64,000 nucleotides of DNA from an uncultured Alphaproteobacteria bacterium (GTDB lineage: Bacteria > Pseudomonadota > Alphaproteobacteria > Micavibrionales > Micavibrionaceae). Below the pieces are notes generated by a model, which did not search any database, was not told the DNA's origin, and saw nothing but the letters and a program-made list of their open reading frames with translations. Every line of letters begins with the position of its first letter. The first letter of the stretch is position 1. Both the position numbers and the translations under genes were made by a program. Of the stretch, positions 1 through 64,000 are shown one piece after another. The stretch lies in NCBI GenBank assembly GCA_900696495.1, contig CAADGI010000023.1, positions 62,001 through 126,000 on the forward strand. Reading direction: 5' to 3'.

Positions 1-676
1 TCGCCGGGACCGTTTCGCTCGTGATCCCGCAGGCGCCCATGAAGCCCAAAGCTTCACTGATCCGGCCCGCCATCTCCTCATATCTCTTGGTGAGGGGGCT
101 GTCCTTGACGAATTCGAGGTTCCAGCCATGGACGCGGTGCAAATCCGCATAACCGCCATCGGCGAAAGCGCGCAGAAGGTTCAGCGTCGCCGCCGACTGG
201 TTATAGGCCTTGAGCATGCGCTCGGGGTCGGGCTTGCGCCCTTTTTCCGAGAATTCGAAACCGTTGATGTTGTCGCCGCGGTAAGCGGGCAGGGTGACGC
301 TGCCTTGCGTTTCGGAATCGCTTGAGCGCGGCTTGGCGAACTGCCCGGCGATGCGGCCGAGTTTGACGACGGGGAGCGAGCCGGCATAGGTCAGGACCAC
401 GGCCATTTGAAGAATGACGCGGAACGTGTCGCGGATTTTATTGGCGCCGAATTCAGAGAAACTTTCGGCGCAGTCGCCGCCCTGGAGCAGGAAGGCCTGT
501 CCTTCGGCAACCTTGGCCAGTCTTGCCTGGAGGTTGCGCGCCTCGCCCGCGAAGACAAGCGGCGGCAGCCTCGAAATCTCGGTTTCGATGCGTTTCAGGG
601 CCGCCTGGTCGTCATAAACCGGCATTTGCAAGACCGGTTTCGTGCGCCAGGATGAGGGGGACCAGTTCCGGGACAT
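1..676 (-). CDS. aroG: class II 3-deoxy-7-phosphoheptulonate (DAHP) synthase, 5' part only
   Basis: Condenses phosphoenolpyruvate with erythrose 4-phosphate, the first step of the shikimate pathway to aromatic amino acids. Only the first 225 codons are in the window; the gene runs off the left edge. Reading down from the ATG at 674-676 gives an N-terminus beginning [14 protein letters not shown], then the class II hallmark GGDCAESF and later KPRSSD and [11 protein letters not shown]. All are diagnostic of the plant-like type II family rather than the E. coli type I enzymes. No strong ribosome site precedes the ATG. Family assignment is firm; the symbol is the one often used in alphaproteobacteria. 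Confidence 0.93.
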
Positions 677-853
677 AAAGTAATCCGTTAACCTTTTCGC
701 TTTAAAATTATCCTTATATATAGCAATTCAAGGGGTTTAGCCAAGCGAATAAGGCCTCTGATAATCCAGTATTTTTCCGGCTTGTGATACCTTCCTGCTT
801 GTCAGGCCGAGGGCTGGGGTATTAAGATTGACGGGGACGGGGGAGCGGTAGCC

Positions 854-2020
854 ATGGTTGAATTGGCAGACGAGAACAACAAGCTGGACTGGGCGGCCAC
901 GCTGCGCGCCATGAGCCCGGCTTTTGACGCCATCCGCCCGGATGCTTCATGGGCGACGCGCAACACTGTCCACCAGACCGCCCAGAAAATCATCGAGACG
1001 CTGGAACAGGATGCCGCAACGCTGGAAAGCGAGGCGAATTTCATTTTCTCCCACGCCGCCGGAGGTGAAGGAATGACCCCGCAGAGCGTCGCCATGTTAC
1101 TGCGCTGGCATATCGCCGAGCGCACACCCAGCCTTTCGTCGCTGGCGATTTTCGCGGCCCGCAATCTGGCGTTTGGCATGCCGCCGGAAATCGCGCGCGG
1201 CGTCCTCGCGGCCAGCGTCATCGGCGAAGCTGAAAACAACCTGCCGTATCACAACAATCTTCACTATAAAAAAGTGCTGTTCCAGACCATGCGTCTCATC
1301 GCGATGCATAATCATATCTATGAAGGCACGGATCAGGCGCTCGACGGGAAAAAAACGGGGCTGCTGATCATCGCCGCCTGCATTCACGATCTCGGCCATG
1401 ATGGCAAGGGCAACACGATCAAGGGCGTCTTCGAGCCCGGCAGGCTGGAGCGCCGGGCTTTCAAGTTGGCCTTCCCGTATCTTGAGGCGTGCGGCATCGA
1501 CTATGCCGATCTCGAAAAGCTGAGAGTCATGCTTCTGTGCACGGATGTCGCGCCGCTCGGCGACCCGGCCAATCCGGTGAACCAGATGAAATCGGCCTAC
1601 CGCTACCATTTCCTCGGCCAGAAAAGAAAGACCGGCCCGCTCAATCTCGACGAGGATCTCGAGCCGCTGCAGAGGGATGCCGAACTGACCATGATGTGCG
1701 CCATCCTGCACGAGGCCGATATCGGCACGTCGGCAGGGCTTGATTACGCCGTCACGGTCTATGAAACCGGGCTTTATAAACGCGAGATGGGCGAGGAGCA
1801 GGCCTTCCCGCAGGATGTCGTGGATTTCCTGAATGACATCTGCCAGCGGCAGATGCTGACCGACGCGGGCCAGCGCTTGTTCGCCGCCAATATGGCGCGC
1901 ATCTTCGCGCTGGCCGAGAAGGAAATCGCCGACGGCAATCATGCCTTCCCGCAGCCGGAATATTCCGATTTCCTGCTGCTCCACCGCGCGGATGACAGCA
2001 CGGGTAAAACCATCAACTAG
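854..2020 (+). CDS. HD-domain protein matching class I 3',5'-cyclic nucleotide phosphodiesterases
   Basis: Predicted soluble metal-dependent phosphohydrolase of 388 residues. Residues 132-137 read YHNNLH and residues 178-187 read HDLGHDGKGN. The latter satisfies the class I PDE signature H-D-[hydrophobic]-x-H-x-[AG]-x2-[NQ]. A further Asp at 289 (HEADIG) sits where these enzymes keep their last metal ligand. This pattern is typical of eukaryotic cAMP/cGMP phosphodiesterases and uncommon in bacteria. No transmembrane, GAF or response-regulator domain is evident. Start is the ATG with a GGGAG-like site about 10 bases upstream. It converges on lpxL with abutting stop codons. Fold is well supported; cyclic nucleotide specificity is inference. 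Confidence 0.8.
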   Translation: MVELADENNKLDWAATLRAMSPAFDAIRPDASWATRNTVHQTAQKIIETLEQDAATLESEANFIFSHAAGGEGMTPQSVAMLLRWHIAERTPSLSSLAIFAARNLAFGMPPEIARGVLAASVIGEAENNLPYHNNLHYKKVLFQTMRLIAMHNHIYEGTDQALDGKKTGLLIIAACIHDLGHDGKGNTIKGVFEPGRLERRAFKLAFPYLEACGIDYADLEKLRVMLLCTDVAPLGDPANPVNQMKSAYRYHFLGQKRKTGPLNLDEDLEPLQRDAELTMMCAILHEADIGTSAGLDYAVTVYETGLYKREMGEEQAFPQDVVDFLNDICQRQMLTDAGQRLFAANMARIFALAEKEIADGNHAFPQPEYSDFLLLHRADDSTGKTIN

Positions 2021-2890
2021 TTATTTAAGGTCCCAGCGCCGATGCAGCCATAGCCACTGGCCAGGATCCTGCACGATCCAGTCCTGGATCAGGCCGTTCG
2101 CCTCGGCAAGAACATCGGCGACCGGCAGCGGTTCGCCGTTATCGTCGAAAATTTTCATTGGTTTGTAAGCCGTCAATTCAAACTGCGCGGGACCCGTGCG
2201 GCGGTTCTGCACGGGGATGAGGGGCGCGTTGTATTTCTGGCACAGTACGACGGCGATGGGGTTGGTCATGGCCGGGTGGCCAAAGAAATCAACGGCGATC
2301 CCTTCGTGATATTTCTGGTCGATCAGGATACCGAGATATTCCCTGTTCTTCATCACATTCATTAAATCGCGCCCGCTGGAGCGTGCTTTCGGAATGGCCT
2401 TGATCCGGCCGCCGAGCGTCCGCGCATGTTCGAGAAGATAATCCGCCATCGGGTTGTTGGGCGCGCGGTAAGTAAGGCTGGGGATGACATCAAAACGGAC
2501 ATGCAGCGTCGTCATGTCGATTTCCCAGTTGCCCTGGTGCGCGGCGATAAAAACAGCGCCCTGGCCGGCATCGATTGTTTTTTTGATGATGTCTTCATTG
2601 ACGATTTTCACGCGCGTTCCGGCGATTTTTTCCAGGTGCGGGTATTCGGCGATGACGCGGCCCAGATTGTCCCACATATTCACGATAATCCGCGATTTTT
2701 CGGCGTCCGGCAGGCCGGGCAGAGCAAGGTCCAGATTTCTTCGCGCCTTGCGCGAGGCGGCGAGGCGGGGACCGATCATGCGGCCTATGAACCCGCCGAG
2801 ATTCGAAGCGGCAACCGGCGGCAACAGGAAACAGACGGCAAAAAAAACATAAAGAACGACGGCTTCGAGAATGTAGCGCAGATGTTTCAT
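2021..2890 (-). CDS. lpxL: lipid A biosynthesis acyltransferase, LpxL/HtrB family
   Basis: Inner-membrane acyltransferase expected to add a secondary acyl chain to Kdo2-lipid A precursor. The 289-residue protein has an N-terminal membrane anchor (residues 7-30). Its HQGNWE motif at 118-123 is the H-x4-D/E catalytic motif of the family. Later segments such as ILIDQK and the C-terminal WLWLHRRW are also typical. It is the last gene of a waaA-lpxK-lpxL unit: its ATG overlaps the lpxK stop in TAATG, so translation is coupled. Whether it transfers lauroyl, myristoyl or another chain cannot be read from sequence. Confidence 0.88.
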   Translation of the reverse strand: MKHLRYILEAVVLYVFFAVCFLLPPVAASNLGGFIGRMIGPRLAASRKARRNLDLALPGLPDAEKSRIIVNMWDNLGRVIAEYPHLEKIAGTRVKIVNEDIIKKTIDAGQGAVFIAAHQGNWEIDMTTLHVRFDVIPSLTYRAPNNPMADYLLEHARTLGGRIKAIPKARSSGRDLMNVMKNREYLGILIDQKYHEGIAVDFFGHPAMTNPIAVVLCQKYNAPLIPVQNRRTGPAQFELTAYKPMKIFDDNGEPLPVADVLAEANGLIQDWIVQDPGQWLWLHRRWDLK

Positions 2891-3888
2891 TATCCGGCCA
2901 GCCGTGTTTTCAGGAAATCCGTAAGGGCGGATTCATTGTCCCACGCCAGTTTTATATCCGCCACATGCACCGTGACATCCGGCACGCCCGGCAGGCGCAG
3001 GGAATCTTTTTTCGTGGTCAGAAGCTCGGCGTTCCATTCCTTCGCGCGTTCCCGCAGATTCTGCACGTCTTTCTCGCTATAGGGATAATGATCGGGGAAG
3101 CTGATGGTCTTGACGATATCGAGATTGAGGCGCTCGCGCATGAAGGAGAAGAATTTTTCAGGGTAGCCGAGGCCCGCGAAGGCGACGTATTTTTTATCCG
3201 CCGGCAGCGGCGCGGCAAGGTCAGGCTCCAGTTTCGCGCGGATGAGCGGCTTGTCCGCGGGCAGCGAGGCGGTAACGCCGCGCATATCCTCACCGATCAG
3301 GATGAACAGATCGGCCTTTGCGATTCCTTTCTTCAAAGGTTCGCGCAGCGGCCCCGCGGGCAGCATCTTGCCGTTGCCGAAACCCATTTCGCCGTTAATG
3401 ACGACGATTTTAACATCCTTGTGAATGCCGGGATTCTGGAGGCCGTCATCCATCAAGACGAGATCGGCATTATGTTTGGCGGCCAGCAACGCGCCCTGAA
3501 CCCGGTCGACGGCGATGATTGTGGGTGCGTGCCCGGCGAGGACCAGGGCTTCGTCGCCCGTCGCCCATGAATTGTGTTTTGACGTGTTCACCAGCAGCGG
3601 CCCGCGTTCGCCGCCGCCGTAACCGCGCAGCAGGAAAAAGGGTTTTTTCGCGAGATTGTTTTTTGTGATGATATCCATCACCGCGATGGAAGTGGGTGTT
3701 TTGCCGGTGCCGCCCGCATTGACATTGCCGATGCAGACGACCGGGATATCCAGTTTCTCCGGCGTCACGGAATGCTGGTGGAATTCATAACCCAACCTGT
3801 AGAGAAGCGAAAACGGCGTCAGGATTTTTTCCCTCAGCGAAATCTCGCCGCCTTTTCTATACCAGAATGCGGGCGTTTTCAGTGCCAT
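2890..3888 (-). CDS. lpxK: tetraacyldisaccharide 4'-kinase
   Basis: Phosphorylates the 4' position of the lipid A disaccharide at the inner membrane. The N-terminus (MALKTPAFWYR) is typical of LpxK, followed by the P-loop GNVNAGGTGKTP at residues 54-65. Length of 332 residues is normal. A longer reading from 3927 is possible. The ATG at 3886-3888 is preferred because it overlaps the waaA stop by ten bases and starts at the conserved N-terminus. It lies between waaA and lpxL, overlapping both, which puts lipid A acylation, phosphorylation and Kdo transfer in one operon. Confidence 0.9.
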   Translation of the reverse strand: MALKTPAFWYRKGGEISLREKILTPFSLLYRLGYEFHQHSVTPEKLDIPVVCIGNVNAGGTGKTPTSIAVMDIITKNNLAKKPFFLLRGYGGGERGPLLVNTSKHNSWATGDEALVLAGHAPTIIAVDRVQGALLAAKHNADLVLMDDGLQNPGIHKDVKIVVINGEMGFGNGKMLPAGPLREPLKKGIAKADLFILIGEDMRGVTASLPADKPLIRAKLEPDLAAPLPADKKYVAFAGLGYPEKFFSFMRERLNLDIVKTISFPDHYPYSEKDVQNLRERAKEWNAELLTTKKDSLRLPGVPDVTVHVADIKLAWDNESALTDFLKTRLAG

Positions 3889-5180
3889 GGCCGGGTCCCG
3901 GTTTTTTCGGCGGAAAAATCCAGCCACGGCGCGATGGATTCAATCACGATATCCACCACTCTTGATTTCACGCGCGTAAACTCGAGGCCGTTCTGTTGCA
4001 TCGCTGCAAGTTTCTGCGGGTTCGACAGAAAAGCCCCAACGGCTTCCTCAAGTTCGGATTCAGTGTTCACGCCCAGCGCGCCGCCCGCATTGCTCATTTC
4101 CTCGAACAACTCTTTCTGGAACTGAACATTCGGGCCGTACAACACCGCGCAGTTAAGCTGCGCCGCCTCGATCGGGTTGTGTCCGCCGCCGCCGTCATCG
4201 CTGAAAGAGCGGCCGATGCAGGCCAGCGGCGCGAGGCGGTAGAAAAGCCCGAGCTCGCCGAACGTATCGGCAATGTAGATATCGGTATCGTAGGAAGGGA
4301 GAATCCTGATTTCGCCGCGCAGGATGAATTTCAGATTGGCCTGTTCGCAGGTGGCGATGATGTCCTGCCTGCGCTCGGGGTGGCGGGGCACGATGATGGT
4401 CAGGAGATCGGGGAATTTCAGCTTCAGTTTCTGGTGCACCCGGCAGGCAAGCGACTCTTCGCCCTTATGCGAACTGGCGTAAAGCCACACCGGGCGCTGG
4501 CCGATGGCGCCGCCGACGGCTTTCAGATCGGTTTCGCTGAAGGAAAGCGGCTTGGCGCTGTATTTGATGTTGCCAGTCGCGATGACATTCGCGGCGCCGA
4601 GCGCGCGGAAACGCGCCGCTTCTTTCTCACCCTGCGCGAGGATCAGGGAGAACGCGCCGAGGACTTCTTTCGCCGCGCCGCCGAACCACGACCAGCGGCG
4701 GAATGATTTTTCCGAAAGCCGTGCATTCACCAGAATGGCGGGAATGCCGCGTGATTTGATATCGATGAGCATGTTTGGCCACAGCTCGGATTCCATCCAG
4801 AGCACGAGCTCGGGCCGCCAGTGATCGAGAAACTGCTTTGTCCATGCCGGGTGATCGACCGGGTAAAACTGGTGCATGGCCCCGGCGGGCAGGTTCTTGC
4901 GCATCATATTGGCCGAGGAAACCGTGCCGGTGGTCATGAGGATCTGCGTGCCGGGCACCAGCCTCTGCAGCCGCTCGACAAGGATCAGGGCCGATTGTGC
5001 CTCGCCGATGCTGGCGGCATGGACCCAGATCAGCGGCGCATTGCCCCGCGCCAGGCTGGCCCGGCCCTGCCGCTCGCCCAGATGGGCGGGCAGTTCCTTG
5101 CCCTTCCTGGAACGGGCATGGAGCAGGGCGCGCAGCAGGAGGCCGCTGGCCCCGGACACCGATTTATAAAACTGAAGCAT
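3879..5180 (-). CDS. waaA: 3-deoxy-D-manno-octulosonic acid (Kdo) transferase
   Basis: Transfers Kdo from CMP-Kdo to the lipid A precursor at the cytoplasmic face of the inner membrane. An N-terminal hydrophobic stretch is followed by HAASIGEAQSA, which holds the catalytic Glu of GT30 enzymes. ESELWPN, a PRHPER motif and GGGGHNPIEAA in the nucleotide-binding C-terminal half also fit. About 433 residues, normal for the family. The start is taken as the ATG at 5180; an in-frame TTG three codons upstream is possible. First gene of the waaA-lpxK-lpxL unit. Specificity for one or two Kdo residues is not determinable. Confidence 0.92.
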   Translation of the reverse strand: MLQFYKSVSGASGLLLRALLHARSRKGKELPAHLGERQGRASLARGNAPLIWVHAASIGEAQSALILVERLQRLVPGTQILMTTGTVSSANMMRKNLPAGAMHQFYPVDHPAWTKQFLDHWRPELVLWMESELWPNMLIDIKSRGIPAILVNARLSEKSFRRWSWFGGAAKEVLGAFSLILAQGEKEAARFRALGAANVIATGNIKYSAKPLSFSETDLKAVGGAIGQRPVWLYASSHKGEESLACRVHQKLKLKFPDLLTIIVPRHPERRQDIIATCEQANLKFILRGEIRILPSYDTDIYIADTFGELGLFYRLAPLACIGRSFSDDGGGGHNPIEAAQLNCAVLYGPNVQFQKELFEEMSNAGGALGVNTESELEEAVGAFLSNPQKLAAMQQNGLEFTRVKSRVVDIVIESIAPWLDFSAEKTGTRPWH

Positions 5181-5268
5181 GCATGCCAAAACGTCACTAA
5201 AGCCTTGTTTTCCGCAGTAGATATAAGGCTATAAAGCGGGATTTGGCAATGATTAAGGGCTTAACGGC

Positions 5269-6120
5269 CTAGTTTTGGCAGCTGCCGCCGCTATAACTGC
5301 TGGGCACGTAATGGCATCCGGGCGGCAGGCAGGCCTTTTCCTGATATTCGATAGGGTCGAGTTTCGAGCGCCTGACGACCACGCCTGTCTCGATCTGCAA
5401 GGTCGCGCCGCCGCAGTTCCCGGGATCGAGGAGATCGAAGAAGACAAGCTGGTTGTCTTCCTCCCAGGGCGTGAACGGATTGACGGTGGCAACGTCAAAG
5501 TTCTCTGCCCAGCGCGCCGGTATGCCGAGGCAGGCCTCGGGAAGAATGCGTTTGTCGTCCGTGTCGCGATAATTCTCGAAGGTGAAAAAGCCGTCGGCGT
5601 TCGGAATTTCGATGAAATCGACGCATTTTGATTCCAGCCATACGTCACGCATGCTGGTGCAAAGATAGGACGTGCCCGGCATGCCGTGAACGGGACCCGG
5701 TATGTAGTCGAGCGTGAGGGAGCGGTGGCCGCGGAACCTGTGCGGGAAATTCGCTTCAAGATAGGAGCCGAGCGCGCCGCCGACGAGAGTTTGCAGCGCC
5801 ATGTCCATGCTGTTCGGGGGCAGAACGATTCCCCATCGCGGCGTTTCGCTGAACATATTGAACGCTTCGTAGGCGAGAATGTTCATGAACTGGTCGAAGC
5901 AGGTATATTCCAGGACGCTGTCCGGCTTGACGATCAGGTTCTGATTCTGGGTGATTTCACGCTGGGCTTCCAGCCATGCGCGGGAGCGCAGGGATTCGTA
6001 ATAGAGCGGGTCGCAGGGGGTCGGGGCAATCCCGGCCAGCGCGGGCGAAATACCTGATACAAAAAGAACAAGTGCCGTCAAAACGACGTAAACCGTTCTT
6101 TTTGAACTATAAAAGTTCAT
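5269..6120 (-). CDS. secreted cysteine-rich protein of unknown function, paralogue 1
   Basis: I do not recognise this 283-residue protein. The start at 6118-6120 gives a clear Sec signal peptide ending ISPALAG; longer readings add an improbable N-terminus. The mature part shares a series of blocks with the next gene upstream: RAWLEAQR, KPDSVLEYTCF, FSETPRW, NFPHRF, a Cys-flanked segment near SKCVDF, DKRILPEACLG and a C-terminal GCHY with cysteines. The conserved cysteines imply disulfides in the periplasm or outside the cell. It follows the paralogue by about 80 bases on the same strand, so the two arose by duplication and are probably co-transcribed. Confidence 0.7.
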   Translation of the reverse strand: MNFYSSKRTVYVVLTALVLFVSGISPALAGIAPTPCDPLYYESLRSRAWLEAQREITQNQNLIVKPDSVLEYTCFDQFMNILAYEAFNMFSETPRWGIVLPPNSMDMALQTLVGGALGSYLEANFPHRFRGHRSLTLDYIPGPVHGMPGTSYLCTSMRDVWLESKCVDFIEIPNADGFFTFENYRDTDDKRILPEACLGIPARWAENFDVATVNPFTPWEEDNQLVFFDLLDPGNCGGATLQIETGVVVRRSKLDPIEYQEKACLPPGCHYVPSSYSGGSCQN

Positions 6121-6203
6121 GCGTGCCCCTGGGGAAATGTATAAAACACAGCTCCTAAGTAAAATTTTACAGGAAAACAGGGGGTTGGCGCAAATGGCTT
6201 TTA

Positions 6204-7514
6204 TCAGGGCGCGACGCATGTGGAACCCCCTTCGTAATGGCAGTTCGGCGCCACGCAGAACTTGTCGAGTATTTCCTCGGTCGACCGGACGGAGACATTG
6301 CCCTGGGAATCGACGTCATATGTTTTCAAAACGGTAATCAGGCCCGTAGGGATGGGCGGGGTGCATCCTACCTCGCCGCCATTCTGCGCGAGAAGCCAGT
6401 TGTTGCTAAAGACCCTGTCAAAAAGGACATACGCGTATTCCCTGTTCTCTGAAAGATCGATCATGTCCTGCGTGATCTTCGTGCCGCCCGTGCACATCTC
6501 GGGCAGAATACGCGGATCGACATCGATGAGTTCCGAAAATTTCCAGAAACGGTCGTCCGTCACTATGTCGGCGCATTTCGAGAGGAAATAAACCTGGTCC
6601 ATGAAATTGCAGTTGTAACCGCCTGCGCCGCTGATCTCCATATAGTCGAGGGCCGTGGCCGCGCCGCCCAGAAACCTGTGGCTGAAATTCTGGTTTATAT
6701 AGTTTCTGAGACTTTCCTTCACAAGACCTTCGAGAGACGTGGCGAGTTTGTCGGGCCCCATATAGACGTTGATGCCCACGCACGGAACAGGGAACCAGTT
6801 GATCCAGCCGATGAGCCAGTTGCTGGTGATGGGCACGTGGTGCGGCATGCACAGCACGCTCCCGACAACCCCGGCGGGCCCGGTGAGGCCGATAAAGCCC
6901 TGAGGCGTGGTGAATTTTTGAAGAACCTCGGTGAGGAGGGATGAGACATCGATTTCGCCCGAGCCCGCGTTGGAGAATTCCTGCAGATCCTCGGGAAGAA
7001 TATTGTACATGTCTCCGAAAAGTTCGGCCGGGTTAACGCCGATGCTGGGGCCGGTAAAGCCGTCACCGGTCCAGCGCTCGGTTTCCGAGAAAAGCGGTGC
7101 CGCGAACGACACGGCAAGATCGTTGAACTGGTTGAAGCAGGTATATTCCAGAATTGAATCCGGTTTGCGGATCAGCACCTGCGCCTTGATCATGTCGCGC
7201 TGGGATTCCAGCCAGGCGCGGGCGTAAATCTGGTTCATGAAGTCGGCGTCGCAGGTGCAGCCGGGCGCCGGCGTATTGGTCGGCAAGCATACGCCGCCGC
7301 CGGTGGCCTTCGGCTGGTTGGGCGAGCCCGGCGCGGTCGGACCATCGCCCCGGACAAGCGGAAGGTTCGGCGTTGCGGGAACGATGCAGGGAACGCCCGC
7401 GAAACATCCCGCCTGTGCCTGGTTCATTGTAAAAATCATGAAACAGAAAACAACGCCGAGAATAATTTTCAGGCTGAAAAAGGAGGAGCGGGAATGGCGG
7501 GGCGTCATGATCAT
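6204..7514 (-). CDS. secreted cysteine-rich protein of unknown function, paralogue 2
   Basis: A 436-residue protein with a signal peptide (MNQAQAG near the cleavage site) and a Pro/Gly-rich linker. A conserved region shared with the neighbouring gene follows: RAWLESQR, KPDSILEYTCF, FSETERW, NFSHRF, SKCADI, DPRILPEMCTG and NCHYEGG. An insertion of roughly 100 residues in the middle, rich in Gly, Pro and Trp, is absent from the shorter paralogue. Its ATG overlaps the stop of the upstream gene in ATGA, indicating translational coupling. No enzymatic motif was seen. A structural or surface role is only a guess. Confidence 0.72.
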   Translation of the reverse strand: MIMTPRHSRSSFFSLKIILGVVFCFMIFTMNQAQAGCFAGVPCIVPATPNLPLVRGDGPTAPGSPNQPKATGGGVCLPTNTPAPGCTCDADFMNQIYARAWLESQRDMIKAQVLIRKPDSILEYTCFNQFNDLAVSFAAPLFSETERWTGDGFTGPSIGVNPAELFGDMYNILPEDLQEFSNAGSGEIDVSSLLTEVLQKFTTPQGFIGLTGPAGVVGSVLCMPHHVPITSNWLIGWINWFPVPCVGINVYMGPDKLATSLEGLVKESLRNYINQNFSHRFLGGAATALDYMEISGAGGYNCNFMDQVYFLSKCADIVTDDRFWKFSELIDVDPRILPEMCTGGTKITQDMIDLSENREYAYVLFDRVFSNNWLLAQNGGEVGCTPPIPTGLITVLKTYDVDSQGNVSVRSTEEILDKFCVAPNCHYEGGSTCVAP

Positions 7515-7963
7515 TTTTGCTCCGCCATTATATACTGGCCCTTATTGGGTTCCCATACATAAACCGTGTAGCTGTAATCATTGACCGCATTTTGATAGGC
7601 GAGCAGGCTGCGGACGCCCTTCGTATGCTGGTTGCCGAGCGCGAGGCCGCGGGCAGGGATATCGCCGAGCTTCCGGATGCCGCTCTCGCTTTCCGAAAGA
7701 ACCATGAAGCTGCAGGGCGAGGATATCTTGCCGCAGTTTTTGTCATGCACGATGAATTCATCCAGCCCGTCCTCATTGAGATCCACGGGCGCGACCATGA
7801 GGCCGTCGGAGACATCGCGCTGGAGGTAATGGCTAAGGGCAAGGCGGGAGCTGTCGCTGATGTTGGCGCCGAAGCCAAGCCGCTCGGCGGCGCTGGCCGG
7901 AACGGCAGGCGCCAAAAATACCAAAAGCCCTGAAAACAGGGATAAAAGCGCGAAAATTCTCAA
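7511..7963 (-). CDS. small secreted protein with FG-GAP-like Asp/Asn segment
   Basis: A 150-residue exported protein with a signal peptide ending ASAAE. The mature part contains VDLNEDGLDEFIV, which resembles the calcium-binding loop of FG-GAP/VCBS repeats and is often an extracellular adhesion or integrity motif. Two cysteines (NCGK...PCSF) may form a disulfide. It is the first gene of a three-gene coupled unit with the two cysteine-rich paralogues downstream, so it probably works with them outside the cytoplasm. Function unknown. Confidence 0.65.
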   Translation of the reverse strand: MRIFALLSLFSGLLVFLAPAVPASAAERLGFGANISDSSRLALSHYLQRDVSDGLMVAPVDLNEDGLDEFIVHDKNCGKISSPCSFMVLSESESGIRKLGDIPARGLALGNQHTKGVRSLLAYQNAVNDYSYTVYVWEPNKGQYIMAEQK

Positions 7964-8065
7964 AATCCGCCCCGTCGAAGGTCAAAACGACCGCTCCTGT
8001 AATTTTAGCAAATTACAGCCATTGCTGGCAAAGAGTTTGGAAAATAAGACTTTTTTGGTGATAAA

Positions 8066-8296
8066 TCAGGCCGCTTTCGACCCGGGAAGGTCGATATCGA
8101 GAATCGCCATGTTGAAATCATAGGACGTTTCGCCGTCTTCCTCGTCCTTGTAGATCGTGCCGATGAATTCGCCGTTGATGTCGACCTCGACGGAATCGCC
8201 GTTTTTGCGGGCCTTCAGGTAGATATTGGGGTTGTTGAAGGTCGTCTGCATATAGGCCTGCAGGCGGGTGATTTCTTGTTGCGTGAAATTGGCCAT
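8066..8296 (-). CDS. DUF3126 family protein
   Basis: A 76-residue cytoplasmic protein. The pattern of RLQAYMQTTFNNPNI, GEFIGTIYKDEEDGETSY and a C-terminal AILDIDL matches the DUF3126 family, known from alphaproteobacteria and without an established role. An SD-like GGGGAGA lies upstream of the ATG. It stands downstream of olsA on the same strand with a short gap. Family assignment is from memory of the conserved pattern. Confidence 0.75.
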   Translation of the reverse strand: MANFTQQEITRLQAYMQTTFNNPNIYLKARKNGDSVEVDINGEFIGTIYKDEEDGETSYDFNMAILDIDLPGSKAA

Positions 8297-8323
8297 GGTC
8301 GTCTCCCCTTTATCCAGGCCGCG

Positions 8324-9094
8324 CTAGGCGGCTTTCAGCCCCTTGCTTACGCTGTCATGGCAGGTTTTGGCAAGCATTTTTCTGTCGGTAAAGTCGCGGG
8401 CGCGGACCGGCGGGTGGAAGGTGACAGTCAATCTTGCGCCGGATGTTTTGGCGAAACGCCACAGATGCGGCGGCAGCCCCATGTCAAGGTCGCGCGGCCA
8501 GGCATAGAGGTCGCGTTCGTCTTTCGTGGCGGGAGCTCTGCCGCTGACTTCATCCAGCCTGATCGTGACCGGCTGGAGAAAAATATCCTCGTTGCCTTCG
8601 CCAAGCGCGAGGGTGAACAGGCTGGATTTGAACGGCTCGACGTCATAACCGCTGGTCGAGGTGCCTTCGGGAAAAATAATCAGGCTTCTTCCGGATGCGA
8701 CTTTCGCGGCAATCTTGTTCGTCTCGTCCGCGATGGCGGTGCGGCGGCGCTCGATGAATTCCGTCTGCTGGAGCTTGGAGAGAAAACCGAACACAGGCCA
8801 TTTCTCGACTTCGCTTTTTGCGACGAATGACGCTTTCAGGATGCTGCCGAGCAGGGGCACGTCGAGATAGGACAGGTGATTGGACATGTAAAACACCTGG
8901 TGCCCGCGCAACGGAATGCCCTCGACGCTGTAGCGGATCTGGAAGATCGTGCGCACGCCGTTTTCCCAGAGGAACGGGATGGTATAGGCGTATTTGCCGC
9001 GGTGAAAAAGCAAAACGATTATCTGCGGCGGCACGAGCAGGAGCGACCATAGCAAGAAGGCGGCAATTTTGAGGGATGCTTTAAATGAGCTCAT
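8324..9094 (-). CDS. olsA: lyso-ornithine lipid / 1-acylglycerol-3-phosphate O-acyltransferase
   Basis: PlsC-fold membrane acyltransferase of about 256 residues. After an N-terminal hydrophobic anchor comes NHLSYLDV (the NH-x4-D catalytic motif), a basic patch, then FPEGTSTSG (the FPEGT acceptor motif). It is translationally overlapped with olsB (the olsB stop lies 14 bases inside this gene). It therefore most likely performs the second step of ornithine-lipid synthesis, O-acylation of lyso-ornithine lipid, rather than bulk phosphatidic acid synthesis. A longer start at 9145 exists but would run deep into olsB. Confidence 0.82.
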   Translation of the reverse strand: MSSFKASLKIAAFLLWSLLLVPPQIIVLLFHRGKYAYTIPFLWENGVRTIFQIRYSVEGIPLRGHQVFYMSNHLSYLDVPLLGSILKASFVAKSEVEKWPVFGFLSKLQQTEFIERRRTAIADETNKIAAKVASGRSLIIFPEGTSTSGYDVEPFKSSLFTLALGEGNEDIFLQPVTIRLDEVSGRAPATKDERDLYAWPRDLDMGLPPHLWRFAKTSGARLTVTFHPPVRARDFTDRKMLAKTCHDSVSKGLKAA

Positions 9095-9956
9095 CCGGCC
9101 CGCGCTCTTTGGGCAGCGGCGAAAATTGCTCGACGTTACTCTCACCAGAAAGCGATTTCTGAATCTTGCGTTCGTAATGCTTGCGGTAACGGCTGCCGAT
9201 CATGTTGGTCTGCATCAGGATGCAGACATCGGTGGTGTTGAATTGCTCGTCGATCACGGCACCGTCGCCGATCGTCGCGCCGACACGCAAATATCCTTTA
9301 ATCAGCGGCGGCAGCTTGGCGAAGGCCCGCTTGCGGTCGATATCTTCCTTAGGGATGATGTTCATGTTGATGTAGCGGCCCTTGAGCGCCCGCGGGCGCA
9401 GATATTCCGGCGCCATGTGATAGTGGTGCAGGTAGGACAGCGGCGTCGAGATGTTCTTGATGTCGGTGCCGTGCAGGGACGCGCAGCCGAACAGCAGGTC
9501 GATTTTGTGATCGCTCATGTAATCGGCGATGCCCTGCCAGAGCAATTGCAGGACGGGGCGCGTGCGGTATTCGAGCATGACGCAGGAGCGCCCGAGCTCG
9601 AGCAGCGAGTGGCCGGAATTCAGGAGCGGGGAAATATCGAACTCGGTGCTGCTGTAGAAGCCGCCGAATTTCATCGCGAGCTCGCGGCGGAGCAGGCGGT
9701 AGGTGCCGACGATTTTCTCGCCGGCGGGGCGGCGCTCGTCGCTGACGACCAGGTGGTCGGCATATTTGTCGAACTCGTCGCGGTCGAGGCGCATCAGCGC
9801 CATTTCCTTGTCGGCCGTCGCCGCCATCTCTTCGTAGAACACGCGGTAACGCAGGCGCTGGGCCTCTTCGATCTCGCGCTCGTCGCGGGCGAGGCGAACG
9901 ATCACTTGCTGATCGGCGCCCGCATCATTCATGTCATCTGGCGTATTGTTTTGCAT
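9081..9956 (-). CDS. olsB: L-ornithine N-alpha-acyltransferase (GNAT fold)
   Basis: Transfers a 3-hydroxyacyl group from acyl carrier protein to the alpha-amino group of ornithine, the first step of ornithine-lipid synthesis. The 291-residue protein shows the OlsB/hemolysin-like acyltransferase pattern: AQRLRYRVFYEE near the N-terminus, DHLVV, VGTYRLLR, ELGRSCV, LLWQGIADY, LFGCASLHG, and PPLIKGYLRVGA near the C-terminus. It overlaps olsA, which would complete the lipid. Such phosphorus-free membrane lipids are often raised under phosphate limitation, but no Pho box was identified here. Confidence 0.88.
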   Translation of the reverse strand: MQNNTPDDMNDAGADQQVIVRLARDEREIEEAQRLRYRVFYEEMAATADKEMALMRLDRDEFDKYADHLVVSDERRPAGEKIVGTYRLLRRELAMKFGGFYSSTEFDISPLLNSGHSLLELGRSCVMLEYRTRPVLQLLWQGIADYMSDHKIDLLFGCASLHGTDIKNISTPLSYLHHYHMAPEYLRPRALKGRYINMNIIPKEDIDRKRAFAKLPPLIKGYLRVGATIGDGAVIDEQFNTTDVCILMQTNMIGSRYRKHYERKIQKSLSGESNVEQFSPLPKERGPDELI

Positions 9957-10016
9957 ATATTATTCCGTGCGGGGCATCGTAGTCTTTTAAAGGCATAAAT
10001 CAAGGCTAAATACGGG

Positions 10017-10043
10017 AATGGCGTCCCCGAGAGGATTTGAACC
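10017..10043. repeat. direct repeat of the tRNA-Arg(CCT) 3' end
   Basis: These 27 bases are identical to 10106-10132, which span the 3' end, encoded CCA and T-arm of the tRNA-Arg gene. Between the copies lies an 8+ bp GC-rich hairpin (about 10045-10061), a CTTTTTAAAAAG palindrome and a fragment resembling the T-arm in the opposite orientation (about 10078-10090). The layout resembles an attachment-site duplication or a small palindromic insertion at a tRNA 3' end. No integrase gene is nearby. Confidence 0.8.
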
Positions 10044-10107
10044 CCGCGCGGCTTTGCCGCGCTATCTTTTTAAAAAGGAGGTTCAAATTGGCGAAACCTT
10101 TATTAAA

Positions 10108-10184
10108 TGGCGTCCCCGAGAGGATTTGAACCTCCGGCCCCAGGTTTAGGAAACCTGTGCTCTATCCAGCTGAGCTACGGGGAC
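10108..10184 (-). tRNA. tRNA-Arg (anticodon CCT)
   Basis: On the minus strand the sequence folds as a standard cloverleaf: 7-bp acceptor stem GTCCCCG/CGGGGAC, D-arm GCTC/GAGC, anticodon stem CAGGT/ACCTG around loop TTCCTAA (anticodon CCT), T-arm GGAGG/CCTCT around TTCAAAT. Discriminator G is followed by an encoded CCA. Reads the rare arginine codon AGG. Confidence 0.95.
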
Positions 10185-10259
10185 ACAGGTTAGTAATAAG
10201 TAATAAGAGATAAGTAATAAGTAAATTCTTACAACTTACCACTTAAATCTTGCTGCTAA

Positions 10260-11459
10260 TTAATGGATGTAGAGGTGAACTTCGTTCGAGGACGCATCCG
10301 CGCTTTGCTTGTGCGAGAGGTCGATACGATCGAGCGGCAGGCCCATCTGGGTGAGGGTGCGCAGGACTTTCTCGGCGTTGCGGCGCGCCTTGGTGCTTTC
10401 GATCGCGACTTCGGCGGCGTTTCCATTGGCAGGGTGCACGGCGACGAGATCAAAGCGCGCATCGGGATAACGCTGCAGCGCCTCGTTGACGGCGACATAA
10501 ACAGGCTCTTCGTAATTGACGTTAGTCTGGTCGAACTTGATTTTTACCAGTGGACGCGGACCCGAGAGCGGCGCAGCCTGGCGGCCGTAGCTGCCATTGC
10601 CGCCCACCAGGCCGGGCGAACCGGCGGTGACAGGCATCGACGCGTCAGCCGAAGCGGGCGTCGCAACCGACGAGAACGGACGGTTGGAAAGCGATTTGCC
10701 GTAGAGGTCGCCGTTCGAAACGGCGAGGGCGAGCGTACGCAAATTGTTGCGCTCCGAACTCAGGTAAGTCGTCGTGCGCGTGATGTCGTCGTTCACGTTG
10801 TTGAGCAGGCGCTCGATAATCACCATCGTGTTGTTGACGCCGTCCTCGAGTTCGGAGAGGCGGACATGGTCTTCCTCGATCGCGCCCGACAGGCCGTAGG
10901 CGGCGCGGACGGCCTCGAGCAGGTATGACGCTTCGGAGGATGTCGTGGCGGCTTCGGCGGCGAGCTGGTTCAGCGTCGCGACGGACGAGCCGAGATTCTC
11001 GAGGCTGCTTTCGGCGAGGCTGACGCGCTTCAGGAGGCGCGGGTTGCCGGGCGTGGTGCCGGCCTGCAATTGCGTGTTGATCGTGGCCACGGCTGCGTAA
11101 TATTCGGCGGCCTTGCCTTCGCCCTCGCGCTGGAGCGCGTTGAGGTTGGCGGAAAGCATCGCGACCTTGCCCTGCAGCGTGTCGAGATCGGCCGAGAGGT
11201 CATTGACCTTCTGCGTGACGATGGTCGATGTCGGCTCGAAGTAGGTTTTGCCGCGCACCTGTTCGGGCGAGATGTCCTGCATCTGCGAAGGCTTGCTGTA
11301 GATCTGCGCCTTCAACTGGTCGTTCATCGGGTAGGCGTTGATCTCGATGGGCCTGGAGACAGGCTGCTGCGCATGCGCCAAAGAGGCCGTCAGGCCCGAG
11401 CAGGCCACAAGGCCCAGCGTCAGGGCGAAAACGTTCCGGAAGGTCATGTTTCTGGACAT
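10260..11459 (-). CDS. exported coiled-coil protein with divergent OmpA-like C-terminal domain
   Basis: A 399-residue protein with a signal peptide ending LAHAQ. Residues roughly 75-240 are rich in heptad-like Leu, Ala and Glu and probably form a coiled coil. A Gly/Ser/Pro-rich linker follows, and the last 95 residues resemble an OmpA/MotB-like fold (IKFDQTNVNY, FDLVAVHPANGNA, STKARRNAEKVLRTL, LPLDRIDL). The canonical peptidoglycan-binding Asp/Arg pair is not obvious. Likely periplasmic or outer-membrane tethered, with a possible envelope-structuring role. It lies between two tRNA-Arg genes and is divergent from the second. Function not recognised. Confidence 0.7.
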   Translation of the reverse strand: MSRNMTFRNVFALTLGLVACSGLTASLAHAQQPVSRPIEINAYPMNDQLKAQIYSKPSQMQDISPEQVRGKTYFEPTSTIVTQKVNDLSADLDTLQGKVAMLSANLNALQREGEGKAAEYYAAVATINTQLQAGTTPGNPRLLKRVSLAESSLENLGSSVATLNQLAAEAATTSSEASYLLEAVRAAYGLSGAIEEDHVRLSELEDGVNNTMVIIERLLNNVNDDITRTTTYLSSERNNLRTLALAVSNGDLYGKSLSNRPFSSVATPASADASMPVTAGSPGLVGGNGSYGRQAAPLSGPRPLVKIKFDQTNVNYEEPVYVAVNEALQRYPDARFDLVAVHPANGNAAEVAIESTKARRNAEKVLRTLTQMGLPLDRIDLSHKQSADASSNEVHLYIH

Positions 11460-11707
11460 CCTAAAAATTCAATACGTAATGGTTTTATATAATGCAGGGG
11501 ATTTGAAAGCTACTCGTCATAAAAGTCAACCCCTGCCAGCATCGCCTCTGTAAAAGGCGGAGTCAAGCGCCGTGAGCAGGGTTGTGCATAGATTTGTGTG
11601 AATCTTCAAAAGTTTGAGGCCAAATAAGGCCCTGCCGGATTGCTTGCATTCGCATTTTCTTTCAAGTATGGTCTGCTCCGCTTTAAGCCTTGTTTATAAA
11701 GCATCAT

Positions 11708-11783
11708 GCACCCGTAGCTCAACGGATAGAGCATCTGACTACGGATCAGAAGGTTTGGGGTTCGAATCCCTACGGGTGCGCCA
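11708..11783 (+). tRNA. tRNA-Arg (anticodon ACG)
   Basis: Cloverleaf with acceptor GCACCCG/CGGGTGC, D-arm GCTC/GAGC, anticodon stem TCTGA/TCAGA around loop CTACGGA (anticodon ACG, normally edited to ICG), and T-arm TGGGG/CCCTA around TTCGAAT. Discriminator G and CCA are encoded. Reads the CGN arginine codons. Confidence 0.95.
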
Positions 11784-11907
11784 TTTTCCTAAATCAAGTC
11801 AGCGAGGCCGCCCTCAATCCTTAACGACCATAACCATTCCTTAATGCTACCTTAATTTTTTTATGAAACCATGAATCTCTTTGGCGGTAATCGTAAGGAG
11901 AAGAACA

Positions 11908-12720
11908 ATGGCTGATAATGATATAGGCGGTATGTTTGGCCGTGCACTTGGTAATTTAAAGGATAGCGTTGTAGAGGGTACAAAACGCAAGGCACAAGAA
12001 ACGGTAGACCAGAAAACGAGGGAGGCGCAGGAAGCCGCGAAACGCAAGGCAATGGAGAAAAGCGGCATTACTGACCAGAATTTGCGCGACGCGCAGGACC
12101 CGGTCGGCGCGGCACAGCGTAAGCTGGAGGAGAAAACGCGCGAAGCCGGACAGGCGGGCCAGCGCAAAATCAACGAAGGCATGGGAAATGTAGAGCGCGG
12201 CGTCGGCAATAAGATCGATGAAACGACTGGTAAAGCAACTCAGGAAGTTCAAAAAGGCGTGAAAGGCGCACAGCCAGGCGCCATGACCCTGGAAGAGAGA
12301 GAACGCGCTATTCAGGAGGAGGTTGAGCGGAAGGCTGCAATCAACAGAAATACACCTCGCGGCCCAAGCGAACTGCATTTGAAAGAGCAAGCGGCGCAGG
12401 AAGAACTGACCAGGAAACTTGAAGCGGCCAAGGAAGAGGCTAAAAGAAATCCGCCTCCCATGAGCGAAGCAGAAAGAAAAGCGATCGAAGAGCAGCAGAA
12501 ATACATGAAGCCGAAAGGCATTCCGCAATCCTTTGAGGGGACGCCAACGACACCATCGGGGGCAATACCGATTTCCTATGAAGGCGATGGCGGGCTTGGC
12601 ACTCTCAATCCGCAATCAAAGGGCGATCTGTCCGGTGAGTACGGAAAGGCGCTCGGCCTGAACCAGGATGAACCGGCAGCTGTGCCTTCGGCCAAGCCCG
12701 GGCAGACGTTTAAAATCTGA
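11908..12720 (+). CDS. hydrophilic LEA-like repeat protein
   Basis: A 270-residue, highly charged protein without a signal peptide or membrane segment. The first 130 residues repeat an amphipathic pattern of about 11 residues rich in Lys, Glu, Ala and Gln (KRKAQETVDQKTREAQEAAK, then KLEEKTREAGQAGQRK, and further related blocks). This resembles group 3 late-embryogenesis-abundant proteins and apolipoprotein-like helices. The C-terminal third is Pro/Gly-rich and probably disordered. The ATG is chosen for the AAGGAG site 9 bases upstream; an in-frame TTG at 11881 is less likely. A desiccation or stress protective role is inference by composition only. Confidence 0.7.
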   Translation: MADNDIGGMFGRALGNLKDSVVEGTKRKAQETVDQKTREAQEAAKRKAMEKSGITDQNLRDAQDPVGAAQRKLEEKTREAGQAGQRKINEGMGNVERGVGNKIDETTGKATQEVQKGVKGAQPGAMTLEERERAIQEEVERKAAINRNTPRGPSELHLKEQAAQEELTRKLEAAKEEAKRNPPPMSEAERKAIEEQQKYMKPKGIPQSFEGTPTTPSGAIPISYEGDGGLGTLNPQSKGDLSGEYGKALGLNQDEPAAVPSAKPGQTFKI

Positions 12721-12730
12721 GGGCGGCGGC

Positions 12731-13798
12731 TTACTGCACCTTTATTGCGCGCAAATTGGCGCCGTCGCACCAGATTATGCCGTCGGTCGGATCATAATCC
12801 CTCTCTGCTTCTGAAGCGCATGCGCCGTAACTGACGCAGGCCCGCCCGCCCTCGTAAAGGATCTCTACCTCGGCGGCCGACAGGGCGCGGTTATAGATAC
12901 GCACATCGTCGATTTTCCCGAGGAAAGGGTGATTGCCGCCGCTGCTGGCGCCAATGGCTGCATGTGTTGATGTCGAGACGGAGTCGAAAGTCGCGGAAAT
13001 GGTGTCGGATGTAACCAGGGCGCCATTGACATACGTGTTATGCTTGCTGGCCGGGCGGTCGACGACCACCATGACATGCGTCTAGGCATTCAGGATCGGG
13101 CTGGCGCTGACAAGGGACGTATTGACCTCGTCGCCATCGCCGATATAGGTGGTCCAGCTGCCGGAGCCGAATTCCATGTCGTAACCTCTGCAGGTTGCGC
13201 ATCCTCCTCCCTTGTTCCATGGCATGTCATAACTTCCTGCCGATCCCGTGGCGTAAACCCACAGGCCATAGCTGAATGAACCGGTGCCGAAATCAAGGCT
13301 GCCGTCCGCCGGGTCGCCTATGGCCACGCGGTCGTGCGTCGGGTCCGACCCGGTGTTGCCGCTGAAATCGAGCGCGTTGTTGAACTGGCCGGTCGTTGGC
13401 GTCGGGCTGTTGACATAGGTGCCGTCATTGCCGCTCGACGATGAATCGACTGCCGTGGGCCCGGCGCCTTCATTGAGCTTCCAGTGTCCGACGAGACCGT
13501 CCTCAAGGCAATTAACTCTCCTGTATTGCCCGGTGGCATCACAATATTTGTAAGCTTTCAAGGTCGCGTCCCATTCGCGGCTGGCGATCGGCGAACAGGC
13601 TCCGAAGCTGGTGCCGCTTAGCTCGATCACGTCCCAGTTCGTGCCGTCGCAAAGTTTGTATTCGGATGTACCGGAAAACCATTCGAGGGTTCCGGCGACG
13701 GCCGCGGGCGACGTGCAGTCGGCGAACGCCGCAGTCGCGCAAAAGAGCATGAGAGCGGTAAGGCAGGTGAGAAAAGCGGTGTAAATCACAAGATGCAT
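12731..13798 (-). pseudogene. secreted LamG-domain protein interrupted by an in-frame amber codon
   Basis: The reading frame starts with a signal peptide (FCATAAFADC), continues through a Cys-rich region with repeated Trp/Cys motifs, and enters a concanavalin-like LamG domain (GLVGHWKLNEGAG, ALDFSGNTG, RVAIGDPADGSLDF). At codon 239 (13082-13084) a TAG occurs. Beyond it the same frame continues the LamG fold without shift (THVMVVVDRP, NTYVNGALV, GKIDDVRIYNRALSAAEVEILY), ending at 12731. LamG domains usually carry Trp at this spot (W-T-H-V), so a single TGG to TAG change explains the break. It could be a recent pseudogene, a sequencing error or a readthrough gene. Likely surface carbohydrate or adhesion role when intact. 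Confidence 0.8.
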
Positions 13799-13865
13799 TT
13801 TTTAGCCGTTCCTGTGCCGTCGGGTAGAACCGCGGCTATAGTATGATTGTTTCCGCGTTGTTGAA

Positions 13866-13881
13866 AGGCATTTGCAATGCA
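13866..13881 (+). promoter_or_regulatory. possible sigma-54 promoter upstream of glnII
   Basis: AGGCATTTGCAATGCA preserves the essential GG-N10-GC core and matches 9 of 12 specified positions of the sigma-54 -24/-12 consensus. It lies about 110 bases before the glnII ATG. Nitrogen-regulated glnII genes in rhizobia are NtrC/sigma-54 dependent, which makes the position plausible. The site is also a short palindrome, so another regulator is possible. Confidence 0.35.
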
Positions 13882-13931
13882 ATCTTCCCGGCATGGAAAA
13901 ATAACGCGTTTTTCCCTTGCAAAAACCACTG

Positions 13932-13978
13932 AAAGGGTTAGCGTGTTTGATATTATCACAAATTCACCCTAACCCTTT
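13932..13978 (+). promoter_or_regulatory. leader stem-loop next to the glnII ribosome site
   Basis: A perfect 10-base inverted repeat (AAAGGGTTAG at 13932-13941, its complement at 13969-13978) would form a stem closing a 27-base loop. The stem ends just before the AGGAGG ribosome site of glnII. The loop holds a second palindrome, TGATATTATCA. It could modulate translation or be an operator; no known riboswitch class was recognised. Confidence 0.4.
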
Positions 13979-13991
13979 TAGGAGGACAGGA

Positions 13992-15101
13992 ATGTCGTTT
14001 GGACTAGCAGAATATATCTGGCTGGATGGGGCAACGCCTACCCGTTATATGCGCTCGAAAGCAAAGGCCGTGAAAGTCGGCAACAACCCGAAAATCGATG
14101 ATTTCCCCGAGTGGAGCTTCGACGGCTCATCGACCGAGCAGGCCACCGGCCACGACTCGGATTGCATCCTGAAGCCCGCGCACTTCATCGCGGACCCCGT
14201 CCGCGGGGAGGGCAACTGGCTCGTGATGTGCGAAGTCATGAATCCCGACGGCACGCCGCATGAATCGAACTCGCGCGCGCAACTCCGCGCGGTTCTCGAT
14301 GCCGGCGCCGCGAAGCAGGACCCCTGGTGCGGGTTCGAACAGGAATACACGCTCTTCAAAGGCCGTCAGCCTTTGGGCTGGCCCGAGCATGGCTTCCCCC
14401 GCCCGCAAGGCCCGTTCTATTGCGGCGTCGGCGCGGATGAAGTTTTCGGCCGCGATGTCGTCGAAAAACACGCGAAGCTCGCACTGCAGACCGGCATGTT
14501 GTTCTACGGCATCAACGCCGAAGTCATGCCCGGTCAGTGGGAATTCCAGATCGGTTATCGCGGCGACAGCAAGGAAGATGCAGGCGCGATGAAGATGTGC
14601 GACGAAACCTGGCTGACGCGCTGGCTGCTCTGCCGCGTGGCGGAAGATTTCGGCGTGATCGTTTCCTTTGACGTCAAACCCGTCAAAGGCGACTGGAACG
14701 GCACCGGCATGCACACCAACTTCTCGACGAAGGACACCCGCGACCCCGCCAAGGGCAAGGCAGCGATCAAGGCCGCCACGGATGCGCTTTCGAAGAAGCA
14801 CGCCGAGCACATCAAGCTGTACGGCGCGAACAACCATGAACGCCTGACCGGCAAGCACGAGACCTGCGACATCAACACCTTCCGTGTTGGCGACGCGGAC
14901 CGCGGCTGCTCGATCCGCATCCCGAAGCCCGTCGCCCTGAAAGGCTATGGTTACTTCGAGGACCGCCGCCCCGGCGCGAACGCCGATCCGTACCTGGTCA
15001 CGGCGCGCCTGTGCACGACCGTATGCGGCATTCCGGAGTCCGTGATGAAATTCACGAGCTGGCCCCGCCAGGACAGCAAAATCGCTGTCGCGGCTGAATA
15101 G
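13992..15101 (+). CDS. glnII: type II (eukaryote-like) glutamine synthetase
   Basis: ATP-dependent ligation of ammonia to glutamate; cytoplasmic, probably octa- or decameric. At 369 residues it is far shorter than the approximately 470-residue GSI. It carries GSII motifs in order: EWSFDGSST, GFEQEYTLF, INAEVMPGQWEFQIG, GDWNGTGMHTNFST, NNHERLTGKHET and the arginine-containing SIRIPKPV. No adenylylation loop of the GSI type is present. The ATG at 13992 follows an AGGAGG site at ideal spacing, so the longer upstream reading is rejected. A strong terminator follows. It is monocistronic and perhaps nitrogen-regulated through the sites described upstream. Confidence 0.95.
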   Translation: MSFGLAEYIWLDGATPTRYMRSKAKAVKVGNNPKIDDFPEWSFDGSSTEQATGHDSDCILKPAHFIADPVRGEGNWLVMCEVMNPDGTPHESNSRAQLRAVLDAGAAKQDPWCGFEQEYTLFKGRQPLGWPEHGFPRPQGPFYCGVGADEVFGRDVVEKHAKLALQTGMLFYGINAEVMPGQWEFQIGYRGDSKEDAGAMKMCDETWLTRWLLCRVAEDFGVIVSFDVKPVKGDWNGTGMHTNFSTKDTRDPAKGKAAIKAATDALSKKHAEHIKLYGANNHERLTGKHETCDINTFRVGDADRGCSIRIPKPVALKGYGYFEDRRPGANADPYLVTARLCTTVCGIPESVMKFTSWPRQDSKIAVAAE

Positions 15102-15122
15102 CTATAAGTAAACAATTCAATG

Positions 15123-15150
15123 AAAAGAGCGCCTTACGGGCGCTCTTTTT
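15123..15150 (+). terminator. rho-independent terminator after glnII
   Basis: Stem AGAGCGCC/GGCGCTCT with a five-base loop, flanked by A-rich sequence upstream and a T5 run downstream, 20 bases after the glnII stop. Confidence 0.9.
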
Positions 15151-15326
15151 GCTTTGGTGTGAATCTTGCAAAATCACAACCGCCTTATTCTCTTTTGTTC
15201 CAGCCGCTTAAAAGATAAAATTAAATAAGGGCTTCCTGCGTTATGAAAACCTAACATATTCAATTTGTTAACTTTTTGGGATTAGTCTGAAATGACATTA
15301 TTGGATTCATTCTGATTCAAGCTCCT

Positions 15327-17276
15327 ATGACGCCTGAGAATAAAGACACAAAAAAGAACAAGCTCAACCTGACGATAGAAAGTCTGGAAATGGAGCTTAT
15401 GGACCCGGACAGCAAGGCGAAAAAAGCTGCCGCGTCGAAGGCTGCCGCCGATTCAGCGGCTAAAAAATCAGAGGCGATGTCAGGCACGGACGCCAATCTG
15501 CCTGTTCAATACCGCAATCCCGGTGACCAGCCGCGCGCATTGAAAACTTATTCTTCAGGTCTCCAGCAGGCGGAAGAGTCTGACAGCGAAGTCCGTAAAA
15601 AAGGCCGCATGGGCGACCGCATGGTCGCGCAGGGGCTCATCACTGAATCGCAATTGAATGTCGCGCTCCAGGAAAAGAAAATCAGCGGCAAGATGCTCGG
15701 CGAAATCCTGGTTGAGCTTGGTTTCATCACCGAAGAGGTGCTGACGCGCTTCCTCGCGGAATCATCCGGTTTCGAACTGTTCGATCCCAAGCACACGATC
15801 GTCGACGGCGATGCGCTTTCGCTGCTCGAAAAGAAGGTCGCGCTGAAATACAATATGCTGCCGATTTCAAAAAGCGGCAACGAAGTGCGCGTCGCGATGG
15901 CCGACCCCTATGACGTGGTCGCGCTGGATACCCTCCGCAGGTTTTTGCCCAAGGGCGCACAGATCAAGCCGCTTGTCACGACGGCCAAGACGCTGGCCGA
16001 GGCTATCGACGCCGCTTATGGTTACGCCAGTTCGATCAACGGGATTTTAAAGGAGCTGGAAGAGTATAAGGACGACAAGGATGTCGCCAGCCTCAATGAA
16101 AACGAAGCCTATTCGCACCCCATCGTCCGGCTTGTGAATGCGTTGCTGTTCGAAGCCGTGAAGATGGGGGCGAGCGACCTGCACTTCGAACCCGAAGAGA
16201 ATTTCGTGCGTCTTCGCTATCGTCTCGACGGCGAGATGTTCACCGCGCAGATCCTGCACAAGCAGCACTGGAGCGGTATTTCGCAGCGTATCAAGATCAT
16301 GTCGCAGATGAACATCGCCGACAAGATGAGCGCGCAGGACGGGCGGTTCGGCATGGATGTCGCCGGCCGCGTCGCCGATTTCCGGGTTTCATCGCTGCCG
16401 ACGGTTCACGGCGAAAACATCGTTCTCCGCGTTCTAGACAAGAGCGCCAGCATCATGCCGCTCGCCAAGCTGGGCTTCAGCGAGCACAACATGAACCTGA
16501 TCAAGCGCTCGCAGGAAAAACCCGAAGGCATCATCATCGTCACCGGCCCGACGGGCTCCGGTAAGACGACATCGCTGTATTCGATGCTGAATGAAATCAA
16601 CACGGTCGACGTCAACATCCAGACGCTGGAAGACCCGGTCGAATATTCGCTCGGCATGATCCGCCAGACCCACGTGCGCGAAGGCGTGCTGGAATTCGCG
16701 GAAGGTATCAAGGCCCTGCTGCGTCAGGACCCGGACATCATCTTCATCGGCGAAATCCGCGACGGCGAAACGGCGAACATGGCCCTCAAGGCCGCCATGA
16801 CCGGTCACCAGGTTTATACGACGCTTCACACCAATGACTCGTTCGGCGCCATTCCGCGCCTGATCGACCTCGGCATGAAGCCGGGCATGATCGCCGGCGC
16901 GATCATTTCCGTATTCGCCCAGCGCCTGACACGGGTTCTGTGCCATAACTGCAAGGCGGCTTATACCCCGGACGAGGATGAATGCAGGATTTTAGGCGTT
17001 GAGCCTTCAAAAGCGCCGCAGATTTACAAAGCCAAGCAGGGCGGATGCGACATGTGCGGCGGGCAGGGATACAAGGGGCGTATTGCCGTCGCCGAGATTC
17101 TTTTCTTCGACGACGAACTGGATCTTTTGCTGGCGCGGGGCGAATCAAAGGCCGACCTGAAGGCACTGGCCGTGAAAAAAGGCTTTAAAAGCATGAAAGA
17201 CGATGGCATTCTTAAGGTGCTTGAGGGAATCACCGACCTCCAGGCGCTCTCCAAGGTTGTCGATATTCATAAATAA
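15327..17276 (+). CDS. type IV pilus extension ATPase, PilB/MshE (GspE) family
   Basis: Cytoplasmic hexameric ATPase that powers pilin polymerisation. The 649-residue protein has a charged, low-complexity N-terminus (1-90), then a MshEN/GspE N-domain (about 92-235; GDRMVAQGLIT, LGEILVELGFI). The catalytic domain has Walker [10 protein letters not shown] at 407-415, an Asp box, Walker B (DPDIIFIGEIRD) and the His box. CHNC and CDMC pairs near residues 535-576 form the zinc-binding subdomain typical of extension rather than retraction motors. First gene of the pilus locus, with the platform protein 36 bases downstream. Confidence 0.92.
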   Translation: MTPENKDTKKNKLNLTIESLEMELMDPDSKAKKAAASKAAADSAAKKSEAMSGTDANLPVQYRNPGDQPRALKTYSSGLQQAEESDSEVRKKGRMGDRMVAQGLITESQLNVALQEKKISGKMLGEILVELGFITEEVLTRFLAESSGFELFDPKHTIVDGDALSLLEKKVALKYNMLPISKSGNEVRVAMADPYDVVALDTLRRFLPKGAQIKPLVTTAKTLAEAIDAAYGYASSINGILKELEEYKDDKDVASLNENEAYSHPIVRLVNALLFEAVKMGASDLHFEPEENFVRLRYRLDGEMFTAQILHKQHWSGISQRIKIMSQMNIADKMSAQDGRFGMDVAGRVADFRVSSLPTVHGENIVLRVLDKSASIMPLAKLGFSEHNMNLIKRSQEKPEGIIIVTGPTGSGKTTSLYSMLNEINTVDVNIQTLEDPVEYSLGMIRQTHVREGVLEFAEGIKALLRQDPDIIFIGEIRDGETANMALKAAMTGHQVYTTLHTNDSFGAIPRLIDLGMKPGMIAGAIISVFAQRLTRVLCHNCKAAYTPDEDECRILGVEPSKAPQIYKAKQGGCDMCGGQGYKGRIAVAEILFFDDELDLLLARGESKADLKALAVKKGFKSMKDDGILKVLEGITDLQALSKVVDIHK

Positions 17277-17311
17277 CCTTAAAACTCCGCCCGTCCTTCT
17301 GATCAAGAGTC

Positions 17312-18559
17312 ATGGAACGCTATAAGTACAGAGCTGTAAACGAAAACGGCAGGCCGATCCGGGGCGTGATTTCCGCTGCCAGCGAGACGGACCTTTACAA
17401 CCAGCTTCAGTCCGCCGGCCTCGAGCTTGTCGATTGCAAATCCATACACGAGAAAAAAGGCCTGTCCATAGGCGGATCGATGAAGCGGGTGAAAATCCGC
17501 GACCTCATCCAGTTTTTCATGCACATGGAGCAGATGCAGAGCGCGGGCGTGCCGCTGCTTGACGCGTTGGCCGACATCCGCGACACTACGGACAACAGCC
17601 GCATGCGCGACATCATGACCGAAATCTACCGCGACGTTTCCGACGGGGCGTCGCTGTCCGAGGCGATGGCAAAGCACCCCAAGGTTTTTACAAATCTTTA
17701 TTTGTCGCTGATCAAGGCCGGCGAAGACACGGGCGACCTGACCTCGGTTTACAGGCAGCTTGTGAAATACCTCAAATGGGTTGCCGAGATGCAATCCAAA
17801 ATCAAAAAGGCCATGACATATCCGATCATCGTCATGGTGGTTGTCCTGCTGACGATCTGCATCATGATGGGTATCGTCGTGCCGCAGATTGTCGACTTTA
17901 TCCGCAACATGGATCGCGAGCTCGGCTGGATTACGACCTCGCTGATCGCCACATCCGATTTCTTCAAGAACCCCCTGTTTCATATTTTCGGCCTGCCGGT
18001 GCCGGGCGGCCTGATCGTGCTGCTGACGCCGGTGGTCATCTTCTCGATCCTCAAGGGAATGTGCCGCCTGTCGGAAAACTTTGAATACCATGTGCACAGC
18101 CTGATGCTGAAGACGCCGATTCTCGGCAACCTGATCCGCAAGACCACCATCGCGCGGTACGCCCAGACCTTCGGCGCGCTGTTTGCCAGCGGTATCGATG
18201 TGATCAGCGCGTTGAAATCCGCGCGCCAGACGGTGAACAACAGGGTGCTGCTGGAAGCGATGGAAATGATCGAAAACTACGTCCAGACCGGCAGCCCGCT
18301 GTCCGAGGCCTTCAACTATTCCGGGGAATTCCCGAGCATGGTGGTGCGCATGCTGAAGATCGGCGAGGAATCGGGTAATCTCACGGTAGTGCTGGAGCAG
18401 GTATCGGAATTCTATACCAAGGATGTCGATGAAACGGTCACCAGCCTGATCGCCACGGTCGAGCCAACCCTTACGGGGATCCTCGGTCTTATGATATTAT
18501 GGATTGCGGCTGGCGTGTTCGGCCCGATTTATGCCATGATAGGAGAGTTGCAGATGTAA
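17312..18559 (+). CDS. type IV pilus platform protein, PilC/MshG (GspF) family
   Basis: Polytopic inner-membrane protein that couples the motor ATPases to pilin extraction. The 415 residues show the duplicated GspF domain: first copy with FFMHMEQMQSAGVPLLDAL and a PIIVMVVVLLTICIMMG membrane segment. The second copy has RYAQTFGALFASGIDVISAL and a final membrane segment near ILGLMILWIAAGVFG. The N-terminal YKYRAVNENGRPIRG is the usual family opening. It directly follows the extension ATPase and precedes the PilMN-like gene. Confidence 0.92.
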   Translation: MERYKYRAVNENGRPIRGVISAASETDLYNQLQSAGLELVDCKSIHEKKGLSIGGSMKRVKIRDLIQFFMHMEQMQSAGVPLLDALADIRDTTDNSRMRDIMTEIYRDVSDGASLSEAMAKHPKVFTNLYLSLIKAGEDTGDLTSVYRQLVKYLKWVAEMQSKIKKAMTYPIIVMVVVLLTICIMMGIVVPQIVDFIRNMDRELGWITTSLIATSDFFKNPLFHIFGLPVPGGLIVLLTPVVIFSILKGMCRLSENFEYHVHSLMLKTPILGNLIRKTTIARYAQTFGALFASGIDVISALKSARQTVNNRVLLEAMEMIENYVQTGSPLSEAFNYSGEFPSMVVRMLKIGEESGNLTVVLEQVSEFYTKDVDETVTSLIATVEPTLTGILGLMILWIAAGVFGPIYAMIGELQM

Positions 18560-18606
18560 CTCCTCTTGCTGCGTAAGCCGGTTAACTCTCTGATTTCAAG
18601 GTTTTC

Positions 18607-20235
18607 ATGTCTCTCTCGTTTCTCGCCCCTAACCGCACTGTGATGCTCGTCAGCGACGAGGCTGCCTATATTTATTCCACGAGCGCCCGCGGCGTGCGCC
18701 TGGTCGAGACCGTGCCGTGGGAGGCCGAAAACTTCGAGGACAATGTTGCGGGTATCCTGAAGAAAGATTGCGGCGGCAAGCCTGTCCTGATTCTCAACGA
18801 CATGGTAGAGCAGCATTACCGCAAGGAAAAGGTCCTGAAGGCGGGCGTCAGCGTCATGGACAAATCGGGGATGCTGAGGCGCAAGCTGAATGTCGCGTTC
18901 CCGAATTACCCGGTCAAGGCCGCGTACCCGCTCAAGGAAAAACCGCCCAAATCCGAGAGAAAAATCCCGGCCGATATTTATATTTTCGCCGCCGTTCCCG
19001 ATTCAAAGCAACTCGCGCTGACGATCGGCGCCACCAGCAAGTCGCTGGTTCCGGTTTCGGGGTTCTGCCTGCTGCCCGTGGAATCCTCCGACATGGTTCA
19101 GTCGCTGTCGGCCAGGCTCACGAAAAAAGGCGAGCCCAAATGCCGCTGGGTTCTGTTCATCGGCCAGCATAAAAACGGCTCGCTCCGCCAGATCGTCACC
19201 AAGAACGGCGAACTGGCCCTGACGCGTATGACGCCCATCGTCGAAAGCGACAATGATGTCGAGGCATGGGCGAACGAGGTCCACCAGGAATTCAAGGCCA
19301 CGATGAGCTACCTGACGCGCTTCGGATTCCAGTCCGAAGACGGGTTGCATGTCATCGTCATGGCGAATGAATCCGCGGGCGAAGCGATCGAGGCGAAAAT
19401 CGAGGAGCCGTGCAAATATACGGCGCTGACGTCGTCGGAAGCCGCGCGCGTGCTGAACGTTGCTCTCGGTTCGCAGGACGATTTCCGTTATGCCGATCCG
19501 CTGCATGCCGCCTGGGTGGGCCGCAAGGCGAAATTCATCCTGCCGATGCGCGCCGCGCAGATCGACAATGTCTCCCAGCCGAGAAAAACCGCGATGGCGG
19601 CCTCGGTCGTCCTGGTTCTCGGCCTTTGCGTACTCGGCTACCAGATGCTCAGCCAGTTCGCCTCGATCGCCAGCCTGTCCGGCGATATCGATGAATCCAA
19701 AAGCAAGCTCTCCCAACTCAGCGTTCAGTACGAAAAGGAAGTGCAGCGCAAGGAGGAACTCGGCTTTGACGTCCGCCTTGTCCAGAGCTCGATTGCCGTT
19801 CATGACGCGCTGGAGAAGGTCAATATCAAGCCGCTTGGATTGCTCCAGAATATCGGGCGCGCGCTGGGCAGGGACCTGCGCTTCGACCGCGTGATCGTGA
19901 ACAAGCCGGCTGACAATCTGGTGAACACGCTCATTGACGCCGCAACACCGCAAACATCACCGCCCGTTTTCGAGGTCACGTTGCAGATGACCTATCCAAG
20001 CACCACGAACATCGACAAGGGCAACAAGGAAGTCAGCGACCTCAGGGGACGTTTGCAAAGCCTGCTGCCGAACCACAAGGTCGAGGTCACGAAGCTTCTC
20101 AAGGACTATGAATATGTCGAGGAAATCGTCGTCGAAACGGGCGATCTCGAGAAAAAAGACGTCAGCCAGGATTTCGTCGCGGAAATAAAAATCAAGGGCC
20201 CGCCGCTTGAGCCGCCCGCGGAGGTGTCGCAATGA
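18607..20235 (+). CDS. pilus assembly protein with fused PilM-like and PilN-like parts (MshI/GspL-like)
   Basis: A 542-residue bitopic protein. The large cytoplasmic part (1-325) has the weak beta-rich layout of PilM/GspL actin-like domains but no clear nucleotide-binding motif. A single membrane helix covers about 329-347 (VVLVLGLCVLGY). A periplasmic coiled coil and ferredoxin-like part resembling PilN follow (ISSLSG-type heptads, then VFEVTLQMTYPS). Its stop overlaps the start of the PilO-like gene by four bases. Position and topology, more than motifs, identify it as the inner-membrane alignment component linking motor to secretin. Confidence 0.72.
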   Translation: MSLSFLAPNRTVMLVSDEAAYIYSTSARGVRLVETVPWEAENFEDNVAGILKKDCGGKPVLILNDMVEQHYRKEKVLKAGVSVMDKSGMLRRKLNVAFPNYPVKAAYPLKEKPPKSERKIPADIYIFAAVPDSKQLALTIGATSKSLVPVSGFCLLPVESSDMVQSLSARLTKKGEPKCRWVLFIGQHKNGSLRQIVTKNGELALTRMTPIVESDNDVEAWANEVHQEFKATMSYLTRFGFQSEDGLHVIVMANESAGEAIEAKIEEPCKYTALTSSEAARVLNVALGSQDDFRYADPLHAAWVGRKAKFILPMRAAQIDNVSQPRKTAMAASVVLVLGLCVLGYQMLSQFASIASLSGDIDESKSKLSQLSVQYEKEVQRKEELGFDVRLVQSSIAVHDALEKVNIKPLGLLQNIGRALGRDLRFDRVIVNKPADNLVNTLIDAATPQTSPPVFEVTLQMTYPSTTNIDKGNKEVSDLRGRLQSLLPNHKVEVTKLLKDYEYVEEIVVETGDLEKKDVSQDFVAEIKIKGPPLEPPAEVSQ

Positions 20236-20891
20236 TCCGGGTTCTCGGCGCACGGCGCATTCTGACCATCGTCGCTCTTATCGCGCTCAACGCGTTGCTG
20301 GGGGCGGCTGTCTATTTCTATCTCATGCCTGAAACGCTCAGGAAAAATCAGGAGCTCTCAAGCCTGCGCGGAAAGATTTCGACGGTGCAGGGCGATATCG
20401 GCCGCATGCAGATCGAATTCGATCAGCTCGAAGTTCAGCAGGCCCAGTTTGAAAAACTGCAGAAGCGCGGTTTCTTCGGCGCGCAGGGCCGTCGCGACGC
20501 GGAAAAAGTGTTCCAGAAAATCCAGCAGGAGGCAGGCGTTGTCTCGGCGGTTGCGAATATCCAGGCCGGCAAGATCGAGGATAGCGAGGAAGCCCAGAAG
20601 GCCGAGCACAAAATTCTCGTCAGCCCCGTCACGATCAAGCTCTCGGCCGTGGATGATGTCGATGTCTACAAATATCTTTATCTGGTCGAGCGCTTTTTCC
20701 CCGGCCACATCACATTCAATAAAATCATGCTTGAGCGTAAAACGAACATAAACAACACGGTGCTGCGCGCCATCGCCACCGGCGGCAAGCCGCAACTCGT
20801 CACCGCCGACATTCAGGCCGAATGGCGCACGATGATCCCGCAGAAGGATGTGATCGGCGCGCCCGTTCAGCAGGAGGGAGCGCCTCAATGA
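20232..20891 (+). CDS. PilO/MshJ-like pilus alignment protein
   Basis: A 219-residue protein with one N-terminal membrane helix (about 10-32), a coiled coil (residues 40-85, SLRGKISTVQGDIGRMQIEF) and a small periplasmic alpha/beta domain ending in WRTMIP. This is the architecture of PilO/GspM. It overlaps both neighbours by four bases (ATGA junctions), so production with the PilMN-like and PilP-like proteins is coupled. Sequence identity to named families looks low; the call rests on topology and context. Confidence 0.68.
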   Translation: MIRVLGARRILTIVALIALNALLGAAVYFYLMPETLRKNQELSSLRGKISTVQGDIGRMQIEFDQLEVQQAQFEKLQKRGFFGAQGRRDAEKVFQKIQQEAGVVSAVANIQAGKIEDSEEAQKAEHKILVSPVTIKLSAVDDVDVYKYLYLVERFFPGHITFNKIMLERKTNINNTVLRAIATGGKPQLVTADIQAEWRTMIPQKDVIGAPVQQEGAPQ

Positions 20892-21499
20892 CCCGCATCC
20901 GCTCAGCTTTTTCGATGGTGATTTTCGGCGGCGCATTGCTGGCCGCCGCCGGCTATTCGCTGGCGCAGGACGCTGCCGAACCGATACCGATGGGCATCTC
21001 GTCCCCAGCCGCAACAGGGGAAACCGCGCCTGCTGAGGCGCCTGCCGAAACGCCCGCCGCGCAAACGCCGGAACAGGCCGCCGCCGAGGCGGTCGGCGAG
21101 GAAGCCATCAACCCCAACGAAATTCCATCCGTGCTGTTCACATACTGGGAGCACACCGCGATCACCGACGCAAAAAGAGCGGTCGGCAGCACGCGCGAAG
21201 TCACCCAGGAAGAATGGCAGAACATCAAGGACGAGCCGCTGGGCGTCAAGCCGCCGCCCGAGGAGCGCGATATCACGCTGGGCGGGATCGTTTTTGTGAC
21301 CAGCGCCGACTGGACCATCTGGCTGAACGGCAAGCGCGTAACGCCCAAGGCCATCCCGCGCGAGGTCACCGACCTGAAGGTCTACAAGGAATATATCGAG
21401 ATGAAATGGTACGACGATTACACGAACCAGATATTCCCGCTGCGTATGCGTGCTCACCAACGTTTCAACATCGATACCCGGATTTTCCTGCCGGGTTGA
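20888..21499 (+). CDS. exported MshK/PilP-like pilus accessory protein
   Basis: A 203-residue protein with a signal peptide (ending SLAQD), an Ala/Pro/Glu-rich linker (residues 35-75) and a C-terminal domain. The GGIVFVTSADWTIWLNGKRV core of that domain resembles the homology region of MshK/PilP/GspC, which contacts the secretin. The ATG overlaps the upstream stop in ATGA; an upstream in-frame start inside the PilO-like gene is rejected. It probably bridges the inner-membrane PilMNO-like complex and the outer-membrane secretin. Confidence 0.66.
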   Translation: MTRIRSAFSMVIFGGALLAAAGYSLAQDAAEPIPMGISSPAATGETAPAEAPAETPAAQTPEQAAAEAVGEEAINPNEIPSVLFTYWEHTAITDAKRAVGSTREVTQEEWQNIKDEPLGVKPPPEERDITLGGIVFVTSADWTIWLNGKRVTPKAIPREVTDLKVYKEYIEMKWYDDYTNQIFPLRMRAHQRFNIDTRIFLPG

Positions 21500-21515
21500 C
21501 CAGACTTAAAAGTTC

Positions 21516-22247
21516 ATGGCTGAAGACATACTCGTTCTGGATAATGTCAACATTACGTACGGTAAACTGACCGCCGTGCGCAATGTGTCGTTGCGTCTGA
21601 AAGCGGGCGAAACGTTCGGTTTGATCGGCTTGAACGGCGCGGGAAAAACCAGCCTCATCAAATGCATTCTGGGCCTGCGCTCGGCGAGCGGCGGGCGCAT
21701 CACCGTATTCGGCAAGCCGCCTGAATCAAAAGCCGGGCGTGAGTTACTCGTCTTCCTGCCCGAACGCTTCGAACCGCCCTGGTTCCTGAGCGGCATGGAA
21801 TTCGTGAAATTCTCGCTGGCGCTTTACCGCGAACCGTTTGACGAGAAGAAGGTTATTGATTACGCCAACCGGCTTGCCCTCGATCCCGCCGCGCTGCGCC
21901 GCCGGGTTCAGACTTATTCCAAGGGCATGCGCCAGAAGCTCGGCCTGATCGCCACGATCCTGACCGGCTCGAAACTCATGATTCTGGACGAGCCCATGAG
22001 CGGCCTCGACCCGCTGGCCCGGGCGCTTGTCAAGGACCTGCTGGTGGAATGCCGGGGGCAGGGGCGCACGATTTTCCTGACATCCCATATCCTGGTCGAT
22101 ATGGATGAAATCTGCAGCCGCGTTGCGGTTTTGCATGAAGGAACAATGAATTTTGACGGTTCGCCCGCCGAACTGCGGAAAATCATGAATGCCGAGAATC
22201 TTGAAAGGGCCTTTTTACAATCCATTGAGAAAAAGGCCGCTGCGTGA
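21516..22247 (+). CDS. ABC transporter ATP-binding protein in the pilus locus
   Basis: A 243-residue ABC ATPase of the ABC-2/CcmA-NatA type. Walker A GLNGAGKT is at 38-45, the signature YSKGMRQK at 134-141, Walker B LMILDEP at 154-160, and the His switch in FLTSHIL. The usual Q-loop glutamine is replaced in an LPERF segment, a common variant in this subfamily. No permease is fused; the partner is most likely the membrane protein at 28751-29509, past the secretin. In Myxococcus an ABC pair (PilH/PilI) is required for pilus biogenesis, and this may be the counterpart. The substrate is unknown. Confidence 0.85.
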   Translation: MAEDILVLDNVNITYGKLTAVRNVSLRLKAGETFGLIGLNGAGKTSLIKCILGLRSASGGRITVFGKPPESKAGRELLVFLPERFEPPWFLSGMEFVKFSLALYREPFDEKKVIDYANRLALDPAALRRRVQTYSKGMRQKLGLIATILTGSKLMILDEPMSGLDPLARALVKDLLVECRGQGRTIFLTSHILVDMDEICSRVAVLHEGTMNFDGSPAELRKIMNAENLERAFLQSIEKKAAA

Positions 22248-22315
22248 TAAGTTTAACAATAGGGGGGAAGGGAATCTTTATACGTCCCGGCCTTCTGCAA
22301 CCATAAGGCTCCAAA

Positions 22316-23440
22316 ATGCGTATTCTTCTTAACCAGCTTTTACTGTCGACCAGGCCAGCCGCGCTTCTGCTTGGAACGTGCGCGTTCATCGTTGCCGCGC
22401 CCGCCTTCGCGCAGGACGATATTCTGTTGCCCGCCGACGAGGCCGCGCCGCTGATCGAAGACGGCGTGCCCGAAGAGCCTTCGCATGACCCCTCGATTTT
22501 GAGCGCGCCGGTCGAGCCGGGCGCCGAAGCGCAGGCCGAAGACGCCATGCAGAATTTGCTTGAGAATATCAACGAGGGTAACAAGCCCGCGGAGACCACA
22601 TCTGTCGTTCCCGAAACAGCGCCCCAGGTTGTCGACGGCGCGCCGCCCGCCGATACGGGCCTGACGCCTGAACCTTCCGCCACGGCTGAAAGCGATGTGT
22701 CTATCGTTCCCGCTTTGCCGGCGGATGAGACTCCGGATGAAAACCTGTTCTTTGATGCCGACACGCTGGTTCCGACCGGCGAGCTGGGCTCCAACGCGCC
22801 GCGCAAGGTCAACCCGGCGCTCCAGCCCGCGTCGAAGCTTATCGTCGTTAAAAAGGATTATAACGCCGGCAGCCGTCAGGCGGAGCTTGTCTCGGCCGAG
22901 CGCGCCATCGCTCTGGGGCGTTATGATTCCGCGCTGGAAATTTACAATCAGATGTACGCTAAAAACAGCCGCGACCCGAATATCGTCATGGGCCGCGCCA
23001 TCGCTCTCCAGCATTTAGGCCATGATGAAGAGGCCGTTGCCGCCTATGAAGAACTGCTCGATCTTCGTCCCGGCAATACGCGGGCGGAAATCAACATGCT
23101 CGGCCTGATCGGCCGGAAATACCCGGCTGTCGCGCTGCAGCGCCTTGGCGAACTGCGCGAGAAGGAGCCGCGGAATGTCGCGATCGTCGGCCAGATGGCC
23201 GTGCTCCAGGCGAATATGGGCCAGTACGAGGACGCCATGAAATATCTCGGCATGGCGGCAAGCCTTGAGCCGAACAACGCCAACCATGTCTACAACATGG
23301 CCGTGGTCGCCGATCTTGCCGGCAAAAAAGATTCCGCCGTGCAGTTCTACGAGCAGGCGCTCGAAGTCGACAGCATCTACGGCGGCAACAGATCGATCCC
23401 GCGCGAATCCGTGTTCGAACGCCTGTCGCGTCTGCGCTAG
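22316..23440 (+). CDS. exported TPR protein of the pilus locus (MshN-like position)
   Basis: A 374-residue protein with a signal peptide ending APAFAQ, a long acidic Pro/Ala/Glu-rich disordered region (35-180), and at least four tetratricopeptide-like units in the C-terminal half (ERAIALGRYDSALEIYNQMY, HDEEAVAAYEELLDLRPGN, GQYEDAMKYLGMAASLEPNN, DSAVQFYEQALEVDS). TPR proteins such as MshN and PilF help secretin or pilus assembly. It ends seven bases before the prepilin peptidase gene, in an operon-like arrangement. Confidence 0.8.
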   Translation: MRILLNQLLLSTRPAALLLGTCAFIVAAPAFAQDDILLPADEAAPLIEDGVPEEPSHDPSILSAPVEPGAEAQAEDAMQNLLENINEGNKPAETTSVVPETAPQVVDGAPPADTGLTPEPSATAESDVSIVPALPADETPDENLFFDADTLVPTGELGSNAPRKVNPALQPASKLIVVKKDYNAGSRQAELVSAERAIALGRYDSALEIYNQMYAKNSRDPNIVMGRAIALQHLGHDEEAVAAYEELLDLRPGNTRAEINMLGLIGRKYPAVALQRLGELREKEPRNVAIVGQMAVLQANMGQYEDAMKYLGMAASLEPNNANHVYNMAVVADLAGKKDSAVQFYEQALEVDSIYGGNRSIPRESVFERLSRLR

Positions 23441-23446
23441 GCCGGC

Positions 23447-24223
23447 ATGGGCGCCGAACTGCCGCCTCTCATCATCAACATCATCCTGGTCGTTGTCGGA
23501 TTGTCGCTCGGCAGTTTCGCAACCGCGCTCGCGCACCGCGTACCCGCGCGTAAACCGTTCGGCGCGTCGCGTTCCGCTTGCCCGCATTGCAATCACACGC
23601 TTGGGGTCGCCGATCTCGTTCCCGTGGCGTCATGGGTCATGAGCGCGGGCAAATGCCGCTACTGCCGCAAGGATATCGGCATGGGCTACCCGCTGATGGA
23701 ACTGGGCGTGCTGATGGCCTGCCTCGTGACATACTGGGTGAAAGGCTGGACGCCCGAAGCCGCCTTCATCATCGCCGCCATACCTTTTCTGGCGGCGCTG
23801 CTGGTGATCGATCTGCGGCATATGATTTTGCCGGACGGCCTTTTGATCATCGTCGCCCTGATCGGCGTCGCGCGGATGATTTACAAGGCTGTTTTCCTGA
23901 ACGATTCACCCGACATCGCCATGCTGCTGCAATTTTGTATCGAGATCGCGATCTTCGCCGCCATATCCTGGACGATCGGCTTCATCATGGAAAAGATCAT
24001 GAAAAAGGAGGCCCTCGGGATGGGGGATGTGAAGTTTTTCGCCGTGGCAGGGGTCTGGCTGGGATTATCGAAATTAGGCTGGTTTTGCGGCCTCTCAGGC
24101 TTCTTCGGGGTCCTGTTTGCCGCTGTTTTCCGTAACTTTACAAAAGGAGGGGAGTTCCCCTTCGGTCCGGCCCTGATTGCCGCGCTTTTCCTGCTTGTTT
24201 TGACGGATGGTTCTCTTTTTTAA
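23447..24223 (+). CDS. pilD: type IV prepilin peptidase / N-methyltransferase
   Basis: Inner-membrane aspartyl protease that removes the leader from prepilins and methylates the new N-terminus. The 258 residues include the N-terminal domain with two CxxC pairs (C45/C48 and C70/C73). The two catalytic aspartates are D122 (ALLVIDLRH) and D194 in the GMGD motif. Several membrane helices are spread along the length. It should process the pilin encoded at 31502-32239, whose RG/FTLVE site fits. Confidence 0.93.
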   Translation: MGAELPPLIINIILVVVGLSLGSFATALAHRVPARKPFGASRSACPHCNHTLGVADLVPVASWVMSAGKCRYCRKDIGMGYPLMELGVLMACLVTYWVKGWTPEAAFIIAAIPFLAALLVIDLRHMILPDGLLIIVALIGVARMIYKAVFLNDSPDIAMLLQFCIEIAIFAAISWTIGFIMEKIMKKEALGMGDVKFFAVAGVWLGLSKLGWFCGLSGFFGVLFAAVFRNFTKGGEFPFGPALIAALFLLVLTDGSLF

Positions 24224-24293
24224 GGAATTCATTTAAAATGAAAAACAGGTAAAATTTTACTTTCCGTTCATAAAGTTACGCTAAAACTGTAGT

Positions 24294-24313
24294 ACGGCCA
24301 TCCCATCGGCCGT
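24294..24313 (+). promoter_or_regulatory. short inverted repeat upstream of pilT
   Basis: ACGGCC and GGCCGT arms around ATCCCATC form a small stem-loop 22 bases before the GTG start of pilT and just ahead of its AAGGAG site, in a 112-base spacer. There is no T-run, so it is more likely a leader or operator element than a terminator. Confidence 0.35.
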
Positions 24314-24335
24314 CCCATTCTTAAGGAGACCTCCC

Positions 24336-25505
24336 GTGGATCTGACCCAGCTTCTGGCATTTACAATGCAAAACAAGGCATCCGACCTGCATCTCAGCTC
24401 GGGCAGCCCGCCTGTCATCAGGGTCCATGGCATCCTTAAACGGGTCAAAGGCGATCCGCTCTCGAGCGATGATATCCGCACGATGCTGTACTCGGTCATG
24501 ACCGAAGACCAGCGCGCCGTCTACGAAAAGGACATGGAACTCGACTTCGCGATCGCGCTCGGCGAAAAAGCGCGTTTCCGCGTTAACGGTTTCACCAGCC
24601 GTCTCGGCTCGTGCGCCGTCTTCAGAACGATTCCGACCGAAGTGCCGACCATGGCGCAGCTCGACCTGCCGCCTGTCATGCGACGCTTCGCCGACCTCGA
24701 GAAGGGCATCATCCTCGTCACCGGTCCGACAGGTTCGGGTAAATCGACGACGCTCGCCTCGATGATCAACCACATCAACCTGCATCACCCGAAACACATC
24801 CTCACCATCGAGGACCCGGTCGAATTCTTCCACCATTCGAAAAAGGCGCTGATCAACCACCGCGAAGTCGGAACGGACACCAACTCGTTCTCGCGCGCGC
24901 TGAAATCCGCGCTCCGCGAAGACCCCGACGTTATCCTCGTCGGCGAGATGCGCGATTACGAAACGATCTCCCTGGCCTTGACGGCTGCTGAAACGGGTCA
25001 CCTGGTGTTCGCAACGCTTCACTCGTCTTCGGCCGCGAAAACCATCGACCGCGTCATCGACGTCTTCCCGACGGGCGACAAGGAAATGGTCCGCGCGATG
25101 CTTGCCTCTTCACTGCAGGGCGTCGTGGCGCAGACTCTGTTAAGGCGTGCGGATGGTTCCGGACGCGTCGGCGCGTTCGAAATTCTCGTCGGCACCAACG
25201 CCGTCAGAAACCTGATCCGCGAAAACCAGATTCCGCAGATTTACTCCATGATGCAGACCGGCTCGCGTTACGGCATGGTCACCATGGAGGATTCCGTCAC
25301 CAGCATGCTCGAGGCTGGAATCATCGACAAGGACGAGGCGCGCGAAGCGTTGCTCCGTGTCGGCGGCGGCGACGAAGACCGCGACGAGGATTATGCCGAG
25401 GGCGCGCTCGGCGGCGGCAAGCTGGGCGGTGAAACGCCCATCACCGGTTCCGAAAGCGGCGGCGGCAAAAAATCCGAAGGCTCGGCTGAAGGGTATTCAT
25501 TTTGA
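24336..25505 (+). CDS. pilT: pilus retraction ATPase, PilT family
   Basis: Hexameric motor that depolymerises pili. The 389-residue protein has the N-terminal PAS-like part (ASDLHLSSGSPPVIRVHG), Walker A GPTGSGKST at 130-138, an Asp-box region and Walker B (DPDVILVGEMRD). The His box is TGHLVFATLHSSSAAKTIDRVID, and the AIRNLIRE-type C-terminal motif is also present. It lacks the zinc cysteines of the extension ATPase. It ends in a Gly/Glu-rich tail not seen in typical PilT. The start codon is GTG behind AAGGAG. Its stop overlaps the next gene by four bases. Confidence 0.92.
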   Translation: MDLTQLLAFTMQNKASDLHLSSGSPPVIRVHGILKRVKGDPLSSDDIRTMLYSVMTEDQRAVYEKDMELDFAIALGEKARFRVNGFTSRLGSCAVFRTIPTEVPTMAQLDLPPVMRRFADLEKGIILVTGPTGSGKSTTLASMINHINLHHPKHILTIEDPVEFFHHSKKALINHREVGTDTNSFSRALKSALREDPDVILVGEMRDYETISLALTAAETGHLVFATLHSSSAAKTIDRVIDVFPTGDKEMVRAMLASSLQGVVAQTLLRRADGSGRVGAFEILVGTNAVRNLIRENQIPQIYSMMQTGSRYGMVTMEDSVTSMLEAGIIDKDEAREALLRVGGGDEDRDEDYAEGALGGGKLGGETPITGSESGGGKKSEGSAEGYSF

Positions 25506-26641
25506 ACGCACCCGTCATATTCAACTATCTCAACGCGATGAACGATCACAAAGCCAGTGATCTGTATCTGACCGTCAATCATCCGCCGACGCTCCGGACG
25601 GAAAAGGGATTCATCACGCTTGATAAAAAGCCGATGACTCATGACGACATCAACAATATCCTGAACACGGTTTTGACCGCGCGCCAGAAACGCGATTACG
25701 AAAGCCAGATGGAGCTGAACACGTCGCTCGACATGGGCCGTTACGGGCGGTTCCGTTTGAACGCGCTGCGCCAGAGACAGTTTCCCGCGCTCGTCATCCG
25801 CCGCATCATTTCAAAAATCCCAACCTTCGCCGATCTGCGCCTGCCGAAGATCCTGGAAAAACTTTCGATGGACAAACGCGGTCTCGTGCTCCTGACCGGT
25901 ATGACCGGCTCGGGCAAGTCGACGACGCTGGCCGCCATGGTCGATTACAGGAACATGCAGGAAGAGGGGCACATCATCACGATCGAAGACCCGATCGAAT
26001 ATTATCACGAACATAAAAAATCGGTGGTCACCCAGCGCGAGGTCGGCGTCGATACGGAATCCTATGCAATCGCCCTCAAGAACGCCCTGCGTCAGCGCCC
26101 CGATGTCATTCTGGTCGGCGAGATCCGCGACCGCGAGGTGATGGAACAGGCCCTGACGTCCGCCGAAACGGGGCATCTGTGCCTGGCCACCATACACACG
26201 GCAAACTCCTACCAGGCCATCGAGCGCATCGTGAACTTCTTCCCGGAGGACTATGCCTCGCAAATCCGCCTGAATCTTTCGGTCAATCTGAAGGCGATCG
26301 TATCCCAGCGCCTCGTGCCTTCCATCGAGGGCGGCATGGTGCCGGCGATCGAGGTCATGCTGAACCAGGGCCATGTGCGCGAATTAATTCTCAAGGGCGA
26401 GATCAACAAGATCAAGGATGTCATGGAGCAGAACAGCACGCTCGGCATGTGCAGCTTCGACCAGTCCTTCCTCCAGCTTTATCAGCAGGGCCTGATTACC
26501 GAAGAGGTCGCCATGCTCAACTCCGACAAACAGGCCGACCTCAAGGTCAAGCTGCAGCAGATCAAGCTGTCCGGCAAAAAGGGCAGCGGTCGTGAAGCCC
26601 TTAAAACCTTCGATACATCGGTCATATCCCTTAAGGATTAA
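25502..26641 (+). CDS. pilU: second retraction ATPase, PilU family
   Basis: A PilT paralogue of 379 residues with Walker A GMTGSGKST at 133-141 and an IITIEDPIEYYHEHKKS region typical of PilU. The Walker B segment is RPDVILVGEIRD, and a longer C-terminal tail follows. PilU works with PilT to give retraction under load. The annotated start is a TTG overlapping the pilT stop; an in-frame ATG at codon 13 is the alternative. The gene pair argues for real pilus retraction (twitching, DNA uptake or prey contact) rather than a secretion-only pseudopilus. Confidence 0.88.
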   Translation: MNAPVIFNYLNAMNDHKASDLYLTVNHPPTLRTEKGFITLDKKPMTHDDINNILNTVLTARQKRDYESQMELNTSLDMGRYGRFRLNALRQRQFPALVIRRIISKIPTFADLRLPKILEKLSMDKRGLVLLTGMTGSGKSTTLAAMVDYRNMQEEGHIITIEDPIEYYHEHKKSVVTQREVGVDTESYAIALKNALRQRPDVILVGEIRDREVMEQALTSAETGHLCLATIHTANSYQAIERIVNFFPEDYASQIRLNLSVNLKAIVSQRLVPSIEGGMVPAIEVMLNQGHVRELILKGEINKIKDVMEQNSTLGMCSFDQSFLQLYQQGLITEEVAMLNSDKQADLKVKLQQIKLSGKKGSGREALKTFDTSVISLKD

Positions 26642-26770
26642 GTGTTTATGATATGGGCGGTAGCCACTATGGCTATTGTCTGGTCATCACCGATATGTTC
26701 TAATATTGAAAGTCGCCTCTAACGGCGCGTCCTCGTTTTCTCACTTCATCCTGAATGGGTTCCTTATCAG

Positions 26771-28735
26771 ATGACACAGCAAAAAAAGATTAAAACTCAA
26801 AGGCTTGCTTTGGTTTTGCCAGCCTTGCTCATGGTTGGCTTCGCCACCGCCAGCTGCGATATGGCACGGAATCAGTTGAAAGCCGACCGCGCCGCGGACA
26901 TGGAAACCCAGGATTTCCGCGACGGCCTTGCGCCTCGCCTGCCTGATATTGATGACGAAGGCGCCGATTCATTCGCCGGCGCCGGCATCCCCACGCTGCA
27001 GCCCTACATTTCCGCCAGCGACACGAATATGAAGCCCATGCCGCTGGTCTCGATTTCCGTGAACCAGTCGGTGCCCGTCCGCGATGTTCTGTTCGAACTC
27101 GCCCAGCAGGCCGATTACGATCTCGAGCTTGACCCGCGAATCACGGGTTCGATCATTTTCACCGCCCGCGAGCGGCCCTTTGACGATGTGGTCGAGCGTA
27201 TCGCCGACATTGCCGGTCTGCGCTACAAGTTCGAAAATGACCGCCTGCGCGTCGAGCTCGATACGCCGTATAACAAGGTTTATAAAATCGACTATCTGAG
27301 CTATATCCGGAGCAACACCGGCAACATCCGCAACGATATCGGCGTCGTGCAGGGCGAGGGGGCCGACACCGGTTCCAGCTTCGAGGCCAGCACATCCAGC
27401 GAAGCGGATTTCTGGGGCGAGCTTGAAGTCAACATCCAGCAGATTCTCGGTTCGGCCCAGGGCGCCGTTCTGCGCACCCGCCGCGATCCGCGCATAACCG
27501 CCACCGAGCAAAACCCGAACGTTCAGGCCGTCGCGGCGACGGACGAGCATGGCAATCCTGTTTCCGGCAGCGGAAGCGTCAATGTCCAGGCGCAGGCCCC
27601 GCAGGCCGTGTTGAACGTCCAGTCTTTGCCGACCGAAGAGGAAGAGGCGGCCAGTGGCGGAGCCCCGGCGCCTGAGAATGATCCTCTGCTGCCGACCTTC
27701 ACGCTCAACAGGCAGGCAGGTTTGGTCAACGTCTATGCGCCGCAGCGCGCCCAGAAAGAGGTCGAGGAATACCTCAAGCTGGTTCGGCGCGCCGTCACCG
27801 CCCAGGTTCTGATCGAGGCGAAAGTGCTTGAGGTGGCGCTGACCGACGAGCATGCAACGGGTATCGACTGGCGCCTGCTGGGTGAAAGCGGTGAAGCGCT
27901 TGTCCAGTACGGCACGGCCAACCTGTATGAGGCTGGCGTAGGATCGCTGGGGCTGGATGTCATTCCCGCAGCGGGATCGACGGCCTCCGCCCTTTCCCTG
28001 CGCAATATCCCGACGCGCGCTGACCTTAGCACCAGCGATCAGCTGTCGAACTTCGCGCTGGGCTTCATCGGCAACGATGCGCAGGCTCTTATCCAGGCCA
28101 TATCGGCGTTCGGCAACGTCCGCGCCCTGGCGAGCCCGCGCCTGACGGTTCTGAACAACCAGTCGGCTGTCCTGAATGTTTCCAACAACCGCGTCTTCTT
28201 TGATATCGACATCGATGTCACGACGGATGAAGGCGTGTCGCAGGTCGATATCGACAGCGACATCAGGAACGTCCCCGAGGGCGTCATCATCAATGTTCAG
28301 CCTTCGATCAATCTCGACAAGGGAACGGTTTCGATGGCGGTTCGCCCGACGATCACGCGCGTCATCGCCCAAAGGCCTGACCCGGCAGTCCAGTACGTAA
28401 CCGCGGCCAACGGCATTGAAGGCGTTGAATCGCTGGTTCCCGAACTGAACGTGCAGGAAATCGACTCTGTCATCCAGACCCGCTCCGGCCAGGCCATCGT
28501 GATGGGTGGCTTGCTGCAGGACCGCACTGAAGGCATTCAGGAAGGCGTCCCGGTCGCGAGCGAGATACCTGTCGTGGGCGCCTTGTTCCGCCAGCACACC
28601 GACCTCGTGCGGAAAACGGAACTGGTCATCTTCCTCAAGGCGACGATCCTGTCTTCGCCGGATGACAGCGTTCACGACACCGACCGCGATCTTTACCGCG
28701 GCTTCTCAGGAGACCGCCGTCCCTTCAAGCTCTAA
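26771..28735 (+). CDS. mshL: outer-membrane secretin, MshL/PilQ (GspD) family, lipoprotein
   Basis: Forms the outer-membrane channel for the pilus. The 654-residue protein has a lipoprotein signal (lipobox ATASC, Cys 29) and a secretin/TonB short N-terminal domain at about 90-160 (VPVRDVLFELAQQADYDLEL). A Gly/Ala-rich linker precedes an N1-like domain (GLVNVYAPQRAQKEVEEYL) and the C-terminal secretin domain. That domain has LASPRLTVLNNQSAVLNVS, VQPSINLDKGTVSM and TELVIFLKATIL. The lipidated form suggests it may reach the outer membrane without a separate pilotin. The pairing with an MshE-like ATPase points to an MSHA-type system. Confidence 0.9.
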   Translation: MTQQKKIKTQRLALVLPALLMVGFATASCDMARNQLKADRAADMETQDFRDGLAPRLPDIDDEGADSFAGAGIPTLQPYISASDTNMKPMPLVSISVNQSVPVRDVLFELAQQADYDLELDPRITGSIIFTARERPFDDVVERIADIAGLRYKFENDRLRVELDTPYNKVYKIDYLSYIRSNTGNIRNDIGVVQGEGADTGSSFEASTSSEADFWGELEVNIQQILGSAQGAVLRTRRDPRITATEQNPNVQAVAATDEHGNPVSGSGSVNVQAQAPQAVLNVQSLPTEEEEAASGGAPAPENDPLLPTFTLNRQAGLVNVYAPQRAQKEVEEYLKLVRRAVTAQVLIEAKVLEVALTDEHATGIDWRLLGESGEALVQYGTANLYEAGVGSLGLDVIPAAGSTASALSLRNIPTRADLSTSDQLSNFALGFIGNDAQALIQAISAFGNVRALASPRLTVLNNQSAVLNVSNNRVFFDIDIDVTTDEGVSQVDIDSDIRNVPEGVIINVQPSINLDKGTVSMAVRPTITRVIAQRPDPAVQYVTAANGIEGVESLVPELNVQEIDSVIQTRSGQAIVMGGLLQDRTEGIQEGVPVASEIPVVGALFRQHTDLVRKTELVIFLKATILSSPDDSVHDTDRDLYRGFSGDRRPFKL

Positions 28736-28750
28736 CCGATGGACTGATCC

Positions 28751-29509
28751 ATGTCCCGGCCTCTCGTCTTCTATGTCCTGACCGCAGCTCTCAGGGACAG
28801 GCTGGTGATGGCGATGATCATCACGCTTGTTCTCGGCACCAGCCTCGCCGTTTTTCTCGGCTCGGCCGCCATTGCCGAGAAGCAGCAATTTTCGCTTGTC
28901 TTCGCAGGGGCGGGATTGCGCCTTGCTGGCATTCTCAGTTTGGTTCTTTTTACCGTGTTCTTTATTCGCCGCTCATTCGACGCGCGTGATGTCGATTTTA
29001 TTCTTTCTCGCCCCGTCAGCCGGATGGAATTCCTGCTGTCTTATGCTATCGGGCTGTCATTGCTCGCGCTCGGCATGGCCGCCGCGCAAACGCTCTGCCT
29101 TTATATTCTCGGTCCTAATTTATTCGGTCCCGGCCATCTGTGGTGGGCGATCAGCCTTGCCGCTGAAAACATCATCATGGTCAACGTGGCCCTGTTTTTT
29201 TCCATGATCCTCTCCAGCGCCGCCACAGCCGCTACGGCCGCCGCAGGCTTTTACATTCTCGCGCGTCTGATGGGCCAGTTGCTCGGCATCGTCGACGCCT
29301 TTGGCAAACCTTCATTTATCTATGACCTCATGGAATATGTATTGCAGGGCATTTCAGCCGTCATGCCGCGTCTCGATCTGATGGCCCAGACGTCGTGGCT
29401 TGTTTACGGTCAGGCGGGGCCACTCGATTTCATCTTGGTTCAAGGTGCCATATTCACGGTCATGATCATCACCGCGGCGTTGATCGATCTCGTCCGAAGG
29501 CAGTTTTGA
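28751..29509 (+). CDS. ABC-2 type transporter permease in the pilus locus
   Basis: A 252-residue polytopic membrane protein with about six hydrophobic segments (e.g. MAMIITLVLGTSLAVFLGSA, LAGILSLVLFTVFFI, AIGLSLLALGMAAAQTLC, a final VQGAIFTVMIITAALIDLV) and no ATPase motifs. The layout and an RRSFDARDVDFILSRPVSR loop fit ABC-2 permeases. It is the natural partner of the ABC ATPase at 21516-22247. It starts 15 bases after the secretin and overlaps the next gene in TGATG. Substrate unknown; an analogy to Myxococcus PilI is inference. Confidence 0.72.
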   Translation: MSRPLVFYVLTAALRDRLVMAMIITLVLGTSLAVFLGSAAIAEKQQFSLVFAGAGLRLAGILSLVLFTVFFIRRSFDARDVDFILSRPVSRMEFLLSYAIGLSLLALGMAAAQTLCLYILGPNLFGPGHLWWAISLAAENIIMVNVALFFSMILSSAATAATAAAGFYILARLMGQLLGIVDAFGKPSFIYDLMEYVLQGISAVMPRLDLMAQTSWLVYGQAGPLDFILVQGAIFTVMIITAALIDLVRRQF

Positions 29510-30240
29510 TGCCCATTGCAAGGCAATACGCATTATACGCTTTCTTTTCCCTGTTGATCGCGTTGCAGGTGTTTGCCTGGCTGCAGGTCCGCACAGAGCA
29601 GGCGCGCTGGCTGAACGTGCCGCCGGTTCCGGGCGAAAAGGGAGCGGCCGCCTTTGCTCTCGGCGACCGGCAATTCGCCTACCGCACGATCGGGGTGATG
29701 CTCCAGAATCTCGGCGATACAGGAGGCCGGGTAACATCGTTTGAGAAATACGATTATGACCGCCTGGCCGGCTGGTTTAACCTCGCCGATAAAATGGACC
29801 CGCACGCTAATTTCGTCCCGATGCTGGCGGCGTTTTATTTCAGCGCCACAGAGGATCCCGTCCAGATTGCGCCGCTTGCGGACTATCTGCATCGTGCCGG
29901 CAACAGCGCCGAGGGCGAAAGATGGCGCTGGCTCGCGCAGGCCGTTTATCTTGCACATTATAAGCTAAAGGACTTCGATAAAGCTTATGCATGGGCGCAG
30001 GAACTGGCAGCGATTCCCCGCAATGATATGCCTATGTGGACAAAACAGATGCCCGCCTTCGTACGCAACGCCGAGGGCGACAAGCAGGCGGCCTATGATA
30101 TAATGATTGAAATCATGCGCAGCGGGCAGCACAGTTTGCCGCGCGAGGAAATGAACGCCATGCAATATTATATTTGCAAGCGTATTCTGGACGAGGCGCA
30201 GGCCGCAAAAGACCCGATCTGCCAGGATGTAACGGAATGA
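29509..30240 (+). CDS. single-span membrane protein coupled to the ABC permease
   Basis: A 243-residue protein with one N-terminal hydrophobic segment (about 8-25, LYAFFSLLIALQVFAWL). A helical, tetratricopeptide-like soluble region then faces the periplasm (FNLADKMDPHANFVPMLAAF, KLKDFDKAYAWAQELAAIPR). The ATG overlaps the permease stop, so the two are co-translated. In Myxococcus the ABC genes pilH and pilI are accompanied by pilG; this may be the equivalent accessory protein, but I see no sequence motif that proves it. Confidence 0.62.
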   Translation: MPIARQYALYAFFSLLIALQVFAWLQVRTEQARWLNVPPVPGEKGAAAFALGDRQFAYRTIGVMLQNLGDTGGRVTSFEKYDYDRLAGWFNLADKMDPHANFVPMLAAFYFSATEDPVQIAPLADYLHRAGNSAEGERWRWLAQAVYLAHYKLKDFDKAYAWAQELAAIPRNDMPMWTKQMPAFVRNAEGDKQAAYDIMIEIMRSGQHSLPREEMNAMQYYICKRILDEAQAAKDPICQDVTE

Positions 30241-30249
30241 CATAGGCTC

Positions 30250-31284
30250 ATGGAACATCTCCAGTTCACGATCCCGGAAATGCTCTCGCTCATCGGCGTG
30301 ACGCAGTGCGTTTATTTTCTTGTCTATATGATCATGCGGGCAGGGCGCCTGTCGCGGGCCGGCGTGCCGATTTTATATTTCCTTGTTCTTGCGCTGGCGT
30401 TTTTGTCGGACGCGGCGGAGCGTTCGCTCGGCGCCGGCATCGATAATTATTTTTACCTGCAATGGGCGACCTGGTTCCTGGGCCCGCCGCTCAGTGTCTT
30501 GCTTGTGATCCAGGTCGCGCAGATCAGCCGCACGCCGGAACTGAAACATTTCTGGGTGCTGGCGCTCATCCCCGCGGCGTTTCTGATCGCGCGGGCAATG
30601 GTGCCCTCTGAAAACGACCCTGAAATGCAGTCTGCCCTGACCATATTCGGCATCATCGCCGGCTGCATCAGCCTGCTGGCAATCTGGCTCCAGCGCGACG
30701 TGTTCGCCGCCATAACATCCGAAAAAACCGGCAAGGCGCGCTACTGGCTGATTCTCGCTCTGGTTTTCACGAATATCTTCATGCTGGGCGTCATGATGCT
30801 GGGGCTCAGCCCCGCTCATGCCGAAAATGCGCTGATGGTACGGACGGTCCTGGGGCTTGGCTTCGTGTATCTGGTGGGGACCAGCCTGTTCCGGATCTAC
30901 CCGCAGGCAGTCATGCTGTCTGAAATAGGCCCCGATACGCTGACGGCCCGGGACCTTGAAATCGCCCGCAGGATCGAAAGCCTGATGACCCTGGACAAGG
31001 TCTACCATGAACCGGCCTATTCCAGGGCCGACCTGGCCCGGGAATGCGAGGTCTCCGAGGCGGCCCTGTCCCGGATCATTAACCTTCATTTCAGCAAAAC
31101 CTTCCCCCAGCTCATGAATGAGCACCGGATAGAGGACGCCAAAAGGATGCTTAAAGAGACCGATGCCAGCGTCCGGACCGTGGCCGGGGAGGTGGGGTTC
31201 AACTCGCTGGCGACCTTCAACAGGGTCTTCAAGGAGCTCACGGGAAGCTCCCCGGGGCAGTTCCGGCAGGATATGGCCGCCTAG
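30250..31284 (+). CDS. membrane-embedded AraC-family transcription regulator
   Basis: A 344-residue protein with about seven hydrophobic segments in its first 220 residues (for example 8-28, 40-53, 71-91, 101-117, 129-147, 164-186, 196-214). A cytoplasmic AraC-type double helix-turn-helix domain follows (about 235-344: YSRADLARECEVSEAALSRI, then VRTVAGEVGFNSLATFNRVF). This 7TM-plus-HTH form differs from soluble AraC proteins and probably senses a membrane or extracellular cue. It starts 10 bases after the preceding gene and sits just upstream of the pilin gene, so pilin expression is a likely target. Confidence 0.82.
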   Translation: MEHLQFTIPEMLSLIGVTQCVYFLVYMIMRAGRLSRAGVPILYFLVLALAFLSDAAERSLGAGIDNYFYLQWATWFLGPPLSVLLVIQVAQISRTPELKHFWVLALIPAAFLIARAMVPSENDPEMQSALTIFGIIAGCISLLAIWLQRDVFAAITSEKTGKARYWLILALVFTNIFMLGVMMLGLSPAHAENALMVRTVLGLGFVYLVGTSLFRIYPQAVMLSEIGPDTLTARDLEIARRIESLMTLDKVYHEPAYSRADLARECEVSEAALSRIINLHFSKTFPQLMNEHRIEDAKRMLKETDASVRTVAGEVGFNSLATFNRVFKELTGSSPGQFRQDMAA

Positions 31285-31377
31285 GCTTATAACCTTGATT
31301 TTATGGTATATCACCTTGTCAAACTGGGGATGTACGTGCCTGATTTTTAAGGTTTTATTTAGAGAATCAGCCAAAAA

Positions 31378-31393
31378 TGGAACGATAGGGGCT
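31378..31393 (+). promoter_or_regulatory. possible sigma-54 promoter of the pilin gene
   Basis: TGGAACGATAGGGGCT keeps the GG-N10-GC core and matches 9 of 12 specified consensus positions. It is about 108 bases upstream of the pilin ATG in the 217-base spacer after the AraC-type regulator gene. Pilin genes of Pseudomonas and Myxococcus use sigma-54. A chance match is not excluded. Confidence 0.35.
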
Positions 31394-31501
31394 ATTTCGG
31401 GAAGGAAAATCTGTGTATAGTTTTAGAGGTTTGAACTACCCCTCTCTCTACACCCCTTCCTAACAACTCTTGATTTTAACCCAACTAAGGAGAACCAGTA
31501 T

Positions 31502-32239
31502 ATGGATACTATGGAATTGAAAAACCGCCGCTCGGAACGAGGCTTTACCCTCGTCGAATTGGCGATCGTTATGATTATCATCGGTCTGCTGATCGGCGGT
31601 ATTCTGAAGGGCCAGGAACTGATCGCCAACGCCGAAGTCGGCGCGACGGTTTCCCAGATTAAAGCGATTGACGCGGCTACCTCGACCTTCCGCGATAAGT
31701 ATGATGCTCTTCCGGGTGACATGCTCAACCCCGGTGGGCGTTTGCCAAACTGCACAGGTGTTGGCGGATGCAACATTGCTGGTACCGGTAACGGCATTCT
31801 TGGTACCAATCCGGGTCAACAACCTGCAAACGAAGCAACCAGATACTTTGTACATCTTTCATATGCTGACCTGCTTGCTAATATCGATCCGAACGGCGGT
31901 GCTGCTGCCTGGGGCTCGCTGTATCCCGAAGCGAAGGTCAATGGCGGCTTCCATGTCGGAAGCTCGCAGACTGGCGCAGCCGGAGAATTTAACGGCGTCA
32001 TTAGCGCCGTGGGCATCAGCCAGGGTCTGTATCTGACAATGACACAGACTGCCGGAAATGGCCCTGAAGCATCTCTGACGCCCAACCAGGCCCAGCGTAT
32101 CGACACCAAACTTGATGACGGTGTTCCGGGTTCGGGTTCAACCAGAGCTTATGGTGGCGGAGCATGCGGCACGGCTGCAGCCTATAACGAAGTCAACGCC
32201 GGTAACACCTGCGGACTGTTCACCCGCATCCAGGGTTAA
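31502..32239 (+). CDS. type IV prepilin (probable major pilin)
   Basis: A 245-residue prepilin. A 14-residue charged leader ends RSERG and is followed by FTLVELAIVMIIIGLLIGGI: cleavage after Gly, Glu at +5 and a hydrophobic assembly helix. The next part has the DALPGDM motif common in alphaproteobacterial pilins. The C-terminal half is Gly/Ala/Asn-rich with cysteine pairs (NCTGVGGCN near 77; GGACGTA and NTCGLF near the end) that may form loops. AAGGAG lies at good spacing before the ATG. It has its own spacer, a possible sigma-54 site and a strong terminator, as expected for a highly expressed subunit. It is the only pilin in the window. Confidence 0.9.
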   Translation: MDTMELKNRRSERGFTLVELAIVMIIIGLLIGGILKGQELIANAEVGATVSQIKAIDAATSTFRDKYDALPGDMLNPGGRLPNCTGVGGCNIAGTGNGILGTNPGQQPANEATRYFVHLSYADLLANIDPNGGAAAWGSLYPEAKVNGGFHVGSSQTGAAGEFNGVISAVGISQGLYLTMTQTAGNGPEASLTPNQAQRIDTKLDDGVPGSGSTRAYGGGACGTAAAYNEVNAGNTCGLFTRIQG

Positions 32240-32261
32240 TTATCTGAGCTAACCGGATTTG

Positions 32262-32287
32262 AAAGGGCCCCTGCGGGGGCCCTTTTT
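32262..32287 (+). terminator. rho-independent terminator after the pilin gene
   Basis: A perfect 10-bp stem (AAAGGGCCCC/GGGGCCCTTT) with a TGCG tetraloop ends in a T-run, 22 bases after the pilin stop. Confidence 0.93.
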
Positions 32288-32295
32288 ATTTCTAG

Positions 32296-32495
32296 CGTCA
32301 TTGCGAGGCGAAGCCGAGGCAATCCATTTTATAATCATTCCATGCATGAATTGTCACCCCCGCGAAGGCGGGGGTCCGGCAAAATAAAACCCGGATGCCC
32401 GCCTCCGCGGGCATGACAACGCAGAAGTCCGGCTTCTGATTGGAACGGCAGGTTTACCGGATTGCTTCGCCGGCTGAAGCCTCCTCGCAATGACG
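32296..32495. repeat. composite of two nested palindromic repeats
   Basis: Outer arms: CGTCATTGCGAGGCGAAGCC at 32296 onward and its inverted partner ending CTCGCAATGACG at 32495. Inside lies a second inverted pair of another family, TGTCACCCCCGCGAAGGCGG (32352-32379) facing a matching arm ending GGGCATGACA (32391-32418). Related arms recur at 36806, 42118, 49805, 53739, 54731, 56258, 58345 and 62005. This fills the spacer between the pilin terminator and leuB. Confidence 0.85.
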
Positions 32496-32500
32496 ATAAT

Positions 32501-33598
32501 TTAAGCAGCCTTGGTGTTTACGGCTTTAAGCTCGGCGACCAGAGCATCGCCCATCCCTGACGTTGAAACCTCGCGGCAACCTTTCGCCATGATGTCGGCG
32601 GTGCGGATGCCTTTATCCAGCACGCTGCGCACGGCCTGCTCGATGGCGTCGGCAAGGACAGGCTGCCCGAGAGAATAGCGCAGGCACATCGAGAAGCTCA
32701 GGATCGTCGCCAGCGGGTTGGCCTTGCCCTGGCCCGCGATATCGGGGGCGGAGCCATGCACGGGTTCGTAAAGCCCCGGCGCGCCCGGCGCGCCGAGCGC
32801 GGCGGACGGCAGCATGCCGAGCGATCCGGTCAGCATCGCGGCTTCATCCGATAAAATATCACCGAACAGGTTATCCGTCACGATAACGTCGAATTGCGAC
32901 GGGTTGCGCAGCAGCTGCATCGCGCAGTTATCGGCGTACATATGTTCCAACTGGACGTCTTTGTATTCAGCATGCAGGGCGGTGATTTCCTCGCGCCAGA
33001 GCTTGCCGGACTCCATCACGTTGGCTTTTTCGCAGGATGTGACTTTGCCGCGGCGCTTGCGGGCCAGTTCGAAGGCCACGCGGCCCACACGCCTGATTTC
33101 GGATGTGGTATAGGTCTGCGTGTTGAAGCCGCGGCGTTCGCCTTTGCCGAGGGTTTCTATGCCGCGCGGCTCGCCGAAATAAACCCCGCCGGTCAGTTCG
33201 CGCACGATCAATATGTCGAGGCCCTTGACGATTTCAGGCTTGAGCGTCGAGGCGTCGACCAATGCATCGAACACAATCGCAGGCCGCAGGTTCGCGAACA
33301 AATCGAGTTCCTTGCGGAGGCGTAGCAGACCGGCCTCTGGCCGTACCGAATAATCGACAGCGTTCCATTTCGGCCCGCCGACCGCGCCCATCAGGATCGC
33401 GTCGGATTCACGGCATAACCGTAGCGTCTCGTCGCCGAGCGGTTTGCCGAATGCGTCATAAGACGCGCCGCCGATCAGGCCTTCTTTGATTTTGATATCC
33501 GCGCCGCGCGCGTTCGCCCAATCGATGATTTTGCGGGTTTCCGCCATCACTTCCGGGCCGATGCCGTCGCCGGGCAATAACATGAGCGTCTTGGTCAT
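32501..33598 (-). CDS. leuB: 3-isopropylmalate dehydrogenase
   Basis: NAD-dependent oxidative decarboxylation of 3-isopropylmalate in leucine synthesis. The 365 residues include the opening [15 protein letters not shown], the substrate-loop arginines ([16 protein letters not shown]) and [10 protein letters not shown]. The metal and NAD region is YADNCAMQL...[20 protein letters not shown]...[17 protein letters not shown]. Complete and of normal length. It is separated from leuD by a 98-base spacer that holds a 78-bp palindrome, so it may still be read from the leuCD promoter. Confidence 0.97.
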
Positions 33599-33612
33599 AT
33601 ATAATCCTTTTT

Positions 33613-33690
33613 AACCACAGCGATCACAGCGAATACACAGGAGCCTTTTACGCATAGCGCGCTGTGATTTCGCCTGTGGCCGCTGTGGTT
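33613..33690. repeat. 78-bp palindromic element, copy 1 (between leuD and leuB)
   Basis: Begins AACCACAGCGATCACAGCGA and ends with the inverted GGCCGCTGTGGTT. Each arm carries three CACAG units about 9 to 12 bases apart. Two other copies (38386-38463, 56298-56375) have exactly the same length and differ mainly in the apical loop. Confidence 0.9.
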
Positions 33691-33696
33691 CAAATT

Positions 33697-34302
33697 TTAA
33701 AGCCACGATTTCTGCTCTTTTTGCTTTTTTTCAAAATTTTCAATGAAAGTTTTTTTCTCAAGCGTCAGGCCGATTTCGTCTAAACCGTTCATCAGGCAGT
33801 GTTTGCGGAATTCGTCGATCTCGAACGGAAACGAGAATTTATTCCCGCGCGTGACGACTTGCTTTTCAAGATCGACCTCTATCGGCGCGCCCGGATTTTC
33901 CTCGGCTTCTTTCGTGAGTTCATCGATCTGCGCCTGCGGCAAAACCACAGGCAAAATCCCGTTCTTGAAACAGTTATTGTAAAAAATGTCGGAATAGCTC
34001 GGCGCGATGACGCAGCGGATGCCGAAATCCAGCAAGGCCCACGGCGCATGCTCCCGGCTGGAGCCGCAGCCGAAATTCGCGCCGGTGATTAAAATTTCAG
34101 CGTTACGGTAGGCGGGTTTATTAAGTATGAAATCCGGCTTCTCACTGCCGTCTTCATTATACCGGATATCGAAGAAGGCCGATTTGCCGAGACCGCTGCG
34201 CTTGATCGTGCGCAGGAACTGCTTCGGGATGATCACGTCGGTATCGACATTGATCATCGGCAGCGGCGCGGCGGCCGCGGAAAGCTTGCGGAACGGTTTC
34301 AT
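33697..34302 (-). CDS. leuD: 3-isopropylmalate dehydratase small subunit
   Basis: Swivel-domain subunit that pairs with LeuC to isomerise 2- to 3-isopropylmalate. The 201 residues show the family pattern: [30 protein letters not shown] and [18 protein letters not shown]. It starts at an ATG overlapping the stop of the HD gene in ATGA, so it is translationally coupled to a gene of another function. Complete. Confidence 0.96.
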
Positions 34303-34976
34303 AGGCCTGGTCCTTCCAGCCTGTTATATTCTTCTGTCTTCATCTCTGTAAACGCCTTAAGCAGCTTCTCATCGAAATGCTCAGCTTTTTCCTCGCGCAT
34401 GCGCTTTAGAACTGCGGGAATTGTAATATCCCGGCCGCCGTAATGCGGGCGCGAAATGCTCCAGCCGTCGAAAGCCTCGACAATGGCTGCGAGGCGCACG
34501 GGCATGGAGAGCTGTTCGGCGCTTAAGCCCCGATAGCCTTCGCCATCCATCTGTTCATGGTGATTCAGGATGATTTCGGTCATCAGCGTTTTGAAGGGAT
34601 GCGCAACATCGCCAAGTTCGTCTTCGACGATTTGGGCGCCTAGTTCGGTGTGGGTGCGGCGCAGGCGCTTTAATTCGCCGTCGGGCTTGTCTTCCTGATC
34701 CCAGATCGAAACAGGTAGCATGCGCTTGCCGCAATCATGGGGCAGGGTTGCCCAATACATGTTGCGCGCCACGTTTTTGCTCAGGCCCATGCTCAGGCAG
34801 GTTTTTTCCACGTCATGCGCCACGCGCTCGGCGTGCTGATGGAAGATATAGGTGATGCCCGCCGGTCGCTGCGCGTCGAATTCCGCAAGCAAATCCATTT
34901 CCTTGAGAATGAAGGGCTTGAACATGCTCTGGCACATGCCGTCGGTTTCAAAATCAAATTCAGGCCACTCAGACAT
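34299..34976 (-). CDS. HD-GYP-like phosphohydrolase inside the leuC-leuD operon
   Basis: A 225-residue soluble protein. [42 protein letters not shown] and [16 protein letters not shown] follow the order and spacing of HD-GYP domains (cyclic di-GMP phosphodiesterases), with GYR in place of the canonical GYP. No receiver or sensor domain is attached. Its ATG overlaps the leuC stop (TAATG) and its stop overlaps the leuD ATG (ATGA), so it is made stoichiometrically with both isopropylmalate isomerase subunits. Phosphodiesterase activity is plausible; the link with leucine synthesis is unexplained. Confidence 0.8.
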
Positions 34977-36376
34977 TATAACTCCCTCACATCAGTCAGT
35001 TTACCCTTGATCGCGGCGGCGGCGGCCATGGCAGGCGACATCAGGTGCGTGCGCCCGCCGCGGCCCTGCCGGCCCTCGAAATTGCGGTTGGAGGTCGAGG
35101 CGCAGCGTTCGCCGGGTTTGAGCTGGTCGGAATTCATGCCAAGGCACATCGAGCATCCGGGCTCGCGCCAGTCAAAGCCGGATTCCTTGAAAATTTTATC
35201 GAGGCCTTCTTCCTCGGCCTGGATTTTCACGAGGCCGGAGCCGGGGACGATCATCGCCTCGACAGTGCCCGCGACCTTTTTGCCCTCGACGATTTTTGCG
35301 ACCTCGCGAAGGTCTTCAATGCGCGCGTTGGTGCAGGAACCGATGAAAACTTTATCGATGACGATATCCTGCATTTTCGTGCCGGGCGTGAGCGCCATGT
35401 ATTCCAGCATGCGTTCGACCGACTTTTTCTTGTTCGGATCGGCGAAATCGGCGGGCGAGGGAACGGAGCCGGTAATCGGCACGATGTCCTCGGGCGTCGT
35501 CCCCCATGTCACCAGCGGCGGAATTTCTTCAGCCTTTAAATTGACCTCGACATCGTATTTCGCGCCGTCATCGGATTTCAGCGAGCGCCAGTAGGCAACG
35601 GCCTTGTCCCAGTTGTCGTTCTTCGGCGCCATCGGACGGCCCTTGATATATTTGAACGTGGTTTCATCGGGCGCGATCATCCCGGCGCGCGCGCCGCCTT
35701 CGATCGACATGTTGCACATGGTCATGCGGCCCGCCATCGACAGGTTGCGCACCGCTTCGCCCGCATATTCGATCACGTAGCCCGTGCCGCCCGCCGTGCC
35801 GATTTTGCCGATGATGGCTAAAATCATATCCTTCGCCGTGACGCCGGGCGAAAGTTTTCCATCCACCGTGATACGCATGGTCTTTGCCGGTTTTTGAATC
35901 AGTGTTTGCGTCGCCAGGACATGTTCGACTTCGGACGTGCCGATGCCGAACGCCAGCGCGCCGAACGCGCCATGCGTGGAAGTGTGCGAGTCGCCGCAGA
36001 CGATTGTCATGCCGGGCTGCGTGAATCCCTGCTCGGGGCCGATGATGTGGACGATACCCTGGCGCTTGTCTTTCATGTCGAACAGCGTGATGCCGAACTC
36101 GGCGCAGTTTTTCGACAGCGTTTCGATCTGGATGCGGCTTTCTTCTTCTTTAATCGGCAGGCTGCGGTCGTAAGTCGGCACGTTGTGATCGGCGACCGCC
36201 AGCGTGGCTTCCGGCCTGCGCACCTTGCGCCTGGCCATGCGCAATCCTTCGAACGCCTGCGGCGACGTCACCTCGTGCACAAGGTGACGGTCGATATACA
36301 GCACGCAGGTGCCGTCATCGGTGCGGTGGACGACATGCTCGTCCCAGATTTTCTCGAATAATGTGCGCGGTTTCAT
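34976..36376 (-). CDS. leuC: 3-isopropylmalate dehydratase large subunit
   Basis: Aconitase-family [4Fe-4S] enzyme of leucine synthesis. The 466 residues include [12 protein letters not shown] at the start, [20 protein letters not shown], the cluster cysteines in [13 protein letters not shown] and GCSMCLGMN, and the [20 protein letters not shown] end motif. It is complete and is the first gene of leuC-HD-leuD. No attenuator peptide rich in Leu codons was recognised in the spacer upstream. Confidence 0.97.
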
Positions 36377-36511
36377 AGTCTGGAATAAAGCATAAATTCT
36401 CTTGCGAAATCAATTATTTCTAAGGCGCCGCGGCATTAATAAAGCCGCAATCTATTTCCAATAAACTAGGCCTTGCAGTGCATTAACACAATAACCGGGG
36501 GTTTTAAAATC

Positions 36512-36796
36512 ATGTTTCATCATATCACCGAAGGCGTTCCCGTGCAGTTCAGCCTCGACCAGGGACTGGTCCGCATCACGTTTTCCGACCCGGCCTATGT
36601 GCGCTCCGACGCGATCATCTTCAACCGTGCGGATTGCAGCCTGCATGCCGTCCTGAACGAAGGTCTGCACCTGATCGGGCGCGTTGAAGGCGAACTGAGC
36701 AAAACCTTCGCCGCGACATCCGAAGTCGTGCTCGCCGCGCCGCATTATTATTCGGGCGCGATCGATCTCAGAACACCGTTGATCGTGAAAAACTAA
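36512..36796 (+). CDS. small hypothetical protein
   Basis: A 94-residue protein of unknown function (FSLDQGLVRITFSDPAYVRS, HAVLNEGLHLIGRVEGELS). Mixed beta/alpha composition, no signal peptide or membrane segment. Codon use agrees with neighbouring genes, which supports it as real. The ATG is preferred over an upstream in-frame start. It is isolated between leuC (divergent) and a palindromic repeat. Confidence 0.55.
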   Translation: MFHHITEGVPVQFSLDQGLVRITFSDPAYVRSDAIIFNRADCSLHAVLNEGLHLIGRVEGELSKTFAATSEVVLAAPHYYSGAIDLRTPLIVKN

Positions 36797-36805
36797 TTTC
36801 AGATT

Positions 36806-36925
36806 TGTCACCCCCGCGAAGGCGGGGGTCTGGCTACAAATAAAGCGCGGCGCTTTCGCGCCGCACATTTTATTCCGGATCCCCGTTCTGCGTTCGCCTT
36901 GCAGGCTCACTGGCCGGGGATGACA
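36806..36925. repeat. palindromic repeat of the TGTCACCCCCGCG family
   Basis: Arms TGTCACCCCCGCGAAGGCGG (from 36806) and a partner ending CCGGGGATGACA (to 36925) enclose a separate GCGCGGCG-type hairpin at about 36845-36863. It fills the gap between the small gene and rplS and may serve as a terminator for both. Confidence 0.8.
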
Positions 36926-36933
36926 GGAAAGAA

Positions 36934-37413
36934 TTACTTCTTTTTCTTTTCTTTTTTCTCGCCGTCGGCGGGCTTTTCTTTCTTCGCCTTGTTGGCCTTC
37001 TGTTCGGCCTTCAGGGCGGCTTCCGCTGCCAGGCTTTCCTCGTCGAAACCGTGACCGGTGGTGCGCTCGGTGATACGCGCCGATTTACCCGAACGGTCGC
37101 GCAGGTAGTAGAGCTTCGCGCGGCGGATAGACCCCTTACGCAGGAGTTCGATGCTGTCGATGCGCGGGCTGAAGAGGGGGAATACGCGTTCCACGCCTTC
37201 GCCGTAGCTGATCTTGCGGACGGTGAAATTCTCGTTGAGACCTGCGCCGGCGCGGCCGATGCAGATGCCCTCATAAGCCTGGATACGCTCGCGGGAGCCT
37301 TCCTTGACCTTGACGTTGACCTTGACGGTGTCGCCGGGGCTGAATTCGGGGATCTTCTTGTCTCCCCGGATTTTCTGAAGCTGTTTCGCTTCGAATTTTT
37401 CCAATACGTTCAT
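36934..37413 (-). CDS. rplS: 50S ribosomal protein L19
   Basis: Subunit-interface ribosomal protein. The conserved part (residues 1-120) includes [38 protein letters not shown] and a C-terminal [17 protein letters not shown]. The last 40 residues are a Lys/Glu/Ala-rich extension ending in poly-lysine, longer than the usual L19. It is the distal member of the classical rpsP-rimM-trmD-rplS order, here separated from trmD by a gene on the opposite strand. Confidence 0.96.
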
Positions 37414-37625
37414 CGTTTTCTTCCCTTATACGATCCCGAAATACCCTTACGGGCGCGGACCGCTTATCGTTTTATGGGTTAAAATCTGGTGGTCTTATAC
37501 AGGGGGGAAAGCCCAAAAGCAAAGAAAAAAACCTCAAAAACCACCCAAGGAACAGCAGGGTCTGGGCGTCCAACCCTATATATGTTAGACCAGACCAACC
37601 CCGATTAAGCCAAATGGAGGTATTT

Positions 37626-38378
37626 ATGAGGTTTTTCCTGATTTTAAGCGTAATTGCAGCCGGTTTTGCGGCCCCGGCCATGGCCCAGGAGGCCAGCCTG
37701 GTCAAGCCCGGCCAGACTGTCCTGAATATCTCGGCCAGCGAGCGCCAGACCGTCCAGCAGGACCTTCTGACGGCCTCCCTGCGTTATGAGACGGAAGGCC
37801 CGGATTCAGCCGCCCTCCAGAGCAAGATCAATGCTTTGATTACCAAGGCGCTTGAGGCCGGGAAGAAATACAAGGATGTCCAGGTCGCGACCGACCATTA
37901 TTATGTTTATCCCTACGACCCCAACCAGCAGCCGCATCCCGACCCGGAAGAGAAGATCGAAAAACATGAGAAAAAGCCGATCGTCTGGCGCGGCAACCAG
38001 GGCCTGAACATGAAGAGCAAGAATTCAGCCGACCTGCTGAAACTGCTCGGCGAATTGCAGGCGATGGGCATGCAGACCAATAACCTCTCTTATACGCTCT
38101 CGCCGGAATCGTTTGAGACCGTGCGCGACGGGCTCATGGAATCCGCGCTCACCAAGCTGCGCGAGAAGGCCGAGCGTGCCGCCAAAGCGCTTGGCAAGAA
38201 AGAGGCCGAACTGGTCGAGGTCAATGTCGACACGGCCTATCCCAACTACCCGGTGCCGATGATGGCCCGCGCCGAGATGGCAGGGCAGGCAATGGATATG
38301 AAGTACGCCGCGCCGACCGCCAGCCCCGGCGATTCCGAAATCACGCTGACGGTGAGTGCGAGAGCGGTGTTAAAATAA
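37626..38378 (+). CDS. exported SIMPL-domain (DUF541) protein
   Basis: A 250-residue periplasmic protein. A signal peptide ends APAMAQ. The SIMPL/DUF541 fold follows, with VLNISASERQTVQQDLLTAS at the start and SYTLSPESFETVRDGLMESA, LREKAERAAKALGKKEAELV and ITLTVSARAVL toward the end. The family includes BP26/OMP28; its role is unclear, with stress links reported. GGAGG stands six bases before the ATG. It interrupts the usual trmD-rplS order, facing the opposite way. Confidence 0.85.
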   Translation: MRFFLILSVIAAGFAAPAMAQEASLVKPGQTVLNISASERQTVQQDLLTASLRYETEGPDSAALQSKINALITKALEAGKKYKDVQVATDHYYVYPYDPNQQPHPDPEEKIEKHEKKPIVWRGNQGLNMKSKNSADLLKLLGELQAMGMQTNNLSYTLSPESFETVRDGLMESALTKLREKAERAAKALGKKEAELVEVNVDTAYPNYPVPMMARAEMAGQAMDMKYAAPTASPGDSEITLTVSARAVLK

Positions 38379-38385
38379 AAATTCT

Positions 38386-38463
38386 AACCACAGCGAACAC
38401 AGCGAATACACAGGGGCCTGTTGCGCAAGACGCGCTGTGATTTCGCCTGTGGCCGCTGTGGTT
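38386..38463. repeat. 78-bp palindromic element, copy 2 (trmD side)
   Basis: Same length and arms as copies at 33613 and 56298: AACCACAGCGAACACAGCGA at one end, the inverted CTGTGGCCGCTGTGGTT at the other, with differences concentrated in the loop. It lies between the converging SIMPL and trmD genes, where it could act as a bidirectional terminator. Confidence 0.9.
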
Positions 38464-38468
38464 AAATA

Positions 38469-39158
38469 TTATTTTTTTATTAAATCAGGCCGGACTTTGC
38501 GGGTAAGTTCTTCCGATTGTTTTTGCCGCCATTCTTTTACCTTGGCGTGATTGCCCGAGGTCAGCACATCCGGAACGATATGGGTTTTGCCGTGCGAATC
38601 CGTCCACTCGGCGGGCCGGGTGTAATGCGGATATTCCAGCAAATTGTTTGAAAAACTTTCCTCGCCCGCGGTTTCCTCGTTGCCCATGACGCCGGGCAGC
38701 AGGCGGATGCACGCATCCATCAAAATCATCGCCGCCGGCTCGCCGCCGGACAGAACGTAATCGCCGATGCTGATCTCTTCGAATTTATGCGCGTCCAGCA
38801 CGCGCTGGTCGACGCCTTCATAACGCCCGCATAATAGCGTGAGATGCTGGTCCTTCAGTTCTTCCGCCAGTTTCTGCGTCAGCGGCCTCCCGCGCGGGGA
38901 AAGATAAATCCGGCGGCCCGGGTCTTTAATTGAAAGCAGGGCGGCTTCGATGATATCGGCGCGCATCACCATCCCCGCGCCGCCGCCAAAGGGCGTGTCA
39001 TCAACCGTCTTATGTTTGTCCTGCGCGAAGTCGCGGATATTGATCGCCTTGTACGACCACAGGCCTTTCTCAAGCGCCTTGCCGCTCAAGGATTGCCCGA
39101 GCATGCCGGGAAACATTTCCGGGAAGAGGGTTAAAATATTTACAGTCCAGGGTTTCAT
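38469..39158 (-). CDS. trmD: tRNA (guanine-37-N1)-methyltransferase
   Basis: SAM-dependent enzyme that methylates G37 of tRNAs reading CNN codons, preventing frameshifts. The 229 residues show the SPOUT trefoil-knot motifs: LTLFPEMFPG, DDTPFGGGAGMVM, YLSPRGRPLTQKLAEEL, LLCGRYEGVDQRVLD and EISIGDYVLSGGEPAAM. Complete. It is downstream of rimM with an 87-bp palindrome in the gap. Confidence 0.97.
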   Translation of the reverse strand: MKPWTVNILTLFPEMFPGMLGQSLSGKALEKGLWSYKAINIRDFAQDKHKTVDDTPFGGGAGMVMRADIIEAALLSIKDPGRRIYLSPRGRPLTQKLAEELKDQHLTLLCGRYEGVDQRVLDAHKFEEISIGDYVLSGGEPAAMILMDACIRLLPGVMGNEETAGEESFSNNLLEYPHYTRPAEWTDSHGKTHIVPDVLTSGNHAKVKEWRQKQSEELTRKVRPDLIKK

Positions 39159-39169
39159 AAAAAAATTTA

Positions 39170-39256
39170 AACCACGGAATACACTGAGTGCACGGAGATT
39201 TCACAGAGAAAATTTTCTCCGTGCCTTTCTCCATGATCTCTGTGCGCTCGGTGGTT
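39170..39256. repeat. 87-bp palindromic element between rimM and trmD
   Basis: AACCACGGAATACACTGAGT at one end and the inverted GTGCGCTCGGTGGTT at the other, with CACGGAG and CACAGAG units repeated about every ten bases in the arms. It begins one base inside the rimM stop codon. Related in design and length to those at 39762 and 40379. Confidence 0.85.
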
Positions 39257-39753
39257 CAAATCAATCCTTCCGGTATTTTGACTATGATTTTATCGCTTTG
39301 AATTTTTAAAATATTTTCTTTTATGAAAGGTAGGTAAAATGTTGCCTTTCCGGCAGGCTTTATCTCCAGCAAATCACTGGCGCCGAAATTTTTAACTGCA
39401 ACCACTTCGCCGATTTCTTTCTTGTCCTCGATAACTTTCAGGCCGATGAGATCGGCATGGTAATAGGTATTCTTGTTTTCGATTTTGGGCAAGGCGTCGC
39501 GTTCGACCCACAGCGACGTACCACGTAACGCTTCGGCGCCGTTGCGCTCGCTCACGCCCTCGACGGAGGCCAGCCAGTATTTATTCCCGGCGGAGTTTTT
39601 CATTTTAATGGAAACCTGATCCGAAGAGGTTTCGCCCGTGAAAACCGGGGAAAGCTCTTCGATCAAGAGGGGGTCTTCGCCAAAGGGCAGGATTTTCACC
39701 AGCCCTTTGACGCCGTGCGCGCTCGTTATTTTTCCAAGACAGACGCGTTTCAT
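39256..39753 (-). CDS. rimM: 16S rRNA processing/ribosome maturation factor RimM
   Basis: Binds S19 and assists assembly of the 30S head. The 165 residues have the N-terminal barrel (VCLGKITSAHGVKGLVKI) and the C-terminal PRC-barrel (YYHADLIGLKVI, VVAVKNFGASDLLEI, LPFIKENI). Its place between rpsP and trmD is the conserved bacterial order. The TGA stop overlaps the edge of the palindrome described at 39170. Confidence 0.93.
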   Translation of the reverse strand: MKRVCLGKITSAHGVKGLVKILPFGEDPLLIEELSPVFTGETSSDQVSIKMKNSAGNKYWLASVEGVSERNGAEALRGTSLWVERDALPKIENKNTYYHADLIGLKVIEDKKEIGEVVAVKNFGASDLLEIKPAGKATFYLPFIKENILKIQSDKIIVKIPEGLI

Positions 39754-39761
39754 ATTTTTTC

Positions 39762-39848
39762 ACCACGAAGTCACGAAGGTCACAAAGGACCACAAAGAAT
39801 AATATTAAAAAACTTTGTGAAACTTGGTGCTCTTTGTGCCTTCGTGGT
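39762..39848. repeat. 87-bp palindromic element between rpsP and rimM
   Basis: ACCACGAAGTCACGAAGGTC at one end and the inverted GTGCCTTCGTGGT at the other, with CACGAAG/CACAAAG units repeated at about ten-base steps and an AT-rich apex. Same length as the element at 39170 and closely related in sequence to the one at 40379. Confidence 0.87.
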
Positions 39849-39853
39849 TAATC

Positions 39854-40324
39854 TTAACCCGCCGCCTTGGCTTCTTCAGCCGGGGGAGCGGCTTCGTTCG
39901 CTGCTTCCGCCGGGGTTTCTGCAGGCGCTTCTGCCGGCGCGGGAGCCGGTGCTTCCTTGGCTGCTTTCGCGGCCTCTTCAGCGGCAGCTTTCTTCGCGGC
40001 TTTTTCCTCGACGCGGGCTTTCGCCTTCTCGCCGGGGGCCGATTTGCTCGGGCGGTTCGGCTGCTTCGGCATGTCGATCATGCCGGCCTGGCCGAGGAAC
40101 ATCGCCACGCGCTCGGACGGTTTCGCGCCCTGCTTCAGCCAGTGTTCGATACGGTCCTTTACGAGTTGAACGCGGTTTTCATCGCCCGTTTTCAGTAGCG
40201 GGTTGTACGTGCCAACGCGCTCGATGTAACGGCCGTCGCGCGGAAAACGGGAATCCGCCACCACGATACGGTAGAAGGGGAGGTTTCTGCGGCCGCCCCG
40301 GGACATTCTGATTACTACTGCCAT
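39854..40324 (-). CDS. rpsP: 30S ribosomal protein S16 with long C-terminal extension
   Basis: The first 80 residues are canonical S16 ([51 protein letters not shown]). The remaining 75 residues are an Ala/Pro/Glu/Lys-rich tail, probably disordered, making the protein nearly twice the usual length. Extended S16 tails occur in alphaproteobacteria. It lies downstream of ffh and upstream of rimM. Confidence 0.96.
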
Positions 40325-40378
40325 TGTACTTCTCCTTTAGGTGTTGAAAGTTAAAAAAATTAAAAAACAAAAAAATTC

Positions 40379-40466
40379 ACCACGAAGACGCGAAGGACAC
40401 TAGGTTGCACAAAGTATTTTTAATATTTTTCTTTGTGATTCTTCGTGATCTTTGTGTCTTCGTGGT
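40379..40466. repeat. 88-bp palindromic element between ffh and rpsP
   Basis: ACCACGAAGACGCGAAGGAC at one end, inverted TTTGTGTCTTCGTGGT at the other, AT-rich apex. Closest relative is the element at 39762. It fills most of the 148-base ffh-rpsP spacer. Confidence 0.87.
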
Positions 40467-40472
40467 TAAAAA

Positions 40473-41954
40473 TCATTTTTTACTTCCCCCATGCATCTTT
40501 CCGCCGGGGGCGAAAGGGTTAGGGCCGAGCGCGCCGTCATCCATCGCGGCCATGTCTTCGCCGAGCGCGTCCGGGTCCATCGATTGCGCGAGCATGGACA
40601 AATCGTCCATCTTGCCGCCGGTCATCTTGTTCATCATGCCCATCATTTTGCCGGCGCCCATTTTTTTGACCTGGCGCATCATCTTTTGCATCTGCTCAAG
40701 CTGCTTGGTGAGTTTATTGACGTCCTGCACCGACGTGCCCGATCCATTCGCGATCCGGATGCGGCGCTTGGCGTTCAGCAGTTCCGGTTTCGCGCGCTCG
40801 GTCACGGTCATGGAAAGAATGATCGCTTCCTGGCGCTTCATAAGTGATTCATCGACGCCCGCATTCTCAAGCTGTGCCGCCATATTGCCGAGGCCGGGCA
40901 GGAGCTTCATCATCGCGCCCATGCCGCCCATTTTCTTCATCTGTTGCATCTGGCTGAGCAGGTCGTTGAAATCGAATTTTCCCTTCTGGAATTTCTGCGC
41001 CATTTTCGCGGCGTCTTCGCGGTCGACGGTTTCGATGGTTTTCTCGACGAGCGAAACGATGTCGCCCATGCCGAGAATGCGGCCCGCGATACGGTCGGGG
41101 TGGAACTGCTCCAGCGCGTCGATCTTCTCGCCCGTACCGATCAGCTTGATCGGCTTGCCGGTCACGGCCTTCATCGACATCGCCGCGCCGCCGCGCGCAT
41201 CGCCGTCGACGCGGGTTAACATTATTCCCGTCAGCGCCACGCGGGCGTCGAAATTCTTGGCGGTGTTGACGGCATCCTGACCCGTCATCGCGTCGGCAAC
41301 CAGCAGGACTTCGACCGGGTTCGTGGCTCTCTTGACGGCTTCGACCTCTTTCATAAGCTCTTCATCGATCGACAGACGGCCCGCCGTGTCGAGCATGACG
41401 ATGTCGTAACCTTCTTTGCGGCCTGTATCCATCGCGCGTTTCGCGATATCGACGGGCTTCTGGCCCTCAATAACGGGCAGCGTGGCGATGCCTGTCTGCG
41501 TGCCGAGCTGCTTCAATTGTTCCTGCGCGGCGGGACGGTAGATGTCCAGCGACGCCATCAAAACTTTTTTCTTCTGCTTGTCGGTTAGGAATTTCGCGAT
41601 CTTCGCGGTGGAGGTCGTTTTACCCGAGCCCTGCAATCCGACCATGAGATAGGCGGCAGGGGCCGAGCCGGGTTTCAGTTCCTGCGCCTCGGAACCGAGC
41701 ATCTTCACGAGTTCATCGTGAACAATTTTAACAATCTGCTGGCCGGGATTGACGCCCTTGATGACATCCTGGCCGACGGCCTTTTTCTTGATGCTCTCGA
41801 TGAAATCCTTGACGACCGGGAGGGCGACGTCGGCCTCGAGCAGCGCGACGCGGATCTCGCGCGCCACCGACATGACGTCGTTCTCGGACAAGCTGCCTTT
41901 GCCGCGCAGCTTCGTGAACACATTTCCAAGTTTCGTACTTAAGCTTTCAAACAT
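40473..41954 (-). CDS. ffh: signal recognition particle protein Ffh (SRP54)
   Basis: GTPase that binds 4.5S RNA and signal sequences of nascent membrane proteins. From the ATG at 41954 the 493 residues open MFESLSTKLGNVFTKLRGKG (N domain). The G domain follows (VGLQGSGKTTSTAKIA, DTAGRLSIDEELM, TRVDGDARGGAAMS), then the Met-rich M domain (MQQMKKMGGMGAMMKLLPG, RIANGSGTSVQDVNKL). A Gly/Met-rich tail ends the protein. A longer upstream reading is rejected because the conserved family N-terminus begins here. First gene of ffh-rpsP-rimM-trmD; the SRP receptor gene ftsY lies 3 kb away. Confidence 0.97.
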   Translation of the reverse strand: MFESLSTKLGNVFTKLRGKGSLSENDVMSVAREIRVALLEADVALPVVKDFIESIKKKAVGQDVIKGVNPGQQIVKIVHDELVKMLGSEAQELKPGSAPAAYLMVGLQGSGKTTSTAKIAKFLTDKQKKKVLMASLDIYRPAAQEQLKQLGTQTGIATLPVIEGQKPVDIAKRAMDTGRKEGYDIVMLDTAGRLSIDEELMKEVEAVKRATNPVEVLLVADAMTGQDAVNTAKNFDARVALTGIMLTRVDGDARGGAAMSMKAVTGKPIKLIGTGEKIDALEQFHPDRIAGRILGMGDIVSLVEKTIETVDREDAAKMAQKFQKGKFDFNDLLSQMQQMKKMGGMGAMMKLLPGLGNMAAQLENAGVDESLMKRQEAIILSMTVTERAKPELLNAKRRIRIANGSGTSVQDVNKLTKQLEQMQKMMRQVKKMGAGKMMGMMNKMTGGKMDDLSMLAQSMDPDALGEDMAAMDDGALGPNPFAPGGKMHGGSKK

Positions 41955-42117
41955 AAAAAACACCTTGGCCGCGCTGAGCGTAATCGCCGGGCGCGGTGTA
42001 TCCGTGGACACTGACTTCAGGTCTGTCAGTGGAATGGCCGGAAATTAGGGGGTAAGGGGTTTAAAGTCAAGGTTTTATAGCCTTTTAGCGGCCTATGCTC
42101 TATATTCCTGTTCCTGT

Positions 42118-42185
42118 TGTCATCCCGGCGGAAGCCGGGATCGGGTTGATAAGGGCACCGGATTCCGGCTTTCGCCGGAATGACA
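42118..42185. repeat. palindromic repeat upstream of dapF
   Basis: Arms TGTCATCCCGGCGGAAGCCG and the partner ending TTCGCCGGAATGACA. Member of the TGTCA...TGACA family scattered through this half of the window. It occupies the 253-base spacer between the divergent ffh and dapF genes. Confidence 0.82.
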
Positions 42186-42207
42186 GTTGGGTAAGGGATT
42201 GAAAAAC

Positions 42208-43017
42208 ATGCGCTTTATCAAGATGCACGGCCTCGGCAACGACTTTGTCATCCTGGACTTCCGGGATGGTTCGACTCCCATCGGGCGCGCCCAAATGGAG
42301 AAAATCGCCAACCGCAAGACCGGCATCGGCTGCGACCAGCTGATTATCCTCCAGCCCAAAAAGAACCCTGAGTCAGCCCTGTTTATGGCGATTTATAACC
42401 AGGACGGCTCCGAGGCCGAGGCCTGCGGCAATGCGACGCGCTGCGTGGCCTCTCTCATCATGAATGAAACCGGCAAGGATATGACTGTGATCGAAACGGT
42501 GGCTGGAATGCTGCCGTGCTGGCGCGAGCCTGACGGCCGTATCACCGCCGACATGGGCGAGCCGAAATTCGGCTGGAAGGATGTCCCGCTGGCGAAAGAG
42601 ATCGACACGCTCCATCTCGGCATTGGCGAGGGGAATGTCAAAGACCCGGTCGGCGTCAATGTCGGCAACCCGCACGCCGTGTTTTTTGTCGACAACGTTG
42701 AAAAATTGGACGTTTCTAAAATCGGGCCGCGTTTTGAATCCGACGAGCTGTTCCCGAGCAAAACCAATGTTGAGTTCGTCGAAGTGCGCAGCCCGAAAGA
42801 ATTAAGAATGCGCGTCTGGGAACGCAACGCCGGTGAAACCCATGCCTGCGGCTCGGGCGCCTGCGCGACTTTGGTGGCGGCAGTCCGCAGGGGATTGGCC
42901 GACCGCAAGGCCGATATCGTGCTGGATGGCGGCACGCTCAGCATTCACTGGCGCGATGACAACCATGTCCTGATGACCGGCGCCGCCGCCTACGTATTTG
43001 ACGGAACATTAAAATAA
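42208..43017 (+). CDS. dapF: diaminopimelate epimerase
   Basis: Interconverts LL- and meso-diaminopimelate for lysine and peptidoglycan. The 269 residues have MRFIKMHGLGNDFVILD at the start, the two catalytic cysteines in EACGNATRC and HACGSGACA, and paired domains (FLVDNVEKLD region, VEFVEVRS). The ATG follows a TAAGGGA site and begins at the conserved N-terminus. Its downstream neighbour mtaB is the usual alphaproteobacterial partner. Confidence 0.96.
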   Translation: MRFIKMHGLGNDFVILDFRDGSTPIGRAQMEKIANRKTGIGCDQLIILQPKKNPESALFMAIYNQDGSEAEACGNATRCVASLIMNETGKDMTVIETVAGMLPCWREPDGRITADMGEPKFGWKDVPLAKEIDTLHLGIGEGNVKDPVGVNVGNPHAVFFVDNVEKLDVSKIGPRFESDELFPSKTNVEFVEVRSPKELRMRVWERNAGETHACGSGACATLVAAVRRGLADRKADIVLDGGTLSIHWRDDNHVLMTGAAAYVFDGTLK

Positions 43018-43023
43018 GTAGTA

Positions 43024-43096
43024 TTAAACGCCACGCACGCGACTGTCGCCACGTATTTGTAGTATTCGTTGCGTTCGTAGCGATCGTTGCGTTTAA
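43024..43096. repeat. 73-bp palindromic element between dapF and mtaB
   Basis: Ends TTAAACGCCACGCACGCGAC and the inverted CGATCGTTGCGTTTAA, with CACG/ACGC units spaced about nine to ten bases. Same design as the elements in the ffh operon but with a different unit sequence; single copy here. Confidence 0.65.
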
Positions 43097-43116
43097 ATTT
43101 TTTTATTTTTAAAAAA

Positions 43117-44373
43117 ATGAATCAAAAAGAACCACAAATTGTGACTTTTGGCTGCCGCCTCAATGTCTATGAATCCGAGGTGATGAAGACGCACGCCAGA
43201 AAGGCCGGGCTTCAGGACGCCATCATTTTCAACACCTGTGCTGTGACCAAAGAAGCCGAGCGCCAGGCCCGCCAATCGATCAGGAAAGCCCGCCGCGAGA
43301 ACCCCGGCGCGAAAATCATCGTCACCGGTTGCTCCGCGCAGGTGAACCCGAAAATGTATTCTGAAATGCCGGAAGTGAACCGGATCATCGGCAACGATCT
43401 GAAACTCAAACCCGAGACATGGGGGCTCGAGAGCGAAGAACGCGTTCTGGTCAACGACATCATGTCGGTCAAGGAAACGGCGGGGCATCTGCTCACCGGG
43501 TTCGAGGACCGCAGCCGCGCATTCATACAGGTGCAAAACGGATGCGACCACCGCTGCACCTTCTGCATTATCCCCTATGGCCGCGGCAATTCGCGTTCGG
43601 TGCCCATCGGCGTTATTGTTGACCAGGTTCGCGCGCTGGTGACGGCGGGCTACAAGGAAATCGTCATGAGCGGCGTGGATATAACATCCTACGGTCCCGA
43701 TCTTCCCGGTTCGCCGACGCTCGGCCAGATGATCCGCCGCGTTCTGGCGCTGGTTCCTGAATTGCCAAGACTGAGATTATCTTCGCTCGACCCCGTGGAG
43801 ATCGATGAAGATCTGTGGAGATTGATTGCCGGGGAACCGCGCTTCATGCCGCATCTTCATCTTTCATTACAGGCCGGCGACGACCTGATATTGAAGCGCA
43901 TGAAACGCCGCCACTTGCGCGACGATGTTATTAATATGTGTAGTCGCGCGCGCTCCTACCGCCCTGACATCGCCTATGGCGCCGATATCATCGCCGGTTT
44001 CCCGACCGAAACGGAAGAAATGTTCCAGCGCACGATGGACATCGTCGAGGAATGCGGGCTGACTTTCCTGCATGTGTTCCCTTATTCGGAACGCGAAGGC
44101 ACACCCGCCGCCCGTATGCCGTCGGTGGACAAGGCCGTGCGCAAGGAACGCGCCGCGCGTTTGCGTAATCTCGGCGAAAAACAGCTTCAGAAATTCCTGC
44201 ATGAAAACGTTAATAAAAAAATGCAGGGCATCGTTGAAAAGGGGAATATCGCCCGCACCGAAAATTTCGCGCCCGTCGCGTTCGAAGGCGATATCGAGGC
44301 CGGTAGTCTTATTCACGTCTATACAACCGGCGTTAAAAATAATACCCTGATAGGCGACGTTCTGTCGCAATAA
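43117..44373 (+). CDS. mtaB: tRNA t6A37 methylthiotransferase
   Basis: Radical SAM enzyme that converts t6A to ms2t6A at position 37 of ANN-decoding tRNAs. The 418 residues have the MTTase N-domain cysteines (TFGCRLNVYES, NTCAVT, VTGCSAQ), the radical SAM motif CDHRCTFC with IPYGRGNSRS, and a C-terminal TRAM-like part. The ATG at 43117 is preferred to an upstream in-frame one that would extend into the palindrome. The dapF-mtaB-ftsY order is common in alphaproteobacteria; here an extra gene is inserted before ftsY. Confidence 0.93.
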   Translation: MNQKEPQIVTFGCRLNVYESEVMKTHARKAGLQDAIIFNTCAVTKEAERQARQSIRKARRENPGAKIIVTGCSAQVNPKMYSEMPEVNRIIGNDLKLKPETWGLESEERVLVNDIMSVKETAGHLLTGFEDRSRAFIQVQNGCDHRCTFCIIPYGRGNSRSVPIGVIVDQVRALVTAGYKEIVMSGVDITSYGPDLPGSPTLGQMIRRVLALVPELPRLRLSSLDPVEIDEDLWRLIAGEPRFMPHLHLSLQAGDDLILKRMKRRHLRDDVINMCSRARSYRPDIAYGADIIAGFPTETEEMFQRTMDIVEECGLTFLHVFPYSEREGTPAARMPSVDKAVRKERAARLRNLGEKQLQKFLHENVNKKMQGIVEKGNIARTENFAPVAFEGDIEAGSLIHVYTTGVKNNTLIGDVLSQ

Positions 44374-44385
44374 CTACGTTTCTTC

Positions 44386-45192
44386 ATGATCCCGTTACCT
44401 GTTCTTCTCGCGAGCGCATTGCTGATTCCCGCCGGGGCGACCGGCGATAAGAACGGCTGTTATAAAAACAAGCCGTTCAACACGAAAATCAACATCAATC
44501 TCGAAATCCCGGACGTGACATATAATCACAAGCTCTCGGTCAAAAAGCTGACCAATGATGACAAAGAGCACATGGCCGAGTGGAAGAATGCGAACGTGGA
44601 CCATGTCTGGGCCTCGCAGGAGCTTTTTGTGCTGGGCCAGGCGCGCGGCGCCATGGGCGTGCGGACGCGCTCGCGTTTTATGGGCAAGGCCTATGACCGC
44701 TACGGCCTGTATTTCTGCCCCTATGTAAGGGAATTGAATATCGATGTGTTCTATCACACGCAGATTTTCGTCGGGTCTGAACTCAAGAAGGGCACATGCC
44801 AGTTCGACCTCACGCTGGACCATGAACTGTGGCACCACGAAACCAACGTCAAGGCCGTTCAGGATGTCCTTGCGAAACTGAAAAAGGAATTGCCGCAGAT
44901 TATCGCCTATATGGAGCGGCGCTATGTGCCGCGTTCGGAAATGGAGCGGGGTTTTGAAAGCCTGAGCACCGGCCTGAGCGACGCCATCGAGATTTACGGC
45001 GATTATATGTACAAAGAGGTTGAAAGGCGGAACATGCCCATCGACTCGCCTGAAAATTACGAACGCGAATCGAAACTCTGCGACCCGGCGCAGCCGGATA
45101 AACTGGTGCCGCGCGAAGCCATGCGCCAGTTGCCTGAAAAATTCATGGTGCCCGCGGCTGCGGCGCCTGCGCAGCCGCCGCCAGCCCGGTAA
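44386..45192 (+). CDS. exported zincin-like protein (HELWH motif) between mtaB and ftsY
   Basis: I do not recognise the family. The 268-residue protein has a signal-peptide-like N-terminus (LPVLLASALLIPAGATG). The central segment LTLDHELWHHE (H146-E147-x-x-H150) matches the HExxH zinc protease motif. Downstream helices contain an acidic residue and Tyr-rich segments (SDAIEIYGDYMYKEVE) where a third ligand could lie. A Pro/Ala-rich tail ends the protein. It starts 12 bases after mtaB. Metalloprotease activity is a hypothesis from a short motif. Confidence 0.6.
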   Translation: MIPLPVLLASALLIPAGATGDKNGCYKNKPFNTKININLEIPDVTYNHKLSVKKLTNDDKEHMAEWKNANVDHVWASQELFVLGQARGAMGVRTRSRFMGKAYDRYGLYFCPYVRELNIDVFYHTQIFVGSELKKGTCQFDLTLDHELWHHETNVKAVQDVLAKLKKELPQIIAYMERRYVPRSEMERGFESLSTGLSDAIEIYGDYMYKEVERRNMPIDSPENYERESKLCDPAQPDKLVPREAMRQLPEKFMVPAAAAPAQPPPAR

Positions 45193-45237
45193 AAGCAAGG
45201 CTTTGATTTAACCGGGCGTGTTCTATATATTTCTGAC

Positions 45238-46416
45238 ATGGTCTTCTGGAAGAAAAAGAGCAAATCGACGGGCGAGGGCAGCAATGAGCGCGCCGACCGC
45301 ATCATTCACCGCGACGATGACGCCGCCATCGAGCCGCCGGTGGAATATGATGCCGACATCGATCCCGACCTGAAGCGCAGCCTTGAGCAATCCGAAATCG
45401 AGGTTCTTGAGGACCTTGATATAACCCCGGTTCCCGTCCACACACCTGCCGACGACCTGCATGAGCAGGAAGACCTGAGCGACCACACGAACGAGGGCGG
45501 CTGGTTTTCGCGTTTAACCAAGGGGCTTTCGAAATCCTCGTCGAAACTGACGACGGGCATTTCCGATCTTCTCCTGAAATCGAAACTGGATGCGGGATCG
45601 CTGGATGACCTTGAAGAAATTTTGATCGAGGCCGATCTCGGCCCGAAAACGGCGGCGAAGGTGATCGGGGAATTTTCGCAGAAACGCTTCGGCGACGATG
45701 CGGGCGACCGCGAAATCCGCACCGCGCTGGCCGAAACCATGGCGGATATACTTAGCCCCGTTGCCAAACCTTTGAAGATTGAAAAACCCGCGAATGGCCC
45801 GTTTGTCATTCTGGTCTGCGGCGTCAACGGCGTCGGCAAAACCACCACCATCGGCAAATACGCCCAGCGCCTGAAAAGCGAAGGATACAAGATCATGGTC
45901 GCGGCGGGCGACACGTTCCGCGCCGCCGCGGTCGAGCAACTCAAGGAATGGGCCTCGCGCACGAATTCCGGTTTCTACGCCAAGGATGTCGGCGCCGATG
46001 CCGCCTCGGTCGCGTTCGAGGCGTATGAAAAAGCGAAGAAAGAAAATATCGACGTCCTGCTGATCGACACGGCGGGGCGCCTCCATAACAAATCGAACCT
46101 GATGGCCGAGCTGGAAAAAATCGTCCGCGTTTTGAAAAAGCAGGATGAAAGCCTGCCTCATGCGACGCTGCTGGTGCTCGACGCCACCACCGGCCAGAAC
46201 GCTTTCGCCCAGTTGGAAACATTCAAAAGCATGGTGAACGTCACCGGCCTGATCGTCACCAAGCTCGACGGCTCGGCAAGGGGCGGGGTGCTGGTGGGCC
46301 TCGCCGACCAGTTCGGCGTGCCGGTCCATGCTATTGGAATCGGCGAGCAGGCAGGGGACATGCAGCCCTTCAGCGCCCGTGATTACGCGCGTTCCCTAAT
46401 GGGCCTGCCTGCCTAG
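45238..46416 (+). CDS. ftsY: signal recognition particle receptor FtsY
   Basis: Membrane-associated GTPase that docks the SRP-ribosome complex at the translocon. The 392 residues comprise an acidic, low-complexity A domain (1-85), the N domain, and the G domain with GVNGVGKTTTIGKYA, GDTFRAAAVEQL, LIDTAGRLHNKSNLM, TKLDGSARGGVLVGL and GIGEQAGDMQPF. Complete. It works with Ffh, encoded nearby on the other strand. Confidence 0.97.
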   Translation: MVFWKKKSKSTGEGSNERADRIIHRDDDAAIEPPVEYDADIDPDLKRSLEQSEIEVLEDLDITPVPVHTPADDLHEQEDLSDHTNEGGWFSRLTKGLSKSSSKLTTGISDLLLKSKLDAGSLDDLEEILIEADLGPKTAAKVIGEFSQKRFGDDAGDREIRTALAETMADILSPVAKPLKIEKPANGPFVILVCGVNGVGKTTTIGKYAQRLKSEGYKIMVAAGDTFRAAAVEQLKEWASRTNSGFYAKDVGADAASVAFEAYEKAKKENIDVLLIDTAGRLHNKSNLMAELEKIVRVLKKQDESLPHATLLVLDATTGQNAFAQLETFKSMVNVTGLIVTKLDGSARGGVLVGLADQFGVPVHAIGIGEQAGDMQPFSARDYARSLMGLPA

Positions 46417-46437
46417 ATTTCCGCATAAATTAAGCCT

Positions 46438-46466
46438 TTGACAGATTAGACATATTCTTGCTAGTT
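46438..46466 (+). promoter_or_regulatory. possible sigma-70 promoter for the RibA-like/TrpF-like unit
   Basis: A perfect TTGACA at 46438-46443 is followed after 17 bases by CTAGTT, a weak -10 element, in the short gap after ftsY. This would give the two-gene unit its own transcript. The weak -10 keeps confidence low. Confidence 0.3.
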
Positions 46467-46496
46467 CTCTTTTCAGAGTAAGGGAAGAGTTCACTG

Positions 46497-47381
46497 ATGC
46501 AAGATCCTGTTGTTTATAAAAGATTGCCGTCAGATTTTAACGCCGCCAGTATTGTCGTTGCTTCAGTGCCTATTCACCTGCCGACTGATATTGGCGACTG
46601 GATTCATCTGTGCGTCGTAGAAAATGACGAAGTTCGCGATCCGCGTAATTACAGCGAAACCCTCAAGGTCGTAAAAGAACACACAATCCTGATTTACAAC
46701 ACGGACGGGTTGGAAGGCGATCTCAGCAAGCTCAGTTTTACCGATCTTGTAAAAATGAATGAGAATGAACCTCTTTTGGTTCGCATTCATTCATGCTGCC
46801 GTTTCGGCGATGCGCTTTACAGCAAGAACTGCGATTGCCGCCGTCAATTGGATGTCGCAAAGCTTGTAATCAAAGAGCAGGGCGCAGGGATTATTTTTTA
46901 TCTCGACCAGGAAGGCCGCAATGCCGGCCTGACGATGAAAACGGCGGCCAATCACATGGAGCAAGTGCACAGAATTGACACGTCGCAGACCTATCAGCGT
47001 TTCGGAATGGGCGGTAACGATTTTCGTGAATATGGTGTGGTAACTGATGCCTTGAAATTGCTGGGCATTACGAAAGTAAGATTAATAACCAACAATCCCG
47101 CCAAAATTCAGGCGGTGCGGGACGCCGGTGTCGAAGTCATTCGGGAACAGAACCAGACGGCTCCCACGCCTGATTCTCTGGCGTATCTGAGAGCAAAGCG
47201 CGAACTCATGGGGCACCTGCTGGAAGAGGAGATGGTGGATGGCAGCGATCATGCGGCCATGATTACCAAGTTACGCATGCTGTTGCCCAGGCTTACACTT
47301 GAGCATGTGCAGGAACTGGAAAAAATCGTGAATGGCACGAAGGTTTCTGCCGAGACATTACTGGCAAGGGAGCCATCATGA
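46497..47381 (+). CDS. GTP cyclohydrolase II homologue
   Basis: The 294-residue protein is clearly related to RibA, which opens the GTP imidazole ring to give a phosphoribosylaminopyrimidine, formate and pyrophosphate. VRIHSCCRFGDALYSKNCDC carries the three zinc cysteines (C101, C112, C114), GIIFYLDQEGRN the GTP site Tyr135, and FREYGV an Arg (R177) aligned with the catalytic Arg128 of E. coli RibA. LITNNPAK ends the conserved core. An extended N-terminus (about 95 residues before the zinc site against about 50) and a C-terminal 70-residue helical tail are unusual. No ribB, ribD or ribE is adjacent. Instead it overlaps a TrpF-like gene by four bases, and base composition is more AT-rich than in neighbours. 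Not a standard riboflavin gene. Confidence 0.85.
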   Translation: MQDPVVYKRLPSDFNAASIVVASVPIHLPTDIGDWIHLCVVENDEVRDPRNYSETLKVVKEHTILIYNTDGLEGDLSKLSFTDLVKMNENEPLLVRIHSCCRFGDALYSKNCDCRRQLDVAKLVIKEQGAGIIFYLDQEGRNAGLTMKTAANHMEQVHRIDTSQTYQRFGMGGNDFREYGVVTDALKLLGITKVRLITNNPAKIQAVRDAGVEVIREQNQTAPTPDSLAYLRAKRELMGHLLEEEMVDGSDHAAMITKLRMLLPRLTLEHVQELEKIVNGTKVSAETLLAREPS

Positions 47382-48220
47382 AACCTTATATTGGCATCGC
47401 CGGCGTCACGACACGCGATCAGGGCGAAACCCTGACAGGTCAGTTTTATACGAACGCAGTGGGTGTCGGTGGAAGAGGGCACTATGGATTGATTGGCTAT
47501 TGCCTGACGTCGGAAATGATCAACGCAGATGGCAAAATAACCGATCCGCGATACATAGGATTGGATGATTTACGCATTTTAAATCCCAAACAACCATTCG
47601 GCCGTAATGCCATTCATTATTCACCGAATCCTGAAAACCCGGACAAGTTTTTTATACCCGACCTTGTTAATATTTTCATGGGCAAGGGCAGCGAGATTTA
47701 TAAAAGCACGGCTGGCAAGGTCTTGCAGCTCAACCGCGCTTTCAATGTCAGCGCGGATTTACTGGAGTCTGTAAAACACAAAAAAGACGGGATGTTTCCG
47801 GATCTGGAAATCATTTTCCAGGCAGGCCCCGGTGATATAACAGAAATGACTCCTGATGAACTGATCGCCCGTCTTCGTCCCTACGAAAAATATATAAGCG
47901 GAATTTTGCTGGATTCTTCCTGCGGTACGGGCCGGAAAATGGATGTGCGGGCCTTCGCGCCTCATATCGCGGCACTTGAAAAAGCTTTCCCGGATAGAAT
48001 GCTTGTCTTCGCCGGCGGGCTGAATCCTGAAAACGTCGCTGCCCAGATTGCGGCGTTAAGCCGGGTGACAACGCGGCCTTTTTCAATAGATGTTGAAATC
48101 GGCGTACGAAATGAACGGGACGAGCTTGATCTTGCTAAAACCGAAACCTTCATTCAGCGCGCGACCCAGCAGATTTATACAAATATTCGGTCTCTCCGCC
48201 TTGAGAACACCCTGGCCTAG
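47378..48220 (+). CDS. phosphoribosylanthranilate-isomerase-like TIM-barrel protein
   Basis: A 280-residue barrel with TrpF landmarks in order. IGIAGVTT stands at the N-terminus (TrpF: KICGIT), and KVLQLNR (TrpF: QLHG) at 114-120. ILLDSSCGTGRKMDV follows at 176-190 (TrpF: LLD...GGSG..FDW), then VFAGGLNPENV at 210-220 (TrpF: AGGLNPENV) and IDVEIGVR near the end. The catalytic Asp position is kept (D179), but the general-base Cys is Ala8. It is about 80 residues longer than TrpF. It is translationally coupled (ATGA) to the GTP cyclohydrolase II homologue, whose product is an N-phosphoribosyl amine. An Amadori rearrangement of that product is therefore an attractive but unproven role. Confidence 0.75.
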   Translation: MKPYIGIAGVTTRDQGETLTGQFYTNAVGVGGRGHYGLIGYCLTSEMINADGKITDPRYIGLDDLRILNPKQPFGRNAIHYSPNPENPDKFFIPDLVNIFMGKGSEIYKSTAGKVLQLNRAFNVSADLLESVKHKKDGMFPDLEIIFQAGPGDITEMTPDELIARLRPYEKYISGILLDSSCGTGRKMDVRAFAPHIAALEKAFPDRMLVFAGGLNPENVAAQIAALSRVTTRPFSIDVEIGVRNERDELDLAKTETFIQRATQQIYTNIRSLRLENTLA

Positions 48221-48279
48221 CCCTGGCGGTCCTTCTTTACCCCTTGAAATTATTTCCAGATCGGCGAAAATAAACGGGC

Positions 48280-49797
48280 ATGCCAAAGGCGCCCCGCACA
48301 TTCAAGGCCAAGACCTATAAAGACCCGCAACTGGCGCTCGACGCCGTGACGGAGATTTACGAAAGCAACCTGGCTTATCTTCAGGCGCAGTTCAAAAGCT
48401 TCGCCGAGGACAAGGTCACCGACGAACATGATCGCATCAGCGTTTGCTATCCCTATATCAAGATTGTCACCAAACAGGCCCGCCGGGCGGATACGCGCCT
48501 AGCTTACGGTTTCGCGCCGCGCCCGGGCGCCTACAGCACGACGCTGACCCGGCCCGACATCTTCCAGAATTATTATCTCGAGCAGATGCGCCTCCTGATC
48601 GCCAACCATAATGTCCCGATCGAGGTCGGCGTCAGCACCACGCCCATTCCCGTCCACTTCGCGCTCGGCTCGAATTTCCACATCGAAAACGGCCTGACGG
48701 CGGAGCAGCTTCACACCCTGCCGGAAATCTTCGACATTCCCAATCTCGATGTCATGGATGATGAAATCGCCAACGGCACTTATATTCCGCCGGCGGGCGA
48801 GCCGTCGCCGCTGGCGCTGTTCACCGCGCCGCGGGTGGATTTAAGCTTGCAAAGGCTCAAGCATTATTGCGGCACCTCGGCCGAACACTTCCAGAATTAC
48901 ATCATCTTCACGAACTACCAGTTCTATATCGATGAATTCGTGCGGCTGTGCCATGGCCTGATGGCGCCGACCGACGACCAGGCGATGCGCAAGCAGCGCT
49001 CGGTGTTCAGCGCCTTCGTCGAACCGGGCGACCGCATCACGCCGAATAAAAACTCCGAAAATTATAGCGCCGTCACCACGCAGGCCGCCCCGCAGGCCAT
49101 CCGGCTGCCGCAGATGCCGGCTTATCACCTGAAAATGCCGGGCGGGCAGGGGATCACGCTGGTGAATATCGGCGTCGGCCCGTCGAACGCCAAAACCATC
49201 ACCGATCATTGCGCTGTTTTAAGACCGCACGCGTGGCTGATGCTCGGCCACTGCGCGGGATTAAGAAACTCACAGCGCATGGGCGATTACGTTCTCGCGC
49301 ACGGCTATCTGCGCGAAGACAATATTCTCGACGAAGAAGTGCCGCCGAACATTCCCATTCCCGCTCTCGCCGAAATCCAGCAGGCGCTGGAGCAGGCGGT
49401 CTCGCAGGTTACGGGACACAAAGGCTTCGACCTGAAAAAATTCATGCGCACGGGAACGGTGGCAACCACCGCCGACCGGAACTGGGAATTACGTTCATCG
49501 CTGACCCAGAGCCGCCGCCTGAGCCAGAGCCGCGCCATCGCCATGGATATGGAGGCCGGCACTATCGCGGCCAATGGATTCAGGTTCCGGGTTCCCTATG
49601 GCACGTTGCTCTGCGTTTCCGACAAACCGCTGCACGGCCAGCTCAAACTTCCCGGCATGGCCGATGCGTTCTACCGCGAGCGCGTGAAACAGCATTTGCA
49701 GATCGGTTTGCTGACCATGACGCTGCTGCGCGACCAGGAACCCGAAAAACTCCATAGCCGCAAACTGCGCAGCTTCAACGAAGTGGCGTTCCAGTAA
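48280..49797 (+). CDS. amn: AMP nucleosidase
   Basis: Hydrolyses AMP to adenine and ribose 5-phosphate, tuning adenylate pools. The 505 residues show the Amn N-terminal domain (FKAKTYKDPQLALDAVTEIY, ARRADTRLAYGFAPRPGAYS) and the nucleoside phosphorylase-like domain. The latter includes ITLVNIGVGPSNAKTITDH, LMLGHCAGLRNSQRMGDYVL, AMDMEAGTIAANGFRF and LLCVSDKPLHGQLKLPG. Complete. It is 60 bases after the TrpF-like gene but with base composition like the rest of the chromosome, so a functional link to that pair is not assumed. Confidence 0.94.
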   Translation: MPKAPRTFKAKTYKDPQLALDAVTEIYESNLAYLQAQFKSFAEDKVTDEHDRISVCYPYIKIVTKQARRADTRLAYGFAPRPGAYSTTLTRPDIFQNYYLEQMRLLIANHNVPIEVGVSTTPIPVHFALGSNFHIENGLTAEQLHTLPEIFDIPNLDVMDDEIANGTYIPPAGEPSPLALFTAPRVDLSLQRLKHYCGTSAEHFQNYIIFTNYQFYIDEFVRLCHGLMAPTDDQAMRKQRSVFSAFVEPGDRITPNKNSENYSAVTTQAAPQAIRLPQMPAYHLKMPGGQGITLVNIGVGPSNAKTITDHCAVLRPHAWLMLGHCAGLRNSQRMGDYVLAHGYLREDNILDEEVPPNIPIPALAEIQQALEQAVSQVTGHKGFDLKKFMRTGTVATTADRNWELRSSLTQSRRLSQSRAIAMDMEAGTIAANGFRFRVPYGTLLCVSDKPLHGQLKLPGMADAFYRERVKQHLQIGLLTMTLLRDQEPEKLHSRKLRSFNEVAFQ

Positions 49798-49804
49798 CCG
49801 CCGA

Positions 49805-49879
49805 CGTCATCGCGAGCCGACAAAGTCGGCGTGGCGATCCAGTCTTTTCTGGATTGCTTCGCTAACGCTCGCAATGACG
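49805..49879. repeat. palindromic repeat of the CGTCAT...ATGACG family
   Basis: CGTCATCGCGAGCCGACAAA to ...GCTCGCAATGACG, an imperfect inverted repeat in the gap between the converging amn gene and the small gene at 49887. A likely bidirectional terminator by position. Confidence 0.82.
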
Positions 49880-49886
49880 ATTGAGA

Positions 49887-50147
49887 TTAAATCGTAATAT
49901 CGATAACCGAACCGCGGCCGGTCTGGCCCGTGGCTTCGGCTTCTTTCAGGAGGCTTTGAAGGTCTCTGGAAGTCCGGGTCTCCGGCTCCTGCGCCTGGCC
50001 GAGCTGGCTGGCAGGCTGCTGGACCTGATTCGGCTTGGGCGCACGCTCGTCCTGGGCACGCACCTGCGACCCGTTCTGCCCCGGCTGGTAAGGGGTAGCG
50101 AGCGGGATTTGTTGTTGTCCGCCAATGCCATTGAGGGGTCCGGCCAT
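49887..50147 (-). CDS. small Gln/Pro-rich hypothetical protein
   Basis: An 86-residue, low-complexity protein rich in Gln, Pro and Gly (QQQIPLATPYQPGQNG, PNQVQQPASQLGQAQEPE) ending in a more ordered TSRDLQSLLKEAEATGQTGR and a DITI terminus. No signal peptide. Divergent from the DUF2336 gene with a 183-base gap between them. Function not recognised; the coding call rests on composition and the conserved-looking C-terminus. Confidence 0.55.
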   Translation of the reverse strand: MAGPLNGIGGQQQIPLATPYQPGQNGSQVRAQDERAPKPNQVQQPASQLGQAQEPETRTSRDLQSLLKEAEATGQTGRGSVIDITI

Positions 50148-50330
50148 GTGTGCCTGAAGCTCTTCTTGGTTGATTCAGAAGCTACTCAGCCAGTTTATTA
50201 CGAAATGATTAACAAACCTTTAGGAGCCCCATTTGTATAACAAAACCGCATTTAAATCAAATTGATTGGGATTAACCGTTTTGTAACGTCTGGCGGGTAT
50301 AAAGGTCGCAGGGATTCAAGGTAAAAGATT

Positions 50331-51458
50331 ATGGATTTAAGTTTTCTAGATAAATCATCCGGCGTCACGCCGCTGCTCGTAAAGCTTTACGACAGTCACA
50401 AACTTTATGGTTTGGCCAAGGATAAAAAGCCGCTCGCCCGGGCCGAGCTGATGTCCATCATCAGCGACCTGCTGGGCATGGATCTTTCACCGCGCGAAAG
50501 TGAACTGATCGCCGATGTATTGATTGCATTGATGCGTCAGGCCGAAAAAGATTTAAGACAGGCGCTCGCCGAACGTCTTTCGATGCTGGAAAAGGCGCCG
50601 CTGCGCCTTATCCTCCAGATTTCTCACGATGAAATTGAAATCGCCGCGCCGGTGCTGCGCAACAGCGCCGTTCTGGGCGAGCTCGACCTTATATATATCA
50701 TCAAGTCAAAAAGCGCCGAATACTGGCGCGAAATCGCCGCCCGCCGGAAACTCAGCGACCATGTCATGAATATCCTGGCCGACACGCGCGATTTCGACAC
50801 CGCCCTGACGCTGGCTGAAAACACCAATCTCAAGCTCACCGAACACACGCTTAATGTGCTTTCCGATCTCGCCCAGAACAGCGAGGACATCGCCACGCCG
50901 CTCCTGCGCCGCGACGAAGTCGGCAAGGATATCGCCTCCAGGCTTTACAAATGCGTCGGTTATGAACTGAAACGCTATATCGCCGATAATTTCGAAATTG
51001 AATCCGGCATGCTCACCGACGCGATTGATGAAATCATTCTCGAATTCGTCGACGGCGTCGACGAGGACCAGTATGTGCCGACGCCGGCCGTTATAAAATC
51101 GGTCGAGCGTTTCCATGAGAAAAATCTTCTCACCGTCAAAATGATGCTCGGCACGCTGAAGCGCGGCCAGACCCAGACCTTCGTCGCGATGTTCGGCAAA
51201 TTCTCGGGCCTGCCGATCGAAACGGTGATCTCGATCCTGCGCCAGTCCAGCGGGCAGGGCCTTGCTGTCGCCTGCCGCGCCAAGGAAATCACGAAGCAGG
51301 ATTTCATTTCGATGTATCTTCTCAGCAACCGTATCCGCAACAGCGGCAAGATGGTCGACCTGAAGGACATCACGCGCGCGATCACGTATTTCGACCGCAT
51401 CCAGCCCGGCATCGCCAAGGGCATCATGGAAAATTCGCTCAGTTCGCTGCAGGATTAA
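50331..51458 (+). CDS. DUF2336 domain protein
   Basis: A 375-residue all-helical soluble protein. The HEAT-like repeats (LRLILQISHDEIEIAAPVLR, ILADTRDFDTALTLAENTNL, LSDLAQNSEDIATPLLRRDE) fit DUF2336, an alphaproteobacterial family sometimes linked to motility or polar functions, without established biochemistry. The C-terminal half (FVAMFGKFSGLPIETVISIL) repeats the pattern. Its stop overlaps the pgk stop from the other strand by four bases. Confidence 0.8.
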   Translation: MDLSFLDKSSGVTPLLVKLYDSHKLYGLAKDKKPLARAELMSIISDLLGMDLSPRESELIADVLIALMRQAEKDLRQALAERLSMLEKAPLRLILQISHDEIEIAAPVLRNSAVLGELDLIYIIKSKSAEYWREIAARRKLSDHVMNILADTRDFDTALTLAENTNLKLTEHTLNVLSDLAQNSEDIATPLLRRDEVGKDIASRLYKCVGYELKRYIADNFEIESGMLTDAIDEIILEFVDGVDEDQYVPTPAVIKSVERFHEKNLLTVKMMLGTLKRGQTQTFVAMFGKFSGLPIETVISILRQSSGQGLAVACRAKEITKQDFISMYLLSNRIRNSGKMVDLKDITRAITYFDRIQPGIAKGIMENSLSSLQD

Positions 51459-52648
51459 TTTTTCAGGTCAAGCGCCGCGACGCCGGGCAATGTCCGGCCC
51501 TCAAGCCATTCCAGAAATGCGCCGCCCGCCGTCGAGATATAGGTGAAATCATCCGCAGCACCGGCATTTTCGAGCGCTGCCACCGTGTCGCCGCCGCCCG
51601 CGACGCTGATTAAACCGTTTTTCGTACGCTTGGCGGTTTCGACAGCGATGGCATTGGTGCCGGCGTCAAACGGCTTGATCTCGAACACGCCCATCGGTCC
51701 GTTCCACACCAGTGTTTTGCAGTTTTTCGTTTCATCGAGAATATATTGAATCGTTTTCGGCCCGACATCGATGGCCATGCGGTCAGCGGGAATTTTCCGG
51801 CTGTCATCAATCTCGTACTCGGCGCCGGGATGAATTGAAGTCACGGTCACGGAATCGATCGGCAAAAGTATCTTGCAGCCTTTCGACGCAGCGTGATCCA
51901 TGATTTTCCTGGCTTCCGCCGCCATGTCTTTTTCACACAGCGACATGCCGATATCCGCGCCCTGCGCGTGCAGGAAGGTGTTCGCCATCCCGCCGCCGAG
52001 AATGAGGAAATCAACCTTCTCGACGAGGTTTTTTAGAACTTTTAATTTGGTCGAGATTTTTGAACCGCCCGCGATGGCCGCAACCGGCTTCCGGGGTCGT
52101 TCCAGCGCGCGGTCGAGCGCATTCAATTCCTCTTCCATCAAAAATCCGGCGGCGGCGGGCAGGAGATGCGCGAGGCCTTCCGTCGAGGCATGCGCCCGGT
52201 GCGAAACCGAAAAAGCATCGTTCACGTAGATGTCGCCGTTCTTCGCCAGTTCCTTGCAGAAGGCCGGGTCGTTCGCTTCCTCGCCCTTGTGAAAGCGCAC
52301 GTTTTCGAGAATGGCGATTTCACCCGGCTGTAAGGATGCGGTAAGGGCTTCCGCCTTGTCCCCGATGCAGTCCTGGGCGAATTTGACCTTCGTGCCCCAT
52401 GACGCCTCGAGGGCAGGGAGCAGAAACGCCAGCGACATTTGCGGATTGCGCTCGCCATCGGGCCGCCCGAAATGGGAAAGAATCAATGTGCGCGCGCCCG
52501 CTTTGCGCAGATGATCGATGGTCGGTTTCAGCCGGTCGATCCGCGCCGTGTCCGTCACTTTGCCATGCTGTGCGGGCACGTTCAGATCCGCGCGCATCAG
52601 GACACGCTTGTTATTGAGATCGATATCCCGGATGGTTTTGAACTTCAT
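51455..52648 (-). CDS. pgk: phosphoglycerate kinase
   Basis: Glycolytic/gluconeogenic kinase that makes ATP from 1,3-bisphosphoglycerate. The 397 residues show KRVLMRADLNVPAQHGKVTD, LILSHFGRPDG, FHKGEEAND, AIAGGSKISTKL, LILGGGMANTFL, VWNGPMGVFE and VAGGGDTVAAL. Complete and normal in length. No gap or epd gene is beside it; the downstream neighbour on the same strand is none, and the upstream one is the iminopeptidase four bases away. Confidence 0.97.
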   Translation of the reverse strand: MKFKTIRDIDLNNKRVLMRADLNVPAQHGKVTDTARIDRLKPTIDHLRKAGARTLILSHFGRPDGERNPQMSLAFLLPALEASWGTKVKFAQDCIGDKAEALTASLQPGEIAILENVRFHKGEEANDPAFCKELAKNGDIYVNDAFSVSHRAHASTEGLAHLLPAAAGFLMEEELNALDRALERPRKPVAAIAGGSKISTKLKVLKNLVEKVDFLILGGGMANTFLHAQGADIGMSLCEKDMAAEARKIMDHAASKGCKILLPIDSVTVTSIHPGAEYEIDDSRKIPADRMAIDVGPKTIQYILDETKNCKTLVWNGPMGVFEIKPFDAGTNAIAVETAKRTKNGLISVAGGGDTVAALENAGAADDFTYISTAGGAFLEWLEGRTLPGVAALDLKN

Positions 52649-52651
52649 TCG

Positions 52652-53662
52652 TTACGCCCTGATGGTTTTGAAATTTTCGGTGGCTTCGATCAGCCGTGAA
52701 CGGATCGGCGGGTCGAGCGCCGAATGCCCGGCATCCGGCACGACGATATAATCCGCCTCCGGCCACGCATGGTGCAGCTTATACGCCGTCGCGATCGGGC
52801 AGATGATGTCATAGCGCCCCTGCACGATAACGGCAGGGATGGAGCGTATTTTATCGATGGTCTTCAGCAGGCTGTTTTCGGGCGTGATGCATTCGTTGCT
52901 GAAATAATGCGCCTCGATGCGCGCCAGCGCCAGCGCATGCTGTTTCTGTTCTTCCGTCGTGATGGTTTCGTAGTTTGGCAGCAGGGACGAGCACGCGCCT
53001 TCGTAAAGGCTCCAGCGGATCGCCGCCTGCAGCCGGATTTTTTCATCCTCGCCGATCAGGCGCCTGTAATAACCGTTGAGTAGATTCTTTTGCTCGCCTT
53101 CCGGCAGGAAATTCGAGAATTGCTCCCACGCCTCCGGGAAGACCGTCCTGATACCGTAGAGAAACCAGTTGATCTCTTCCTGCTCCATCAGGAATATCCC
53201 GCGCAGGATCAGGCTGAGGCAGCGTTCGGGATTTTGATTGGCATAGAGCAGGGCGAGCGTGCTGCCCCAAGAACCACCGAAAATATGCCAGCGCTCGATG
53301 CCGAGATGTTTGCGGAGCCTCTCGATGTCGTTCAGCAGATGCCTCGTGGTGTTTTTCTCAACACTGCCGAGCGGGTGCGAGCGTCCCGAGCCGCGCTGGT
53401 CGAAGATTACAATTCTATAATGATCGGGATCGAAAAACCGGCGGTGCGTCGGCGTCGCGCCCGCGCCGGGACCGCCATGCAGCAGCACGATCGGCACGCC
53501 GTCCGGGTTGCCGCTCTGCTCCCAGTAAAGATTGTGAATCTCATCGACCGCGAGAAATCCGCTGGAGTAGGGTGCCAGCGCCGGGAACAGATCCATCAGC
53601 GGCGCGCGGCGGTTTCCGGGTCCGGTCTCTTCATGCTTCTTGTCGGCGGTTTTCTTGGCCAT
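52652..53662 (-). CDS. pip: proline iminopeptidase
   Basis: Alpha/beta-hydrolase (S33) that releases N-terminal proline. The 336 residues include the oxyanion motif LLHGGPGAG (61-69), FDQRGSGRSHP, the nucleophile elbow GGSWGS with Ser131, a helical cap, and the late Asp and His (VQGRYDIICP, PDAGHSALDP). The first 22 residues (KKTADKKHEETGPGNRR) precede the conserved MDLFPALAPYSSGFL, so the true start may be the internal Met at residue 23. Four bases separate its stop from the pgk start. Confidence 0.92.
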   Translation of the reverse strand: MAKKTADKKHEETGPGNRRAPLMDLFPALAPYSSGFLAVDEIHNLYWEQSGNPDGVPIVLLHGGPGAGATPTHRRFFDPDHYRIVIFDQRGSGRSHPLGSVEKNTTRHLLNDIERLRKHLGIERWHIFGGSWGSTLALLYANQNPERCLSLILRGIFLMEQEEINWFLYGIRTVFPEAWEQFSNFLPEGEQKNLLNGYYRRLIGEDEKIRLQAAIRWSLYEGACSSLLPNYETITTEEQKQHALALARIEAHYFSNECITPENSLLKTIDKIRSIPAVIVQGRYDIICPIATAYKLHHAWPEADYIVVPDAGHSALDPPIRSRLIEATENFKTIRA

Positions 53663-53738
53663 AACTCAAATAGTAAAGAAATTAATGAATCTCTGTGCCT
53701 AACTTAGGCGCTTACCCGCCGGAAGGCAACCTCCACTA

Positions 53739-53873
53739 TGTCATCCGCGAAGCCATGCGAAGCATGGCTTAAACGTCGGGGATCCACGATGTGCGTGGCT
53801 TCGCCACGCGCCTTATTGTGACCGGGCCCCCGCCGCGGCTTGTCCTTCGCGAAAGCGGGGGGCGGAGGTGACA
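53739..53873. repeat. palindromic repeats extending into the nuclease-fold gene
   Basis: From TGTCATCCGCGAAGCC to a partner ending GGCGGAGGTGACA; several GC-rich hairpins lie between. The last part (53813-53873) is read in frame as the C-terminal 19 or so residues and the stop codon of the adjacent nuclease-fold protein. Confidence 0.7.
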
Positions 53874-54703
53874 GAATTTGGCTCATCGATTTTGACCTCG
53901 ATCGCCGCCGGGTGGTTGATCTGCATGTAAGGGCCGTTATAGCTCTCGATCCAGCCGCGCACGCGCACCTGCTTGCCGTTCCATTGCAGCGGGTCGAGAT
54001 TTTGCTTCAGGAAAGCGCGCTTGTCTTCCGGTGCGATGGAAATGGTGAAGTCTGTTTTCCAGTCCTTGCCGAAATTGAGGTAAATGCGGTTCTGCTTCAG
54101 CGCCGCGCTTTCGATGCGCCCCTCGACGATCTGGAAGCTGCCTTCATGACCTTCGGCTTCTTCGGGCGTCAGGATTTTTGAAGATTTCTCCCAGATCCCG
54201 GCCTTGTCTTTCATCGCGGCCTGTTCGAGATCGTACATCTGCTGCGCCATTTCAGGGTTGCGCTGCGCCGTCCGCACGCGGGCGAGGCCGAGCGATAACA
54301 ATGTGCCCTGGACCCATGCCTTGTCGGATTCGCGCTCCACCTGCGCGATATCCTGGCCCATGCGGTTGATACGGCCTTCTTCGCGGTTGATGGTCTGGTA
54401 AAGCAGCACGGTTTTGCCCACCAGCATGTCGCGCAGAATCTGCATCGCGGTCAGGGAAAAATCGCCGGGCTCATCGGGATTGAAATCGGGAAAATCGATG
54501 CCCGCCAGCCGCACGATATGCCCGTCTTCCAGTTGAATCGTCTGCGGGTCGATCACGGCGCTGACATTGACCATGCCGGTCTTGCGCAATTCCGAAAAAT
54601 CGCCCGACGGCAGGCGGGGAACATCCTCAGCTTTCGCGCCGTTCATAAAAAGACTGGCGAGCGTCAAAAAAACAATTAATATTCTGATCATGAAAAATTT
54701 CAT
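53813..54703 (-). CDS. exported thermonuclease-fold (SNase-like) protein
   Basis: A 296-residue protein with a signal peptide ending NGAKAED. An OB-fold thermonuclease domain follows (VIDPQTIQLEDGHIVRLAGID, FSLTAMQILRDMLVGKTVLL, SLGLARVRTAQRNPEMAQQM, LEQAAMKDKAGIWE). A second OB-like domain comes next (VEGRIESAALKQNRIYLNFG, KQVRVRGWIESYNGPYMQINH). The catalytic Arg/Glu/Arg set of staphylococcal nuclease is only partly recognisable, so activity is uncertain. The last 19 residues are encoded by a palindromic repeat, an apparent loss of the original stop. Confidence 0.82.
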   Translation of the reverse strand: MKFFMIRILIVFLTLASLFMNGAKAEDVPRLPSGDFSELRKTGMVNVSAVIDPQTIQLEDGHIVRLAGIDFPDFNPDEPGDFSLTAMQILRDMLVGKTVLLYQTINREEGRINRMGQDIAQVERESDKAWVQGTLLSLGLARVRTAQRNPEMAQQMYDLEQAAMKDKAGIWEKSSKILTPEEAEGHEGSFQIVEGRIESAALKQNRIYLNFGKDWKTDFTISIAPEDKRAFLKQNLDPLQWNGKQVRVRGWIESYNGPYMQINHPAAIEVKIDEPNSVTSAPRFREGQAAAGARSQ

Positions 54704-54730
54704 TCGCTTTTTGAAAACTAAAGAAATCGC

Positions 54731-54824
54731 AACCCCGGCGCAAGCCGGGGTCCATGGGCTATTGAATTCAGTACGTATGGATCCCGGCCGAAGTTTACCC
54801 CGGACTACGATCCGGGGCCGGGAT
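54731..54824. repeat. palindromic repeat at the 5' end of the M48 protease gene
   Basis: ACCCCGGCGCAAGCCGGGGT starts the element and GGGGCCGGGAT ends it, with further inverted arms inside. If translation starts at 54777, about 16 N-terminal residues of the protease come from the repeat. Confidence 0.75.
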
Positions 54825-56252
54825 TACGGGAAGATATTGTTCCTGTTTCTGGCGCTTTGCGTAAGCGCCTGCAGCACCAACCCCGCCACCGGCGCAAGGC
54901 AGTTTACGGGATTGATGTCCCCCGGCCAGGAATCCTCGGTCGGCGCCACCGAACATCAGAAGGTAGAGCAGCAATTCGGATTCTATAACGATCCCACCCT
55001 GACGGCCTATGTGAACGAGGTCGGCAACAAGGTGACGAAAGACACCGAGCGCAGCGACGTTCAGTATAAATTCTACGTCATCGACAGCTCGATTGTGAAC
55101 GCCTTCGCGCTGCCAGGCGGTTATATATATGTCTCGCGCGGGCTGCTGGCGCTGGCCAACAGCGAGGCGGAACTCGCCGCCGTGCTGTCGCATGAAACCG
55201 GCCACATCACCGCGCGTCATTCGGCTGAAAGATATTCGCACGGCGTTGTCACATCACTGGGCGCGGCGGTCCTCGGCGCCGCCATCGGCAGCGACGGCGT
55301 CTCGCAGGCGCTCGGCGTCGGCTCGAACCTTTACCTGAGTTCCTATTCCCGTTCACAGGAGAACGAAGCGGATTCGCTTGGGCTGAGGTACATGACCCGT
55401 GGCGGTTACGACCCGGCGGCGATGTCGTCATTCCTGAGGTCCCTGCAGAACGATGCATCGCTGGAAAGCAGGCTGCAGGGCGGCGACGGCTCCGATTCCA
55501 CCAGCTATTTCTCGACCCACCCGGCCACCGCCGAACGGGTCAGCAGCACGCTGGCGCAGGCGCGTAATTATCCGGCCGGCGGCGCGGTCAATCATGACCG
55601 CCATCTCGACATGATCGAAAACATGGTCTATGGCGACAGCGAGAAGCAGGGCTTCGTGCGCGGCAACGGCTTCTTCCATCCCGGCATTGGGTTCGCCTTC
55701 AACGTGCCGGAAGGTTTCACGATCGATAACCAGCCGAGCCAGGTCGTCGCCGTTTCAAAATCCGGCGCGACGATCATCTTCGACATCGCCAATGTTTCCG
55801 GCGACCCGATGATGTATCTCACGCAGAACTGGATGAAAAACGAACCGGTCGAGAAGCCCGAGAATATCAGCATCGGCGGCATGCCCGCCGCGACGGCCGG
55901 GTTCACGGGAAATTTAAACGGCAAGCCCGTCACCATCCGCCTTGTCGCGATCCGCTTCGGCAACAAGATGGCGCGTTTCCAGGTCGCGATCCCGCAGGGC
56001 GCCGATGCGTCTCTGGTCAATGCGTTGAAAACCTCGACATACAGTTTCCGGCCGCTCAATGAATCCGAGCGTCAGGCCGTACGCCCGTACCGTGTCTACA
56101 CGGTGATGGCGGGCAACAGCGACACCGTCTCGACCATGGCGCAACGCATGCCCGAAGGCGCGCTGCGTGAAGAGCGCTTCCGCGTGCTGAACGGCCTCGG
56201 CTCCGGTGATGGAGTCAAAGCCGGTCAGAAATATAAAATTATTGGAAATTAA
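54777..56252 (+). CDS. M48-family metalloprotease, lipoprotein
   Basis: Zinc protease of the BepA/LoiP-like periplasmic type. The signal KILFLFLALCVSAC ends in a lipobox cysteine. The M48 domain follows: YVNEVGNKV, NAFALPGGYIYVSRGLL, then HETGH (HExxH) in AAVLSHETGHITARHS, and the third ligand region ENEADSLGLRYMTRGGYDP. The C-terminal half (GFAFNVPEGFTI, YRVYTVMAGNSDTVSTMAQRM) ends in a LysM-like segment. The start is uncertain: 54690 overlaps the divergent nuclease gene, 54777 lies within a palindromic repeat, and a TTG at 54837 would give a very short signal. 54777 is chosen for a plausible n-region. Confidence 0.85.
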   Translation: MDPGRSLPRTTIRGRDYGKILFLFLALCVSACSTNPATGARQFTGLMSPGQESSVGATEHQKVEQQFGFYNDPTLTAYVNEVGNKVTKDTERSDVQYKFYVIDSSIVNAFALPGGYIYVSRGLLALANSEAELAAVLSHETGHITARHSAERYSHGVVTSLGAAVLGAAIGSDGVSQALGVGSNLYLSSYSRSQENEADSLGLRYMTRGGYDPAAMSSFLRSLQNDASLESRLQGGDGSDSTSYFSTHPATAERVSSTLAQARNYPAGGAVNHDRHLDMIENMVYGDSEKQGFVRGNGFFHPGIGFAFNVPEGFTIDNQPSQVVAVSKSGATIIFDIANVSGDPMMYLTQNWMKNEPVEKPENISIGGMPAATAGFTGNLNGKPVTIRLVAIRFGNKMARFQVAIPQGADASLVNALKTSTYSFRPLNESERQAVRPYRVYTVMAGNSDTVSTMAQRMPEGALREERFRVLNGLGSGDGVKAGQKYKIIGN

Positions 56253-56257
56253 AATTG

Positions 56258-56415
56258 CGTCATTGCCAGGTCGCGGGCCGGAGCGATTTAATTTTTTAAC
56301 CACAGCGATCACAGCGAAAACACAGGAGCCTTTTATAAAAAACGCGCTGTGATTTCGTCTGTGGCCGCTGTGGTTCGTTTTTTTTCTGGATTGCTTCCTA
56401 ACGCTCGCAATGACG
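56258..56415. repeat. CGTCATTG repeat split by a 78-bp element
   Basis: Arms CGTCATTGCCAGGTCGCGGG (56258 onward) and CTAACGCTCGCAATGACG (to 56415) belong to the same family as 32296 and 49805. Between them sits a full 78-bp element (56298-56375). Confidence 0.85.
56298..56375. repeat. 78-bp palindromic element, copy 3 (inserted in another repeat)
   Basis: Same ends and exact length as copies at 33613 and 38386, with changes mostly in the apical region. It is flanked on both sides by T-rich sequence and lies inside a CGTCAT-family palindrome. Confidence 0.9.
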
Positions 56416-56422
56416 ATTACGC

Positions 56423-57304
56423 TTAACCAAACAAGCGTTGCCCGTCTTCCGTGTGGCGGCTCATCGAAACGCGCAGCTTATCCATCGCCCGCTGCTCAAG
56501 CTGGCGCACGCGCTCCTTGCTGATCCCGAGCGTCTTGCCAAGCTCCTCAAGCGTCACGGCTTCGTAATTCAGGTGCCGTTCCTTGATGATCGTCCGCTCG
56601 CGGTCCGACAAACCGTTTAGCGCTTTTTTCAGCCATGCCGAGCGCGTCTTGGCATCCTTCATGCCGATGACGATTTCCTCCGGGTTCGGATTGCCGTCTT
56701 CAAGGAAATCCTGCCATTCGCTGTCGCCGTCTTCGCCGACGGTTGCGTTGAGTGAATGGTCGGTGCCGGCGAGGCGGCCTTCCATGCTCTCGACATCGCT
56801 GACATCGACGCCGAGTTCCTTCGCGATCTGCGCACGGCCCGCGTCATCGAGGCCTTCACGCTCGGTTTTATTCTCGATCTTCGCGCGCAGGCGGCGGAAA
56901 TTGAAGAACAGCGATTTCTGCGCGGCGGTGGTGCCGGTGCGCACGATCGACCAGTTGCGCAGGATGTAAGCCTGGATCGCGGCGCGGATCCACCACGCGG
57001 CGTAAGTCGAGAAGCGCACTTCGCGTTCGGGGTCGAAACGATCGGCGGCCTGCATCAGGCCGACATTGCCTTCCTGGATTAAATCGCCCATCGGCAGGCC
57101 GTAATTGCGGAAACGGCTGGCAATCGAAACCACGAGGCGGGTGTAGGACGTCACCATTTCGTGCAGGGCTCTTTCATCCCGCTTGTTCTTCCAGCGGCGC
57201 GCGAGGTCGAGCTCATGATCTTTTTCAAGCATGGGCTCGTTCATCGAGGTGCGGATGTAATCCAGATTTGCTTTCTGGGTATGCGGGTCGTCTATGTGGG
57301 CCAT
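56423..57304 (-). CDS. rpoH: RNA polymerase sigma-32 (heat-shock) factor
   Basis: Directs transcription of heat-shock genes. The 293 residues show sigma-70 region 2 (RLVVSIASRFRNYGLPMGDLIQEGNVGLMQAADRF, then FSTYAAWWIRAAIQAYILRNW), the RpoH box (QKSLFFNFRR) and region 4 (LSDRERTIIKERHL, TLEELGKTLGISKERVRQLE). Complete. No strong second heat-shock promoter was identified upstream by eye. Confidence 0.96.
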   Translation of the reverse strand: MAHIDDPHTQKANLDYIRTSMNEPMLEKDHELDLARRWKNKRDERALHEMVTSYTRLVVSIASRFRNYGLPMGDLIQEGNVGLMQAADRFDPEREVRFSTYAAWWIRAAIQAYILRNWSIVRTGTTAAQKSLFFNFRRLRAKIENKTEREGLDDAGRAQIAKELGVDVSDVESMEGRLAGTDHSLNATVGEDGDSEWQDFLEDGNPNPEEIVIGMKDAKTRSAWLKKALNGLSDRERTIIKERHLNYEAVTLEELGKTLGISKERVRQLEQRAMDKLRVSMSRHTEDGQRLFG

Positions 57305-57409
57305 TGTTCGGGTGCCTTTTGTGAGGTCATATATCCTCTATACGCAGCCAACGCCCGAATGGATCGAAATGTTTCTAAAATATTTCAGATTTTTTGCAGG
57401 CCTGTGGAC

Positions 57410-58321
57410 TTAACATTCCATAATATCAATGACTTCGCCGTTTTCGGCAAAGCCGGCGCAGACCAGGCTGCCGCCAAACCCGCAGCCACCATCGATTGTG
57501 GCGGTCACGCAATTTAAATTCATGCCGCCGCGGGCCGGGTCATACCCGCGTATGACCTTTTTGAAAGGCAGATACGCGTCGCTGATCTCGTTGAATTTAC
57601 CCGCCGACCACCAGAAATGGTCGCCCTGGTCGCCGAGCGGTTTCTTGGTATTCAGCCCCGCATGCACGAACAGCATCGGGTAGTCGCAACTTTCATTCGT
57701 GAAAGCGGCACGGGAATGATGCACGCTGAAGGTCTCATGACCCGGGTGACGGCGCACGGCCACGCGGATCTGGCCCGTCCATTTGGTCAAAGCGACAGCG
57801 CCGCCCCGGCAGGCATCGATCCCGTCATGGGCCGAAATGCCGTAGCTTTCGAGGGTAGGGGAAAGACCGTTGCCCAGCATCCAGAGCAGGACATTGGTCG
57901 GGTCGGGCGCGAACTGGAGCTGGAGCAGCTTTTGCCACATTTCCTCCTGCTGGCCTTTCAGATAAACGATATCGCTGCACATCATGCCCTCGATCGAGAG
58001 CACCATGCGCCGGAAAGTCAGGATTTCATCGACGCAGGCTGCCGCGTCGGTATTGTAGCCGGTATAATTGCCAAGATAGACCAGCCTGTCGCCGGGGCGG
58101 ATGGCGTCGTAAATCGCGTCATGCACGGCGGTCAGGCGCTCGGTGTCGCCATGGATGGCGGAAACGGCCCAGATGCGCCTCGGGGCGCCAATACTCGCAA
58201 ATCGGGAATCGCCAGGAATCTGTTGCACGGCAGGAATGAGGATAAAAGAGGGGGCAGGTCTGTGGATAATTCCGGGAGAATTCCCAGAATCAAATAAAGG
58301 ATACATTAGAATCAGGAACAT
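57410..58321 (-). CDS. degenerate PPP-type metallophosphatase
   Basis: A 303-residue protein with the order of phosphoprotein-phosphatase motifs in altered form. GDIHG is replaced by AVSAIHGD, GDxxDRG by YLGNYTGYNTD, and GNHE by LKGQQEEM; the later FVHAGL is kept. Several metal ligands are therefore absent, and the protein may be a pseudo-phosphatase or use a different chemistry. No signal peptide is clear; the N-terminal 45 residues are weakly conserved and the true start could be downstream. It sits upstream of rpoH on the same strand. Confidence 0.7.
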   Translation of the reverse strand: MFLILMYPLFDSGNSPGIIHRPAPSFILIPAVQQIPGDSRFASIGAPRRIWAVSAIHGDTERLTAVHDAIYDAIRPGDRLVYLGNYTGYNTDAAACVDEILTFRRMVLSIEGMMCSDIVYLKGQQEEMWQKLLQLQFAPDPTNVLLWMLGNGLSPTLESYGISAHDGIDACRGGAVALTKWTGQIRVAVRRHPGHETFSVHHSRAAFTNESCDYPMLFVHAGLNTKKPLGDQGDHFWWSAGKFNEISDAYLPFKKVIRGYDPARGGMNLNCVTATIDGGCGFGGSLVCAGFAENGEVIDIMEC

Positions 58322-58344
58322 AGGAAGGGATAATGTTTATTTTT

Positions 58345-58466
58345 CGTCACTCCTGCGCAGGCAGGGGTCCATTTATCCATTTGCTCAACAAGGTTGGCAT
58401 TTATCCCGGTCGTTCCATGGATCCCGGCCGCAGTTTATCCCTGCGAAGGCAGGGGCCGGGATGACA
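58345..58466. repeat. palindromic repeats between the phosphatase-like gene and carD
   Basis: CGTCACTCCTGCGCAGGCAG to CAGGGGCCGGGATGACA, with internal GGATCCCGG and CTGCGAAGGCAG arms. Same general family as 54731 and 62005. Confidence 0.75.
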
Positions 58467-58475
58467 GTTTGAAAG

Positions 58476-58507
58476 AAAAAAGCCCCGGCCTGAACCGGGG
58501 CTTTTTA
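58476..58507 (-). terminator. rho-independent terminator after carD
   Basis: Stem AGCCCCGG/CCGGGGCT with a CCTGAA loop. A-run on one side and T-run on the other make it usable in both directions; it lies 22 bases past the carD stop. Confidence 0.9.
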
Positions 58508-58528
58508 TTTCCTTCCTTGGGGAATTCT

Positions 58529-59098
58529 TTAGGCGGCTTCTTTCTTTTTCAGCGTGCCGAGCATGGTTTCCAGCTTGGCGGTGGCCTTCACTTCCGTGAT
58601 TTTCTGAACCGCCGCGACTTCACGGGCGAGGCGCTCGAGAGCCGACTGGTAGATCTGGCGTTCGCTGTAGGACTGCTCCCCGTCGTCGTTGGAGCGTTTC
58701 AGGTCGCGAAGCACCTCCGCGATCGAAACCGGGTCGCCGGAATTGATCTTCATTTCGTATTCCTGCGCGCGGCGGGACCACATCGTGCGGCGCACGCGGG
58801 CACGGCCCTGCAGGGTCTTCATGGCGTCCTTGAGGCGCGAACCGGTGCTCAGCTTGCGCAGGCCGGACGTGCGGGCCTTGATGACCGGAATCTTGAGGCG
58901 CATGCGCTCCTTCTCAAAACCGATGGCATAAAGGCGGATTTCCGAACCGCCGATGGTCGCCGTTTCGACGCCCTCGATCTGGCCCACGCCATGGGCGGGG
59001 TAAACCACGTAATCGCCTTTAATGAAGTCTTGGTTGTCGTTCCCGGCCGTTTTCTTCTTTTCTTTTGTTTTTGCGGTAGTAGGTGTCGGTTTTTTCAT
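58529..59098 (-). CDS. carD: CarD family transcriptional regulator
   Basis: Binds the RNA polymerase beta subunit and promoter DNA, stabilising open complexes at housekeeping promoters. The 189 residues have a Lys/Thr-rich N-terminus, the CarD/TRCF-like interaction domain (FIKGDYVVYPAHGVGQIEGV, YAIGFEKERMRLKIPV) and the helical DNA-binding C-domain (RRAQEYEMKINSGDPVSIAEV, SYSERQIYQSALERLAREVA). The ATG at 59098 is preferred over one 22 codons upstream, which adds only a basic low-complexity stretch. Confidence 0.92.
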   Translation of the reverse strand: MKKPTPTTAKTKEKKKTAGNDNQDFIKGDYVVYPAHGVGQIEGVETATIGGSEIRLYAIGFEKERMRLKIPVIKARTSGLRKLSTGSRLKDAMKTLQGRARVRRTMWSRRAQEYEMKINSGDPVSIAEVLRDLKRSNDDGEQSYSERQIYQSALERLAREVAAVQKITEVKATAKLETMLGTLKKKEAA

Positions 59099-59318
59099 AT
59101 GCGCTCGCTTCTTTTTGCTCTTTTTACGGTTTTCGATACCTAGTCCGGTTTTTGGAGGAAGCAAGGGGCTAAAAGACCCCGCCCGGGCCGCGAGGCCCGC
59201 TGCTTTCCCTGTATGAACCGGTAATGCTTCGGTTTAGAGGAGTCAGAGGGTACCCAAAAATTCGGGTTTTTTCAACCATTTACTTTTTAGAACTTTATAA
59301 GTGATTGAAATATAATGA

Positions 59319-60008
59319 TTATTGTTCTGTGAATCTTTTCGAGCGCTTTTCCCGGATTTCCCTCAATTTGGTTGCCGGAGAGAATTTATCATTTAGAATC
59401 AATGACAAAACAGAAATATTTGAAGACGTTTTTAAAAGCGAGTGCGCAACACCATCAAAACGATAGACAAACTCCCGTGGAATCAGGTCCTGAACGATTT
59501 TTTGCGACAGTTTGGACATAACACCGTGCAGGGTCGCGCATTCCACCGCCACCCGGCTGTTATGGGTCGTTTCAAAACGGGCCGCAAAAAAGGCCGATCC
59601 GGCATCGAACTTCCTGACCCGCCCGACATTGACGATGCAATGGTTGCCCTGGCAGAAATAACGCTCAAACCGCTCGAAATTGTTCTGCATCAGGTCAAAT
59701 CCGAACCGGGCGAGGCGGGCGGTTTCATAGACCATCGGGGTTATCCTGCCATCCTCAAAAATTTCTGAAAGGTCGAGCGAAGTATTGTTGGAGAGCGTCA
59801 GGGCCCGGAGCTGGCAGGTTTTATCGAGCGTGCATAGGAAGAGCTCTGGATCTCCTGACAATTCCTTGTCGAAATCTAGGAACAGAACCGGGCTACCGTT
59901 TTTAGCGTGGGATATTTCGAATTTTTTTAAATCTGCATCGTAGTGATAGTTAAATCCCGTCCCCCACGCTCTAAACGAGCCAGACGAATTTTCGCTTTCG
60001 CGCTTCAC
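59319..60008 (-). CDS. hypothetical protein in an AT-rich patch
   Basis: A 229-residue soluble protein that I do not recognise. Features: FNYHYDADLKKFEISHAKNG near the start, PELFLCTLDKTCQL, a central GNHCIVNVGRVRKF, and a basic C-terminus (LREIREKRSKRF). It has no signal peptide or membrane segment. Base composition is more AT-rich than neighbours and the flanking spacers (59099-59318 and 60009-60113) are AT-rich and gene-free, suggesting an acquired orphan. Confidence 0.55.
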   Translation of the reverse strand: MKRESENSSGSFRAWGTGFNYHYDADLKKFEISHAKNGSPVLFLDFDKELSGDPELFLCTLDKTCQLRALTLSNNTSLDLSEIFEDGRITPMVYETARLARFGFDLMQNNFERFERYFCQGNHCIVNVGRVRKFDAGSAFFAARFETTHNSRVAVECATLHGVMSKLSQKIVQDLIPREFVYRFDGVAHSLLKTSSNISVLSLILNDKFSPATKLREIREKRSKRFTEQ

Positions 60009-60113
60009 GCAACCAACCCTGTATAATTCTTTTTATGGTTAAGGCGAGTGTATCACAGGAAGGCGTATATAAGTCAAATTTCATATAAGAAATTCAAGAA
60101 ATATAATTATATA

Positions 60114-61031
60114 TCAGTTGGTTACGACAGGCGACCCGGCCAGTTTGAGGGTCTTTTTTTGCGTATCGAGGGTCGCTTTGACCCCCACCGGGAACGCGTA
60201 CAGCTCCTTGCCGTGACCGAACGGAGCGTTCATAACCACGGGGACTCCTAACGATTCCGTGTGTTCGCGGATGATGTCCTCGAGCGTGAATCCGAACGGG
60301 CGGCCTGTGTCTTTCGAGTCGGTGAACTGTCCCATGATGATGCCGCGAACATCTTTTAAAATTCCGCTGCGGCGCAAATGAAGCAGCATCCGGTCGACGC
60401 GGCTCAGCTCCTCGCCGCAATCTTCAAAAAATAGCAAGGAGTCCTTCCAGAATTCGCCGGGCAGGGTGCGCGGCAGATATTGGAAGATGCTGAGATTGCC
60501 GCCGATCAGCGGGCCTTCCGCCTTGCCGGGCGACAGCACTTTAATTTTATTCCACGGATATGAAATTTTCTTTCCCGCGAGAAGATCCAGCAGGTGATCG
60601 AGTTGCTTGTAGCCGGAAAGATTTTTGAACACCGGCCCGTGCACGGTCGGGATATTTGTATGCGCCGTGACCGCGTTGAGCAGGGCGGTGACATCGCTGA
60701 AGCCGATCAGGATTTTCGGTTTGCGGTTCATCGCTTCGAAATTGATCGAGTCGAGCAGGTGCATGGCGCGGTTGCCGCCGCCCGCCGCCCAGATCGCCGC
60801 GATGTCGGCGCGCTGCCATAATCCCTGCAGGGCCAGGGTTTTTTGCAGATGCGTGCCGGCGGACTGGTTCTCGCGTTCGTAAGTCTGCGGATGAATGAAA
60901 ACCTTGTAGCCTTTTTTCTCAAGCAGGGCTTTTGATTTCTCGATGTCCTTCTTCTCGACATAGCTCGAGGGCGCCATGACGCCGATCGTATCGCCGGGCC
61001 GGAGGGGAGAAGGAAGCATGGTGGATGTCAC
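60114..61031 (-). CDS. ldcA: LD-carboxypeptidase, peptidase S66 family
   Basis: Cytoplasmic serine peptidase that removes the terminal D-Ala from murein tetrapeptides during recycling. The 305 residues have DTIGVMAPSS, WAAGGGNRAMHLLD, the nucleophile in LIGFSDVTALL (Ser112), GGNLSIFQYL, a catalytic Glu in LLFFEDCGEE and the His in FGHGKELYAFPVG. Its start overlaps the stop of the DHH gene by four bases. Confidence 0.92.
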   Translation of the reverse strand: MTSTMLPSPLRPGDTIGVMAPSSYVEKKDIEKSKALLEKKGYKVFIHPQTYERENQSAGTHLQKTLALQGLWQRADIAAIWAAGGGNRAMHLLDSINFEAMNRKPKILIGFSDVTALLNAVTAHTNIPTVHGPVFKNLSGYKQLDHLLDLLAGKKISYPWNKIKVLSPGKAEGPLIGGNLSIFQYLPRTLPGEFWKDSLLFFEDCGEELSRVDRMLLHLRRSGILKDVRGIIMGQFTDSKDTGRPFGFTLEDIIREHTESLGVPVVMNAPFGHGKELYAFPVGVKATLDTQKKTLKLAGSPVVTN

Positions 61032-61984
61032 TTCGTGATCTTCCCGATCAACTCGTTCAGCAGTTCTTCGGAGCGCAGGTTTTCAACCTGGCAGGTGCCC
61101 GCCGCCTCGTGACCGCCGCCGCCATATTCAAGGCAGAGCTTGCCGATATGCGTTTTCGAAGTGCGGTTGAGAATCGATTTGCCGATCGCGAACACGGTGT
61201 TCTGCTTGTTCTTGCCCCATAAAATATGCAGCGAGATGTTGCACTGGGGGAACAGGGCGTAAATTACGAAGCGGTTGCCGGCCCAGATCGTTTCTTCCTG
61301 GCGCAGATCAAGAACGATCAGGTTCTTGTGAACCGTGGCGCAGCGCTGGATCTGCTCGCGGAATTTCATCTGGTGTTCGAAGTAAAGATCGACGCGCTCC
61401 TTCACGTCCGGCAGCTTCAGGATGTCGGTGATCGAGTTATGTTTGCAGCAGAAATCGATCAGCTTCATCATCAACTGGTAATTCGAGATGTTGAAATCGC
61501 GGAAACGGCCCAAACCCGTGCGCGCATCCATCAGGAAGCTGAGCAGCACCCAGCCCTCGGGGTTTAAAATCTCTTCCTTCGTGAAATTCGCGGTGTCGGC
61601 CTTGTCGACGGCCTCCATCATGTCGGGCGCGATGTCGGGGAAGCGCTCGGCGCCGCCGAAATAATCGTAAACCACGCGCGCGGCGGAGGGCGCGTTCGCG
61701 TCGATGATATGGTTATCGGGTTTTCCCTTTACGCGTTCGACTTCACTGGCATGGTGATCAAAAGCGAGATAAACGCCATCGACATAGGGCAGGTTGGTGG
61801 TGATGTCGTTTGCGCCGACTTCAATCAGCCCGTCCTGCATGTCTTTCGGATGGGCAAAGGTGACGTCCTCGATCAGTCCCAGTTCCTTCAGCAGCACGCC
61901 GCAGACCAGGCCGTCCATGTCGCTGCGGGTGATCAGGCGGTATTTCTTGTTCCGCTCCGGCATGATCTTGGCTTGTTTCGACAT
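61028..61984 (-). CDS. DHH-family phosphoesterase (exopolyphosphatase/NrnA-like)
   Basis: Metal-dependent hydrolase of 318 residues. Motif I is TRSDMDGLVCG with two Asp ligands. Motif III is LAFDHHASE (DHH at 76-78), a DKAD-containing helix follows, and the DHHA1-type GGGGHEAAG is near the C-terminus. Such proteins cleave short oligonucleotides, pAp or polyphosphate; substrate cannot be told. It is translationally coupled to ldcA (ATGA overlap). Confidence 0.85.
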   Translation of the reverse strand: MSKQAKIMPERNKKYRLITRSDMDGLVCGVLLKELGLIEDVTFAHPKDMQDGLIEVGANDITTNLPYVDGVYLAFDHHASEVERVKGKPDNHIIDANAPSAARVVYDYFGGAERFPDIAPDMMEAVDKADTANFTKEEILNPEGWVLLSFLMDARTGLGRFRDFNISNYQLMMKLIDFCCKHNSITDILKLPDVKERVDLYFEHQMKFREQIQRCATVHKNLIVLDLRQEETIWAGNRFVIYALFPQCNISLHILWGKNKQNTVFAIGKSILNRTSKTHIGKLCLEYGGGGHEAAGTCQVENLRSEELLNELIGKITK

Positions 61985-62004
61985 TTGGATATCTCCCCGC
62001 TTCG

Positions 62005-62074
62005 TGTCATTCCGGCGAAAGCCGGAATCTGGTGGCCAACTATTTACCCGATCCCGGCTTGCGCCGGGATGACA
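62005..62074. repeat. palindromic repeat between clpX and the DHH gene
   Basis: TGTCATTCCGGCGAAAGCCG and a partner ending GCGCCGGGATGACA, an imperfect inverted repeat matching those at 42118 and 36806 in its TGTCA/TGACA ends. Confidence 0.82.
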
Positions 62075-62080
62075 GGAATT

Positions 62081-63376
<1,296 letters not shown>

Positions 63377-63570
63377 GGAAGGTTCTCTATCCCGTTATCT
63401 TTCTTTTGTTCAATCTGCCAAGCGGTGCTTCGCTGTGCAAGTCTCTTAAGATTTAAAATCGGCTTTTCCAGCTATAAAAACAAGTCCTCCGCTTTACACA
63501 TGCGTCCTTGCGCCACACCTCAATTATAATATATCTAAAGTGACGAGAAGCTTAATTCATTATAGAAATT

Positions 63571-63987
63571 ATGATGCAGGGCAGCAGCAGCCGGAATCTT
63601 GATGAAATGGTCGAAAATTTCTCCCTGTTTTCCGACTGGGAGGAACGTTATCGCTACCTGATCGATTTAGGCAGGACTTTACCGGAAATGGATAACACTC
63701 TGAAAACAGATGAAAATCTGGTGCAGGGCTGCACCTCTCGCGTCTGGATGGTGGCGGAAACCCGGGACGGGAAATTTCATTTCACGGCCGACAGCGACGC
63801 CCATATCGTGCGCGGCCTGATCGCGCTGCTGGCGGTCGCGTACCAGGATAAACCGGTGGCCGAATTAACCGGTATCGATGTCGAGGGCGCGTTTAAAAAA
63901 ATCGGGCTGGATCAGAATCTTTCGCCGAACCGCCGCAACGGCTTCTTCGCGATGGTGGAGAGAATCAAGGCGCTGGCCGAAAACTGA
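63571..63987 (+). CDS. sufE: SufE family cysteine desulfuration protein
   Basis: Accepts sulfur from SufS during iron-sulfur cluster assembly. The 138 residues have WEERYRYLIDLGRTLP, the acceptor cysteine in LVQGCTSRVWMV (Cys54), and the closing SPNRRNGFFAMVERIKALA. Double ATG at the start; either may be used. The remaining SUF genes are not in the window. Confidence 0.93.
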   Translation: MMQGSSSRNLDEMVENFSLFSDWEERYRYLIDLGRTLPEMDNTLKTDENLVQGCTSRVWMVAETRDGKFHFTADSDAHIVRGLIALLAVAYQDKPVAELTGIDVEGAFKKIGLDQNLSPNRRNGFFAMVERIKALAEN

Positions 63988-64000
63988 TTCTTTTTCGTCA

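Follow-up and report, generated by a model that had tools for sequence, protein, structure and literature searches.

A GTP cyclohydrolase II homolog and an overlapping TrpF-like barrel gene as a candidate two-enzyme module for nucleotide ring opening

The RIB-BAR locus

The window analyzed here is a stretch of 64,000 nucleotides, and coordinates are window positions unless a locus label precedes them. Between ftsY and amn, it carries two genes that we label RIB, for a GTP cyclohydrolase II homolog, and BAR, for a TrpF-like barrel (Table 1). RIB starts 80 bases past ftsY, BAR ends 59 bases ahead of amn, and the ATGA shared by the RIB stop and the BAR start may couple the translation of the two genes. 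An initial annotation had described the pair as AT-rich genes that overlap by four bases between ftsY and amn. The overlap, place, and strand are as described, but the AT-richness holds only relative to the neighbors: GC content is 0.49 for RIB-BAR, and GC3 is 0.55 for RIB and 0.51 for BAR, versus 0.66 to 0.77 in eight neighboring genes.

Table 1. Features of the RIB-BAR locus (window positions)
Feature	Position	Strand	Basis
RIB, GTP cyclohydrolase II homolog, RibA-type, 294 aa	46497..47381	+	PF00925, residues, and tree
BAR, TrpF-like (beta/alpha) barrel, 280 aa	47378..48220	+	PF00697, residues, and model
ATGA overlap, RIB stop/BAR start	47378..47381	+	
ftsY, left flank	45238..46416	+	Named by comparison and the initial annotation, not by Pfam
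amn (AMP nucleosidase), right flank	48280..49797	+	

Both proteins match Pfam families above the cutoffs, and these matches are therefore not attributed to chance. RIB matches PF00925 at 113 bits (cutoff, 23.3). The match of BAR to PF00697, at 29.5 bits (cutoff, 22.7), covers residues 171 to 260 only. An FMN riboswitch or other structured RNA at the locus was rejected, since a scan of positions 46200 to 48400 against Rfam (E ≤ 1) gave no match. A promoter and terminator scan of the locus gave results at chance level.

Distribution, insertion, and constraint

Of the 104 family genomes searched with BAR, 3 contain the RIB-BAR pair, and these belong to one genus; a further weak match, in G076, was left outside this count. 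Both genes are kept in two further genomes of the genus at 63 to 72% identity (loci L001 and L002), and three genomes are counted in all, as the identities of L001 and L002 equal those of G097 and G098, which are probably the same genomes. A profile of the genus barrels found the window's own genome only, both among 385 class genomes (E ≤ 1e-8) and among 398 phylum genomes (E ≤ 1e-7). Likewise, a direct tblastn search with BAR gave no relatives in phages and plasmids, and viral contigs searched with genus-only alignments gave no match.

Synteny in relatives bears on how the pair came to be here. All of the 11 genomes examined from 11 other genera contain amn, and ftsY lies directly before it in eight; in two, ftsY was not seen within 1.5 kb of amn, and in G024, approximately 1.3 kb with two adenosine-deaminase-like open reading frames (ORFs) separates the two genes. 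Because ftsY and amn are adjacent in 8 of these 11 relatives, RIB-BAR looks like an insertion at the ftsY/amn junction. Comparison of the window with L001 gave a dN/dS of approximately 0.17 for RIB and for BAR, a rough value because dS (1.1 to 1.5) is near saturation, and a similarly rough 0.03 for ftsY and amn. By these estimates, RIB and BAR are evolving fast but under constraint.

Two observations stand beside these results. The two ORFs at the G024 junction (L136:3047-4265) together resemble a split adenosine deaminase. Also, a 268-aa protein at window positions 44386 to 45192 contains an HExxH-like motif (HELWH) and has no Pfam match over the cutoff; it is present in L002, and the same place in L001 has no visible copy.

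RIB is a RibA-type protein that has lost Tyr105

RIB was aligned with E. coli RibA, five family RibAs, four URC1s, a URC1-barrel fusion, and the RibBA of its own genome. In E. coli numbering, RIB keeps R49, S52, C54, D58, C65, C67, Q70, K101, D126, R128, N150, N151, and K154; in its own numbering, the zinc cysteines are residues 101, 112, and 114, and the kept Asp and Arg are Asp175 and Arg177. The initial annotation was right, according to this alignment, in assigning RIB the RibA zinc cysteines (C54, C65, and C67) and the catalytic Arg (R128); the three cysteines are kept in all three genomes with the pair.

What had been overlooked is Tyr105, which is Asn152 in RIB in all three genomes. E. 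coli RibA and all five family RibAs aligned have Tyr at this position. URC1s show the opposite pattern, with Tyr105 kept and S52, Q70, and N150/N151 changed. We take Tyr105 of RibA to be the residue that governs deformylation, and the roles of the other RibA residues are presumed in the same way. A Streptomyces homolog with another residue at this Tyr, the SCO6655 of Spoonamore and Bandarian (2006), reportedly stops at the formylated product. Given this homolog and the loss of Tyr105, we predict that the RIB product probably keeps its formyl group.

In other respects, RIB both resembles RibA and departs from it. It shares with E. coli RibA (PDB 2bz0) the PF00925 family, the zinc cysteines, D126, R128, Q70, N150, N151, and K154. 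However, it has Cys/Leu for E53 in addition to Asn for Y105, approximately 31 extra residues in the aligned part, a C-terminal extension, and a location outside the rib operon, and its scores miss the NCBIfam cutoffs of TIGR00505 (134.2 versus 205.85) and NF001591 (140.3 versus 148). In a tree with some long branches, the five URC1-type rows split from RIB and RibA with a support of 100/100, and RIB by this measure falls with RibA, not with URC1.

BAR shares an invariant residue set with phage barrels

Kinship between BAR and a group of barrels from phages is evidenced mainly by residues. In an alignment of 71 rows (3 genus barrels and 68 viral barrels), Q117, N119, Q148, D179, G213, G214, D238, E240, and R244 of BAR are all nine of the residues invariant in the 68 viral barrels, and both congener barrels have nine of nine as well. 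The viral loci had been selected with two short patterns that include several of these positions; BAR matches neither pattern, and E240, D238, and R244 occur in all 47 viral rows that were selected solely by the pattern lacking them. The 18 plasmid and chromosomal members all have N119 and D179, whereas E240 is present in 17 of them and Q148 and R244 in 13 each. This conserved set, which the initial annotation overlooked, differs from that of TrpF: across eight TrpF rows, which include one fragment and one divergent paralog, N119, Q148, and E240 differ in all eight and R244 differs in seven.

Scores and phylogeny are less telling. BAR scored 58 bits with a profile of the phage-type group versus 44 bits with TrpF, and hhalign gave E values of 6e-19 and 2e-17, respectively. 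An unrooted tree split its rows into three separate sets: the group (18), TrpF (8), and the genus barrels (3). The kinship of BAR with the phage group depends on common residues more than on scores or the tree.

The likeness to TrpF (PF00697) is nonetheless considerable. The TrpF Asp and phosphate-binding motifs named in the initial annotation are present as D179, AGGLNP, and D238, with Asp179 as the putative acid in a predicted barrel. A first model of BAR, built from 3 sequences, was poor (pLDDT, 47), but a second (AF2, 71 sequences) reached a pLDDT of 69, with residues 1 to 48 under 50, and has a barrel fold. VIA-align ranked TrpF 5lhf first for this second model (Z, 12.5; rmsd, 3.0; 174 aligned), level with the ribulose-phosphate 3-epimerase 5umf (Z, 12.3; rmsd, 2.9; 181 aligned); in Foldseek, triosephosphate isomerases were on top, with TM-scores of 0.4 to 0.5.

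BAR differs from TrpF in the residues discussed above, in its best score against the NCBIfam TrpF equivalog (37.5 versus a cutoff of 215), and in the base Cys, which the initial annotation had read as Ala. Profile alignment agrees, placing Ala8 there, in the part of the AF2 model (residues 1 to 48) that is unsure. Cys42 would occupy the base position if the structural alignments to some TrpFs, which start at residue 36, are ungapped there, but we prefer Ala8 because the profile alignment also lines up the RYI motif after strand 2, as read by eye. Since the base Cys appears to be missing and other residues are conserved, Amadori chemistry is proposed for BAR as one option only. Apart from BAR, the genome has a canonical trpF at another locus. 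On sequence grounds, then, RIB does not appear to be an ordinary RibA, nor BAR a TrpF, and we infer their functions below from context.

As a separate observation, the genome G047 encodes a TrpF-like paralog of 244 aa (L012:1474-2208, minus strand) in which Ala occupies the position of the base Cys; its neighbors are dapA-, smpB-, and recA-like ORFs, named by eye.

A wider barrel group in phages, plasmids, and chromosomes

The wider barrel group was reached only via a URC1-linked barrel. It was first met at L083, in a family genome, within a cluster that also contains a URC1-type cyclohydrolase and a uracil phosphoribosyltransferase (UPRT). Members occur in 15 plasmid records (where an annotation exists, it reads hypothetical), 4 phage records, 6 of 385 class genomes (the window's own included), 4 of 299 phylum genomes (two of those six included), and 127 of 147 candidate viral-contig stretches, of which 80 were kept. 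Existing profiles capture the group in part: Pfam recognizes 34 of the 71 barrel rows, as PRAI, and PHROG gave no match for five of six viral barrels tested and a weak match of unknown function for the sixth.

The neighbors of these barrels are varied. Among the 25 of 87 matched families that were listed, the commonest viral-neighbor family is a Cas4/RecE-like exonuclease, with 13 of the 107 immediate neighbors scanned. MazG-like genes lie near the barrel in two phage records that each exceed 600 kb, and one plasmid copy has a weak MazG-like C terminus. On chromosomes, the G631 barrel has a xanthine/uracil permease, a PfkB kinase, and a nucleoside hydrolase as neighbors, and the G369 barrel lies near a PfkB kinase. 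A role in anti-phage defense was considered and rejected, as PADLOC gave no match for five proteins.

Cyclohydrolases and barrels are linked in three arrangements

A cyclohydrolase and a barrel are linked in the RIB-BAR overlap, in URC1/UPRT clusters, and in one URC1-barrel fusion. Of 10 family URC1 loci, 9 have UPRT in the same cluster and 3 have a barrel (L083, L094, and L101). The gene order is URC1-BAR-UPRT in L094 and L101 and URC1-kinase-like-UPRT-BAR in L083; a possible fourth case, broken by contig ends, is G016, where a barrel and UPRT lie together on another short contig. The fusion is a single 686-aa protein of G409 comprising GTP_CH_N, a cyclohydrolase domain, and the barrel. Its cyclohydrolase domain keeps the zinc cysteines, scores 21.1 bits (2.2 under the Pfam cutoff of 23.3), and aligns with URC1 at 32 to 33% over 382 to 384 aa. 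Beside it (L125:5118-10396) lie genes for LOG-like and cytidine-deaminase-like proteins, both just under cutoffs, and this cluster is possibly a nucleotide-breakdown operon.

Co-occurrence across genomes points the same way. Five family genomes have barrels that were found without looking at URC1 loci, and URC1 is present in four of them versus 10 of 104 overall (P = 2e-4, a value that ignores kinship, three of the five genomes being of one genus). Because RIB groups with RibA and the other partners group with URC1, the sequences suggest that the link between cyclohydrolase and barrel arose at least twice.

Most barrels, however, have no such partner. No cyclohydrolase was found beside the barrel at any of 80 viral loci (up to 4 kb on each side), at any of 15 plasmid and phage loci (stretches from 12 of the 15 plasmid and 3 of the 4 phage records), or at any of 9 other chromosomal loci in the stretches examined, including those of the family genomes G039, G040, and G041. 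By the initial annotation's own measure, barrels without a linked cyclohydrolase in other genomes speak against its scheme, and the many unlinked barrels found here do so in part, beside the recurrence of the link in three arrangements.

A close parallel is URC1/URC6 uracil catabolism, in which the URC1 cyclohydrolase homolog is linked to a barrel of the BAR kind at the 3 of 10 loci. RIB differs in having neither the GTP_CH_N domain nor the URC1 substrate-site residues, and UPRT over the cutoff was not found in G000, G097, or G098. The intermediate recorded for the URC pathway in the excerpt of PMC7530994 is ribosylurea, which, like the expected product of RIB, is an N-ribosyl compound.

Riboflavin genes and the fate of a formylated product

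The initial annotation noted that no riboflavin genes are nearby, and indeed the rib operon is on a different contig, but it contains a degenerate RibBA. The operon encodes RibD and RibBA, as recognized by Pfam, and nrdR, ribE, ribH, and nusB, as recognized by eye. The genome has two PF00925 matches, RIB and this RibBA, whose cyclohydrolase domain is without the zinc cysteines and is of the RibBX type described in the excerpt of PMC10012899. Since the RibBA is degenerate, RIB may itself be a riboflavin enzyme. Such a role is possible but not required, because the RibBA loci of the other family genomes (L063 to L082) are missing the zinc cysteines in 20 of 20 cases and those genomes have no second PF00925 match in 20 of 20.

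A formylated product of RIB would have a counterpart in a known route. As given in the excerpt of PMC9478397, the BrbF formamidase of Sinorhizobium deformylates a formylated intermediate, and the bacterial enzyme that forms this intermediate is yet to be discovered. The formylated intermediate of the route comprising archaeal GCHIII/ArfB and bacterial BrbF is the predicted product of RIB; the difference is that RIB is RibA-like, not GCHIII-like, and that the genus has no BrbF-family match. A creatininase-family protein could deformylate the product, and a match to this family was present in 10 of 104 family genomes and not found in the genus; a creatininase-type formamidase (BrbF) as partner for RIB was accordingly rejected.

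Proposed mechanism and rival explanations

We propose, with moderate confidence, that RIB and BAR form a module of two enzymes for the opening of nucleotide rings, with BAR processing an N-phosphoribosyl product. RIB, a putative zinc enzyme with a RibA-like GTP site, would take GTP, or a purine nucleotide close to it, and open its imidazole ring. With Tyr105 lost, the product would be 2-amino-5-formylamino-6-(5-phosphoribosylamino)pyrimidinone, the formyl group probably being kept. BAR would then act on the N-(5-phosphoribosyl) part, by Amadori-type isomerization or by cleavage of the N-glycosidic bond, with Asp179 and Glu240 in place of the Cys/Asp pair of TrpF. This order, RIB and then BAR, is proposed because of the nucleobase and nucleotide context and because the cyclohydrolase product is expected to carry an N-linked phosphoribosyl group. 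The gene coupling, the residue conservation, and the recurrence with a different cyclohydrolase branch are direct observations. Substrate, formyl retention, BAR reaction, and end product are as we infer them, and the sequence fits isomerization and cleavage alike. The initial annotation had put forward ring opening followed by sugar rearrangement, a scheme favored by linkage in three arrangements and by the tied top rank of TrpF in VIA-align but weakened at its second step by the missing base Cys.

The main rival, which we consider rather unlikely, is that RIB serves as the riboflavin GTP cyclohydrolase II of the genus from a site outside the rib operon, RibBA having lost its RibA activity (RibBX), with BAR as a passenger or accessory. 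The two PF00925 matches, one of them without zinc cysteines, are what this explanation would predict, and it has a precedent in Aeromonas salmonicida, which, according to the excerpt of PMC10012899, has RibBX and obtains its sole GTP cyclohydrolase II from a separate ribA, so that loss of this ribA makes it a riboflavin auxotroph. Nevertheless, it must accommodate Asn in place of Tyr105, the missed TIGR00505 and NF001591 cutoffs, a missing second RibA that is not peculiar to the genus, and the lack of an Rfam match, and so of an FMN riboswitch, in 46200 to 48400, and it leaves the overlapping, conserved barrel unaccounted for. A less probable explanation is that the pair is cargo derived from a mobile element, with a barrel function unrelated to the cyclohydrolase and an accidental linkage. 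An AT-rich insert at a junction whose flanks are adjacent in 8 of 11 relatives would fit, as would the frequent occurrence of the barrel group in phages and plasmids where no cyclohydrolase is close by; yet the linkage recurs in clusters and in a fusion with a different cyclohydrolase branch, and both genes are retained and constrained.

We regard as quite improbable the explanation in which ring opening by RIB, Amadori rearrangement by BAR, and spontaneous closure give dihydroneopterin phosphate as a second entry into pterins and folate. Chemically, this would work if BAR were an isomerase, and Adams et al. (2014) are said to have described a chlamydial folate bypass by RibA and TrpF, the same two enzyme families. 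However, that bypass reportedly uses a RibA and a TrpF of the ordinary kind, and folE is absent from the genome, whereas the pair here is modified and folE (PF01227) is present in all three genomes with the pair, and the pair was found in none of the 41 family genomes that lack such a match. The presence of folE led us to reject the filling of a folate gap as the main reading, and a pterin route to that end is likewise unsupported. Moreover, the loss of Tyr105, in the role we presume for it, would hinder the required deformylation.

If the ring-opening module is real, RIB may supply the formylated-product step for which the excerpt of PMC9478397 names no bacterial enzyme. In bacteria with degenerate RibBA, RIB may also bear on how riboflavin synthesis starts. 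More tentatively, and as a possibility that we would not yet count on, an undescribed, phage-frequent TrpF-fold group may process N-phosphoribosyl ring-opening products and may have been recruited in bacteria at least twice as a cyclohydrolase partner, with RibA-type and with URC1-type enzymes, with this genus making the formylated GTP product. Searches of the openly licensed literature yielded no paper on the pair or the barrel group, which is not proof of absence, and the excerpts of PMC5445326 and PMC5811630 do not mention the pair. The proposed module would tie an uncharacterized phage and plasmid barrel group to nucleotide ring opening, with its conserved residues named and a two-step reaction that can be tested.

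Two further observations concern the barrel group itself. TrpF-like barrels are frequent in phages (L153 to L232 and L118 to L120), and their Q, N, Q, D, D, E, and R residues are under strict conservation. Finally, G171, an alphaproteobacterial genome of 0.9 Mb, carries three barrel copies within approximately 3 kb (L129:7598-10681).
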